From Dermacentor variabilis (Eukaryota > Arthropoda > Arachnida > Ixodida > Ixodidae): a DNA stretch of 64,000 nt. A model generated the notes under the pieces. That model did no database searches. It saw nothing but the letters and a program-made list of their open reading frames with translations, and was not told where the DNA came from. Location: NCBI RefSeq assembly GCF_050947875.1, contig NC_134576.1:54874255-54938254 (forward strand). The letters are read 5' to 3'. This document shows, piece after piece, positions 1 through 64,000 of this stretch; the stretch's first letter is position 1; each line of letters opens with the position of its first letter. The position numbers and the translations under genes were made by a program.

Positions 1-1410
1 TGCCGCCTCTGTCTCAAGCGCTCCGAAAGGTCCTTCAATAAGCACCCTTGCTACTGGCAGACACACGCTATGAGCTTCCACGGCTTGCTTGATCCACGCG
101 CACTCGCCCGTGAACATATGGGGTTCTACGTAAGACGGGTGAACTACATCCATCGTAGCTGCGGAATCGCGAAGCACTCGGCACTCTTTCCCGTTTACGA
201 GGAGGTCTCGCATGTAAGGCTCGAGAAGCTTCATGTTCTCGTCAGTGCTGCCTATTGAAAAAAACACAACTTTTGGTGTTGTTTCCGGACACTGCGCCGA
301 AAAGTGACCCGGCTTCTGGCACGTATAACACAAGCGCGCTCGCCTCATCTCGAACCGCTTTCTGCGTTTGGCTGCCGCCGTCTCTTTACGTTTGGTCGGA
401 CTGCTTTCGCTCGCATCCGCACTACGCGTGTCCCCCTTTACTCTCATGGGTGTGAACTTCGGCCTCTCAAACTTCGAGCCAAATTCACCCTTTTGACCGT
501 CCTTAGCTCCGCGAGCTCGACGCGTCACAAACTCCTCGGCTAGCTCAGCGGCTTTAGCCACCGTACAAACGTCTGGCCTATCCAAGACCCAGTATCGCAC
601 GTTCTCCGGTAACCGACTATAAAACTGTTCTAGCCCGAAACACTGCAGAACTTTATCGTGGTCACCAAACGCTTTCTCTTCTTTGAGCCACTCCTGCATG
701 TTCGACATAAGCCTATACGCAAACTCTGTATATGACTCACTTCTGCCTTTCTCATTTTCCCGAAACTTCCGACGGAACGCCTCCGCAGACAGCCGGTACT
801 TTTTTAGAAGACTCGATTTCACTGTGTCGAAATCCTCTGCCTCCTCTCTATCCAAGCGAGCGACTACGTCGGCCGCCTCGCCGGGTAACAAAGTGAGCAA
901 GCGCTGTGGCCACGTTTCCCGAGAGAACCCCTGCTTCTCGCACGTTCGCTCAAAGTTAACCAGGAACAAACCAATGTCCTCTCCAAGCTTAAACGGCCGC
1001 ATCAGGTCAGTCATTTTGAAGAATACGCGTTCTCCTGCACCGTGTGCCTGACCTCCATTACGAGCGCGTTCCATCTCTACCTCAAGACGCTTCATTTCCA
1101 AAGCGTGTTGACGGTCACGCTCTTGTTGCTCTCGCTCTTTCTGTTCTTTACGTTCACGCTCTTCTTTTTCTTTCTGTTCTTTACGTTCACGTTCTTCTTT
1201 TTCTTTCTGTTCTTTAAGTTCACGCTCCTGTCTTTTTGCAGTCTCTCTCTCTTCAATGGTCTCAAGGCATTCCGACAGCTCGTCATCCTCAGCCTCTAAC
1301 TCAAGAATAGCCTTTATCAGTTCTGGTTTTCTGAGTTTGTCCGAGACATCCAGACCCAACTCTCTTGCAAGCTCCAACAATTTCGGTTTGCGCAACGACT
1401 TCAAATCCAT
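1..1410 (-). CDS. Gag and start of retropepsin (partial gag-pol)
   Basis: The frame is open for 470 codons, from ATG at 1410-1408 to the window edge. It starts with a leucine-rich segment, followed by a Glu/Lys/Arg coiled coil with three copies of an 11-residue unit (about residues 60-92). The gag capsid-like region follows at roughly residues 130-300. A CCHC zinc knuckle of form CX2CX4HX4C (CYTC...GHFSAQC) lies around residues 361-374. After it comes a protease-like segment with LRDSAATMD, where the usual D-[ST]-G reads D-S-A. Gag packages element RNA, and the knuckle would bind nucleic acid. The absence of stops suggests a young or recently active copy. The ATG was chosen because it is the first one after the leader and starts the conserved leucine-rich segment. 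Confidence 0.85.
   Translation of the reverse strand, partial: MDLKSLRKPKLLELARELGLDVSDKLRKPELIKAILELEAEDDELSECLETIEERETAKRQERELKEQKEKEERERKEQKEKEERERKEQKEREQQERDRQHALEMKRLEVEMERARNGGQAHGAGERVFFKMTDLMRPFKLGEDIGLFLVNFERTCEKQGFSRETWPQRLLTLLPGEAADVVARLDREEAEDFDTVKSSLLKKYRLSAEAFRRKFRENEKGRSESYTEFAYRLMSNMQEWLKEEKAFGDHDKVLQCFGLEQFYSRLPENVRYWVLDRPDVCTVAKAAELAEEFVTRRARGAKDGQKGEFGSKFERPKFTPMRVKGDTRSADASESSPTKRKETAAAKRRKRFEMRRARLCYTCQKPGHFSAQCPETTPKVVFFSIGSTDENMKLLEPYMRDLLVNGKECRVLRDSAATMDVVHPSYVEPHMFTGECAWIKQAVEAHSVCLPVARVLIEGPFGALETEAA
1132..1233 (-). repeat. 33-bp in-frame repeat inside gag
   Basis: About three tandem copies of a 33-bp unit encode the 11-residue block KEQKEKEERER on the minus strand. 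This gives a highly charged predicted helix. The copies differ by single bases. Confidence 0.8.
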
Positions 1411-1740
1411 GGCTGCTCTGAATGCTGCTTTCTCTACTGCTTACTATTGTCTTGCCGCAACTAACCCGGCAGCAACGACAACCACAATTACCAGCTCTGT
1501 TTCTGACACTAACAAAAGCCTGGCAAAGCTCAGAAGAAGAAAGTCCCGCACTCACCAAACCTCGCAGGCAGGAATTCCACGCAGTCGTTCCGCTGCAGGC
1601 AACCAGTCGTCACACAGGGCTCGTTGCACTGCTCCCGGATCGTCGTTGAGCTGCTCAGCATACAGTCAACTGCATCTCTTCGCTGCTGGCCTCCGTTGTC
1701 GCGATCTCACCGCTGGCAGACAGTTGTTTGAAGTCGGAGG

Positions 1741-1757
1741 CGATCTCACCGCTGCCA
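1741..1757 (-). other. Candidate tRNA primer-binding site
   Basis: Minus-strand TGGCAGCGGTGAGATCG begins with the TGG that pairs with a tRNA 3' CCA. The implied acceptor end (CGCTGCCA) resembles a Leu-type tRNA. A near copy of this stretch recurs about 30 bp further into the leader, so the exact site is not certain. Confidence 0.5.
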
Positions 1758-1761
1758 ACCA

Positions 1762-2490
1762 GATGTTTGGATCCGACCGCTGGTACGATCTGTTGGGAAC
1801 TCGGCGCTGACGCCCGTGGTTGTACCTGGGTCGCAAGCCCCAAGGGTAGCGTTGGCCTGGCGGCCTGGGGTACAACTGGAAGCATCCGAAGGTCCCGGCA
1901 AAGCATGAGTCGACTGGTAACAACGAAACAACTTGTTTATTTTAACATCGCAAAGAGTTGGCGGTCAGTTTGACCGAAGTAGAGAGACGGGAGAGCACTT
2001 CACTCAACAGAAGAAATCGGAGCCCTCCTTTTGGCGTCCGGGGGCAGCTGTTTTTATACTCTCGCAGTTGAGGGCAAGAAGGAACCCCTCAAAAGACGAG
2101 CACGTGAATGTACAATGGGCTAATGGTGACGCACACTGTCGTAGCGATGCCGTAGCACCATGTCGAGCACGATCTCGTAGCACCCTGTCGTGGCGCTGCC
2201 GGTCGGACACAATGACTGTAATGAGAGGATGGTCCCTGCTTTGGCATCGCCTGTTTCGGGCACAATGACTGGAACGAGATCCCTGCTTTGGCATCGCCTG
2301 TTTCGGGCCCAATAACTGGAATGAGATCCCTGCTTTGGCATCGCCTGTTTCGGGCACAATGACTGGAATGCGAGGATGATCCCTAGGCGGTCGCATCGCC
2401 GCAGTCGCGCCTGGAAACACCTGGCGAGGAGCGTTGCGGCGACGACGATCGGGCCAAAATGTCTGCCGCCCCGCCGCAGTCGCGCCGGCA
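1762..2490 (-). repeat. 5' LTR of the gypsy element
   Basis: The LTR is bounded at its start by the end of M13 coding similarity and at its end by the primer-binding site. It holds a tandem 47-bp repeat in the putative U3, a TATA-like box and an AATAAA. The second LTR is outside the window, so both edges are inferred. Confidence 0.55.
2208..2376. repeat. 47-bp tandem repeat in the LTR
   Basis: Three near-identical copies, spaced exactly 47 bp apart, share the core CCCTGCTTTGGCATCGCCTG (at 2234, 2281 and 2328), with partial flanking units. They lie upstream of the inferred TATA box, as enhancer-type repeats often do. A regulatory role is inference only. Confidence 0.85.
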
Positions 2491-3057
2491 AAACCACGTG
2501 TCGCAGGCGAAACGCAACAGTGTGCGGAGCACCGCGTGAGGGCTGCTACGCCACTGATGAGGCAGAACGCCGCGCTTCGTCAGGAACGTTCGCAGTTCGC
2601 TCGGATCCCGATCGGACCGCAAGCAGGAACTGACGAGGCCAGCCACCCTGTCGGAGACGGTGTCCGGTCTGACCGAAGGCGTGACCGAGTTCGTGGAGAG
2701 GACGGTGTCCAGTGCCTCCTTGAGCAGTCTTGCTTCCACCATCTCGCGCACGGACGGGACGGCGGCTCCTCGTCGCCAGCGGCCGCACACGAAGTCGTAC
2801 AAGCTGCGGCAAGGATCGCGGGACGCGTCCAGCGACGCCTGCACCTCCCAGCCGTACTTCTGGCAGGCGTGGCTGTCGCACACTGCGCGCAACGTCGACA
2901 GCAGGTCGTAATTGCCGCGCACCAGGCTGCGACGTGCAGCGACCGTCTCGTCGGCCAGAGTCATCAACTTGATCAACATGGCGGCGCCCAAGAGGATGGC
3001 CAGAAATGTGGCCGCCTTGCGAGCACCCCGCAACAGCGTGATGTTGTGGTTCACCAT
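2491..3057 (-). pseudogene. M13 (neprilysin-like) metallopeptidase, N-terminal part, interrupted
   Basis: The fragment encodes 189 residues from ATG at 3057. A hydrophobic segment at about residues 15-33 (AATFLAILLGAAMLIKLM) fits a type II membrane anchor. It is followed by the M13 N-terminal signature: C-x4-C, then a D-x-S-x-DPC-x3-YDFVCGRW pattern. M13 enzymes are membrane zinc endopeptidases that cleave peptides outside the cell, and the family is large in ticks. The catalytic HExxH half is absent. Coding similarity stops at residue 189, where the gypsy LTR begins. The frame stays open upstream of the ATG to about 3099, next to a possible splice acceptor (CGCAG), so the start may instead be an exon edge. 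The rest may lie beyond the retroelement, left of the window. Confidence 0.75.
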
Positions 3058-3232
3058 CCTGTGCAGCAGCCTTTCACCGGGCTGCACATAATGAAATTCC
3101 TGCGGTTACGGGCGGGCAAAACTTACGAAGATACGAACTAGGAACGCCAGCCAACTTGCAACTAAGTTTTGTAAATAATCGGTTGCATTTCGCCATTGGA
3201 ACTAAATTGGCTAGGAGATGGAATTCGCAGCT

Positions 3233-3487
<255 letters not shown>

Positions 3488-6202
3488 GTTTTCTTTTCTC
3501 CTTTGACTCTTCGGCGCTGCGCGCACAGCATTCCATCCTTACCTATGGGGCAATCACAACGTAGAGTTTCCTTGTACTAGACTGCTGAGTAGTCAGATAT
3601 GCATAATTCTGCTACACAGATTTGCACATTTTCAAGTCAGAAAAAATGGGATATTCCTTGAGATATCACTTACAGAGAGGCTGACACGTTAAGAAACCCC
3701 TCGCGCACTTTCACGCCCCCTACAAGAACGTTCTGTGGATTATTGGGTCATACAGGTCAACATGTGCCGGAATTACTTTACGCAATTTGAACATAGCTGC
3801 GCCAAGCCTTCAATTGAATTACTAGAGAAATCGCTCTTCCGAATTAAGAATCGCATTATTCCCACTTTACAAAGGGATAAAATTGCTTGCAATATCGGTG
3901 CTCATTCTGTTCGCAATCGCAAACGGGAGCGCATATCCAGCTTCAGGCATCATCTGCGAACACAGAAACATCTGCCTCTAAGTTGTCACGTTGAAGTGAC
4001 GGTGACAAACACAGTAGCAAGAAACTGTGAATCACGACACGAACTCTTTGTTGGGGGAATCTGTGCCCATAAAACAGGTTACACTAAAACCACAACGACA
4101 ACGGCGAGCCCAGTCGACGATCGTCGAACATCTGACCTGCCGGTCTAGCGCGTCGGTTTTTACACACGACGCGTCAAAGGTTCTAAGGCATTCACTGGTG
4201 TCCGCGTGCCTCCCAGAGAGTACTACACAATTCGTGTCTCGCGTACAATCTGATTATACAAGGTGCGGCGAGAACATACTCAACTGATAGACTCAACGAT
4301 AACGTTCGAGTAGGTTCCAAATCATGCAGGCGCGTCTTGCGCCAAGCGATAACTTCAATTTGCTAGCGGGCGAAGTGCAGTCCTGGAGAATAGGATAAAT
4401 AAGTGCACGTTACAATACATGGCAATGTTGCCTCTTCCTAGAAAACTCGCTACATTTTGCTGTTTAACTGCGAACACTTGCGAAGAATGTCCGCACTAGC
4501 CCACTGGAAAAAAATCGATTCCTTGCATTGCCGAATTACCGGCGCAATTGAGCTTCAGAACTCCGTTGCTTTTACTCTTGAGGGTTTTCACGTTAGCTCA
4601 TATTTTAACTTGCCATATGTAGAATAGAATAGTGACATTTTTATTCAAAAGCAAGTGCCATGCGTTGAAACCTGTTCTGAAGATTTTACTTAGCCTTATG
4701 TTTCTTACTCCACCATCCTGGAGTCTTAGGAGACACATTGAACGGCTTCAACATTCTCAGTATGTTGAGGTACCAATAACGCTTGTGATTTTATTCTGCC
4801 TGAACTTTTTGCATCAGGGAGAACGACCTTTTACAGCTTTATTCAGCAACCCTTCACCCTCTATCTCTGAAGTTCGAATTGCAAGCTGAATCGCCTCGCC
4901 TTCACCTTCTACGTGTCTGCCCTCACTTCAGTGATCGCCATGCTTATTGGAAAAAAGTGACACGCACACATTGTTAATTCTTTTTCAGGTGACCGCTCTT
5001 CAACCTGCTAACAACTGCTAAGGTCCAAATCCGCGTACACTTGCCAGCGCGCAATAGTTCGAATTCGGAGCGCGCGAATTCACCCGCCTCGCGAGTAATG
5101 ACATTTTGAACTTACATGCGCGCACCCGCTTGCATCAGTTGTTTCACTGTATTAATCGTGGTAGACAACGTTTCGTATTTTAACGCAATAGCGTGAAGGG
5201 CTGCGTGTCGCAGAAAATCCAGTGTGGGCGTCGGCGGAGTTGTTCGTGAGCGACAAATCTTCGTATATATTGATGTATATGTTATGACACGCCTTGTTAT
5301 ATCACATGGGGTATATGCGGTTTATATTGCCACGCCATTCTGCCACGAAAGAAAGTTGCTGATACCTTGTCTTTCATTCTTGACAAAGTTATTCCTCGGA
5401 AGTTTCAGAATGACAGCCCACAAACAAACCTCGTGGAACGAAACACCGACAGCTCACGCCTTTTCTGTTAAATCCTCTCAGACTTAAATACTGAAAGTGC
5501 GAAACAATAACAGAAACGTGAAAATGACGTAATTTTCTTATGCAGCTGTGCACTGCCTCCCAGATCAGCCCATGCAAGAAGCCGCGTTTCTACCAGAAAG
5601 CTCGCCTTCCTGCATAGCGTTCACCGCCAGCGTTTCCCGGTAAACAATTCGGTTACATAAGCTGCAAGTGCATGGAAGCGTGAGAAGCAGTCAGAGACCA
5701 CTGAATACTATCGCGTTCCACTCTTAAAGGCGAAGCTTAATCGTCCAACAAGGCTTTTTTTGGTTGTTTTGTTTTTTCTCAGGCAGGCAGAGCACATCTG
5801 GAGGAGGTATGTGTACTCGCGCCGCACTTCGACGCGTGTTGTCTGCCTCGCGCTGTCTGCGTACCCGTATAGGCTTGCGGACGCGAGCTTTCGCGCGCCG
5901 GCAAGCGTACGTTTAGTTTGGCCTTTAACGTTATCGGTCAGTGCAGAGCGCGCCGGCATATATCAGAACAGTCTCAGTTGCTGCCGGCGAGATTAGTGAT
6001 CAGATTGCATGCGCGACGCGACAGTGCTGTGCATTCTGAGAGGCACGTCAGCACCAGCCATTTGTACGTTGTAATCTCTGACGAGTCGCGTTTTAACCTT
6101 TTAGAGCGCAGCTCTTTGGCGTCCGTTCCTGGGTTTCGCGTCGTCGTCGGCGTTGTCGTCGGCCTCGTAACCAGCTCCGCCCCCCTTTCATCCCTCCAGC
6201 GC
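3488..6202. other. No supported gene
   Basis: This stretch has only short unrecognised open frames. Around 5165-5235 there is a motif (CGCAATAGCGTGAAGG ... TGTCGCAGAAAATCC) that looks like a dispersed tick repeat. TTAAAGGCGAAGCTTAA at about 5725 has a similar inverted counterpart near 35130. I see no RNA gene. Confidence 0.5.
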
Positions 6203-6561
6203 TAGCAGCGACCGACTGATACCGCTGGATGCCGCTGACGCCGCTAGAGAGTCAAGATAACGTGACTGCATAGAACACCGTCGCCGCCATGCAGAAAGAG
6301 GAGGAAAGGGTCCCCCCCCCCCCTGTTCTTGTGTGGCGGATAGGGTGCTCTTCAGTTGCCGACGCGCCGGTTATTTCACGTAGGACCCGGCACGTCGACG
6401 AATACGTGACCACCTTCCCACGGCTACACCTGGTTCTTAGAGCTGCGGAAGCGAGGGTATCATATTGTTTGTGTCGGCATAGGCGGCGTTGTCCCTGAAA
6501 CCAACTCCGCAGCTGGGGTTGACTCACTATCGGCGTCAGCGGCATCAGTCAGTCGCTGCTA
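6203..6561. repeat. Inverted-repeat element (MITE-like)
   Basis: The left arm (6203-6254) and right arm (6521-6561) are inverted copies sharing TAGCAGCGAYYGACTGAT and TGCCGCTGACGCC. The left arm has a 10-bp extra segment. About 270 bp of non-coding sequence with a poly-C run lies between. No clear target duplication was found, so the mobile origin is inference. Confidence 0.5.
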
Positions 6562-6732
6562 TCTCTTCCCTCCTCCCTTTATCGTGTTGTCCGCTTGCTG
6601 CGCGCGCTTCTGCCCCCATCGTTTGCCGCTGGGTGTACACGCCGCCCCCCTCCCCCCTCTTCCTGAGAGTCTCCGGTTGTCAAAGCGCCGGCTCGAACTT
6701 AATTCCTTTCTTCGCTCCTCCTCCAATGCAAC

Positions 6733-6908
6733 CCCTGTGCGGTGGCAATCAGAGAGCCAGATCGGTGGCGGCGGATCTGTATATGTGCACCGCCCGAGCC
6801 GAAATTGCCGCTGCCGTTCGCCCTGTGCGGTGGCAATCAGAGAGCCAGATCGGTGGCGGCGGATCTGTATATGTGCACCGCCCGAGCCGAAATTGCCGCT
6901 GCCGTTCG
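6733..6908. repeat. 88-bp tandem duplication
   Basis: Two essentially identical 88-bp copies sit back to back and start CCCTGTGCGGTGGCAATCAG. Their identity suggests a recent duplication. Confidence 0.9.
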
Positions 6909-6943
6909 CCACTGCGAAATTATCTGCCAGTTCTTTCTGAGCC

Positions 6944-7111
6944 ATGAGCGAGACGACCGATGGAAGTCCTCCGTCTGCTGCTGCTGCTGCTCCTGCTGCT
7001 AAACGAGCTGCCAGAGCAGAGGCCCAGCGCCGTCGCCGTCAGAATCCAGAGGTGCGTGCCGCCGAAGCAGAAGCTTACCTAGTGGAGTCTTTGTTAAAGG
7101 AATACGTGTGA
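6944..7111 (+). CDS. Small Ala/Arg-rich ORF, 55 aa, unknown
   Basis: The ORF runs from ATG (6944) to TGA (7111). It has an acidic start (MSETTDG), an alanine/proline run encoded by GCT repeats, then a basic block (QRRRRQNPEVRAAEAEA). The RRRRQNPEVRA style resembles repeated basic N-terminal segments of some transposon-encoded proteins in ticks. That resemblance is recalled, not tested. No function is assigned. It follows the 88-bp duplication directly and may be a truncated fragment or a first exon; CCAGAG|GTGCGT within it could be a splice donor. Confidence 0.3.
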   Translation: MSETTDGSPPSAAAAAPAAKRAARAEAQRRRRQNPEVRAAEAEAYLVESLLKEYV

Positions 7112-8223
7112 AAAATAAGAAAAAAATTCTGTGATAGCGCATACATGTGTTGCTCGATTTCTTTGCCTCAATCTATCGAAAAGGTGAAACAGCTTATTTG
7201 CTGCGCTCAAATTTCGCATTAGGAAGTAACGTAATCGTCGGTAATTTTTTGTCTGGGCAGGTCATTCGTAACGACAGCTTTCGGTAGTTACATTTTTCCT
7301 GGATAGCGTTTCTTTGCCTGCCATTTTCTTGTTCCGCCTGGGTCGGTCGGCCGCTGGTCGGGCTCTCGCCGCAGAGATTCACATTCACTTAAGAAAAGTA
7401 AGCGCGTTTGGCGGCGCACTTAGAACATCGGCCTCACAGCGGAGCTACCTGACGTGCTTGAGTCGGCTAACGAATCTTGAGATCGATCGCCGACTGTATA
7501 CTCGTCGTTATCTTTGTGCTTTGAGTGTCCCTCGTTTTTCGGGGCACGAGGGCGCTCACTGAGGAGTTAGTTTCGTAAATCACAGTTCTCGCTGCTGTCT
7601 GCTTTCTCGCCGTCGCTACAACGGGACCATATCCTCGTAGAGTTCATCAACCCGTGTTACCACAGAGCTGCGATTGCAAACCGTACTCGTTTCTAAGCAA
7701 TGTCCAACATTCGTACCGGAATAAAACGCACAGAAGCCTAACGAAGTAGTAGGAACGGTTGCCTGGAGCTCGGTGTCCGAAAGCCTTGCAAGCTTTGGCT
7801 GCGAAAGTCTTCTTGAAGTAGCCTCATACGGGATGACTTGAACTAGTGAATAGCGCGAAAGACGAGGGCGAAGAAGAGGCACTCGGTCAAATGTAGCGCT
7901 GTCCCCCAGTTCAAGATATTCAACCGACTAGCCGACATGTTCGCTTTATTTACTCGTACAGAAATTAACACTAGCGATAGTGAGAATGCGGGCCTGATAA
8001 GAGAATCATTTCGATTGTATTTGCATTGAACGGCACATTGTCTCAATATTTCTAGATCAGTGGGCGCAAAAGGTTTTTCTGTAACAGGCTGAGTAAGGGG
8101 TGTCATTTGACGCACCCATACCGCAAGATTGTGCTTACCTGGTCGTACAAGCATCGCAATCAGTTTCTTGAATGTGAGCAATCGGCTGTCTAATATCTCC
8201 CATTACCTTATATGAAAGCAAAG
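7112..8223. other. No supported gene
   Basis: Only short unrecognised open frames are present, the longest about 110 codons on the minus strand (8181-7843) with no recognisable motif. Confidence 0.5.
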
Positions 8224-8234
8224 GTATGAGACAA

Positions 8235-8466
8235 ATTAAATTAAATTATGCGGTTTTACGTGCCAAAACCACTTTCTGGTTATACACCGTAGTGGAAGAC
8301 TCCGGAAATTTTGACCACCTGAGGTTCTTTAACGTGCACCTAAATCTAAGTGCACGGTTGTTTTCGCATTTCGCTTCCATCGAAATGCGGCCGCTGTGGC
8401 CGGTATTCGATCCCGCGACCTCGTGCTCAGCAGCCTAACACCATAGCAACTGAGCAACCACGGCGC
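8235..8466 (-). mobile_element. Ruka-like tRNA-derived SINE
   Basis: On the minus strand the SINE begins with a tRNA-like head holding A-box (TTGCTCAGTTGCTATGG) and B-box (GGGATCGAATACC) sequences. The body carries GAAATGCGAAAACA and GGTGGTCAAAATTTCC, and the tail is AAT-rich. It is flanked by the 11-bp duplication GTATGAGACAA (8224-8234 and 8467-8477). Ruka is a SINE described in Rhipicephalus; assignment is by recall of that family. Confidence 0.85.
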
Positions 8467-8477
8467 GTATGAGACAA

Positions 8478-10420
8478 TGCGATGACTGTTGTATTAAAAA
8501 CTGGGTTAGCCTATTCTGAATGTAAAGAAATACCACGACGATCAAACCTGTGTAAAATATCACTAGTACTTTGTTTAAATAATGCGTAATTCTAGCTAGA
8601 CAAAAAGCTAAATTAGTAATTATGTGAAATAATAAAAACCGAAGCTATTACAAGTAAAAAATGCATGAGAGCGCAACGTCTGTCAATTTATCTGATAAAG
8701 ACATGAGGAACAGCCTGATGCTTTGAGCAGGAGGGGTGCGAATGCACATAAGATATGCATATCGTGTCCACATTTACAGTGAAATGACTGTTGAAGTTAT
8801 AACTATAATCGCACCGTATTGGCACCAGCTCCCCCTTTGTCTTCCTGACATCTCACGTTAATATGTCCTCTAGGTACAATTAGCACATGTATGCGGCCGC
8901 TTTAATCCGGAGACCACCTAGCAGCTTGGCGTCGAGGCGTTCTTGAAAGCCCAAAATTGTCACCCCCGAATCGACCAACTTTCTAACACCATTTTTCTAC
9001 ATATAGGTGTTTAACTGTTTATGATAGGTGTTTAGAACAACACCTATCAGGCCTTGTAGTGCAGCGATTACTACAGGCGAATAATTATCTACCCTGTAAT
9101 ATCAAAGCAAGACCGTATATTAACGCGTACGGCCATGTCGTATACCAGATAATTTCTTCTCGCGAAGATCGCATCTCAATTCGGGAGTTTTTTACCCGTC
9201 TCGCTACTTGGCAGAGATGTACCTTAAATTTTGAATAACGGTACTAATATTATTTAATAACTTATAATTATATTTAATATATAATTGATATATTATATAA
9301 TTTATATATTATAATTTATATATAATTAATTTATATATTATATAATATATAATTTAAATTATATTTAATAATAATCAGGAGTACAGCTTCGATAGTGTAG
9401 CAGTTTAAAAAGCAGTGCGACTACCTAGCGGTTCTTTTCAGGCACAACATGTATAGCGCTACAACCAGCTGGTTAGGGAAAGTCACGCTAATGACAGCAC
9501 AATATTGTTTCAGAATTGTCTTGTATCTCTCTTCAAGACTGACTTCAATATTTAGTAAAAAAGATCGATTCTTTTTAGGAGAGAAAATAAGGCCATAGTT
9601 TTCTTCCTTTTGAATGTCGCACGCATACTGCAGCACCCGTATTTCAGTGTCGAGTCATGGACCTAAAACTATTGTCTCATGTTTCTCCGGTTCCTCTGTA
9701 GAGAATATTAATGAAAACTCGCTAAGTTCACTCTTTAGTTTATTTCTTATGCAATGCAATTCTTCGTCGACAGAATCTTAATTATTTGCGAGTAGGCGCT
9801 GTCCAAATCCGTGTCGTCACAGGCAGTTAATGCGGGATCTTCCAAGTGGAGCCGTCCCTCGTCTTTTATTCTTGCCCGTTTCCTGGCTTAGCAACTGTTC
9901 TCGTGCGGTAAGAGGGACATTTTCGGGTGCTCATTTAGACAAGATGAAGCGCGAGAAGCACAACGTCAGCGCAAGTCAGGCACTAATGATCTGCATTACA
10001 TATACAGTATTTCTGTCAGACAAAAGTTAGTTTCACACAAAAGTTAGTGAAAGTCTCTGTTTGGACATTTCGTGAACAGCTGCAGCGCTATTGCGGAACT
10101 AGGTCGTTGCGCAAAACTGATCGACTCGGTTGTGATCCTCTGCTGCAAACCAACTAACAAATAGTCCTGGCTAGGAACACCGGCGAAATGCGATTATGGC
10201 ACAGTAATCTGAATAGAATCGCTGTATTTTCCCTGCCCAGTTAGCTTTCTTCAATCGCAAACACATTGGGGTCAAAGCATCCGATAAGGTTTTCACATTG
10301 CATCTTCAAACTCGCACAAGAGGAATGTGCGCGAATATTCAGACCCTATTGAAATGGTGGGCATTACAGGGCTCGCACAAGAACGGTAAGTGCCGCAGCT
10401 GACCTGCTCGTTCCTCGCAG
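8478..10420. other. No supported gene; AT-rich tract inside
   Basis: The stretch is AT-rich with no gene. Positions 9235-9378 are almost pure A/T (repeats of TTATAATTTATATATTA), likely low-complexity sequence. Confidence 0.6.
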
Positions 10421-10610
10421 CGTCATCGTGCTCTTGATCGAGGCGGACCAGGTTGCGCCAGGAGGCGACGACGGCCACCTGCGGTGCTTCCGGCTGGCGG
10501 TCGCCGTCACCCCGGCCTCGGTCGGAGCCCGGCCGAACAGGAACCTCAACCGTCGACATCACGCGGCGCTGCACAAGTCCCACCTTCGACTTCTTCGTCT
10601 TCGCGCAGCG
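10421..10610 (+). other. Possible exon, Pro/Arg/Ser-rich
   Basis: A 190-nt frame is open throughout. It is bordered by a pyrimidine-rich acceptor (TTCCTCGCAG, ending 10420) and a consensus donor (GTAAGC at 10611). The predicted peptide is rich in Arg, Pro, Gly and Ser, with no known domain. It is GC-rich against AT-rich neighbours. It may be a real exon or a piece of a degraded element. Confidence 0.25.
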
Positions 10611-11043
10611 GTAAGCACTCACCAATTTTCATTCCACTTCTAAATGGCAGTTCTGTAGTCCCACGCTCCACTATTCAAATCTAGTTTCGCTTTACTTCTA
10701 AGCATGTGGAAAACCGCCTCCTTCTTGGCCAATCCTCCCATAGTGGGTATGCGCCACTGTTTAGGATACAAGACAAGACAAGCTCCCCGATTTATTCTGT
10801 CGCCGCAAGCTGAAGGGGCGAAGGCTGATGATCTGTTGTTCTTCTGCACAAATGACACATACTCGTCGTGTGGCTTCAGCCAAAAATTGGGCGGCTCTTG
10901 ATTTACTTTGACAAACCGGTAACACAACTGGTGCTTAATGCTAGTTCCCGGCCCACGACACCGGGCAGCGGGGATCACTTAAAAGTGATAAGTGAAAGTG
11001 TTCATGATGCTCTCAGCAATTTCTATTCTTCAAATCAGTCGTG

Positions 11044-11270
11044 TTGGCATGGCGCTCACATCGTTGCGCTGTTAAGCTCGAGGGTGCGGGATCAGATCCC
11101 CGCCGCGGCAGCCTCATTTCGATGGAGTCGAAATGCAAAAACACCCGTGTACTCTGCATTGGACTCGGGTTAAAGATTCCCAGGTGGTCAAAATACTCCC
11201 GACTCCACCACTACGGCGTGTCTCATAACCATATCGTTGTGTTGGCACGTGGCACCCAATAATTTATTTT
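11044..11270 (+). mobile_element. Ruka-like SINE, diverged
   Basis: The tRNA-like head has B-box GGGATCAGATCCCC. It is followed by the SINE body (GAAATGCAAAAACACCCGTG, CAGGTGGTCAAAATA) and an AT-rich end. No clear target duplication was seen. Confidence 0.75.
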
Positions 11271-11289
11271 TATATTCCCCGAGTCTCAA

Positions 11290-12440
11290 GCGCGCACCGT
11301 CACAAGTTACACACTTTGTCAAGAGGATCAAAAGCCAATGGAGCGGGCACAAGGAGTAATTCGAAAGGCAATCAAAGTCGCCTTGACCCTCGCACCCATG
11401 GCATCAACGAAGAAGCTTCCCAAGCTCGACGTGCACAACACGTGGGAAGACCTCGCCGAGGCTCATAAAATCAAGGAACCAGAGCGGCTCAGACTCATAC
11501 CCACCGGCCATGCAGTTCTGCGCGTCTTACAGTAAAAGCAACATTACCGAAAAAGACAAGAAAGCAAGAATCGCACCGGCACTGCGTTGCGCGTATCCCG
11601 CACAGTATGCATCCGTCTTCCCACATGGAGCGCTGGAAAAGGCCCAGCCGCGTGCTCAGCAAGAAATGCGTGAAACACCCGGATAAGAGGTGCACCGATG
11701 CGGCGCTGCCAGGTATACTAAATGAATTCTCTTTGCCATATATGTGTCACAGATCACCAAGACAAAGAGCTCGCAGTTGAATCAACGAGACGGCAGAGAA
11801 AACGGAAATCGCTCTGGCGATAACAACTTGCCCTGAAGTAGTAGCAGTAGTCCGCACACACTCCCAAGCAGCAGCTCGCAACTATCAAAGAAGACGCGTA
11901 TCAGAAAAGACACTCAAAATACTTCAGAATCTCATCGCAAGCGCCCCGCTCCCCGACCCTCGCATCAACTGGGTTCCAGGACACCATGACGTGGCAGGAA
12001 ATGAGGCTGAACACGCCGCTATCCCCAAGAATACCAGCCGGGATTTCCTGCCATCCAAGACCAGGTCGTCCACCAACGTTGATGACATCGCCCTAAGCTA
12101 TTCTAACTTTGCGTAACACCACCGACTAAGCAAAAGAACACACACTTCGTTCCACAGGAACCTGAGCAAAGCGGGAGGAGTCGTCCTCCGCCGCCTATAC
12201 GGAAAAATACCCACACGCACCTATTTGCACAGTTTCCTGCCCATAGAAGAGCAAGAGCACCTCAACCCAACGTACTTCCATACCACTGCTCAAGCGTGGG
12301 AGACCAAGCTTTGCTCTGACTACCTCGACGACTAGCGCATTCTCGTCGCCCAAGCCAGAGGGTTCATGGAATCCTCTGACCTGGGGTGAACTTGTTCCTG
12401 ACTCAAATTACCGCTCCAAGAAGTAAACGTTTATCTCTAT
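11290..12440 (+). pseudogene. Decayed C-terminal part of an RNase H-bearing LINE
   Basis: Conceptual translation in shifting frames gives pieces typical of I/R1-type tick LINE C-termini. The first is an open stretch at 11338-11535 of a post-RT type. Next comes an RNase H-like segment with WVPGHHDVAGNEAEHAA at about 11970-12020. A tail beginning HHRLSKRTHTS follows at about 12120. Many stops and frameshifts make it non-functional. The plus-strand 3' end near 12430 (AAACGTTTATCTCTATCTCC) looks like a degenerate LINE tail. Both boundaries are approximate. Such elements insert by target-primed reverse transcription, and this is a 5'-truncated relic. Confidence 0.6.
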
Positions 12441-12769
12441 CTCCCTCAAATGCTATCGAATCAATATTTATTCAAAATCTGTGACATGGACAGAGAAGAA
12501 AATGTGAATTTCCTACATTTATTTCTTTTTGCATCTTACGCTAAACTTCTTTGGAGGTTTCATCTTCTGCTGTTTCCTTATGCCAACATATCGGTTACTT
12601 CTGATGCAGGAAATGACCTTTTCTTTCAATTAAATTCAGCACTTGGTAAAACATTTGTTCTTCTTATTATTGTCACCCCCGTTCCTATTACCACAGTACG
12701 GGGGCATGGACATGAACATAAATAAATATGAACCCACCTTCACCAGGACATTACTAAAACTGACTTGCT

Positions 12770-12990
12770 ATGCGGTTTTTTTTTGGGGGGATTGCTCTAA
12801 GGGTTGAAGCAAAGCTGTCGACATGCCGTGGACACTGCCATGGGAACCCTTGTACCTCGCGTAAATGAACTTCCAGGAATAGCTCGGGCGCATAGGAGAC
12901 GACTACGGAAGGGCTCCGGGGCCCGAACCCCCTCCCAAATTTTTTAAGGGGGGGGGGGGAGACGCAAGCCCCCCTCTCCGGGCGCTGCCG
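12770..12990 (-). repeat. G/C-run repeat
   Basis: Poly-G and poly-C runs flank AAATTT-containing sequence (CCCCTCCCAAATTTTTTAAGGG), resembling the repeat at 33541-33984. It is probably a dispersed non-coding tick repeat of unknown class. Confidence 0.4.
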
Positions 12991-13499
12991 TAACCTTCCC
13001 ACTAAAGTGTCATTACCGGAGTTTTGTCACCCACATAATTTGAGGTTTCTTTTGAGTTGCCTCTGCTTTTTCACTTAATATTCCATTGCGGCGAAAAAAT
13101 TACTGCGTCATTGTTGGCGAGGATGTGCACTGCTTTTAATTCATACTAACGCTTAATTTCCGCAAATCCTGGCAATAGGAGGAAAAGCGAATTAAAATCA
13201 CCAGCGGCCGCTACCTCATTCGTATTTGCGCACTTCAGTTTTTTTTTTATTTCCTCCGTAAACACCGTGCAGAGACAGAACATATTTAAATAGTGCTAGG
13301 ATGCGCTGCTGTAGCGAACGATGATGAGAGGACTGATGAAGACTACGATTTCCGATAATTGCGCGCGCTATATCTCCGTCTTACATTTCTGCCTTCTGCC
13401 CGTTGTATATGTCTCCTAAATATGTGGTCAAGCGTCTTTTCTCCCCGTAACATTTTGGTGAAGGTGCGGGTTTTTCAAGTTTCAAGACGGATTTACGCA

Positions 13500-13880
13500 A
13501 CGAGCGCTCCTTGGCAGCATCTACAATGCCGGCGCAAGGCGGGGACGAGAATGCTTCGGGCCGGTCAGCAACCGTGCCTCAACCATCTGCCGCCAACCGC
13601 AACGTCGTCTTCACACAACCGCGTGACCCAGGTCTTTTTCCGGCTCTGACAACACCGACGTCGAAGATTGGCTTCATCTGCACGAACGGGTGAGCACTAG
13701 CAATAACTGGGACTCGACCATGATGCTATAGCGATCATAATATTTTACCTGGCGGGCACGCCATAAGTGCGGTTTCTCAACCACGAACAGGAACTTACGA
13801 GCTGGTAGGTACGTAAGCAGAAGTTCATCGATCCGTTCGACAAGCCCATCAGACGCCGTCGCCCTTACAAAAATGCCTGT
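13500..13880 (+). pseudogene. Gypsy-type gag remnant
   Basis: An open start (MPAQGGDENASG... from 13526) leads, after a frame change near 13630, into a segment reading DNTDVEDWLHLHERVSTSNN and NWDSTMML, then degenerate GTP-R-like sequence. This matches the gag core pattern common in tick LTR retrotransposons, as recalled. Stops after DSTMML and further frame changes show it is dead. No LTRs were seen nearby, so only a fragment remains. Confidence 0.6.
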
Positions 13881-14528
13881 TCTGTATCAAATTATTGGTC
13901 TCAATATATCGCGAAATGAAAAGACGTATCAAGCTGTGCTCAAAGTTTTCATCAGGGAGTATCGTAATTGTCGGGCGCTTTTTTAAGTGTGCAAGCATTT
14001 CTACGGTTACCCAACGACGAAACTGCCCTCCCGTCCCTCCTTCGCGTAAGGCGATCGCTTTCGAGATAGAGTAAACCAGCTGACAAGGAAATTTATTCAC
14101 CAATAGGCATGCTTACAACTGTAGTATGAGCCAGCTGTGGTAGAAGACGACAACGAATGCGCGAGCAGTGGTACCAACGCGTGTGTGCGATTACGCTGAG
14201 GGTGACCGCTAAATGGTCCCGGACCAACACGAATTTTTCTTCAACTGCGAAGCTTTTTTTTTTTTCTAGGAACTCGTGTGAGTTTCCTCTGCAGCACTTA
14301 GTTACGCTTGGGTGGATGTCTCATTTTCCCTTTATTAATTAAACTGAGGGATGCCGACGCTCAACCCAGGAATGGGCGCCTAAGAGGATGCTCTAAAAAA
14401 ACTATTCGTTAATTTTGCTCGGTGATCTTAAGGAACCATGCAAATCTGCACCAACACAGAAGTTGCCAATACGACAAGCTTCGGTAATAGTACTTAATCC
14501 TGTCGAGTCAGTTGTTTTACTGAAAACG
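13881..14528. other. No supported gene
   Basis: Non-coding sequence with short unrecognised frames. It forms the left flank of the RTE element. Confidence 0.5.

Positions 14529-14596
<68 letters not shown>
14529..14596. repeat. (ATC)n microsatellite, RTE 3' tail
   Basis: About 22 perfect ATC units on the plus strand, forming the 3' tail of the minus-strand RTE element. Confidence 0.95.
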
Positions 14597-14597
<1 letters not shown>

Positions 14598-14603
14598 GCC
14601 TAG

Positions 14604-17600
14604 TTACGCCCACTGCAGGGCAAAGGCCTCTCCCATACTTCTCCAACTACCCCGGTCATGTACTAATTGTGGCCATGTTGTCTCTGCAAACGTCTTAATG
14701 TCATCCGCCCACCTAACTTTCTGCCGCCCCCTGCTACGCATCCCTTCCCTTGGAATCCAGTCCGTAACCCTAAGTGACCATCGGTTATCTTCCCTCCTCA
14801 TTACATGTCCGGCCCATGCCCATTTCTTTTTCTTGATTTCAACTAAGATGTCGTTTACCCGCGTTTGTTGCCTCACCCAATCTGCTCTTTTCTTATCCCT
14901 TAACGTCACACCCATCATTCTTCTTTCCATAGCTCGTTGCGTCGTCCTCAATTTCAGCAGAACCCTTTTCGTAAGCCTCCAGGTTTCTGCCCCATATGTG
15001 AGTACTGGTAACACACAGCTGTTATACACTTTCCTTTTGAGGGATAGTGGCAACCTGCTGTTCATGATTTGAGAATGCCTGCCAAACGCACCCCAGCCCT
15101 TTCTTATTCTTCTGGTTATTTCAGTCTCATGATCCGGATCCGTGGTCACTACCTGCCCTAAGTAGATGTATTCCCTTACCCCTTCCAGTGCTTCGCTACC
15201 TATCGTAAACTGCTGTTCTCTTCCGAGTCTGTTAAACAATACTTTAGTTTTCTGCAGATTAATTTTCAGACCCACCCCTCTGCTTTGCCTCTCCAGGTCA
15301 GTGAGCATGCATTGCAATTGGTCTCCTGAGTTACTAAGCAAGGCAATATCATCAGCGAATCGCAAGTTGCTAAGGTATTCTCCATCAACTTTTATCCCCA
15401 ATTCTTCCCACTCCAGGCCTCTGAATACCTCCTGTAAACATGCTGTGAATAGCATTGGAGATATTGATTGATTGATTGATTCTTTATTGGTTTATCACAT
15501 ATACATGTGATGGGAGGCGAAGGGAAAAGCCATTCAAGGATGGCTTGAGGGAGTCCTTCGCCCCCACGCTGGCAAAGACAACAGCAGAGGCACACACGTC
15601 CTGTTCACATGGTCGTACACTTTTGCAAAACCATCATATTAAGCACAACATTGCCATAAACCTTGACAAAACCATAAAATTAAACACATTAGTTACTGTC
15701 CTACGTAGGGCTACATGCGTTAACATACTTTACTTCACCTCAGCATCGAATGACAGCACATTTCATAACAATGTACGGTTAGTAATAGTGACATTGAAAC
15801 AATATAATTAAATAGCAATCGTAAACAGCTCTAGTGGTCAATGTTAGGCTAGAAAGAATGTGTACAAGTCAGATAATGTTGCTTCGCGAATATCGATTTG
15901 TTTTTTATTAAACTCATTTAGTAGACGTGGAAGTTTGTTTTGGAGCATTCGCCGACCATAGCCAGTGTGACAATATGGAACATTCCATATTTCTGTTGTT
16001 CTAGTGGCATATGATGCTTCCTTCAAATGGAGATTCACCAAACCCATGAAGATAGAATTATGACAATCATAGTTAAGGCGATATTCACGCAACAATTTAT
16101 GCTCATATGTGTCTTGTACTCAAATTATTTTAAATTTTTTAAAGAGTTCCACAGTAGAATGCCGGAGTGGCACATTCTCAATTATTCTCAAAATTCTTTT
16201 TTACATGACTGATAGCCGCGAGAAATTCGATTGTGTTGTAGTCCCCCAGACCAAATGACAATAGTTTAGATAGGAAGCGAAGAGGGCGTTATAGATTAAG
16301 AATTTTATTGACTTCGGGATTAAGTAGCGGTTTCTGTTCAGAATTCCCGTTATTGCACCTAACTTTTGTAATATCGCATTGATATGCTCATCCCACTGCA
16401 GTGATTCTGAAAACTGTACACCAAGTACTTTAAGAGACCTAACTAGTTCTATCTCTGAGCAGCGATTATCGTATCTCCCTGTCTGACGCCTTTCTTTATA
16501 GGGATTTTGTTGCTTTCTTTGTGGAGGACTACGGTGGCTGTGGAGCCGCTATAGATATCTTCCAGTATCTTTACATATGGCTCATCTACACCCTGATTCC
16601 GTAATGCCTCCATGACTGCTGAGGTTTCGACTGAATCAAACGCTTTCTCGTAATCAATGAAAGCTATATATAAGGGTTGGTTATATTCTGCACATTTCTC
16701 TATCACTTGATTGATAGCGTGAATATGGTCTATTGTTGAGTAGCCTTTACGGAATCCTGCCTGGTCCTTTGGTTGACAGAAGTCTAAGGTGTTCCTGATT
16801 CTATTTGCGATTACCTTAGTAAATACTTTGTAGGCAACGGACAGTAAGCTGATCGGTCTATAATTTTTCAAGTCTTTGGCGTCCCCTTTCTTATGGATTA
16901 GGATTATGTTAGCGTTCTTCAAAGATTCCGGTACGCTCGAGGTTATGAGGCATTGCGTATACAGGGTGGCCAGTTTCTCTAGAACAATCTGACCACCATC
17001 CTTCAACAAATCTGCTGTTACCTGATCCTCCCCAGCTGCCTTCCCCCTTTGCATAGCTCCTAAGGCTTTCTTTACTTCTTCTGGCGTTACCTGTGGGATT
17101 TCGAACTCCTCTAGGCTAATCTCTCTTCCACTATCGTCGTGGGTGCCACTGGTACTGTATAAATCTCTATAGAACTCCTCAGCCACTTGAACTATCTCAT
17201 CCATATTAGTAACGATATTGCCGGCTTTGTCTCTTAACGCACACATCTGATTCTTGCCTATTCCTACTTTCTTCTTCACTGTTTTTAGGCTTCCTCCGTT
17301 CCTGAGAGCCTGTTCAATTCTATCCATATTATAGTTCCTGATGTCCGCTGTCTTACGCTTGTTGATTAACTTAGAAAGTTCTGCCAGTTCTATTCTAGCT
17401 GTAGGGTTAGAGGCTTTCATACATTGGCGTTTCTTGATCAGATCTTTCGTCTCCTGCGATAGCTTACTGGTTTCCTGTCTAACGGAGTTACCACCGACTT
17501 CTATTGCGCACTCCTTAATGGTACCCATGAGATAGTCGTTCATTGCTTCAACACTAAGGTCCTCTTCCCGAGTTAAAGGCGAATAACTGTTCTGTAGCTT

Positions 17601-18548
17601 GATCCGGAATTCCTCTAGTTTCCCTCTTACCGCTAACTCATTGATTGGCTTCTTGTGTACCAGTTTCTTCCGTTCCCTCCTCAAGTCTAGGCTAATTCGA
17701 GTTCTTACCATCCTATGGCCACTGCAGCGTACCTTTCCGAGCACGTCTACATCTTGTATGATGCCAGGGTTCGCGCAGGGTATGAAGTCGATTTCATTTC
17801 TAGTCTCACCATTCGGGCTCCTCCACGTCCACTTTCGACTAACCCGCTTGCGGAAAAAAGTGTTCATTATCCGCATATTATTCTGTTCTGCAAAATCTAC
17901 TAATAATTCTCCTCTGCTATTCCTAGAGCCTATGCCATATTCCCCCACTGACTTGTCTCCAGCCTGCTTCTTGCCTACCCTGGCATTGAAGTCGCCCATC
18001 AGTATAGTATATTTTGTTTTGACTTTACCCATCGCCGATTCCACGTCTTCATAAAAGCTTTCGACTTCCTGGTCATCATGACTGCATGTAGGGGCATAGA
18101 CTTGTACCACCTTCAATTTGTACCTCTTATTAAGTTTCACAACAAGACCTGCCACCCTCTCGTTAATGCTATAGAATTCCTGTATGTTACCAGCTATTTC
18201 CTTATTAATCAGGAATCCGACTCCTAGTTCTCGTCTCTCCGCTAAGCCCCGGTAACACAGTACATCCCCGCTTTTTAGCACTGTATATGCTTCTTTTGTC
18301 CTCCTAACCTCACTGAGCCCTATTATATCCCATTTACTACCCTCTAATTCCTCCAGTAACACTGCTAGACTCGCCTCACTAGATAGCGTTCTAACGTTAA
18401 ACGTTGCCAGGTTCAGATTCCAATGGCGGCCTGTCCGGAGCCAGGTATTCTTAGCACCCTCTGCAGCCTCACAGATCTGACCGCCGCCGTGGTCAGTTGC
18501 TTCGCGGCTGCTGGGGACTGAGGGCCAGGGTTTGCTTGTTGTATTCAT
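14604..18548 (-). pseudogene. RTE-clade endonuclease-reverse transcriptase, split by insertion
   Basis: The likely start is ATG at 18548. The frame has a TGA upstream, near 18630, and other in-frame starts are TTG only. The first part runs to 16467. It holds an APE endonuclease with ATFNVRTL, GLSEVRRT, MGDFNARVG, NEIDFI and SGHRMV. The RT follows with NYRPISLLSVAYKVF, the first catalytic Asp in FIDYEKAFD, and GVRQGDTI. The frame resumes at 15461 with SPMLF, LRFADDIALLS (catalytic DD) and the RTE C-terminus (VLPVLTYGAETW), ending TAA at 14604. Without the insert the RT reads through in frame with no stop seen, so the copy was probably intact when it was hit. The protein nicks target DNA and copies element RNA there. 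Confidence 0.85.
15465..16466 (-). mobile_element. CR1-like LINE fragment nested in the RTE element
   Basis: A 1002-bp insert breaks the RTE RT between GDTI and SP, with TAT at both edges (15462-15464 and 16467-16469). On the minus strand it encodes the end of an RT: LGVQFSESLQWDEHI, GILNRNRYLIP and YLNYCHLVWG. A tail follows with YGRRMLQNKLPRLLNEF. Two in-frame stops interrupt it. The 3' end has AATAAAG followed by (ATCA)n, a simple-repeat tail as in CR1/L2-type LINEs. It is 5'-truncated and dead. Confidence 0.8.
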
Positions 18549-18773
18549 ATAGGAGGTTGTGGCCAAGTACTGCACCAGGGTGGCCAATCCTGCTCTGGTG
18601 AGAGAGTGCGTTACCGGTTCTGGTCACCGGGATCAGGCCGCACTCCAGGCCTGTTTGTGCAATTTTCTCAACACACGGTTTTTCTTTTTCCGGTGGAGAA
18701 TTGCGCGGCACCGGGATTTGAATGACGGTCCTCTTGCACTGGAGGTGGATACTCTACCGTCCCCGCAGGAGTT

Positions 18774-19013
18774 AAATTAAAAATTGAATTATGGTGTTTT
18801 GCGTGACAAAACCACTTTCTGATTATGCACGCCGTCGTGGAGGACTCCGAAAATTTCGACTACCTGGGGTTCTTTAACGTGCACCTAATTCAAAGTACAC
18901 GGGTGTTTTCGCATTTCGCCCCCATCGAAATGCGGCCGCCGTGGCCGGGGTCCGAACCCGCGACCTCGTGCTCAGCAGTCTAACACCATAACCACTAAGC
19001 AACCACGGCGGGT
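18774..19013 (-). mobile_element. Ruka-like SINE in the RTE 5' region
   Basis: Complete minus-strand copy: tRNA-like head at the right (GGGTTCGGACCCCGG-type B box), SINE body, and AT-rich 3' tail at the left. It is flanked by the 12-bp duplication CCCGCAGGAGTT (18762-18773 and 19014-19025). It splits the RTE 5' sequence, so it is younger than that insertion. Confidence 0.88.
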
Positions 19014-19025
19014 CCCGCAGGAGTT

Positions 19026-19977
19026 GTGCGTCTCATTTAACCTACAGTGGTGCCCTATTTGATCAGTCAAGGTGGACCAATCTGAGCTCGGTTATACCGC
19101 ATGGATGGCACTCGGCTAGAGAACCTGGTATTTATGACCTGCACATGTGTGGCCACACATAATTGAGGATATATATATTTTTTTTGGAGGGTTTCCGTAC
19201 AGTGATAAAAGGACGGAAAATACATTAAAAGAAAGAAAAAAAGGGGAAAAAAAGGAACATAACATGTGATTTGAACTCGTGATCCTTCAATGTTGCCCGG
19301 AAAGGTAGCTCAGTCGGTTGGTTCGTCAAGCCAACGGTTACTTTCAAGCGCCAAAGCTCCTGCTCCGAGCCTCATACTTATGTGGAAAGGGACTGATGTT
19401 GTCCGCGGCCGGAACGAAGTCTCCCCTCTCCGCCGGCCCAGGGTGGAAAACGCGCTTTCCGATCGCTCAAGGTTGTGCAGACATTGTAGAGCTCTAGCGT
19501 CTAGGAAAAAGCTTAAACAGGTGCGAGGGCGGCACGCATAGCGTGGGAAGCAAGCCGCCGGAATAGCTATCTCAAGTACTGCTGCTGGCGAGGGCGAAAT
19601 ACCTTCGTGTAATTATAATAACCCTAATAGGACTTCTTTCAAAGAAAAAAAAAGAAAAAAAAAAGGGAAACGGCTCAGAAGGCTATACTACGAGAGCTAT
19701 GACTGATACTTTTCTATATATATGTATTCATCTCATCTATGGGATCGCATGCGCGCGCTGTTGGTTTTAAAGCGCAACCGTGGTAGGGAAACGGAAGGCG
19801 ATATAAGCATGCGTGTCCATGATACGCACACGACAAACTGCCTTACAATATTTAGAATTGATATATATATATACACACACAAAAGCCAATATAGGCTGCT
19901 CGACACTATCTCGCGCGTTTTTATAGCGACGTACATCAGAACTGGCTCGTCGTTCCACAACAACCATTTCCTGAGTG
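19026..19977. other. RTE 5' remainder and non-coding sequence
   Basis: The left part may be the outer 5' end of the RTE element. At about 19265-19330 lies a minus-strand B-box-like GAGTTCAAATCAC next to a plus-strand A-box-like TAGCTCAGTCGGTTGG, suggesting tRNA-derived repeat pieces. No gene is supported. Confidence 0.4.
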
Positions 19978-20143
19978 ATCGCCAGATGTATGCCGAATAA
20001 CTTCCTGTCATTCAATAAGAATGTCTCTCTTTCATGCAGCCTACCAATTCGCGCTGTCTCGGTTTAGCGCGAATTGGTAGGCTGCATGAAAGAGAGACAT
20101 TCTTATTGAATGACAGGAAGTTATTCGGCATATATCTGGCGAT
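19978..20143. repeat. Long near-perfect hairpin
   Basis: A 78-bp left arm (19978-20055) and a 78-bp right arm (20066-20143) are reverse complements with one mismatch seen by eye, around a 10-nt loop (GTCTCGGTTT). TATATCTGGCGATTAC then repeats in direct orientation just after the right arm. It could be a foldback element, a template-switch inversion, a hairpin RNA source or an assembly artefact. Confidence 0.9.
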
Positions 20144-21639
20144 TACTATATCTGGCGATTACGTCCTCACTATACCTTAATTGGCATTTGTGCCCTTCCA
20201 CATGACATTTCATAAATACCAGCAGAGCCTCGCACTAACATGAATTATAGCCATTATGATGAAGTCACGATGTTGCCGATATTTATGTAAACTGCAAGAA
20301 GCAAATAAAGGCGTTGGAAAAAGCGATGTGATGCTCCGTTGAAATTCTAGCTAAATCCAAAACCAATCGCGGAGTGAAAAAGATTGTTCCGCCATGGAGT
20401 GAGCCATTGCAAGATGACCAGTAATACACGGAACCCTTTTCTGTGTTAATGATTCAACAGCTTCATATTTTGCAACTGCGCCGCAAAACAACCTGCTCCA
20501 GCTCGATCAGTGGAGCAGCATACCATGCGGCAACTTTACAACTTTACTCAAGAACTTCAATATTTAAATTTAACATGTTAATCAAAGTGTTGTTTCCCTT
20601 TTCGGGAATGGATGTGACTTGGCTTCTGTGTACGTCTGTATCTTTTGTTGATATTTGACTATAAATCCTGTTACTGTTCTTGTGTGTATAGACATGCGTG
20701 CCAGAGATTTGTGGAATGCATTCACACTAAACTTCATTTGTAAGTCCAGCGATGTCCTGTCCGTTTCTTCTTACTTGAGCTAGCGTCCATGCTTGCTGGA
20801 ACCCCTTATACGTTCACCATGCACAAACTGGCCCAGCAAACTACACTACCAATAGATACACAGGAAATGGAGGCTTTAAGTGATCAACAATGGCCAAACA
20901 ACGGATCGCTTTGTAACCTACATTTTGAAACAGGGACGGGCTAAGGGGACTGAACACTTGGCCAAATGTTGGCTGCACAGACAACCCTTGTTTAAGCGTT
21001 GCAGATCAATCCATTGTCTTGACCAGGGGCGAGATCACGCAAGCATCTCGCTTTCCAAGCGTTCTCCTGCGTCCTCGTGATTCGCTGGAGCCGCGCATTC
21101 GTCAGCGGTCGTCTGCTCGGTCAGGCGGGAGCCCCAATTGAACACCGCCTACTCGTTGACGCAGGAGGCAAAACGAACGTTCGCAAAGCGAGATTCTTGA
21201 GCATCTTGCCCCAGTTCCTCATTGTGAACAAATGATGCGGTTGTATCGCACCATGTCAAGGTATATAAGAGAATAAATTGCGAAATCATACCCGGTGACT
21301 GTGCAAAACAGCGTTACGTCAATTCGATTCAGCCAAGTTTCTTTGCGCTTTCTGTGCCTATTTGTGGTGCGCTGCACCTTGGCCCTTAATTGTCTGAGGT
21401 AGAGTGGCGCACCCTGCAGCCCTGTCCTCCATTGCAGGGGGCGCAAGGCAAGGTGCCGGCACAATGCATTGTGCCCTTGCACCCTGCAGAAAGTGGGTGC
21501 AGCCTGGCACACCACAAACGGCTCTGCTTGCACCTTTTTTTGTATGTGGTGCCGTGCACGTTTTCTGATTTGAACAAACTTATTTTATGTTTACTACTGG
21601 TTCAAGGTGATATGCACTTAGTTTTAAAAAAACTAGATT
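20144..21639. other. No supported gene
   Basis: Short unrecognised frames only. An 18-bp perfect palindrome (GGCACAATGCATTGTGCC) lies near 21459 in a GC-rich patch. Confidence 0.5.
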
Positions 21640-21800
21640 CTGTGGTTTTAAGTGCCAAACGATGATTTGATTCTGAGGCACACCGTAGTGAGGAATTCCG
21701 CATTATTTTTTACCACCCGGGGTTCTTTAATGTGCACCCAAAGCTTGGTACACGAGCACCCTTGCATTTCACCCACCACAGAAATGCGGCGCTGCGGCGG
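21640..21800 (-). mobile_element. Ruka-like SINE, diverged and partial
   Basis: The minus-strand SINE body is recognisable (GAAATGC, GTGTACCAAGC, GGGTGCACATTAAAGAACCCC). The tRNA-like head is lost or unrecognisable. Confidence 0.6.
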
Positions 21801-22427
21801 CTGTATGCACTGAGCTTTAATTGGCTAGGTGCCATTTTTTTGCCCTGCTACATCGGTTTTATGTGGTACTAAGTGAGGAAAATTTGCACTTGCAGGAGGA
21901 CATATTTTGGGGATAGTTGGTTCTTGTTTACTGACATAATGCAACGCCAAGGGGACAACCACAAAGACCGATATGCAAAGGTCACAAGAACCTGTGATGT
22001 ATGCGAATGTGTCTGTGTTCGTGGTTATGTCCTAGCGCTACATTATACCATTAAACTTTCACTTGATGCTACGTACTTAAGCAGAAGTTCCACCTATACA
22101 TATATTGAACGATTTGTTACAAGTCTGCCTATTTTACATAAAGCGTAGTACAAATAGAGACGACGAAAGAGAACAAACACACTTTGTATAAACGCACCCT
22201 GTTGCATATTTAAGCAACGTTTCTCCGTTATATTGGGGGCGAGGACTTCTTTCCATTCAGATTCTTCTACATATGCAACGGCCAGTGAAAAATCTCAATG
22301 ACGCTGTCAGTTGTTCTAATGTATGACGCAGCAGCAGCTGTCACTGGTCATTTATCGTGAGTAAATGTCCCGAAATTATAGTGGCAACAGAGAGCACGCA
22401 TGTAAAGCAGGAGTTCTGCAGCATATA

Positions 22428-23725
22428 CGAGGGCGAGTGAAATGAAAGTGAGCCAATGCGAATATATGACAAACGGGGTACTTTAATTAAAAGTAGCCCC
22501 CATGAGCATTTAGACATTTGTCCTATTGACTACCGAGTCGCGCAATTCCGGTCTCATAAAGCTCCTTTGGTTGCTGCTTCAAAACGTCTGCAATTGACTA
22601 TAACGTCATCGTCCGAGACTAATCTGGTTCCCTTGAGCTGTTTTTTCTTTTTTGGTTGCCCCAACATATGGAAGTCGCAAGGCGACAGGTCTGAGTTGGA
22701 TGGCGGATGTTGCAGCGTTTCCCGCTTGAACTTCGCCAGTTTTGTATTAACGACATCAGCGACGTGGGGATGGGCATTGTCGTGGAACAAGATGACCCCA
22801 TTGGTCAATTTTCCACGTAGTTTGCTCTTGATTGCGAAACGCAGCCGATCCGGCGTTTCACAATATCGGAAACAATCGATAATCTCTCAAGATTTAGCAA
22901 ATTCTCTCAGTAATGCCCCCTGACGATCGAAAAATTAAAGTCAACACATTTCCGGTGGAAATGACGGCCTTTGCTTGCTTTGGGGATGGTGAATTCGAAT
23001 GTTGCCATCGTAAGCTTTGCCGTCGTGTTTCAGGCTCGTAGTAGTGGCATGATGGTTCGTCTCCGATCACAATAGCAGACAAGAAAATCATCCCCATTAT
23101 TGTGATGCCAGATCAGATGAGTAAAGGCAGCGCCGATCTTCTCCGTATTCTGGCCGTGGTTCAAAATCTTGCGCATCCATTGCGCACACTAGATCCGATA
23201 ACCGAGATGTTCATGAATTATGGATTGAACAAAACCGTGACTGATGTTCACCCGCTCATCCGTGACTGATGTTCACCAGTTCATCGACCGTTCTTGTCTC
23301 ATCAGCTCATCAACCTTTGCAATTTTGTTAGGGGTGATTGCACGATCGCTTTGGCCCGGTCTGGGATCGTCCTTGCAAATTTCACGTCCTTCTTTCAACC
23401 GTTTGTTCCAACTCTTCACAGTGGCCAATGAAATGCAATGTTCAATGTACACGGCAGCAATACGGCAACTAATTTCTTTTTGAGAAACACCTTCAGCTGT
23501 CAAACACCTCACGGCACCACGCTGCTCAACTTCTGTAGCGTCCATTACGGCACGCAACCATGTTCAACCCAGTGTATGAGAGCATTAAAGAATATTTATC
23601 CTCACACCTGCGTGTCACTTTTGTAAATAAGAGATGCCTGTGTGCTACGCGCAGGCCTTGTAGATAATGAACAGAACCATAATTGCGTGGTGTGGGTAGG
23701 CTCACTTTCATTTGACTCACCCTCG
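22428..23725 (-). mobile_element. mariner transposon
   Basis: A 1298-bp element has terminal inverted repeats of about 27 bp (CGAGGGYGAGTSAAATGAAA then GTGAGCC). It is flanked by TA on both sides (22426-22427 and 23726-23727), the canonical mariner target duplication. Length and ends are typical of the family. The transposase gene is broken. Confidence 0.93.
22554..23557 (-). pseudogene. mariner transposase, frameshifted
   Basis: The N-terminal helix-turn-helix region is open at 23557-23273 (RAVMDATEVEQRGAVRCL, ending near DDPRPGQSDRA). After frame changes, the first catalytic Asp is seen in IVIGDEPSCHYYEPETRRQS (about 23070-23010). A third frame (22808-22554) holds VILFHDNAHPHVA and SNSDLSPCDFH. 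That spacing gives 34 residues between the second and third Asp, the mariner D34D arrangement. Frame breaks between these parts mean no full transposase can be made. The family cuts and pastes DNA at TA sites. Confidence 0.9.
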
Positions 23726-23727
23726 TA

Positions 23728-25199
23728 CATTAGAAATGCGAACATACAATGGAATATAAAAATGCGAAGATACAGCTTGATAAAGGGCAAAAAAGTGCCA
23801 CTGGAAACAAATTTCACTGCACGTATACACAAAACCTCGCAACAAGATATTTAAACATACGCATAAGTAAGTCTCCAATAAAGCTACGCATCTAAGAAAA
23901 AGCAACTGTATACAATGCGTAAAACAGGGCAAATAAACACGTTGCGCAATCAGATTCAAAGAATCTATAGATCCTGCCCCCATTCCATGGCCTCCCCCCG
24001 ATGCATCGCGCGCGACAGAAGGCGGCGCGCTTGCTCCTCACTTATCTCCCTTGCGCACACAAGACTGAGCCACCATCGTCGGCTCACTCATTCCCCCCCC
24101 CACCCCCCACACGCTTTCACTTGCACATACAGCATGCGGCGCGGATGAAATTGCCCTTGGACTTTATGCGGAACATGAGGGCGACGTCGACGGCAGGAAT
24201 GCGCCTAGAGTGCCCATATAATTGTCATCGCAATGATATAATAAGAGTATCCGGCAACTGAAGCGTCCCATGGCGCATTACTTTCCGCAAAAGAAGTAAC
24301 AAAATACAACTTTCACCATGCGACAATTTGCTGCATGCACCGCAACAACGCTTTTTTTTTTCTTTTGTGGGGCGGGGACACGGTAATGAAAAAAAAAAAC
24401 TCAAAGTATGTTGGTCACAATCTAATGTCTACTTTGGGCAACTAATGTGGCTATTAGAGGAAAATCGAAGAAAACACGAGACGCTTGGTCCACGAAGAAC
24501 CATTCGCATACTGGTCGGTATCCTACACCAGCGAGAGAAGACTTTCTGGAGAGGTTGCGCTCAAGCGAACGCGGTGCAATCAAGTCGAGTCCCCACAGTG
24601 ATGGCGGTTAGTGACCATTGTTTCTTTTCTCGTCTGCTAGCTAGCAAGCGTCCAAAGCTCTGCCAGGCGAAAATGCACTCGGCCAGAGAAAACCGAACAC
24701 GCACCGAAGTGCGCCGCGCGGTGGTCGGGGCAACACGAGAAAAACGCATGCGCTCTGGCTGGCTCTGGCAGCGCGCGGGTAGGGGACCGAGAACAAAAAA
24801 ATCGAAGACGCTCAATGTGTGCTCGCTATTAAAAGTCAAAGTAGAAAAATAAATAAGAACGTAGTTCACTTGGCTGGCTTTAGTGTCTTCACTGGATGCG
24901 TTGGCGCATGTGAGAAAGAATGTTGATATTTTTTTACGTGACATGACGCCATGAATGAACCACCACAACGCTTCCTCTCATCAGGCCTCGCTACGGGCTT
25001 TGTCAACTTATCTGATAGTATGTTGATTTAGCTTGTCGTGTTGTATGGCCCGATGTACGACTTCGTAAAAGTCAATGCACCTTTGGCGTCAAATATTTAT
25101 GGGAGCATTAAACTTACAAAATTCCTCGAGTGAAAATCTAACCCACTTGAAGTACACAATGGGAAATTTTCACAGTCTGTCGTATTTTGGGACGCTGTT
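23728..25199. other. No supported gene
   Basis: There is a poly-C tract near 24092-24112 and A/T runs near 24350-24400. A 174-codon open frame at 24328-24852 and an opposite 135-codon frame show no recognisable domain. Confidence 0.45.
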
Positions 25200-25253
25200 C
25201 CTGTAGTTCTGTTGCCTGTAGTTCTGCTGCCTGTAGTTCTGTTGTCTGTAGTG
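25200..25253. repeat. 15-bp tandem repeat
   Basis: About 3.5 copies of CCTGTAGTTCTGTTG. The motif resembles the CTGTAGT...CTGTTG words of the satellite at 32600-33535. Confidence 0.8.
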
Positions 25254-25384
25254 TGACGCCCTGTAGTAGAAAGTTCTGTAATTCTTGATCAATATCCAAT
25301 TAAAAATTGACAGAGACCTCCTTAAGGCTGTGAAAATTTGTTAGTACAAAAAAAGGAAAATATAAAAGTAAAAGAAATTTAAAA

Positions 25385-25465
25385 AAAGAGCGTTCACGGC
25401 AAGGATTTGAACTTGCGACCTCACGTCTACGACCCCGGCATCTTACCACTGCACCACCGCTGACA
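25385..25465 (-). repeat. tRNA-like sequence, SINE head or tRNA relic
   Basis: Minus-strand sequence with an A box (TGGTGCAGTGGTAAGATGC), a B box (AAGTTCAAATCC) at tRNA-like spacing, and a downstream T run. The ends do not form an acceptor stem, so a working tRNA is unlikely and a tRNA-derived repeat is more probable. Confidence 0.5.
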
Positions 25466-25888
25466 TGCTTTTCGAGTGTACATTTCGGCCATGTCAATAG
25501 CACGATGTGCTGATGCGCTGATGTTTACATTTGCATTGTAAGGGCCAAGATCCGCTATCACTCCACCGCGTCAAGTGCCGCATCTCTAGAAGAGCAAGAG
25601 TGTTCTTACCATCGCCAGGTACATCGTGGAGTGCTAGAACATCGATTTTGAGGTACGATATCCATATTAAATAAGAAATTCAGAAAATAGACATCGGTGA
25701 CTGTTAGGGTTGTTACTGCTAATTTCAACAGTTGTCTCTCGTTCTTTACACTTGCGAGCGCGCATATAATTGGAGTGTTCAATGCAAAATAGCTACATAA
25801 ACATTCGTGGATGAATGTTCTTTCTGACAGCATACTCGCTTCTCACGGCAGCGCTGTACCAGATTAATGTGACCCGAGCGAGACAGCT

Positions 25889-27157
25889 TGTAAGGTCGCT
25901 CTGATTGTTCGGGTTCTTAAGTGTCACGAATCGGCCACGTGCTTTGTGCATAGAGAGGGGGTTCACTTGCCCCCGTGTCAGCCGGGCGACAGTTGCTGTG
26001 TTATGTGGGGTCACAGGCACCGCGCGGTGTTGGGTGACGCGTCGCGGCAGGTGCCAGGTGGGCGAGTGCCGATTCCGGGAAGTCGGCATTGTGCGCACGG
26101 TGTTGGCAGTCCGCCGACGGTCACACGAGTCCACACAGACCAGCCTTGAAAGGGACTGCTGTACAAGGTATTGTGAGTGTGGCTCCCGAGTGCGTGACTA
26201 ATTGGAGGCGCCGCCGAGGTTAAGAAGGGCTTAGCAACTCTGACCCCGTTCCGCATGCAGTGAGCATGGACCTAATCTTCTACGCGTCCGGAACGCAATC
26301 GCCAGCCTTGTTGTTGGGTGCGGCTGCCGGTGTGGTGTCGAAGGCCAGCTTACAGTGCACGCTGTAGGAATGCGGTGCACACGTAAAGAATGTATTCGGA
26401 CGACGGCTTCTTGGAAACACGCACTCGGAGAACTTTGTCTTGTAGACAATAAGTTTGAAGGACAAGGAGGGCCATCAGTCTCCCACGCGGACAAACTTTG
26501 AGTACGGCCTCACTACGTGGTATCGATGCCCCTGCTTCCGAGACATTTGCGGCCTAGACGCCGTTGGGATTTGAAACGGTCTAGCGATAACTTGTTCGGG
26601 CCTGGCGTGTTTTGCTGAGCCCGTCACTAACTACGAAGAAATGAGAGGGCAACGGAGTTTTGGCGAAGAAGGAAAAGAGCTTTGTTTTCCAATATGTTTA
26701 TTTTTAAGAGTAAGCCCATCCCTGTGGGTTGTGGCTTAACAAACGGTTGACCCTGATTGGCAACTGAACCTGTGGGACGGGCCAACGGCCCTACCGCCTT
26801 TTTTTTCTTTGTATATTTGGGCTATAAAAATCGGGACGACATGCTGTCCCTCAGACTTGGCTGAAATCAGGATTGCTGATAGATCAGTGAGCCTCCGTAC
26901 TATGTACGTTAAAACGAGTCTCGTCTCTAACAGTCATTGAGACAGTCGGAGAGTGAGACTTTGTTTCTCAGTTGTTCAAGTTTGTAATGTATTTGTTTTA
27001 CCTGCCATGTATATAGAAAAGTTTACGTATAAATATTTCTTGTACATCTGATCTGCATCGCTTCCTGTCTGCGTTTCATCAACAACTGCCGATCATCGTC
27101 CGAGAAGCTTCAAGTTCCAGCGGTGAAGCGAGGACAGAGAACGAACGAAACTTTACT
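25889..27157 (+). repeat. 5' LTR
   Basis: Begins TGTAAGG and ends ...CTTTACT. It has TATAAAAAT at 26823-26831 as a likely promoter box. The short terminal T overlaps the TGG of the primer-binding site. Confidence 0.92.
26823..26831 (+). promoter_or_regulatory. LTR TATA box
   Basis: TATAAAAAT lies in the 5' LTR, with an identical copy at 31869-31877 in the 3' LTR (same 5046-bp offset as the LTRs). The U3/R boundary would lie roughly 25-30 bp downstream. Confidence 0.6.
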
Positions 27158-27173
27158 GGCGCAGCACGACAGG
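27157..27173 (+). other. Primer-binding site
   Basis: TGGCGCAGCACGACAGG directly abuts the 5' LTR. The implied tRNA 3' end (GTGCTGCGCCA) has G before CCA, as in Ser-type tRNAs. The tRNA identity is tentative. Confidence 0.6.
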
Positions 27174-27353
27174 ATCGGCAAGCCCCACAACGAGCAGCGA
27201 GCCAGGCGCAAGGCATCAGAGAGCCACCAGCCAATTCCGCAAGGGTTGCACTTCATCTGGACGAGGACGTCAGGCGGCGCCCCCAGCAGCAACGGGTGAG
27301 CGGGATTCCTTGCGTTTTGTCGAGGTTGGCATGGCTGTTGTTCAGTGAGGTTA

Positions 27354-28394
27354 ATGGTGTTCACGCGCAGAACAGCAAATGCGATTGAGGCTACCATAAA
27401 CATTGATACTGCATCTGAACAAATAGAGGGCCAGAGACGGCAGGAGCTGCAACGCGTCGGAGAGACCGAGTCTGAGACGTCGGATACTGAAATGGATAGT
27501 GAGGCGCAAGGCGCTGCGCAGGCTCCGAGCACGACGGATCCAGAAGCCATGGCGGTGAGACGCCTGGAGCTGGAGCTGGAAAAGGTGCGCCTACAGCTAG
27601 AGTGCGAGCGCATTGCTCTACGGAGAGTGGAGCTTGAGCAGTCGGGCAGGCCGCCTTCGGTGTCGGAAGGAAGCGATCGGCGCGGTGCCATCACGGATGG
27701 AATAGCACAATGTGCTAAAGTGCTTAAGGCATACCGGTTGCCGTGTGACGCTGACGTTCCGATATGGTTTGATGAGGTCGAAAAGTTGTTTGCATCTTTT
27801 CAAGTACCAGCACATAGCCATGTACATTTGATCATGCCTGCGCTGACTGAGCGGGTCCGTTATCTGTTGCGTAGCCTCAATGATGAGGAATGTACGGATT
27901 ACGAGACTGTAAAGAAGGCGGTACTAGATGAACTTAAGCTCACGCCAGCTGAATACTTGGGGAGGTTTGAAAAGGCATCTAAACGAATGGAGGAAACTTG
28001 GGCTCAGTTCGCGTCCCGAGCTAGAACTTATTTGGCCTATTACCTTCAATCTCGCCATGCAAACACAAAAGAAGCTATGACGGAGCTTATGGTCGCTGAC
28101 CGTATGAAAGCCAGTCTAAGCTCAGAAGCCCTTGAATATGTTCTTTTGCGGGAGGGCGAAGAGTGGTTTAAGCCAGTGGAGGTGGCGAAAGTGCTGGAGA
28201 CTTTCGAGCAAGCTAAAGGGAAAGGACGAGCAACTAAGCCAGCCGCAACAACCTCATTGACGCAGCAAGCAAAACTAGCTAGCCTGCAGAGGACAAATTT
28301 AAAATGCCACGTGTGTCATATACAGGGACACCTAGCCAGAGACTGCCCAAGAGCTTCAAATAAAGAACCGCAGGGGAAGGCGCCGACTGTGTAA
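27354..28394 (+). CDS. Gag
   Basis: This 346-residue frame runs from ATG at 27354 (an in-frame GTG lies 9 bp upstream) to TAA at 28392-28394. An acidic start is followed by a charged coiled-coil-like segment (RRLELELEKVRLQLECERI, about residues 65-95). A gag core follows with YRLPCDADVPIWFDEVEKLF, WAQFASRARTYLAYYL and a CCHC knuckle CHVCHIQGHLARDC at about residue 317. Gag would assemble the particle and bind element RNA. The frame is intact, so this copy could in principle make Gag. The stop is in the same frame as pol, so the two are separated by this single stop codon only. Confidence 0.9.
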   Translation: MVFTRRTANAIEATINIDTASEQIEGQRRQELQRVGETESETSDTEMDSEAQGAAQAPSTTDPEAMAVRRLELELEKVRLQLECERIALRRVELEQSGRPPSVSEGSDRRGAITDGIAQCAKVLKAYRLPCDADVPIWFDEVEKLFASFQVPAHSHVHLIMPALTERVRYLLRSLNDEECTDYETVKKAVLDELKLTPAEYLGRFEKASKRMEETWAQFASRARTYLAYYLQSRHANTKEAMTELMVADRMKASLSSEALEYVLLREGEEWFKPVEVAKVLETFEQAKGKGRATKPAATTSLTQQAKLASLQRTNLKCHVCHIQGHLARDCPRASNKEPQGKAPTV

Positions 28395-30431
28395 AAACAA
28401 AGGGTACAGAAGGTTGCTGTTGTAAGTGAAGAACCTCCACCAGAGCAAGAAAGGGTGCTAAGCGCTAGAGTACAAGTCGTAGCTCAAAATGCTAGTTCAG
28501 GGAGGTCAAAGCTGGACCTTATCCTTATCATATGCGGGGATATAGCAACGGAAGCTGTGTTGGACACAGGTAGTGAGATAACGGTCGTCCGTAAAAGTAT
28601 GTTGCCGGTCGTTTTACAGGAGCCATCGCGAACAGTAAGGCTCGAGTCGGCATTCGGAAAGACCATTCGAGGTAACCTAGCTACGCTGCCCGTAGGCATG
28701 CATCGCCCGGGGGCTGTGATACAACCGCAGAGGATCGATCTGGTGTACGCGGTTACAGACGAACTTGCAAACGGGGTTGACTGCCTGCTGTCAAAGGAAG
28801 ATTGGGAACTACTACAGGCGCAGGAAAAAGAGGAGTTTGGAGAGAAAAATATTCTGCGGGTAGCCAATTACGTTGGGGTCCGATCAGTTGAAATGGTCTA
28901 TAACACTGAGCCAGACTGCGGTCTAAGTTGCGAGGAAACGACAGATGAAATCCCTAAATTGCAAGGGAACAGTTTGATACAAGATGTCAATGAGGTGCCC
29001 AGTCAGCGGGAGGAATTTCGAGCTGCTCAGCTTGCCGATGAAAGCCTGAAAAAGGCCTGGAATAATGCGAGAAACGGCAAAGCTGACAAGTTCGTGTCAG
29101 ACGGACTTTTGTGCCATTGGGATTCCCTAGCGGGAGTCAAAGTCAGACAACTGGTCTTACCAGAAGAAAGACGCAATGAGGCAGTGCCGCTCCGATCCCT
29201 GACAGCGAGGGCCACATGCGAGGCTTTACTGGAAATTTTCAGTCGTACTGGAGTGCCGGAAACGATCTGTTCAGACCAAGGAACTAACTTTAAATCTCTA
29301 CTGACACATTTAATGTTAGAAAAACTGGGCTGTGCACCTAGGTTCTCCACTGCCGAACACCCTGAGAGCAATGGAGTGGTTGAGAGATGGAACAGAGTCC
29401 TCAAAAATATATTGTATCATGTAATGGAGCGGGACCGAAGAAACTGGGACAAGCTCATCCCATTTGTTCTGTGGGCTTATCGCGAAGTGCCGCATGATAC
29501 CACCGGGGTGGAGCCGTTCAGGCTATTGTACGGTAGAAACCCAAATGGGCCCCTATCAATATTGCAGCAAACTTGGACGGGTGAGATCGCGGTGCGCTCA
29601 ACTCTGAGAGAGAAACCTGCCAAGTATTTGCAGCAGCTGCGGGAGCAACTAGAACTAGCCGCGAGTGTAGCTGAGTTGACAAGCACCGAGTGCCAGAGCA
29701 AATATGTTGAAGTTTACATTAGGAAGGCACGGACTAAAGAATTTAATGTCGCGGACCAAGTACTCCGCTTTGACACAGATCGGGCAACCAAGATAGCTGT
29801 CATAGAAGGTCTTGTGCCACCTCACACAAAGAAAGAGTTGAGAAGTCTTTGGGGGCTTTGTGGGTATTATCGGGACTATGTCTCAAACTACGCCGACGTG
29901 GCGAGCCCGCTTACGGCTTTAGGGCGAGGGGTTCCTAATTCAATTCCATCGTCGGAAGAAGCGCAGTGCGCGTTCGAAAGTCTGAAATTAGCTCTTTGTC
30001 AGGCTGTCGCCATGAACACTCCTGAGCCTCATCAGCCGTACTGGCTATTCACTGATGCGTCGGCGACGGCGGCCGGTGCCTGTTTAGCTCAAATGTCAGC
30101 GGACGGAAAAGAAAAGCCGATCGCTTTTGCTAGCCATCGCTTTAACCCGACACAGGCGCGCTGGTCGACTATAGAGAGAGAAGCCTTTGCTATTATTTGG
30201 GCACTCAAGAAATTTGACTACTGGCTTTTCGGAGCAGTGGTGAATGTTGTCTCTGACCATAACCCATTGTCATATTGGACAACCAGCACCCCGCAGGGGG
30301 CCAAGTTAGCAAGATGGGCGCTTTCACTACAGCGCTACAATGTAACGGTGCGTCACCGGAAAGGAACAAGTAACGCCAACGCTGATGCATTGTCAAGGCT
30401 CTCGAATCGTTCATGGGAGCCAACCGAGTAA
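28395..30431 (+). CDS. Pol: protease, partial integrase, partial RT, RNase H
   Basis: The frame is open from just after the gag TAA to TAA at 30431, with no ATG needed if it is read through. In order it has a retropepsin with VLDTGSEITVV (Asp at 28563) and a linker. The integrase N-terminus then reads up to PEERRNE and jumps to AVPLRSLTA. That skips the HHCC zinc site and the first catalytic Asp. The rest of integrase follows with SDQGTNF and NGVVERWN, 35 residues apart (D35E). Its C-terminal end (FNVADQVLRF) runs straight into RT-thumb sequence (PHTKKELRSLWGLCGYYRDYV). RNase H then has all four acids (LFTDAS, STIEREAF, VVSDHNPL, NADALSR). No YxDD RT core is present. The product should lack RT and strand-transfer activity, so movement would need help in trans. 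Confidence 0.88.
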   Translation, partial: KQRVQKVAVVSEEPPPEQERVLSARVQVVAQNASSGRSKLDLILIICGDIATEAVLDTGSEITVVRKSMLPVVLQEPSRTVRLESAFGKTIRGNLATLPVGMHRPGAVIQPQRIDLVYAVTDELANGVDCLLSKEDWELLQAQEKEEFGEKNILRVANYVGVRSVEMVYNTEPDCGLSCEETTDEIPKLQGNSLIQDVNEVPSQREEFRAAQLADESLKKAWNNARNGKADKFVSDGLLCHWDSLAGVKVRQLVLPEERRNEAVPLRSLTARATCEALLEIFSRTGVPETICSDQGTNFKSLLTHLMLEKLGCAPRFSTAEHPESNGVVERWNRVLKNILYHVMERDRRNWDKLIPFVLWAYREVPHDTTGVEPFRLLYGRNPNGPLSILQQTWTGEIAVRSTLREKPAKYLQQLREQLELAASVAELTSTECQSKYVEVYIRKARTKEFNVADQVLRFDTDRATKIAVIEGLVPPHTKKELRSLWGLCGYYRDYVSNYADVASPLTALGRGVPNSIPSSEEAQCAFESLKLALCQAVAMNTPEPHQPYWLFTDASATAAGACLAQMSADGKEKPIAFASHRFNPTQARWSTIEREAFAIIWALKKFDYWLFGAVVNVVSDHNPLSYWTTSTPQGAKLARWALSLQRYNVTVRHRKGTSNANADALSRLSNRSWEPTE

Positions 30432-30934
30432 AGAGCAGAAAAGAAAGGATAGACAGAAACAGCCATGCCAGCTACGACAGGCGTGAATGTTCCCGTTCAC
30501 CCGAAGGACGTGTGCGTGGGACAGTTCAGCCTTGATGGAACTTTCGGTGGTTGTCGTCGTCCACGTGTGTGAGGGTTATAAGACTGTGGACATACTATGT
30601 ATATAACCTGCATATGTTACTTTGCTGCTGTTGTGCCGTGCAGTGCGTTGGAGTGTTCCTGTACATACATGAGTGTTTCTTTTGCATGCTCACTGCCATG
30701 AATGTGTTGAGCTTTCGCCCTTTTCTTTTATCGCTTTGAGAAAAGTTTTTTTTTTCGTGGTCCTTTTAGTTCATTTTCCTGTTGCTTACGGGCTCCGCAG
30801 CACCCGTGTTGGGCAGCGTATGTCAATTTTCTTTGACGAAACCTTCAGAGCCTAAATTTTACGATACAGCGCCCTTTGGCTCTTGTAGTATAGCTGGGCA
30901 CATTGTGAGCCCAGTATACTCTTTAGGAGGGACG
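30432..30934 (+). other. 3' untranslated region with polypurine tract
   Basis: About 500 bp of non-coding sequence ends in AGGAGGGAC at 30925-30933, just before the 3' LTR, in the position of the plus-strand primer. Confidence 0.7.
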
Positions 30935-32203
30935 TGTAAGGTCGCTCTGATTGTTCGGGTTCTTAAGTGTCACGAATCGGCCACGTGCTTTGTGCATAGA
31001 GAGGGGGTTCACTTGCCCCCGTGTCAGCCGGGCGACAGTTGCTGTGTTATGTGGGGTCACAGGCACCGCGCGGTGTTGGGTGACGCGTCGCGGCAGGTGC
31101 CAGGTGGGCGAGTGCCGATTCCGGGAAGTCGGCATTGTGCGCACGGTGTTGGCAGTCCGCCGACGGTCACACGAGTCCACACAGACCAGCCTTGAAAGGG
31201 ACCGCTGTACAAGGTATTGTGAGTGTGGCTCCCGAGTGCGTGACTAATTGGAGGCGCCGCCGAGGTTAAGAAGGGCTTAGCAACTCTGACCCCGTTCCGC
31301 ATGCAGTGAGCATGGACCTAATCTGCTACGCGTCCGGAACGCAATCGCCAGCCTTGTTGTTGGGTGCGGCTGCCGGTGTGGTGTCGAAGGCCAGCTTACA
31401 GTGCACGCTGTAGGAATGCGGTGCACACGTAAAGAGTGCATCCGGACGACGGCGTCTTGGAAACACGCACTCGGAGAACTTTGTCTTGTAGACAATAAGT
31501 TTGAAGGACAAGGAGGGCCATCAGTCTCCCACGCGGACAAACTTTGAGTACGGCCTCACTACGTGGTATCGATGCCCCTGCTTCCGAGACATTTGCGGCC
31601 TAGACGCCGTTGGGATTTGAAACGGTCTAGCGATAACTTGTTCGGGCCTGGCGTGTTTTGCTGAGCCCGTCACTAACTACGAAGAAATGAGAGGGCAACG
31701 GAGTTTTGGCGAAGAAGGAAAAGAGCTTTGTTTTCCAATATGTTTATTTTTAAGAGTAAGCCCATCCCTGTGGGTTGTGGCTTAACAAACGGTTGACCCT
31801 GATTGGCAACTGAACCTGTGGGACGGGCCAACGGCCCTACCGCCTTTTTTTTCTTTGTATATTTGGGCTATAAAAATCGGGACGACATGCTGTCCCTCAG
31901 ACTTGGCTGAAATCAGGATTGCTGATAGATCAGTGAGCCTCCGTACTATGTACGTTAAAACGAGTCTCGTCTCTAACAGTCATTGAGACAGTCGGAGAGT
32001 GAGACTTTGTTTCTCAGTTGTTCAAGTTTGTAATGTATTTGTTTTACCTGCCATGTATATAGAAAAGTTTACGTATAAATATTTCTTGTACATCTGATCT
32101 GCATCGCTTCCTGTCTGCGTTTCATCAACAACTGCCGATCATCGTCCGAGAAGCTTCAAGTTCCAGCGGTGAAGCGAGGACGGAGAACGAACGAAACTTT
32201 GCT
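30935..32203 (+). repeat. 3' LTR
   Basis: Same length as the 5' LTR, with about eight substitutions and no indels seen. Ends ...CTTTGCT, then the target duplication CAGCT. Confidence 0.92.
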
Positions 32204-32599
32204 CAGCTTTTCACGCAACTTTGTGGAACCACCCAAAACTTCTTTTCCGCTTCGCATACGCTTGTGAAATATTCCTGGGAAACTAACTAATGTGTCAGTG
32301 TAACAGCACATGTAAGTCCACAGGCCTGTGTGCCACATTTTACCAAATAAAACAAAACGGATACGCAGCCATTCCCGCAGATGGTATGATTTTGATCAGC
32401 GGCCGATTTTGAGGAGGCCGGTAGGACGTTGGGGGGGCGGGGGGGAGGGGGGCTGGTGCCGCGTCGTACAATTAAAACTATTGACCACGTCGACTTTAAT
32501 ACCGGTGTCGGTGCTATCAGCATTGCCGGCTTCAGAGAGGCACGATTGAATAACGCGCAAGAGAAAAGTATAATGTACATCACCGATGTGAAACTGACA

Positions 32600-33535
32600 T
32601 ACAATTTTAAAATGCCGCGACGGAAAGCGCTTCTGTTGCGACTTCAGAACTCTTGTCCGTCGCGACAGAATGTTTCTGTTGCGACATCAGAATTGGTGTC
32701 GTAACGTCGGAGTCGCTGTCACGATATAAAGCTGTTGTTCCGACTGCAGAATTCTTGTTGTCGCGACAGAACCTTTCTTGTTGCGACTTCATAACTCTTG
32801 GCCTTCGCGACAGAATGCTTCTGTCGCAACATCAGAATTTCTGTCGTAACGTCAGAAATGTCTCTCAATTAAGAAACGTCAGGAACTTCTGTCGTACAAC
32901 AGAATTTCTGTAGTTGCGACAGGAATTCCTGTGTCTTTTTTAACTCGGCACTACAGAAGCTTGTCGCATCGCACAATTTCAGTGCACTTCTGTTGTCATC
33001 ATTGGGTACATGTTGCGACGATAGGTTTCCGTTGTAGAACAACAGTTCTCTGTAGTACAACAGAAGTTTGTCGCATTACTTCAGGAACACTTCTGTTATG
33101 ACACTTGGGGGCCTGTTGCAATGATAGGTTTCTGTCGTACAACATTTTTCTGTAGTACAACAGAAGTTGGTCGCATTACTTCAGGAACACGTCTGTTGGG
33201 GCCTGTTGCCACAATAGGTTTCTGTAGTATTTCAACAGCTCTCTGTAGCACTACAGAAGTTTGTCGGGTTACTTAGGGAACATATTGTTGGGACAATAGG
33301 GTACCTGTAGTGATGACAAATTTTTCTGTAGTACTACAAAAATCTGTTGTAGAGCTTCAGCTTTCTCTTGTAACAACAGACATACGACACAGTGTACTTC
33401 TGTAGTCACAACAAGAAATGTCTGTTGTACATCAGAAAAGTCTGTCGCTCCATCAGCAATCTGTAGTTACTATAGAAAAATCCTGTTGTACAACAGAAAT
33501 TTCTGTAGTACTGAACACAACCTCTGTTGTCCTTT
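32600..33535. repeat. Degenerate satellite of palindromic CTGT/ACAG words
   Basis: About 940 bp is built from variants of TTCTGTNGTNNNACAGAA, many of them self-complementary (for example CTGTAGTACAACAG). In 32940-33300 a longer unit of roughly 115 bp recurs about three times. It combines ACAGAAGYTTGTCGCA, TTACTTCAGGAACAC, GGGGCCTGTTG and GATAGGTTTCTGT. Copies are diverged, so it is old. It lies between the LTR element and the G-run repeat. Confidence 0.75.
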
Positions 33536-33540
33536 TCAAC

Positions 33541-33984
33541 TGGGAAAGCACACGTTTGGAAATGTCAATGCACTTTTCACATCAAAAGTTTATGAGAACT
33601 TCATACCCATAATGTTTCGGAATGGACATCCACGCGCTCCGTAAATTCCATGATAGAGTCTAGATTCCACGGCCTCCGCGAGATGCCGCGGCGAGCCCGT
33701 TCGCCATCAAAATATCCTTGAAACTTTGTGCTCGGATGGGGCTACTTGCGTTATGTGAATCCCGATGCACGGACGTTGCCGCGAAATCCAGCCTGAGTTC
33801 CCAATTTTCGCGGTGAAATGGCTTTTCGAGCGTGAAAAAGACGCTCTAGACAAAATCCAGAATGATTTCCAGCGCCGGGGGTTGCTTTGGTCGGCGGTGC
33901 ATGGACAGCACGAAAAAATTTCGGGGCGGGGGGCTGAAGCCCCATAAGTCTCCCCCCCCCCCTGGCTACGCCGCTGCCGCTCAC
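33541..33984 (-). repeat. G-run dispersed repeat
   Basis: On the minus strand it begins GGCGTAGCCAGG followed by a G run, then AAATTTTTTCGTGCTGTCCA and about 350 bp of non-coding sequence. Similar in style to 12770-12990. It abuts and cuts the CR1-like RT fragment. Confidence 0.5.
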
Positions 33985-34764
33985 CTATACTGAATGACTT
34001 CGTTTGGTTAGAAAATTAGCTATCCCAAATATAATCCTACAGTTTATGTTAGGATTCGTTAGCTTCATTAATAAGCGGATGTGCGGAACTTTGTCAAATG
34101 CTTTTGCAAAATCAATAAATACAGCTTCTGTTTTTGGTCCACCATGAACGGCTTCGTGGAGGTCAGTTACCAATTCGAATAGTTGAGTGTCACAGGAACG
34201 ACCATGAAGGAAACCATGCTCATTGCTAGAGAAGAAAGTGTGATCTGCTACAAATTTCATGACGGTGGGTGATATAATGGGCTCTAGTAATTTACAACAT
34301 ATGCTTGTTAGTGAAATGGGCCTGTAGTTTGAGACTAAGGAGGGATCATCAGATTTAAAAATGGGAATCTCACTTGCACACCTCCAGGCGTCAGGCACGC
34401 ATCCTGTATCAATAGACTGTTGAAAAATAGCAACCAAGATACGTGATACAGCTCGTTTTGTAAGCTTTAGCAATATTGCGCAGATGTCATCCGGTCCCGG
34501 TGCCGAATTAACTGGTAGACGATCTATAGCGGCTTGTACACCTTCGCGAGTGACTATGAGGTCATTGATTGAAGTATTTAAGCTGAAACAGTTCAGATCT
34601 GGTGGCACTGGTTCTTTTGATGTGAAAACCGAACAGAAAAAAAAGCGTTTAATTCTTCCGCAACATCGGACTGCAGAAGAGGCTCCCCGTCTTTCGTTAT
34701 CGACATAAGGGATGATGACGATGACGAACCACAGACAGGGATTCCACAATATTGACAACTTCAC
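33985..34764 (-). pseudogene. CR1-like reverse transcriptase fragment
   Basis: A minus-strand open frame encodes about 260 residues from the finger and palm region of a non-LTR RT. Motifs are NSAPGPDDICAILLK, VSNYRPISLTSICCKLLE, NEHGFLHGRSCDTQLFE and AVFIDFAKAFDKVPH (first catalytic Asp). The YADD motif and everything after it are missing, because the sequence ends at the junction with the G-run repeat. The upstream endonuclease is absent. It may belong to the same family as the nested fragment at 15465-16466, which covers a later part of RT, so the two cannot be compared directly. Confidence 0.8.
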
Positions 34765-34789
34765 TGTGAACTATGTGATTATGAAAAGT

Positions 34790-35294
34790 CGATGAAACTC
34801 AGCTTTGGGACAGTTTCGATAAAACAAGTTAGAGCCGTTTTCTGTGACCATACTCTGTCCGTAAACGGCCATCTATTCACATCAGACGGGAATTATGTAA
34901 CCTTTACAACCTCACTGTGAACTACCCAATTACCACAAGTAAATAAGACTCAGCGTAATGATATCGTTATTTCATCGGCCAACTTCAGTATGATTTTTTC
35001 CAAGATACCTACATTATATTGAGAGCCACAGAGCATTCGCGAGAAACTGGAGCCGGAATTATTTTCGTGTCGACGCGACGCGTAGACGGACGGACATCGA
35101 CCACCGCCGGCGGGCAGCTACACACAGCTTCGCCTTAAATGCCACACGAGGGCAAAGGACGGTACGTCCGCTTCAACACAATGTGACACACACACAAAAC
35201 ACGCGAACGCTCAAAGTAGCGGCCGGCAATATGGTGCAAACCGTGGATGATTCCAGCGCTCTTCGCGGATGATGACGTGAAGTGCTTACACGCT
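34790..35294. other. No supported gene
   Basis: Holds GACGGACGGACATCGACCAC and AGCTTCGCCTTAAATGCC near 35090-35145, which look like ends of a dispersed tick repeat related to sequence near 5725. No coding signal. Confidence 0.4.
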
Positions 35295-35304
35295 ATATAC
35301 CAGA

Positions 35305-35944
35305 CATGGAGGAAGGAAACTGAGGAGAGGCCCTACCCCCTCCGCGCGCTAGGAGAAAAGTGTGGAGGAAATGACGTAGTAGGTTTTCCTCTTTCTTGCT
35401 GATTTTTTATTTCTTTGCCGTAGCGGCAACACCTTTCGGGCCACAATGGCGGCTTTGTTTTGGTTCTGTGCGCTCACACGTGTTGCTCCGTAGGTTTCGT
35501 ACCGTGGCAAAGGCGCCGTGCGGGCAGGTTTGCGTTGGTCTCCGTGTTTTGCTGCGCCGCGTTATCTGGACCGTGCTCTCCCGGACGTTGCTGTGGCCAG
35601 GTGGGACAGGAGGAACTAAAATTCGTGAAATGAACACGCATGAAACGCTGTACGCAATGTACCGCGCCACGGCAATGGCTACGGACGAAGGAATATCCGC
35701 GGGAAAGTTTGCCCTTTTTCGCGGAATCATGCTAACGTGCTAACGATTGCTCAGTGTTGCTGCGGAGCGCGCGGGTCCGCGCAGCACGGTTTCGCGCAGC
35801 GCGGTGTGGTTTCGCGAGAAATGTAAACAAGAGCGGAGAGCTGGCCCGATAGGCGGAGCAGCGCCATGAGCAACGCCAACTTCCGGCTTCACTTTAGCTT
35901 CGCAGAGTGACGTCAGGGCCTCTCAATAGTTTCCTTCCTCCGTG
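35305..35944. mobile_element. 640-bp TIR element with 10-bp target duplications
   Basis: The ends are inverted repeats of about 30 bp: CAYGGAGGAAGGAAACT, three variable bases, then GAGAGGCCCT. They are flanked by the direct repeat ATATACCAGA (35295-35304 and 35945-35954). The inside is GC-rich, with no transposase seen, so it is non-autonomous. A 10-bp duplication fits Mutator-like elements best, while P and hAT elements usually make 8 bp. The superfamily is left open. Confidence 0.75.
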
Positions 35945-36093
35945 ATATACCAGAACACGATAGTCTCGAACCGGGAGGGCATCGCGCATACCCCGGAACC
36001 CGGCGGACAGCTGCCGTCTTCCCTGAGCTGCCAAGATGCGTTCGCGTGCATGTAGCGTGCGTGTGTGTGTTACGGGGTGTTCAATGTGTAAAT

Positions 36094-36544
36094 ATGTCTG
36101 TGCCCGCGACATCCAAGTACAGAACATCATCGGCGCGTCACTGCGTCATATATGGATGTGCAAATAACCAGCGAAAACGCAGCAGATTGCAGAGCACCGT
36201 TTGCGACGAACACGATGTACGTCGAGAGCTGTGCCGATGTGGCGTATTTAACCTGCACCGCTTTCTGTCAGCCACAAAAAATCGCCGAGGATAGTCACAG
36301 ATGGATTAGTGTGGTGCACAGGAAAAATCACGGGCCAAGGCTGAATGTCCGAGTAAGTTGTTCTTCCTTTTTTTTTTTTGAACGGCTCGGTGCGACAGGC
36401 TCACTGCCGCGCTACACTTCCGAATACACTGGCACCCGGTAACTCCAGTATGAGATTATGCAGGTGTGCTCGGACCATTTCATCGACAAGCGGCCAACTA
36501 AGCAGAATCCAGTGTCAATGCTTCGTCTTGGGTACGCTAAGAAG
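36094..36544 (+). pseudogene. THAP-domain-like gene, two exons, frame broken
   Basis: Exon 1 starts at ATG 36094. It encodes ARHCVIYGCANN (the first Cys pair of a C2CH zinc finger) and FNLHRFLSATK. It then needs a frame change at an A6 run (about 36277) to continue as KIAEDSHRWISVVHRKNHGP, the Trp-bearing THAP core. It ends at a consensus donor (CGA|GTAAGT, 36352/36353). Exon 2 (36449-36544) follows the acceptor CTCCAG in matching phase. It reads VCSDHFIDKRPTKQNPV, the C-x2-H end of the finger, then a donor (AAG|GTAAAC). THAP fingers bind DNA and occur in nuclear regulators and P-type transposases. The A-run shift could be mutation or a sequencing error. The stretch between the Cys pair and HRF is longer than usual. 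Confidence 0.55.
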
Positions 36545-38211
36545 GTAAACGCAACTTGCTGTTCGCACGAGTTTGCCGCGTGCATAGGTTAGCGGCGCCG
36601 GCCTACGCTGTATCGTTGAAATCGCGTCACGGCGATACTCGCTTCACAGAAATGACATTTTTTTCCGTCAGGGATGATACAACGGCAGCATGTTTTTGAA
36701 ACGGAAATAGAGCCCACGCTGGTATCTTTTACTGGAAATTTTGTGCTCTTCGCTCTTTGCTACAGAAGGCAGTTAGCCTACAAACGTGTGGCGTTGCCTG
36801 GGCCACGTTTGCTTTCCATACTTTGCGAAGTATGCCGCACACACATGTTGTTTCCGCATTGCTTAAAGGCTGCAGCCAACTTTTGCTGTGTACTGGAAGT
36901 TTGTGTGTTCCATTAGCGAGATATCTTTATTTTTAATTCTTCTTTTGTCAACTTTCGTCAAGGGAACATTGCATTTCTTTATGTAAAGTGAGATCAAGTG
37001 TATGTGCGTGCGTGCGTGCGTCGGTATCTGTCTGTTTCCATGTACGTGTTTGTCTGTGTGGGTCTGTCCGTGCATGTCTTTTTGTCTCTGTATGTGTGTA
37101 TCTGTGCGTGTCTCTCTATGTGTATGTGTCTGTCTACGGGCCTCGATTACACAAATGCCTGAGGTGGGTTTCGTACAGCTGCTCTCGCCATAGAACTCCG
37201 CACCTGATTGATAAGTCAATGACGCGAAATTGTTCACACCGCTAAAAATGTTTGACGCTCATAACAATCGAACTCATGGGCGTAACAGATTGAATTCCGT
37301 GCACTGGCGTTAGTGGCCACGAAATTTCGCAATACCTTTCAGCAACTATTCGAAACCTTTGTGTGTGAAAGCTGGTTTGTGTTGCTTACCTCAACTACAG
37401 GCTAGAGGGCAAGGGCGGCGATGTTTCTTTAAAAAGTATGTATGCACTGCACAGTAGATACGACACGGCTGAACTAATGTTAATTCATTCTTCCGCCCTC
37501 CCGAGACAAAAAAACGGACACATCTAGGCATCCGGGCACGTACGGTATACGCTAACTCGAACTTGCGACATGCCGCCAGCTTTCAAGGTGCGATCCGCGA
37601 GATTTTTACAGGCAGTACAACGCGGAGATAAAGTATATCGCGTACTGCGAGGCTTCTACTAGTGCATGACGTATTGTCAGGCGTACAAGTCAAATTGGAA
37701 TAGCCGCAGAACCAATGTCTCTGCACGCAAAGGTACCACGGACCACCCGGACGATCCGCTCCACCTGCGGACGTTGCGCTTGCCACAGCCATTCCGATTT
37801 GCAGCACAACCTTTCCGAGAAGCTGAAGTTGACTAACTAAATTCGCTGGCTAAATTTCACCATCCCGTCCTTCGTGACAACATGAAAGAAATGTTAAAGT
37901 GCAGACAGCGCAAGCACTGCGTCTACCTGCGGTCGCCTCGCTTGGCAGCTCGGAGTCGTTGGAGCAGCAGGTCGCGCCACCGTGCTTTGAAAATGGCGCC
38001 ACTCAATTTCTGTGTCCATTGCGCTGTGCACTAAAGCTGCTGCGGCTGGCAAGCACTGACTTTGTTGGCTTTATGCGTCCCGTTTGGTTGCCGCGCCGGC
38101 TTTCATGCAATTCACGTCTGTATGTCTATTTTGTGTGTATATTCGCGAATATTGAACTATTTCTAGTTCATTTACGAACAACTGCTCTTCATTTATTTAG
38201 CTACGGGTTTT
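36545..38211. other. No supported gene
   Basis: Possible intron or flank of the THAP-like exons. A degenerate GT-rich tract lies at about 37000-37135. Short open frames show no known domain. Confidence 0.45.
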
Positions 38212-38222
38212 TCACGTCACCT

Positions 38223-38745
38223 CCCCCGCAGGGGAGTCTGCGTCAGCAGGCGTTTGGTGTGTTGCGACACCACGGACCCGAGCACACGAGGGTTGGACCC
38301 TCCCGCGTGTAGCCGTGCGCGGCTTAGCCGTGTCTGGGGAAAAGGGGATCCTGGGGGTTGAGCCGATGCTGGGTGTTTTGGACCATTAAGGCCCCCCGGC
38401 GGAGGCAACACACCTCTTCGGCCTCAGCTTCACATAGACGGCACCTCCAGACTGACCCACCTGGAGGAAATTGGCAGTCGCCTTTTCCTGTCTCTCTCTC
38501 CCTGCAACCTTCGTCTTTCCCTTACTTTCCACCTTTCCTGTCTCCTTCTCTCTTCTGTTTACTTCCTTTCTCCTTGGCGGCAAAGGTTAACCCTGTGTGG
38601 CTACCGAACCTTGGGTACACCATATTTGGTTATAGTGGCGGCGTGCGACTGGCGTCGTGCAGACTTGCATGCAAGCTCTGCCGCGTCCCCTCGTTGGGCT
38701 CCGTGGTGGGCGGTCGGCGCTGTTGCCGAATTTTTATACATTTTC
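38223..38745 (+). promoter_or_regulatory. LINE 5' UTR, likely internal promoter
   Basis: Starts CCCCCGCAGGGG. GC-rich first half, then a pyrimidine-rich stretch at 38480-38575 before ORF1. Full-length LINEs of this type carry their promoter here; activity is inferred. Confidence 0.55.
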
Positions 38746-40041
38746 ATGGAAAATTCCTTCCCCAAACTTCCTGATCGCCCTCAGAAACGAGGGCGCACCG
38801 AAGATCTGTTTCAATTTTTCGGACGACAAGTCCAGAACTTTCCTCGATTCCACGTGATTCACTCAGAAAAGCCAGACAAACTAGTGCGATCCATTTCACC
38901 ATTCCTTGTTTCCAAGTCCTTGACCGACGTTTTCGGTACAGGATATAAGGTGTCGAGAATGTCAAGTGGTGATCTCCTTTTGGAGCTCCAAAATCAGAAG
39001 CAGTATGAGAAGCTGCCGAAACTTGTGTCATTTGGGGAGACCCAAGTAACAGTAACCCCGCACCGTACCATGAACACCACCCGCGGCGTTGTCTCGGATG
39101 ATGACATGCTAGAGCTCACTGAAGCTGAACTCTTGGAGGGCTTCAGTGAACAGAATGTCATAAATGTTAAGCGAATTAAGATCAGGCGAGACGGTAAAGA
39201 GATCAATACGAAACACCTGATACTCACTTTCGGTTCAAGTGTCCTGCCCGAGTCCATCGAGGCCGGTTATATCAAACTTCGTGTTAGGCCATACGTGCCC
39301 AATCCTCTCAGATGCTTTAAGTGCCAAAGGTTCGGCCACAGTTCACAGAACTGTCGAGGCCGGCTGACATGTGCCAAGTGTAGTGACATTGAACATTCCT
39401 CCGAAACATGCCAGAAGACTCCACATTGTGTCAACTGTGATGGCGAGCACGCCGCATACTCGCGCGCCTGCCCGTCCTGGAAAAGAGAAAAAGAGATTGT
39501 GACAATCAAAGTCAAAGAAAATATATCTTTCAAGGAGGCACGTAGGCGGGTGTCATACCTGTCTAAGAGCAGCTTTGCCGATGTGGCGCGTAAGGGGGCA
39601 GCGTAACAACGGCCTCCGGCGGCTGTCCGACCCACAGGCAGTGAGTTGGCAGTTACGCCATCTGCCCCCGCGGCGGTTGCAGCTAGCGCTGCTCCGTCAA
39701 CCGAAGAGAAGGGACCATCCACCCCGAAGGTGGGTGCAGCCAACGCTGCCCCAACCTCCGAGGCCCCTTCCAGCGCTGGCAACGGCCAGCGCAGCCAAAT
39801 CCCTCAGGGAGCCCCATCGACCTCCGGGCTGGTGGGCGCAGGGGTCTTGCCCTCCAATGCGGGACTCCCTCTGAAAACCTCTCGCTCGCAAGAGCGCTTG
39901 TCCGGCGCCTCACACGAGGCAATGGACACTACACCTGTCCCCAAGGCGCACCAAACGCCTAAGGAGCGTCGAGAATCGCTCGAACGCTTCAAAAAGAACA
40001 AAACACCTATTACAGGGCCTCGAAAGGGCTCTGTAAACTAA
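38746..40041 (+). pseudogene. LINE ORF1 (gag-like), one nonsense mutation
   Basis: The start is ATG at 38746 (MENSFPKLPDRPQKRG), the first Met before conserved-looking basic sequence; upstream codons are in-frame UTR. The protein has a central RNA-binding-like region, then three zinc knuckles: CFKCQRFGHSSQNC, CAKCSDIEHSSETC and CVNCDGEHAAYSRAC (about residues 190-245). TAA at 39604-39606 interrupts it after ARKGAA. The same frame then continues as a Pro/Ala/Ser-rich tail to the true stop at 40041, so a single codon change breaks a protein of about 431 residues. ORF1 proteins coat the LINE RNA. It ends 46 bp before the ORF2 start. Confidence 0.88.
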
Positions 40042-40087
40042 GGCATCACTTTCGTTTCCGTAAACACAGCACCAATTTACCTTAAAC

Positions 40088-43000
40088 ATGGATACACAAA
40101 TCATTCAATGGAACATCAGAGGTCTCCTTAGAAACCTTGATGATTTGCAAGAACTCATCCACAAACATAATCCAAAAGTGCTGTGTTTACAGGAAACACA
40201 CTTAAAATCTAAACACACAAACTTTCTCCGCACGTATGTTACGTTTCGCAAAGACCGCGATGATGCCGTCGCATCATCGGGTGGTGTTGCCATCTCACTC
40301 ATAGAAGTATTGCGTGTCAACCTTTACAGCTACAAACGCCCCTTGAAGCAGTGGCGGTTCGAGTTGTCCTACTAAACAAACTCATCACCATTAGCTCTCT
40401 TTACATACCCCCACATCACAAATTAACGAAACAAGAATTTCAATCCTATATAGATCAATTGCCAGAACCTTATGTTGTTCTCGGCGATTTCAATGCGCAC
40501 AGTTCCCTGTGGGGCGACTCTCGTACAGACGCGCGAGGTCGTCTCGTTGAACAGTTCCTTTTCTCTTCTGGTGCTTGTCTTCTGAATAAGGAGGAAGCGA
40601 CATACTATTCTCTTGCAAACAGAACATTTTCTTCAATTGATCTTAGCCTAGTCTCCCCGTCACTACTGTCTGAACTTGAATGGGAAGTAAACGACAATCC
40701 TTACGGAAGCGACCACTTCCCTATACTACTACGAACATATAAAGAAAACGAATGTCTACCACAGGCTCCCAGGTGGAAAATAGATACAGCCGACTGGGAG
40801 AAATTCAGAACTCTCACCAGGATCTCATGGAATGACATGGCCTCTTTAGAAATTGATGCTGCCGTTCAATATTTTACAGCCTTCATTATAGATGCCGCAT
40901 CAAAATGCATATCTGAAGTAAGTGGTTTCGCATGCAAACGGCGCGTCCCGTGGTGGAACGACGAGTGTAGGACCGCCCGTAAGAAACAAAACAAAGCGTG
41001 GGGGTTGCTACGCGCCTCTCCCACTGCGGAGAATCTTATTAACTTTAAGAAAGCAAAATCTGAAGGAAGGAGAACGCGCCGACAGGCCAGAAGAGAGAGC
41101 TGGCAGAAGTTTTTATCGGGTATCAACTCTTATACTGAGGAGGGGAAAGTCTGGAACAGGGTTAACAGGATAAAAGGACGAGAAACTTATTCACTCCCTC
41201 TAGTAAATACGCAGGGCGATACACTGAAAGATCAGGCCGACTCACTTGGGGAGCACTTTGAGAGTGTATCAAGCTCAAAACATTATTCGCAATCCTTCCT
41301 AAAATATAAACAAATGGAAGAATGCAAACCACTCGTCAATAAATGCCGACAGAATGAACCGTACAATTGCCCTTTTAGTGCTGCCGAGTTGAAATATGCC
41401 TTGAGCGCATGCAAGAGCTCTGCACTGGGATCCGATAGAATCATGTATGAAATGCTCAAAAACTTACACAATGACACGCAAGTAACACTACTTACACTTT
41501 TCAACACTATCTGGGACGCAGGGTACCTTCCAACGGCATGGAAAGAAGCCATTGTGGTCCCTGTTTTGAAAGAAGGGAAACACCCTTCTTCAGTGGCAAG
41601 TTACCGCCCGATAGCCCTCACAAGCTGCATGTGTAAGGTATTTGAAAAAATGATAAATCGGCGACTCATCCATTTCCTTGAACAAAACAAAATGCTTGAC
41701 CCCTTTCAGTGTGGCTTCCGAGAAGGGCGCTGCACAACCGACCATCTTGTACGTATTGAAGGACATATTCGTGACGCGCTTGTACACAAACAGTTCCTCT
41801 TATCGATATTCCTCGATATGGAGAAGGCGTACGATACGACCTGGCGCTACGGAATCTTGAGAGATTTGTCGGAAATGGGCATTCATGGTAATATGCTAAA
41901 CGTAATAAAAAGCTACTTGTCCAGTCGTACCTTCCGGGTGAAAGTCGGCAATGTGCTGTCACGTCCTTTTACACAAGAAACTGGTGTACCCCAGGGAGGC
42001 GTGCTCAGTTGCACACTTTTTATTGTTAAAATGACAACGCTTCGTGCGTCCTTACCACCAGCCATTTTGTATTCCGTCTATGTGGACGACATTCAAATAG
42101 GCTTCAAATCCTGTAACCTCGCAGTATGCGAGAGACAGGTACAGCATGGTTTGAACAAGGTGTCAGGGTGGGCAGAGAAAAATGGTTTTAAAATCAATCC
42201 TCAAAAAAGTTCTTGTGTCCTGTTTACAAGGAAGAGAGGCCTAGTTCCGGATCCTTGCTTACAAATATGTGGACAACAGATTCCTGTAAACAAAGAGCAC
42301 AAATTTCTAGGTATTATACTCGACAATAGACTCACTTTCGTCCCACACATTAAACAACTCAAAGTGTCTGAAAACAATGAACCTAATGAAACTTCTATCC
42401 CAGACTACGTGGGGTAGTGACAGGAAGTGCCTAATGAATCTGTATAAGAGCCTCATCCGGTCACGATTAGATTATGGTGCCGTGGTATATAACTCTGCCG
42501 CCCCAAGCGCACTAAAGATGCTAGACCCGGTTCACCATCTAGGCATCCGTTTAGCCACGGGCGCTTTCAGAACAAGCCCAATTGAAAGCTTATATGCCGA
42601 ATCGAATGAATGGTCTCTCCACCTACAGAGATCATACAACAGCTTTGCATATTTCCTTAAAGTACGCTCTAATCCTGAACACCCATGTTTTGATACCGTT
42701 ACCGATATGACGTGCGCTACACTTTTCAGCAACCGTCCCTCTATAAGGCAGCCTTTTTCCCTGCGTGTGAAGGAGCTTAGCAATGAAATGCATGTCCCAC
42801 TCCTCGAGCATCGCTTAATGCACACAATCAAGCTCTTACCTCCTTGGGAGTGGAAGGTGATACAATTTGATATATCCTTTATAAAAGTTACAAAGCACGC
42901 TCCTGAGGCCGAAATCAGAATGCATTTCCTAGAACTCCAGCACAAGCATTCCTGTGCAGAGTTCTACACAGACGCTTCGAAGTCAAATGCCGGGGTATCC

Positions 43001-43801
43001 TATGCAGCCGTCGGCCCATCCTTCTCGGAATCCGACGTACTGCATCCGGAAACAAGCATATTTACGGCTGAGGCCTACGCATTACTCTCTGCTGTGAAGC
43101 ATATAAGAAAATCAAAACATCCAAAAGCAGCGATCTATACAGACTCCCTAAGCGTCGTGAAGGCCTTGATGTCAGTCTACACACACAAAAATCCTGTACT
43201 TAGTGAACTCTACACCGTCTTGTGTAAAGCGTACATGTCTAATCAGCGTATCATTATATGCTGGGTGCCTGGCCACAGGAGCATTGAGGGTAACGTTCTG
43301 GCGGACGAGATGGCCACGTCAATCGCATCGCAAACTGTTAAGCCTACCGCTGCGGTGCCTGTCACAGATCTGAGGCCTTTCTTGCGAAGGAGATTGCGGG
43401 AACACTGGCAACGCATGTGGGACGCGGAAACGAATAATAAGCTCCACCTGATAAAACCACAGTTAGGATTCTGGCCCTCTACTACAAAATCGCGCCGAAC
43501 AGATGTCCTATTCTGTCGTCTCAGAATAGGACACACGTTTGGCACCCATAATTATCTGCTTACTGGAAGTGAACCTCCAACCTGTGGTAGATGCGGGGAG
43601 AGGCTGACCATGCTCCACGTCCTTCTGGAGTGTCGGGAAGCCGAATCTGAAAGAATGAAACATTTTTCCTTAGCTTACAGACAGCACATCCCTCTTCATC
43701 CAGTAATGTTCCTCGGCCCAGAACCGCTTTTTAACACAGACACAGTCCTAGGTTTTCTCAGAGATGTGGTTCTACATGTTATTAGCCCCATGCATTCCTA
43801 G
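40088..43801 (+). pseudogene. LINE ORF2: endonuclease, RT, RNase H; two frameshifts
   Basis: From ATG 40088 the APE endonuclease shows IIQWNIRG and VLCLQETHL. A shift near 40335 moves the rest into the frame opening at 40351, with VVLGDFNAHSSLWG and GSDHFPI. The RT has VASYRPIALTSCMCKVFEK, IFLDMEKAYDTTW, GVPQGGVLS and the active-site box YVDDIQI. A second shift near 42365 leads to the last frame (to 43801). It holds an RNase H with all acids (FYTDAS, TAEAYALL, AIYTDSL, VLADEMA) and a C-terminal CX2CX7HX4C finger (CGRCGERLTMLHVLLEC). All catalytic motifs remain, so decay is limited to the two indels. The enzyme nicks the target and reverse-transcribes LINE RNA. Confidence 0.9.
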
Positions 43802-44170
43802 CGCTTCCTCTCTTTAGAGGATGCCGCTGGAATAGTTGTACGGTATAGCACATGCCTCCAGACCCCTGTGTTTCAAGGGCTCTAAGGAGGCAGTAGTGCT
43901 CTGGCATTTCTTATAATCGTGATATATTTTACCTATCGTATCATTCTTTTTATATGCATCTAAATTTTCATAGTACAAGCCATCCGCCATCGCCATAATT
44001 TTATCATACAGATTTTACGCACTTTAGAGCGTATATTTTAAGGCCTCTTTACAGCCACCTCACACCAACTTCATAGCAATCATAATTACACCGCAAACTC
44101 ATTACTACAGACATGGCGCTCTTTGGCCACACCTGGCCCTTGCGCCATAAAACTCCACACATCATCATCA
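43802..44170 (+). other. LINE 3' UTR and tail
   Basis: Non-coding, ending CATAAAACTCCACAC then (ATC)4 just before the target duplication. The tail is a simple repeat rather than poly-A. Confidence 0.75.
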
Positions 44171-44181
44171 TCACGTCACCT

Positions 44182-46430
44182 GGTTTATACCGAGTTAAAT
44201 CGCGGTTTTATCAGAATGAGAAGAGGCAAGTTTATTTTCAACACCTTGGTTCTTTTCGCACGAGGACATCTTCGAAAGAGGAAGCTCAGGGCGAGAACTG
44301 CTGTAAGTTGCTGCTGTGAGTGTACCGGCCTCCTGACGTGCGGAATCATTTCAGGTATGTCTGCCTCAACGACGTATGCTTCTTATTGAGGTACAGAAAC
44401 AGTAATGCGGCAAGGGTAGAATTGCTAAATAAAAGAATACTATGGAGACATCGCATTAGTCAACACAACGAAACGGCTACTTAACCCGAGCTCATCTCGG
44501 TAACAGGCCTTTGTTACGTTCGTCTGCTAGACGCGCCTGACACGTGTGCAGACTGGGTTGTCCTAAACTCCGTTAACATTGTGTATATGTCAGTTTTCAG
44601 AGATGCCCGCGCCTTTCCTGCAACTGTCACCGGAGAGGAGAAATCTTAGCCGCGAGCTTCAGCCATCCGTGTGGCAAAGGGTTGTCGTCTGCTACTGCTC
44701 CCTAGCCTGGTTTCGAAAGTGTCCGCTAGGTGGCCAACGGCCAAAGTTACTGAGGCTATGTTCTTGAATGAACTATTTCTCATAAATTTATAACTTGCAG
44801 GCTGCAAGAAGAAGTCAGTCACAAAATATTTCACAAAGCATGTACTTTATTGTAAATCTATTCAAAAGCGCAAAAATCATTAATGCTCATAAATTTAAAA
44901 CGATGTGATTTTACTGGCGTCGTTTTTTACAGACAGCCCAGTGGCGCCTGTGCGATGGCGTTACAGGCCCTTCACTCGAAGCTTTTAAAAAAGGTACTGG
45001 CATGTTTTTTTTCGTTCATTCATATTTTGGGGTAAATGAAAGTTCTAGACCTCCAAACCTTAGAAAATGTAGTGAGATACATCAGAGCGCCTTCAGTAAC
45101 TTAATATGACGGCGTCGCTACAAAGGGTCTCAGTTTCGCTTCCAGGAGGATGCTGTACCGGGATGTCACGACACAGTATGTAAGAGCAGGTCATTCCGAC
45201 ACTCACTTCTCACTTGGTTGCCTCCTGTACTGCTACTCATTGTTGTGAGGGCCCATGTAATAGCGTAGTGACACAGTATCTTCATGGCAAACGAAGCCGA
45301 AAATGGCTGTTGAGAAAGTGTTATGTTAAATTATTCATGGTAGCCTTGTTACAATTTTTTCTAGGGGTTTAGGTATAGTATCGTCATTTAGAAAAAATGA
45401 ATAGTCAGAAATACCATGTCAGTACCGCTTTGAGGGCCACAGAAATATTGGCGCACCCGCGCATTGTTAGGAGAGAATCCTGAAAGCTCAAGCACAGCGT
45501 TAACCATGCTGTGACCAGGGTAAAGTATGAAGAACCCTGCCTTTACTGCAAGCGCTTCGGCATTCAGGCGAAAATTGATTTTTTTTATTTTCTCAATAGG
45601 CTCTACAACTTCTCAATGAACATTTTAACCCGAACAGGATTCTTCAGCTACTTCACTCACTTTTTGGTCTCTAGCTAGGGTCTCTAATCAATTTACCGCC
45701 GACTTGGTTCACTGGGTAGTGCATGGTTTATTGAGCAGAGCATTTGGAGCAATAGGAAAATGACATCTTCCTGTTTCGCGATATGTGATTCGAACGGCAG
45801 TTTTAACTTGTCCAAATGTAACCTACATGGCAAAATATTCATAGGCCGATGATGCGGTTTTATAAATACCTAGGATATTGCACGAGTCACATAACCCCGC
45901 CACTGGCCATTGTTCGATTTCAGTACAATATATATGCTGGTCGAGTACACATATGACTGTGTGCGCTTCTATGGCTGATCAGCTGAGATTCCTACACAGC
46001 TCAAGCCATTTGCAAGGCTATTCTCTTTGTCTTTTGCTGTAGACCTGAGGAGTTGATGCTGCAATGGGATGCGAAGTAAGTCTTGCAAGGCCTAAAATTA
46101 CTTAGAATGGTGCTTTTTGGGGCATGTTGCTGTAGTATATAGTTCATACACATCACAATATAAACGGACAGGCACTACTGTCAACTGTATGTTTCAGAAC
46201 GACCTCATAGATACATATCACTGGTTGCAAAAGATGGAATAAAGTTGACTATGTGCTGGTTCTGATTGCTTTAAAGAGTCACATCTATTTCGCATTCAAT
46301 AGAAACAAAATGGTGACTCAGGCCCCCCTGTAATGAAGAGGCATGCTCACTCCACCTTTCGCCAAGTATCTCCGCCTGAAAACAATGCCCTTATAACCAC
46401 AAGAGCCCACGTACACAACCAAATGTATGA
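44182..46430. other. No supported gene
   Basis: AT-rich with only short unrecognised frames and no repeat structure noticed. Confidence 0.5.
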
Positions 46431-46431
46431 G

Positions 46432-46435
46432 TAAT

Positions 46436-46474
<39 letters not shown>

Positions 46475-46476
46475 GT
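46432..46476. repeat. (TTTA)n microsatellite
   Basis: About 10 perfect tetranucleotide units. Confidence 0.95.
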
Positions 46477-47659
46477 CACTTGCAATATGATGAGACAGCC
46501 GTTATACCAACCTTTCTAGAACCCAATCAAGAGACTCGAAAAAGACCCAGGCGCAACCCACGATGATGACTACGCACATGCATTGAAGACATGACACGAT
46601 AATGATATACAGACAAGAAAAAAGTGGAGGCACAATAATGGCGTAAATGTATTCAAATGGTGTGTCTGAAATGGTCATTTACGCACCATTCTGTTTAGTG
46701 ATGTGTGCTTTCCAGAGGATAGTGACATGTCCTTTATTTCGCTTTCCCTTTCCTGTTAATTGTATATATGTGTTCAAAACAAATAATAATGTGCTATATA
46801 CTACAACCGTGCAAGTCGCCGTCACGAATGGGTGAGTGTGGTTCTTTTGAAATGTGTATTACATATCAGCTGCTATGGCTCATAAAGGGCAAAGATGGGC
46901 CGGCTAGTTTCGGGCACGAAGTACCACGTGAATTCTGTGCTGCTCGCCAGATGATTAAAGTGCAAAATTTTATGTATGTAAGGCACGACCTGTGTGGCTT
47001 TGTCAAGTTTCTGTTTTGCCATTCAGACTCTTAATAAAGATTTCAGCAACGCCAAATGTCCCTATGGTCATAGCGAAAATAATGAAAAAAATGAAATACC
47101 ATGTTAACACAATGCGGCTTCAGTAAATAAAAGCTCTTGGCGCCTTAGTTTTGACCCAACGCGATCATGTATCTTAAACCCCGATATAGTTTACTCCGAT
47201 ATAACGAAACTCTCTATATAAAGAAGTACAACTTGATGTAACTTCTTGTCCACAGATCACCATGTAAGCTAAACCTCAACATGACGGAGTGTGTTCAATT
47301 TACAAGCGCGATTTCAATATACCCTAACCTTACTTGCAACGCGCGATGGAATACCGAGCCAATAAATAAAGTCCGCCATGGGCGCAGAAGGTTGAATTAC
47401 ATGCGGTTGTTTGCGAAGAAGGTTGCACCTCCTCAAATTCCGTGCCCCGCACTAATGAGAACGGCCTCCGAAGCGGAGCAGGGTCGTCAGAGCTAGCAGC
47501 AAATTCACCGGGGATTTCACCTGGCTTGTGCGGTGTCGGCGCAGCATATCGCGCATTCGTATCGACATATTATGCACCGCGTACAGTTTTCTATTCGGAG
47601 CCTGCCTTGCTGGAGCGTGCTATGCAGTGTTTCATCATAATAATATGGACAGTCGAGGC
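46477..47659. other. No supported gene
   Basis: Non-coding, with short frames lacking known motifs. Confidence 0.5.
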
Positions 47660-48659
47660 TAATTAATTTCTGCCGTCGTCGACGTCGCCGTGAGGTTCCT
47701 TATCGAGTCCACGTGCGATAAGATCGCGGCCGCCCGCCGTATGCTTGCGATAGACGCACGGGAAAGTGTGCGAGGGTGAGCGGAAGGTGGTGCCTTGATG
47801 CGCAGCGTCTTCATGGGCACGATTACAAACAAGTCCCTCAAGTGGTTCCCCGCGCACGTCGGGGATCTTGGCAGTAACAACAACAGCCACGACAACAATG
47901 ACACCAACAATGCTAACGGCCGAAGACGCAACGCCACTCCACCCAACCACAACGAGCGCGCCCACCTCGTCGCGAGGCGGCTTACCCGCCGCGACGCGGT
48001 CACCCAGAGGGCAGCCGCTGCCGTTGTTGTGCGAGACCCCAGCGGAGGAGTGACGGCGACGGCGGCTGCCACCCCGTCAGGCGCGGCCGCTGTTGTTACC
48101 AATACAACACAAATCGCGGCGGACGGAGCTGGGGATCACGAGGACGCCGACTGCGCTGTCAAGGAGTTTCCGGCAACGTACCGGGAGGTGCTTGGTCACT
48201 ATAGGCAAGAACGTAGAAAATATCCACAACCCCGCGTGCGCCTAGACAGGTCCCAGGCGGTCGACCTGAGACAGTTGCAGACGGGCACTTTCACCAACCC
48301 CTACCACCTGCACCGCCTGTGGCCCGCGCTGCACCCGTCGCCCGGCTGCCCGTGGTGCGAGCACGAACGGGCCGATATGGCCCATGTGCTTTGGGAATGC
48401 CGACGCCACGTGGAACAAGGACAAAGAGGAAGGGGGAATACAACAGCAGAACCCTCTGAAGCGGGGCGCCTCGCTGAGAGATGGCAAGCCGCCCTCCTCA
48501 GCGAGGCACCCGAAGACCAGGAGTGGGCCGTCCAGCGGGCCAGGGCCGTTGCCGAGGATCTCGGAAGATTTTCCTCGGGCGATGGAACCCTGGCAGCCTA
48601 GCCCCGGGCACCAACTTCAACAACCGTTGGACAAATAAAGTTTATTCCTATCCTATCCT
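47660..48659 (+). mobile_element. 5'-truncated LINE with RNase H tail
   Basis: 3' part of a second plus-strand LINE family, distinct from that at 38223-44170. It ends in AATAAAG (48634-48640) followed by TTTATTCCTATCCTATCC, a short repeat-type tail. The left edge is approximate. No target duplication was identified. Confidence 0.7.
47795..48601 (+). pseudogene. LINE ORF2 C-terminal fragment
   Basis: The open frame of 268 codons begins inside the end of an RNase H domain (KSLKWFPAHVG, then NHNERAHLVARRL in place of the usual NE-AH segment). A low-complexity Asn/Asp-rich and Ala-rich insertion follows. The conserved tail reads TYREVLGHYRQERRKYP, LRQLQTGTFTNPYHLHRLWP and the finger CPWCEHERADMAHVLWEC (CX2CX8HX4C). 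This arrangement is typical of I/R1-type LINEs in ticks. RT and endonuclease are absent through 5' truncation, so no function remains. The frame being open suggests modest age. Confidence 0.75.
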
Positions 48660-51184
48660 TCATGAGTGCGCGAGGGGAGGGGGAAGAGGTTGCACGCCGT
48701 GTTCTTGCGAGCGCTAAGTAGCAGAGCGGAGAGATGAGCGCACAAGGGGGCTGATTAATTCGCGTCTCCTACTCCGGACGCGTTTGCACATGGCAAGGCT
48801 GAAAGCGGCCGCACGCGCCCTATGTTAAAATTAATCTGTGGTGGAAGCAAAAGACTAGCCGACACGAAATCGCTGATGGCTTCGGCTGTGCTGTGTTCTC
48901 GAGTGCCGTGTTTGCGCTGAAGTGACACGCAGCACGAAGGTGAATTCACTCGCCGCTGCTGCTGGCGTCCTTCACCACACCGCAGTTGTGACAGCGAGTG
49001 CCCGCGGTCACCTACGGGGATGTGTTCGCGTTTCCCCGTAAGCTCTCGACAGCATGCATGTAAACTTAATTCTAACAGTAGTGAGCGAATGTTCACTGCA
49101 ATTTATACGGCGGATAAAACTACGAAACTTGCTTCACCTAGGTGAATCATACTTTGCTATCACAATGTTTCGCCTTTCAGGCAACGCTGCGACTTTTTGT
49201 TGTGACCAGTCGTCCCTCGTTAGTGTGGGCACACAAGTGATAAACACGAGAAGCTGTACTAGGATTAAATGCACGAACCTCCCGCCGTTATACACCGAAT
49301 GCGAGGGAAAGCGCGAGCGGGTTACCACGAAGCATAATGGCTCGACGTGCGCCGTCTTTCCTCTAACTCAACGAGGGAGGGGGTGGCAGCTACGCGAGAG
49401 CATCTTGGTTAGAGTCACTGGAAAAAATTTCAGAGTACCGCAAAGGTCGGGATTTGACTGGCAACACTGAGCGGCCTCCGCCATATACCTTCCTAGCCGA
49501 CTGCGTCGCTGGAAGGCCGCCGTGTTGGAAGAGCTTTACATTCGGTGACACATCGGGTTGAGTGTTTACTGAAGTACAAATACTTTGTGCCCGGAGATAA
49601 TGGTTGCTAAGAACGAAAATAGACAGTTATTTTGTGCGAAGTAATGCAGCCAGTGGTTGTTTTGCACGCCGATCGTGTTTACTGCCGGAACTGTGCTACG
49701 ATTGTGGGCAGCAGCTTAGCGCTGCTATGGGGAGCTTATGCACGCGTTTTTTCCCCCTTCCGCGGAGTGAGCTACGAATGAAAAATTTCGTCACTTCGAG
49801 CCGCAATGAGGCAAGCTTGTGCTTTTGGGCATGAACATCGTGGACCGCCGTCGGGTTCTATGGAATGTTTCCAAGCAGGACGAAACTAACACCTGACAGT
49901 GTCACAGGCACGTACGTTCATTGTATAATTTCACAAGCTAAATCGGATACATTTAATTTAGTTTGTAATCGGCTACTGCGCGTTCTCGACTCTGCCGGGC
50001 GACTTCGTCCGCCGTATGCGCCCAACACCCTCCGACTGCCGTGTGCGCACCGGTGTTTGGCCGTGATGGTAAGACAAACATGTGCACAGCAGGCGTAAAA
50101 ACCAACTTCGATGACCAATTTGCGCACTAAATCTTGTGGAAGGCCAATATGAGACATTTGCGTGATTACAGAAACGTATATGTACTTCTGTACACTGATA
50201 ATGAGCGAGAGTTGGCTACATTGCGATTTATGAACGCGGCTGTCTAGTCCGTTCATGAGCGGCTACTCTTCTCAATTTATTTATGACTGTTTTCTTAGAC
50301 TGCGAAGATTTGCTGCCTGTGTAAAATCAAAAGCAGGAACGTCCGCTGGTGACACAGTACTTTTTTTATTCTAAATTACATAGGCGATGTATAAAATTCT
50401 TGTGCTTTTAGAGAGGTTTGTGTAACAATAATAGTGACAGAGTGAAACTAAAGCTACTGTGTGTTCTCTTGTTTTGTATTTCTTGTTATGCATCAAGCAC
50501 AACATTATTTGGGTATGCAACGTAGCATTTCAACATAAAACATAATATGTATGCTGACTCCAGTTCATTGCATGCGCTCGGCTTACAAACTCAAAATTTG
50601 AAGCAAGTGTTGTGAATATCACCTGGCCATTGGTTTCAAGCTCGAAATGCGTACGTATAAATGAGCAAAGGATAAGTGGAAAAAAAGGAAGTATCATGGG
50701 CCTCGTATTCACCATGTTTTTATTGACTGCGATCGTCACGATCTGCGAAAAACAAGTCCCATATGGGTCGAGTGACTCTAGGCGAGAGCGCGGAATTCTC
50801 GCGCAACAAGTGTGCCTTCGCGTGCCACGAGCACGGAATAAGCGCGTGTGTTGAGCAACAAACGCGTGCACGTGTACCCGCATCAAGCGTGCAAGACGCG
50901 ATTGATCCCTGCAATGAACTCCTATTTTCGTAGCATCAATAACACCGCGTGCGCTTCGCTTAAATATCTTCTACAGTGCGAAAAGCACGAGCAAGGTCTA
51001 CTTATACCTCCCACACGTGGCTGTTTTTTGTAGGCTTGAAGTTCTCCCGGCCGATTATGTGTAACCACGCAGAACGACGCTCTCGGTCATTTTTCCCGGT
51101 CGGAATCGAGTAAAATGTCTTTCCAGACTCGGTTCGGTTGCTGCATCCGAAGGCGCAGCAGCCAGGAATGATTTCCTTGCAGTC
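48660..51184. other. No supported gene
   Basis: GC-rich patches at 48700-49030 and 49450-50060 could hold promoter or first-exon sequence, but no domain or clear exon was recognised. Confidence 0.4.
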
Positions 51185-51196
51185 AAACGCCAGCGC

Positions 51197-51436
51197 ACCC
51201 GCCGTGGTTGCTCAGTGGCTATGGTGTTGGGCTGCTGAGCACGAGGTCGCGGGATCGAATCCCGGCCACGGCGGCCGCATTTCGATGGGGGCGAAATGCG
51301 AAAACACCCGTGTGCTTAGATTTAGGCGCACGTTAAAGAACCCCAGGTGGTCAAAATTTCCGGAGTCCTCCACTACGGCGTGCCTCATAATCAGAAAGTG
51401 GTTTGGGCACGTAAAATCCCAAATATTATTATTATT
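51197..51436 (+). mobile_element. Ruka-like SINE, full length
   Basis: Best-preserved copy in the window, about 240 bp. The tRNA-like head has GTGGTTGCTCAGTGGCTATGG (split over A box and flank) and GGGATCGAATCCCGG. The body follows, with an (ATT)n tail. It is flanked by the 12-bp duplication AAACGCCAGCGC (51185-51196 and 51437-51448). A polymerase III start is expected from the A and B boxes. Confidence 0.92.
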
Positions 51437-51675
51437 AAACGCCAGCGCGACAATCGGAACACACACACACACACACAAAGAAAACGTAGGGAACCTGCGC
51501 TGCCTGCGCTTAACTCAGCCGGCCCGCCCGGCGCTTGGAAGGTATATGGCCCCCGAAAGTCACGTGGTACGGTTGGGCCAATGAACGCGTCGGCTGCGCG
51601 GGGAAAACGAATGTGGTCAGCCACTCCCTACACGGGATGCGAAACATGCACTCAAAAGTGCACAGCAACAGTGGT

Positions 51676-51688
51676 TCTTATTTTAGAC
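51676..51688 (-). promoter_or_regulatory. snRNA 3' box-like motif
   Basis: Minus-strand GTCTAAAATAAGA, 10 bp past the end of the U2 sequence. It matches the metazoan pattern GTTT-N-AAAR-NN-AGA loosely. It supports this being a genomic U2 gene rather than a retrocopy. Confidence 0.5.
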
Positions 51689-51698
51689 TTTATAGTGT

Positions 51699-51844
51699 GG
51701 GCTGTACCCGGCTGCAGTGCAATACCAGGACAACCCGTGGCGCTGGAGGGGCAAGCCCCGTCCTAGCGCCGCCTTACAAAAATAGGATTAATATCGTAAG
51801 ACCCATATAAGGGCCGTATCAGATATTAAGCTGATAAGAACAGA
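51699..51844 (-). ncRNA. U2: U2 snRNA gene, 3' portion (nt ~39 to end), interrupted
   Basis: Minus-strand sequence matches U2 from about nucleotide 39: TCTGTTCTTATCAG, TTAATATCTGATACG (stem IIa), the Sm site region CTATTTTTGT, stem-loop III with GGGGCTTGCCCC, and stem-loop IV with CCTGGTATTGCA. U2 pairs with the intron branch point in the spliceosome. The first part of the gene lies 2.9 kb away at 54729-54763 on the same strand, with LINE sequence between. Several changes from conserved positions indicate decay. Confidence 0.88.
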
Positions 51845-52815
51845 GGTTTTTGAAAAAATGCTTGTTACATTTTCCCCGTGAAAGACGGTTTTATTGATGT
51901 GAATTTACTAGAGTTTTGGTGTTAGTTTTTGGGCAGGCATGGAGGTGTGTGTTTGTTTAGTGTTTGTTGAGTATTTTGGAAGTTTTTGTGCTGGCATAGA
52001 AGTGTGTGTTGGTGTAGTGTGTGTCTACCTAGTGCTGTTCTTCACTTGGCTGTGATGTGCGCTGCATAGATGTCTCGTGATGCAGCGATTGTCTCGCTCA
52101 CGGCAAGTTTCTTGAACAGCCGCAGGTATTTGCGGCTGCAGAAGCGGCGCATAACCCGGTCGTTTTGGGGATCCCACGATCCAAGTGCCCCGATGATGAT
52201 GGCCTCCACGGTCACTTTCTGGAATTTCCGCAGCAGGTATTCCCGGACTGGCTGGTACTTCTCCTCCTTCCCCTGGCGGGCCGCGTTCAGGGCTGCAGGC
52301 CGGTTCTCGAACGGGCAGGTTACATCAATGATGATCGCCTCCTCGCCCCTGCAAAGCACAAGGTCAGGACGGAGATTAGTGTTACCTACTGGACGATTCT
52401 CGTGGGTGACAGTGAACTTGGCGGAGGCAGCGGCTTTCACTCGGTTCACGATCTGGTTGTGGCGGTTGGTGTATGCTTGACTGTGAGTCATGCAGTGACA
52501 CAGGACATGTGGCAGGGTCTCTGGTTGACCGCCACAAATCCTACACCGTTGGTCCACGGCCGTAGCCCATGGCCTCGCTGCGTTCAGGGGAACGACGTTA
52601 AGTCGGGCCCGGTGAACGAAACGCCAGTCGGCAAACCTCGTGAATTGGCCGGTACGTACAAAGTGGGAACTGCTCCGGTCGGCGGCAACGCACTCCATCA
52701 CTTTCCCCTGACTGGGTTTTTGGTACCGTTGTCAGATGGGAAGAGGACTTGGCAACCAGAGGCGCCGCGTCCCAGAGCTTTCATGTACTCATCAACCCAG
52801 CATCATTCGATACAT
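51845..52815 (-). mobile_element. RLE-type LINE 3' end inserted in U2 (Utopia/NeSL-like)
   Basis: A minus-strand fragment of a LINE with a restriction-like endonuclease. It has a 3' UTR of about 200 bp carrying AATAAA (51895-51890) and ends directly at U2 nt ~39. It is 5'-truncated, and its upstream edge near 52815 is approximate. Utopia is a published RLE LINE lineage that inserts in U2 genes; assignment here rests on the protein style and on the target. Confidence 0.8.
52042..52701 (-). pseudogene. RLE-type LINE protein, C-terminal end
   Basis: About 219 open residues. The segment SSHFVRTGQFTRFADWRFVH is followed by a CCHC finger (CRICGGQPETLPHVLCHC) and the restriction-like endonuclease core RPDLVLCRGEEAIIIDVTCP. 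This is the PD-(x)n-D arrangement of R2, NeSL and Utopia-type LINEs. It ends at TAA/TGA near 52042. The endonuclease nicks a specific site to prime reverse transcription. An in-frame stop lies just upstream (near 52740), and related sequence continues in another frame, so the N-terminal side is frameshifted as well as truncated. No RT motifs of this element are present. Confidence 0.82.
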
Positions 52816-54728
52816 TGACCCCGGTACTCCCCCACAACCCGGGCTGACTGGGTGGGGGGACTTGGTTCGGGCCAACGGTCCTTCCCGGACAAGGGGGCTG
52901 TTGTGGTGCAGTCCAACTGAGGGACTGCACTCAACACACAAACAGCCATGTCGGTCTTGCAGGGCACAAGCCTGACTGACCCTCGGACTGCCCTGACGCA
53001 AAAGAGGTCAAGGCATACAACCATGGAGACCACCAAAGCCGTCCGCGGAGCAGCGCGACCACTTGAGGGTGCACCACCACCGGTTCCAGCTCTGGGTTCC
53101 ACTGAGCCAAACAAAACCCCGTAGATCGACTGGCGCACACGGCCGAGTCGTGCGACCTTTGGAGCATGCATCATAACTTAATGGATAGCTTTCCACCTGA
53201 CTCGTCAAAAATCACGGCAGGACGAGCCCACACTTCGAGAAACTTCTTCTCGCCCAAGCGGTGCCGCTCCCGGGTGAGGTGGAACCAGACCTCCTTCCGT
53301 GCTTTCGCAAGCACTTCGTGAAGGCCCGGTGCCCGACCCCCGAAAATTGCATCGCAGCGTGCCAGCCAAACTTGGTATGAGCACTCGGCGAGGAGAAGCA
53401 CGAACTGGTTGATCGCCTGATTGGGCAAAGGGTGCAAAAATCGGACTGTCTCATAAGGAACGCCTGGGAGCCTAAATAGACTAGCAACTCTTTGGAGAAG
53501 AGCTGCAGGAAGCAAACACTGCGTAAAGATATGAACTGAGTCCTCACGAGCGCCACAGAAAGGACACACTGCACGAGCCGGGATGGCTGTGAAGGGCCTG
53601 TAGCTCAACGGCAGGCACCCTCGCGCCAGGCGGTACATAAAGGTGGCTCGCCTGGCGTCGAGGAAACCGGCCGTAATGAGCTTCCAGTTTGGCCTGTGAA
53701 TCGACAGGTCGTACCTTTGGCAATGTGGGGGGAGTCCTGGGGTGAGGATATCCACTAACTCTTGGAGTGGAGCTGAAACTACGTCGATGCCTGGGTGAAC
53801 CTTGCGGAGGCTTACCAAAGAGTTGGCAGCCGCCGCATAAATGGTGGACGGGGTACCTGAACGAGGAACACAGTGGGAAAATGTGCTCTGCGAGAACAAG
53901 CGGAGTCGGGTGCTAAGAAAGAAGGAAGTTAAGCTTCGAGTTAGGAGCATATCCGAGTTAAGAGCGACCTGGGTCCACCTGACGTGTAGTGCAGTAGCCA
54001 CGATGCCCAGGTCGGGAATTCCGAGTCCTCCCTTGTCCCTGGGCAACTTGAGCACCCGCCTAGCTACACAACCAGTTGTACCCTTCCAGAGGAAGCGAAA
54101 CAAGACCCTCTCCAAGATAAGCTTGGTTCGGGTTGGAATAGGAGACACACACGCCACATACGTCAGAAAGGAAAACAGAAGTGAGCGAAGGATTGTCGCT
54201 CGAGCAGTCAAAGGGCATGACAACGCGCTGAATTCCTGAACCCTGGCTTCAAGCTTCTCCTTAGCCTGTTGCCAGTTTTCGGGAGAGAGACCATCTGGTT
54301 CGAACTGGAAGCCTAGAATCCGCAGCCGCGTTTTCACGGGGAGACCATGAACGGGCTGCGGACTGGAAGGAGTGGAGTTCAAGTACATTGCTGCACTTTT
54401 CGACCTATTCAACCTTGCACCGCTCGCCCCGCAGTAACTGTCCATGACCTCCAGGACGCCGCAAGCTGATGCTTCGTCCGGGACGACAATGGACAAGTCG
54501 TCTGCATAGGCAAAGAGTGCAACCGGGGGGGAACCTGGTGGAAGTAGGAACCTGCCAATTCTGCTGTCACAAGACAACCTCTGCAGAAGCGGTTCAAAAG
54601 CGAGTACGTAGAGGGCAGGTGAGAGCGGGTCCCCCTGTCGCACACCACGTCCCACAATGAACGCCTCCGAGAGGCGGTCTCGTATGAGAACAGCAGAAGT
54701 CGGTCGAGAATACAAAGCTTGGATGGTA
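52816..54728 (-). mobile_element. Tx1/L1-like LINE fragment in U2 (Keno-like by location)
   Basis: A minus-strand LINE, 5'-truncated within RT. Its 5' edge abuts U2 nt ~35 and its 3' UTR (53170 to about 52816) abuts the RLE-type LINE. Keno is a published Tx1-clade lineage targeting U2 genes. Membership is inferred from RT style and position. Confidence 0.7.
53171..54727 (-). pseudogene. Tx1/L1-like reverse transcriptase, C-terminal two-thirds
   Basis: The open frame begins at the U2 junction and ends TAA at 53171, with no internal stop. RT motifs are GVRQGDPLSPALYVL and FAYADDLSIVV (catalytic Asp pair), then SGARLNRSKSAAMYL and ILGFQFEPDGLSPENW. The thumb region reads VLFRFLWKG and GGLGIPDLGIVATALHVRW, typical of L1/Tx1 LINEs. 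A zf-RVT finger CPFCGAREDSVHIFTQC (CX2CX7HX4C) and a tail of about 115 residues follow. The endonuclease and RT fingers are missing by 5' truncation. The long intact frame suggests the insertion is not very old. Confidence 0.85.
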
Positions 54729-54763
54729 CATTTGATCTTAGCCGATAGGCCGAGAAGCGATGC
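54729..54763 (-). ncRNA. U2: U2 snRNA gene, 5' portion (nt 1 to ~35)
   Basis: Minus-strand ATCGCTTCTCGGCC begins at 54763. It continues through GGCTAAGATCAA to nt 35 with three substitutions (positions 16, 18 and 31 of U2). It then breaks just where GTAGTA, the branch-point-pairing sequence, should be complete. The same strand resumes U2 at 51844. Confidence 0.88.
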
Positions 54764-55621
54764 TATGGCTCACGTCTCCATGTAACCCGCTTGAAACAAA
54801 CCTACAATATGGAGCGAGCGAAGTGCGAGGGAGAACTGCATTTCTCAAATACCTGGCCGAATTTTACAATAAAAGAATACATTTCCCTATATGCATAACA
54901 GGTACGCAATGTAGCTTTTATTTTAAATCGCAATAGATTTTACTTATAACGTTTCCAATTTGAAACAACAATCTACGTACCATGCCTGACTGCCCGTTAG
55001 GTTTGTGGCGCCATCCTGTGGCTAAAATGATAACTTAGGTGTCTCGATATGGTCACGTGGCTTTGTTTCTATAGCGGGAATCCCGGAATCCCGTGGGCCA
55101 GCGGCAACTACGGCGCCATGGGTCCACGGCCTGTAGTGCAGGTAAGGTGTATTGGAATAGGCCAGTGTATCGTGCGTGCAACAGAACAATGGGAGAACCG
55201 AGGACGCTTATGCGATGACGCCATCAGTACGGCGCTGCGATCGACCGGCGTGCCTAGAGCGGGAAATTATACATGCTGTGCGAAACCCCGCATTTATAAA
55301 TTGAAACGGTCTGAAATCAATTGAAGTTAATATAACTCACAAAAAATAAATACTACAAACTGTTGGGATACTTCAATAACGCCGACTAAGCTTGCACGTT
55401 TCCAAGCACAGATCTTGTAGTGTTCCTGATCGTATGCTCAGCGTTTCAGTTGCAGAAGACAAACACTTGTCTACTCGTTCCGTTCGGTAAGCACGTATAT
55501 GCTTTTAGTATTTCGAAACACACGGCGATAAGAAGCCCGGAAGGATACCTGCACTGTGCCTGGTGGGTTGCACGGGATTCCTTTCAAGTTGCATCAGCCA
55601 TAAAGGCGATCGCCAGGTTTC
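54764..55621. other. U2 upstream region; no other gene seen
   Basis: The snRNA promoter (PSE) would be expected at about 54805-54830 on the minus strand. I cannot recognise a tick PSE by eye. The rest is unremarkable. Confidence 0.4.
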
Positions 55622-55690
55622 ACTGAAGAAACACACACGCACGCACACACGCACTCACACTCACACCCACACATACACGGACGCACGCAT
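55622..55690. repeat. (CA)n-type microsatellite
   Basis: Degenerate ACACAC/GCACGC repeat of about 65 bp. Confidence 0.9.
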
Positions 55691-58600
55691 GACCTCCACT
55701 ACAACCATAACAGCTGATCCCGGGGGCCCTGTGTTGCACCTTTATTTTTCCTCTTGCCAGCGATGACTCCAGGCTGCAGTGACAGATGGCGCTGCAGTAG
55801 ACCGGCGTGCTCCAGCACGCCCGGCGGCGCATTTACATCTGCACAATTCGCAAACGTAATTCATTTTTCCAGGGCAGCATGGCCCTCGACCATGGTGCCG
55901 CCGCTCGGCGGAACGCGAACCACGGCGGCGCCGCGCCTCTGGGTGCTTTTGCTCCCTAAGAATGCCATTTGCCTTGGTACGAACGCATGAAACGCCCCTA
56001 GATCCATTCGTCCCTAGACAACGCTGTCTGCACAACTTGAAACGTGCGCTACACTGAAGTTGCGACCTGCTGCATTCGCTGCTCTGCCGTGCTCTGCGGT
56101 AATAAATCATGTTTTCTCTGTCACAGTGAGTGCATATGAAAATTGTATAATCGCAAGGTGGTGAGTGAAACGTTTCAAATAACGACGCGCTACCAGTATT
56201 TATGGTTGACTTTAAGGCCGAAGCATCGCTTGTGATTCTCAGCCGGAAATCTGCACCATGTGAATGTATCGTAAAACTAGCTCAGGTCATTTCGCATACC
56301 GCAAAGCAACATCATGCTCGCAATTGAAACGCGTAAGTGGGTGTTACGTGCCCTCGCCTCAACTATGCCCGGGTGCTGCGCGCTTCCCTCGGATGCCACA
56401 TGTACGGATCCCTTGGTCAATGCCCTCGCCGCGCATGAACTGTCGTGAAAGCTTGCACCCTATGGGGTTTTATCTTGTCCCATAACAATAATCATCTTGC
56501 GCGCCTTTAATTTCTTCTACGCTGCTTGCCTGGCACTGATTTATGCGCACGTCATCAACGTGACTTCTTGATAGGAAAGTAGCGAGTGTATAGTTCTTAA
56601 GAAAAGAAACGCACGAAACTCTGATGATGATTATCGTTGTGTGACCAGATAAGCCTCAATGCAAACGTTTTTAAGAGTGTGTAGTGCACATCGTTAACTT
56701 GTGAACAAATGTCCATATTTCCAGCCCCCTTAAGCTATCATTTCCTTCTACATTGTTCCATATCTTCAGTGCAGATCGTTTTATCGGTGGGCATATTCTC
56801 GTTTGCATGTCCTTGCCCTTTCGCAGGACCTATACCTTAACGTTCAATTGCAAATAAAGTATGAAGTGTTGAAAACTGTGCCAATTTTCGTATAATTTGG
56901 TGGCTCCAGAATGCTGTAAAAAGGTCCGCAGGAACATTCGGGCTAGTTGTGCCAATTCATGTTGATTCATAATAATTTGACCTCGGCTATTGTCAAATAC
57001 ATTGCAAAAAAATGAATAACGGTGTAACTCAGTTTCAATCAGCAACGTATGTGGCATAGGAGAAAAAAAGGAGAGAAAAGAATGTTTGCAGTCGAGGTTG
57101 CATTGCTGATCATGATTCTAGTGGAATCGTGTTGTTTTTGCATGAGTTTACTGCCCTTGCTCATATGATTCGCTGAAACTTTGTCAACATTCTTACTGCT
57201 GCTTCTGGTCGATGTAGGTGCAATATTTGAAGCAAACTTTCATCAAGTAATCTTGCCGTTTTGCATTTGAACACCTTTTCATCTGCCATTTATCCGTTCC
57301 TCAACCTGGAAGAGATGACTAAATGCTAAAGGTGTTAAGGCCAACCTCCAAAATATTTAATGGTACAAGTAATCTTCTAATAGCTGGCATGTCCGGCTGT
57401 ACAAATTGCCACTTTCAATTCTGTGCCCAGCTGGGTGCTGCTAATCTTGCCATTTTGTAGACGCTTTCCTCAGCTGCTCAATCTTGCCACAACAGCTACT
57501 GCACTTGTTTCTTCTATCTACTATCCACAGCAACAAGGCAGAAGCACGGAATCAGTAATGTTTGTAGCACAAAATGCTTGGTGTAATGCGATTGTCATTC
57601 GTCTATATTAGTAAAGCAAGCACATTAAAATCATCTGCAAAGGCCAAGTATTCATTGTTAATCTTGGACACCGCAGACAAATATCCTTCTGTAGAACGTG
57701 AAAAGCATTCTCTGAGCTAGGAACACAGCTCTAGCCAACAGGAAAGGTAACATAAAGCTGGGACACTCGTGTTGTCACACGGCTCGCTTGAATGGCTCTT
57801 TGCTCCTGCACATAATGGCCTCTCTCTGCAGCCAACTTCTGCAGAGTTATACGACTTGCAATGCCGAGGTTTATTGGGGGACCCTGACCCTCTGCAACAC
57901 ATACTGAAAGGACACTTGAAACAACTTTGCCTGCTACAAGTACTCAGCAGACACTCTCCCAGCAGTCAGGTTTTTGAAGGGCTTGCTGGACCATATATCA
58001 GCCCTCATCTTGCATGTTTTGTCCTACAGTGTTGACAACTTGTTGGAACAGCTTATAAATTGTAACATACATCTGCGATCAAAATTAGGAAGTCAAAGTG
58101 TTCTGTAGATAAAGAAATTCCTTGACAACTCCGACTTGTAACATTAAATTTATGAATGCACTACAACGGTTCCAGTGCCAACTTTCAACTGCAGATTTGG
58201 GTTCGATGTCAAAGATCAAGAAAGCTTTAGTTTTTTTACTAATTCCCTGGTGTCCACAATTTTTTGTCAGTAGTTTACTTCAATGACATTATGGCGCAGC
58301 TCTTAAAACACTATGTGCTGTGGGAGATGCTGCCAGCAAACATTTGCATCGCCTCTGTGCTGCTTTAACATTGGCCTTTAGACACCCTGCGGGCAACCAT
58401 CCTGCAAGTTTGATGCATTTAACCTGCTGCTGCTGCTATACAACACTCCAGTGGCCTTGCTGAATATCATGTTCACTTTATTGGGATTTTGTGCTGGCTA
58501 ACAGTCTGCCCTTCGGAACTAAAAGGCTCTATCTATTTAACCACTTTCTGAACCTTTCTGCTGTTCTCTCAAACACAAGGTGCCAGCCGTACAGGATACT

Positions 58601-59229
58601 CCCTATAGTGGCCACTGCCACAGCCCTTGATAATGGTGGCACTGTGCCGACTGCTTTGCCTTGAGTGCTTGACACCACAAGCACTCTCCTCAAGGCTGCC
58701 CCTCCTCTCCATGGGTCAGTCAACACGACCGATCACTCTACATCCACCCTTAGTTTTCATGCCATGCCATTCAATAAATGCTACCGAGTACGAGTACTCC
58801 AACACTTCACATCAAGCCCTGCAGTGCCCCGCTCCTTCATCTCGCACCAATGCCAAATAGTGCCTTGCAAGTTCACAACTTCACCCTTCTGCTGCTGCAA
58901 ACATGACAGAACATGGGATTTGCCAATAATAGATGCAACCATGCCTTCCATGTGCAGTATTTTCCGCTGTAGCATTGGCAGAGCAGCTGAGATCTACTTT
59001 CGTGTCATCTGATCTGCCACATATTTTTTACCGTAATGAAAGTAAAGACTTCAAAAGAATTTCAATTTTCAATTAACTTTCCAGCTTTTAATAAATGCTG
59101 TCTTTATCTTGGTTGCATTACTATCTGAAACTTTTTTGAGCATTCACCAAAGTGCGTTCTGTACACTGGCAAATATCATAAAACTGAGGATGCATCTTCT
59201 TTTTAAGTCAACATACTTGTGACTCGCTA
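55691..59229. other. No supported gene
   Basis: AT-rich from about 56.1 kb. Open frames near 57769-58035 and 58627-59012 have no recognised domain. Confidence 0.5.
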
Positions 59230-59437
59230 TGGTGGCATAGTCGCTATGGTGTTGCGCTGCTAAGCCTGAGGGCGCGGGGTCGAATCCTGTCGGCGGGCGC
59301 CCGCTTTCCGTCTATGCGCCGTGCTACGGGTGCATGTTAAAATTTCAGGTGGTCAGGCATAATCTGGATCCCCCCCCTATTATGACAGACCTCATAATCA
59401 GATTGTGGTTTTGACATCTAAAACCTCAGAATTTAAA
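59230..59437 (+). mobile_element. Ruka-like SINE, diverged
   Basis: tRNA-like head (GTCGCTATGGTGTTGCGCTG, B box GGGTCGAATCC), then body (TTTCAGGTGGTCA) and end (CCTCATAATCAGATTGTGG). Edges approximate. Confidence 0.75.
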
Positions 59438-62400
59438 CTTTAACATATTTGTGGCAACCAAGCCAATATGTACATGGCATTCTATCATTGGGCAACTGAT
59501 AAAAATTGTCTCCAAGTCCAGGATGAATGCAGCACTAAGTTTCTAAGCAGGCTTTAACAAGACTTTCCTTCTGTTGCACTTCATGCAGTCTTTAATATCT
59601 TTTTAATAAAAACTAAGCTATCTTTAAGAATAAAGCCTACCTTTCAAAAATAGGCATGTGCAGACAGCATTCCGAGTAGTATTCATCACAACAGGCACAG
59701 CGCTCATGCAACGTTGCTGCCACATGGCAGACACAAGGGGGGGGGCAATCCTTCTAAGCTGTTAAGAATTCACCCCACCTAGAATGCACAATCACATATG
59801 ACAGTGCTACAATAAACTTCTCAATGTGTGTGCTAACAAGCGGTTGAAGCCAAAGTGCTTCATGCAGTCTTGCTTGTCACACGAGGTATTGGAAGCACGT
59901 GGAATAATATCCACAACGCAAGTGAAAATTTGCCGGATAGCTTCGAAAAGAGTTCCCATTCATACAACCAAAACTTGGAACAAATGCAAAATCTTCTTTT
60001 TATCTCCGACGTACCCTCCCCTCCTCTTCCTCTGTGCCGCTTTGGCCCTCGAGGAATCTGGTCACATCATGCATATATGCACTGGTGGACACAGCTCCTG
60101 TAATTGCAAAATGGCTAAATAGTCCCACATACTGGGAAGTTTCAGAACAACTGGTGATATAATTTGACACAGACACTGAGCATGTCACAGCCTAGTGCTT
60201 GCGAAAAGAATGGAATTGCAGTTGCTTGCTCATGCATTATGGCACTATGCATTACATGGCAAATTTTCATTAGATGAAGGCTAAAACAGTGAAGTTGGCA
60301 TGTGCGTGCAGTATTGCAGTCCCTCCCGATTACACAATCAGGCCACTCTTTGTGCACCAACAAATGTGCATTCAGTGCAAGTAAACATGACTCCATTCTA
60401 CCGAATGCATCTTCGTGTGTGGCATAATACTGTATTTCTTTTACATTCTGGATTACTGTGGAAGTGTGAAGAGAAAACAGCCACTCTTAAGCAAAAACTT
60501 TAGATCTTTCTTTTTGCCGCTGCCAGTAATTATAGAAAGAAGAGGTGCTTGGGGTAAAAATTTATTGCACTAATATTTTTTGTCGAGGAAAGTCTTCGAC
60601 TGTGCTTGCATAGCTTGTACTTCTCAGCACGCTCAACACTGTTCATGATGTCCCTGGAGTATAACACACGTCAAGCGTATGGCACATCCATACAGCAAAA
60701 TGACTATCATGTCACAGTAATGTGCAATCTTGAATATTTGTATAATAATTGCGATGGTTTCTCAATCGGATTACTGATGGCAGCACTGCTCATATGACTC
60801 TCAGATAACTATGTTAAGGCACCCAATAACAAACAGCACAGAAGAGGAGACAACGGGACAGAGCACCTCCTCGTTGTCTTCACTTGTGTGCTGCATGTTA
60901 TGTGGCGCTTTAAAATAGTGATAGCGAATAGATATCAACTTGCCCAACAAGAAGTTCTCTTGTGGCTCTCGGAGTAACGGCACAATCTGAGTATACAGGA
61001 CAAGCAGTTTTATTCAATGTTTCTTTTTTTATTGGAACATTCCGCAGGCCCATCACGGCCCAAGCAGGAGGGAGAACATAAAAAGGTGTTGTCTTGGTGT
61101 AGTGCTCCATATCGCTTAAGCACATCTTCAGGCACAAGTGTTTTTTGCACGTCGTTTCTAAATTTGGAGCCACTGCAGCGTTCATGCACGTGGCAGCACT
61201 TTCATCTCTTTGGAAAACCATACTAATTTTCTAAAATGTAGTGAACAAGACGAAAGCTTTAAATGAGTATGTATACTTAGATCATTTCCCTTTCTGATGC
61301 TGTTGAAAGCAGAAGTGGCCTATTTTTCTAAGCCAAATGACCATAAACATCAGATCAGTTTCCGGGAACCTTACACATTCTGCAGAATAAGACTTAAAAG
61401 GCACCTGAAAAGATTCGGAAATGACCAACAGAGCTGATCTCAGGCTTATAGATGAAATCAACAGTAATAAAGCTGGATAAACCAAAGGCTGGCTAACTTG
61501 ACAGCTGCACATAGCCTGTCCTGTTGCCAGTATGTCACAGTGGTTTGAGGACCTGCAAAAGTGACGTACAGGTTGCCATAGTATAGCCAGTAATGTATAC
61601 CGCAGATGCGAGGTATTGGAGAATTCAGCTTCAAATCTTCATAGACATTAACGTCCTCATTCTATCTGTCTAGGCAGATAAATTCATCATCACGAACCGC
61701 CCTGTCAACTATCTAGCCTACTTCAAAATATCAGCTTCCTGTTTCGACACCGGAGATGCAGCCATACGCTGTCCTAATTGCCTTTACAATCAGGCCACAG
61801 CGACTTGGAGATTGCCACTTTCTTTAATATGTCCAAAGCTTTTCTTTTTTGTCATGAGACCGAAGCTCCTGACCAATTATCAATCTAGTCACAGAAAAGA
61901 GCACTGATAGATGTCAAGTCAGTTGAGTTTCTTTGGCAGCTGTATGAGCAGCTTCAAGTACCAGAATCAACAGCCAAGTTTTCATGCACAACGCTTAGCT
62001 AGCTCCAGCAGGGCCAACACAATCCAAGAGTGGCTGGCTCGGAACATCAGTGGCTGTGAACCTCAATTTAGCCACACCCAATTCCTAAGAAAAACCTACT
62101 ACGCTGATATATACGGGCATTGCGATTAAAAGGTAGACCAACTACAGCCACAAATAGTTAAAAACTTGCTGGAAGCTGTTATTGTGAAGGCAATGTCTAA
62201 CATCGACATGCACTATGTAATACGAGGATTCTGCGGTTGTCGAACTTAAAACCAGTCAATAATTGATGCAGGATATTACCTTATTGAACTAACTTGAAAG
62301 CAGTGTTAAAATAATATAAAACACTTGGACTTATTATTTTTATTCTCGACTGAAATATTCCTGCTATCTCCTGGTACATAGCTTTTATTCCTTTCAAAAG

Positions 62401-64000
62401 ATGTGCTGGGCCAGTAACTATATTAGCCTTTCTGGACGTGTGCTTAGAATTACGTGGTGTTCAAATGAAGCAACAAATTTTCTGCATGGCACTTTCTAAT
62501 TGACATTTTGGAAGCAGTGAACAAGCAAGCAGTGTAGGAGAGTGAAACGAGGAGCATGTCAAAAGACCTTCTTGAGGTGTACAACTGAAGCAACATGTTA
62601 GGATTCTTACTGCACCATCAGCTATTAAATATCCGTGCACTACATCCACAAGGTACAAAAGCAATGTGTCAAAGGAAACATGCTTTCGTGTAAAGACAGT
62701 CGCATGTATAAACTGGTACAACCTTGTTCAGATAGGAGTGGCCTCAAGACATTTGCAGAATTCAGCCAATGTGCAGATATAGGCGTAAACAAAAATGTAC
62801 ATCTACATCACAAAAAGTCGCATCAACTTGATACCAAAATGTGCAAACAAGTTTGTCAAGCAAATGTGGTGCTGTAGAGGTCAAAGCAAGATCGTGCAAT
62901 GTCACGAGCATGCACCAAATGCACAACTATCAAGTGAAGCAAACACGAATAAATAGGGAATTCTGAAGAAAAGAATGATGCATGGGAAGTTGGAACACAG
63001 CGCTTGCTTCATTATTATACAATCGCAAAAACAAGGACCACTGATAACCTGTACAAGTAAAGGCAGTTTTCTGGCAGATGCACATCAACAGGCCCCACAT
63101 GTAAAAGTGCCATATTATAGTAATGATGTATATAGTGATTTCTCAGCTTTCTGAGAAAAGCACTACCCTCAACAAAACAGTGACCGGATTGCTGTTACAT
63201 GTTTGGCGTACCAAGCATATCCAAGCCTTCAATTATGCCCAAGAAATTAATCATTTGGGCTCAATAAATATAAATCAGATAACAATCCTCTCAACTGAAA
63301 TGTGTATAAGGATTTAGAAGATGCGAAAACAAAAGACCCAGAATTTTCACAAGTGGTGATATATCCTCGTGTCTGCAGTGCTTACACACCAATATGAAAG
63401 ATTACCAGTGAGTCCTATGAAACTACTAGGTCTGCTGTTTTCGCACAAAATACAAGTATGGCATACTGCGTTCCCACAGTATGCCATAACTATCTTGAAA
63501 TGCCCATTACAGTATGGGCCTCTCATATCCCAACCTTATGAACGAATGCTTCAAAATCACTAGGTGACATTCATCGTAACTTGCATAACTCCACATATTA
63601 GTATTCCTAACATTTGTCCGTCCACACATTGAGTTTGCACCTTCAAAATGGTCGTGTCATCATGAGTACTTAATCTGCATGTTGGAAGCCATACGAAATC
63701 AAGCTAGTGAATCTATTTCCTGCAACTTCAGTCCTTAGTCCGGCGTAAGTAAAACTTGACCTTGCGCTTCGTACACTTAGCAGTCATTGTGACTGGACAC
63801 TTGAGTCCGTGCTCCATAATTATGTTCATAAAATTAAGTCGTAACCTTGCTGCCGCAACATGCATGTTGCATATTAAGACTCAATAATTAAGGTTTACTC
63901 ACATGTTTGGAAACCCAGATGCGTCTAATTTCTCGATGTTACCATAAGTCATTCGCTTGTTCAATTCACTTTTGACTGCATGGCCTTGCAAGCAAAGATA
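59438..64000. other. No supported gene or element
   Basis: AT-rich sequence with short frames only; could be intron, long UTR or intergenic DNA. A poly-G run at about 59738 is the only simple tract noticed. Confidence 0.5.

What the first reader, a model, noticed from the sequence alone, without database searches (positions are those of the whole stretch)
51699..54763. U2 snRNA gene split by two different LINE types in tandem
Seen: U2 nt 1-35 and nt ~39-end sit on the same strand, 2.9 kb apart, with a 3'-box-like motif after the second part. Between them are a Tx1/L1-like RT and an RLE-type endonuclease tail, both in U2 orientation. Known: Keno (Tx1 clade) and Utopia (RLE clade) are reported U2-targeting LINEs. 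Inference: both lineages exist in this tick and hit the same gene. A second insertion at the same downstream site would place the newer one (RLE) next to U2 nt 39, as observed. The break falls at the branch-point-pairing sequence.
Basis: partly seen in the sequence, partly recalled or inferred. Interest (0 to 1): 0.92.

Follow-up and report, generated by a model that had tools for sequence, protein, structure and literature searches.

The report
Hitchhiker LINE in tick U2 gene
In a tick genome one gene for the splicing RNA U2 is broken by a fused insertion: the tail of a jumping element that aims at U2 genes, joined to the tail of an unrelated element that normally lands elsewhere, most likely copied in together in one event.

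Summary
U2 nt 1-35 (54727-54761) and nt 39-end (51692-51844) lie on the minus strand and are halves of one C9-cluster U2 gene, 2.9 kb apart. The species is probably Dermacentor variabilis.

The downstream insert is a 5'-truncated Utopia (RLE type). Its three near-identical copies elsewhere have full-length frames, and all four join U2 at nt 39: U2 targeting is confirmed.

The upstream L1-type RT fragment is not a U2 element. It belongs to a young dispersed LINE (83 scored copies). Of 25 examined 3' flanks, 0 are U2 and 11 lie in one LTR-like repeat. In the window the family's 3' end GGTACC abuts the Utopia truncation point, and its broken 5' end abuts U2 at Utopia's own cut site.

Best reading: one chimeric insertion. 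Utopia primed at U2, then synthesis passed from truncated Utopia RNA to the LINE RNA's 3' end. Main rival: a LINE inserted into a resident Utopia, with a matching deletion.

Side findings: a full-length Utopia duplicating U2 nt 1-39, pointing to transcription from U2 +1; separate APE-type LINEs in U2 genes.

The parts
54727..54761 (-). U2 snRNA gene, nt 1-35 (5' half)
   Evidence: 35/35 to the paralogues L012 and L013
54725..54726 (-). two extra bases (CC) at the U2|LINE join; in register they replace U2 nt 36-37, and the next three (ATC) fit both U2 38-40 and the LINE
52722..54724 (-). 5'-truncated dispersed L1/Tx1-like LINE: C-terminal part of ORF2 (to the stop at 53171) and 3' end to GGTACC
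51845..52724 (-). 5'-truncated Utopia (RLE-type LINE): CCHC finger and endonuclease (stop at 52042), 3' UTR; shares ACC (52722-52724) with the LINE end
51692..51844 (-). U2 snRNA gene, nt 39 to end (3' half)

Best explanation
A single chimeric insertion made at Utopia's own target. Shown: this Utopia family inserts at U2 38|39; its copy here is 5'-truncated; a dispersed LINE of another type is joined by its family 3' end to that truncation point, with ACC shared; the LINE is itself 5'-truncated and meets U2 at nt 35-38, i.e. at Utopia's site. Inferred: Utopia protein cut a C9-cluster U2 gene and primed first-strand cDNA on Utopia RNA at nt 39. When the template ended, with the cDNA reading ...GGT-3', synthesis went on from the 3' end of a LINE RNA (...GGTACC). 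[quoted passage not shown] Synthesis broke off inside LINE ORF2 and the end was joined to U2 with two extra bases and an ATC overlap. The break lies in the branch-site-pairing stretch of U2 (established knowledge), so this copy should not work as U2.
For: Utopia U2 targeting: 4 of 4 copies at nt 39. LINE not a U2 element: 0 of 25 flanks U2, 24 of 25 begin AC while U2 nt 39 begins TCTG; no copy of it in the fetched flanks of 41 of the 46 U2 places listed. LINE end exact at the join, ACC shared with the Utopia ORF. LINE 5' break within 3 nt of Utopia's site, with extra bases and microhomology, as at 5'-truncated R2 copies of Drosophila (PMC2718515, passages). Junction found once: of 40 scored matches only the window runs through all 301 bases. 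Both elements in sense orientation, both near-identical to copies elsewhere. Silkworm R2 RT jumps between RNAs in vitro, best with 1-2 nt overlap (PMC8857657, passages).
Against: The LINE's usual flank also begins AC(C), and at the LTR site the target itself supplies ACC, so the ACC in Utopia is just what the LINE's own insertion into Utopia DNA would show. Only one such chimera was found. No allele with and without it was available. The three sub-mechanisms are not separable here.
Confidence: 0.68

Rival explanations
1. A Utopia was already resident in this U2 gene. The dispersed LINE later inserted itself at ACC inside the Utopia ORF, and the Utopia part upstream was lost together with the LINE's 5' part.
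For: 24 of 25 LINE flanks begin AC; Utopia reads ACC at the join; LINE-made deletions are known (recalled).
Against: The deletion would have to end within about 3 nt of the U2|Utopia boundary out of some 3.6 kb of Utopia. A Utopia already truncated there needs the LINE to hit the boundary by chance.
Confidence: 0.17
2. One reading: two independent site-specific insertions at U2 38|39, first a Tx1/Keno-like LINE, then a Utopia.
For: APE-type LINEs do sit in U2 genes here, L111 joining at nt 39, and two C54 loci have such a LINE directly followed by a Utopia 5' end.
Against: The window's LINE is another, dispersed family with 0 of 25 flanks U2, outside their clade. Its flanks begin AC in 24 of 25, and the U2 site does not.
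Confidence: 0.04
3. Recombination between U2-cluster genes, or an assembly join, brought the LINE and the Utopia together.
For: Both elements have near-identical copies elsewhere and the U2 cluster is repetitive. No reads were available.
Against: Both U2 halves and both flanks are the same local variant; the LINE 3' end is exact and the 5' join falls at Utopia's site.
Confidence: 0.09

Closest known systems
Utopia (Kojima and Jurka 2015, PMC4640811; abstract, parts of the text, sections 6, 7 and 9 and passages read)
   Same: RLE-type LINE with CCHC finger, 3' flank at U2 nt 39; Ixodes scapularis is in their host table; tandem copies are reported for the wasp Nasonia
   Different: Here a truncated copy carries the 3' part of an unrelated LINE; one full-length copy duplicates U2 nt 1-39
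Keno (APE-type U2 LINE; known to me through PMC4640811 passages)
   Same: L1-group RT next to a U2 fragment; the published 3' flank is the same nt 39
   Different: The window's LINE family is dispersed and is not joined to U2 in 25 of 25 other flanks; the APE-type U2 LINEs of this tick are a different clade
Chimeric LINE insertions: L1 with U6 and other RNAs (PMC13174262, passages), Magnaporthe LINE chimeras (PMC2104539, abstract)
   Same: A foreign RNA copy fused in sense orientation on the 5' side of a 5'-truncated LINE
   Different: The carrier is a site-specific RLE-type LINE and the passenger is the tail of another autonomous LINE of a different class
R2 template jumping (PMC8857657, passages) and R2/R1 5' junctions (PMC2718515, passages)
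   Same: Related RT class; overlaps, extra bases and small target losses at 5' junctions; duplication of upstream target in R1
   Different: In vitro or 28S targets; not a second LINE in a snRNA gene

Membership tests
Utopia | 3' flank begins at U2 nt 39 | tested here: met
   4 of 4 copies of the family; 11 of 15 flanks of it and its relatives begin TCTGTTCTT, 2 TCTGTAGT, 2 neither
Utopia | ZF - RT - CCHC - RLE in one ORF | tested here: met
   Seen by eye in the 1,268-codon open frame of L026; CCHC and RLE also in the window. No domain search was run on the full ORF
Utopia | No target duplication in arthropods | tested here: met
   Window and L088/L089 show none; L026 duplicates U2 nt 1-39, which I read as cDNA of a U2-started transcript
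Utopia | RT groups with published Utopia RTs | not tested
   No published Utopia sequence was at hand
Keno | Copies sit in U2 genes at nt 39 | tested here: not met
   Window LINE: 0 of 25 flanks U2
Keno | RT groups with Keno in the Tx1 clade | not tested
   L1 group by best solved relatives; no Keno or Tx1 reference was at hand
Chimeric LINE insertion | Passenger 3' end exact, same orientation, joined to the 5' break of the carrier | tested here: met
Chimeric LINE insertion | Formed in a single event (empty allele against full chimera) | not testable with these tools
   Only paralogous empty genes were available

The most novel reading that the evidence does not exclude
Site-specific RLE LINEs can carry other autonomous LINE RNAs into snRNA genes: a free cDNA end left by Utopia at U2 serves as primer for a second LINE's RNA, so a dispersed element gains a foothold at a site it does not target. 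Together with the copy that duplicates U2 nt 1-39, tick U2 genes would be a natural system in which Utopia transcription from U2 +1, end joining and template relay can be read from junctions.
Probability: 0.4. Interest if true: 0.68.

Novelty: new variant of a known kind. Interest (0 to 1): 0.52.

Why it matters
R2-type RT template jumping is known from biochemistry. A natural case in which a site-specific RLE LINE carries another LINE is something I did not meet in the listings of my six answered literature searches, which were not exhaustive and cover open-licence papers only. The same genome holds a U2 nt 1-39 duplication that points to Utopia transcription from the U2 start, which bears on how such elements are expressed. 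It also shows that several LINE lineages occupy a low-copy essential gene.

Tried and rejected
Two independent site-specific hits: rejected on the flanks of the LINE family. That the flank shared by 11 of 25 LINE copies is the LINE's own longer 3' end: rejected. It is a repeat with 40 scored copies, 28 of them in 14 pairs 2.9-5.7 kb apart (so read as LTRs, an inference), and only 2 of those 40 lie next to a listed LINE copy (coordinates). The tails are more diverged than the LINE parts: 85.6% against 99.5% mean identity over all 11, 93.3% against 99.4% without L079, which leaves the shared sequence early. That the 5' U2 piece is a chance match inside the RT frame: rejected by the 35/35 match and the shared flanks. 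Viral contigs: nothing confirmed for either protein or for a U2 pattern. The U2 pattern in bacterial assemblies found one contig, L001. No structure was predicted. The Rfam whole-genome list (46 scored of 92,623 candidates) does not contain even the window's own U2, so its counts are lower bounds; I fetched 1-5 kb flanks for 41 of its 46 places.

Full report
1. The observation. The window lies at G000:C9:54874255-54938254 of a 2.48-Gb genome in 605 contigs. Contig C11 is 127,598,819 bases long, the length given for the contig of a protein named from Dermacentor variabilis (P0128), so the species is probably D. variabilis (inference). The U2 3' half scores 104.8 bits, the 5' half 30.9 bits, below the family cut-off of 46. 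The 5' half is identical over 35 nt to the start of the paralogues L012 and L013 of the same C9 cluster; the C4, C7 and C11 genes that I read differ. Paralogous genes without an insert match on both sides: L011 and L013 upstream 97.2% over 613 bp and 92.7% over 1,038 bp, downstream 84-95%; L010, L012 and L014 also match on both sides, at 86-97.5%.

2. The downstream insert is a Utopia. 52042-52724 encodes a CCHC finger and an R2-like endonuclease. In the same genome 152 matches were listed or counted, 150 scored of 610 candidates. Four are one near-identical family: the window, C7:100806208, C7:128608570 and C7:128631462; the last three have 1,268-codon open frames. The window copy differs from the C7:100.8-Mb copy at 3 of 880 nt, one of them the last base before U2. 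All four join U2 at TCTGTTCTTATCAG, published nt 39. Of 15 examined 3' flanks of this and related families, 11 begin TCTGTTCTT, two (L090, L091) TCTGTAGT, two (L097, L099) neither. This is the published Utopia junction (PMC4640811).

3. The upstream insert is not a U2 element. Its RT is of the L1 group. Relatives above 45% identity were tick proteins or unnamed assemblies. In this genome 83 copies including the window's were scored, of 13,451 candidates: 79 at 95-100% identity; 31 with an open frame of at least 1,100 codons, two of these with a stop inside the match; 25 lie at C7 22.6-24.3 Mb. I read the 3' flanks of 25 of the other 82. All 25 match the LINE-end probe; 24 of 25 are then followed by AC, 0 of 25 by TCTG, and none holds a U2-like stretch at the setting used. 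Eleven lie at two nearby ACC sites of one LTR-like repeat. In a tree of 32 rows the LINE groups with P0001, P0002, P0003 and P0006 (100/100), apart from a 13-row clade (100/99) that holds the four APE-type U2 elements I placed; one row (P0116) was dropped for length, and long branches are flagged there. Nucleotide searches found no LINE sequence in the fetched flanks of 41 of the 46 U2 places.

4. The joins (coordinates checked). (a) Utopia|U2: exact nt 39. (b) LINE|Utopia: the LINE's family end GGTACC meets the Utopia ORF, ACC being common to both. A 301-bp query across it found only the window in full; the 39 other scored matches (of 645 candidates) end at q178-195. (c) U2|LINE: U2 to nt 35, then CC, then ATCCAAGC of the LINE, whose native context is GATG|ATCCAAGC in 10 of 10 copies. 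In register with U2 (TGTA GT ATC TG against TGTA CC ATC CAAG) the join falls at Utopia's own cut site. Small losses, extra bases and 1-5 nt overlaps are what 5'-truncated R2 copies show in Drosophila (PMC2718515, passages).

5. Mechanism. One event explains (a)-(c) together: Utopia cut U2, primed at nt 39 and copied its own RNA up to a break; the cDNA end took up the 3' end of a LINE RNA and went on until a second break, which was joined to U2. Silkworm R2 RT jumps between RNAs in vitro, best with a 1-2 nt overlap; the same paper says the L1 chimeras of mobility assays come from pre-ligated RNA (PMC8857657, passages), and the LINE's own RT could have taken over. These are not separable here. 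The ACC overlap counts partly for the rival that the LINE inserted itself into a resident Utopia, since AC(C) is its usual flank. The coincidence of its 5' break with Utopia's U2 site counts against that rival, which needs a deletion ending by chance within a few nt out of some 3.6 kb.

6. U2 promoter use by Utopia. In the full-length C7:100.8-Mb copy (L026) U2 nt 1-39 (that gene's own numbering) is followed directly by a second U2 nt 1-39 and then by the Utopia 5' end. The two other full-length copies have one U2 nt 1-39 before the same 5' end. The simplest reading is that the copied RNA began at U2 +1, i.e. came from a U2 promoter, and that in L026 the cDNA was joined without using the homology. 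R1 elements of Drosophila show comparable duplications (PMC2718515, passages). One copy of three; inference.

7. Other LINEs in U2 genes. APE-type or L1-group LINEs with a U2 flank beginning GTGTAGTATCTG were read at L017-L021; L103, L105 and L106 show nearly the same join. Whether GTGTAG is U2 or the element's own end is open, because it also stands before non-U2 sequence (L108). L111 joins at nt 39, and L023 has the same tail and flank. L043 has open frames for ORF1 and ORF2 and leaves U2 after nt 26. Of 42 matches I asked for 20 flanks; 18 were usable, and most of these 18 were not followed by a U2 3' half.

8. Verdict. A real, young, probably single-event chimera: a U2-specific Utopia carrying the tail of a dispersed LINE. 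New variant of a known kind.

Noticed in passing
L026 (G000:C7:100805800-100815799): Full-length Utopia with U2 nt 1-39 present twice in tandem before its 5' end, pointing to transcription from U2 +1.
   Followed up: partly
L017-L021, L043-L045 (C11, C54): APE-type LINEs in U2 genes, 3' flank GTGTAGTATCTG, a few nt upstream of the published Keno/Utopia site unless GTGTAG is their own end; L043 leaves U2 after nt 26.
   Followed up: partly
L104, L121 (C54): An APE-type LINE directly followed by a Utopia 5' end, 93% over 227 bp: real tandem pairs of two LINE types.
   Followed up: partly
L024, L025, L027-L041: Dispersed repeat fused to a U2 body (...GTAGACATGGCCGACGCGGGTCAAAGTGTAGTATCTG) in 16 of these 17 loci (not L038), like a SINE carrying U2 sequence.
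   Followed up: no
L065 and C7:22.6-24.3 Mb: 25 of 83 scored copies of the window's LINE cluster here; one flank translates as the start of a histone H2A (by eye), so this may be the histone gene array.
   Followed up: partly
L046-L048, L052-L054, L058, L059, L077, L079, L081: The window's LINE has a hot spot at two ACC sites in an LTR-like repeat: 11 of 25 flanks.
   Followed up: partly
L016 (C11:126963877-126966084): A 15-bp insert (AGCATGAATAAAAAA) at U2 38|39, probably a very short Utopia copy.
   Followed up: no
L001 (mollusc-symbiont assembly contig): Contaminant contig with an L1-group LINE before a U2 3' part that starts at GTATCTG, and a U2 start further on.
   Followed up: no
window 15000-17500, 33500-34500, 41000-42300: Other RT-like stretches matched by the fetched proteins.
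   Followed up: no
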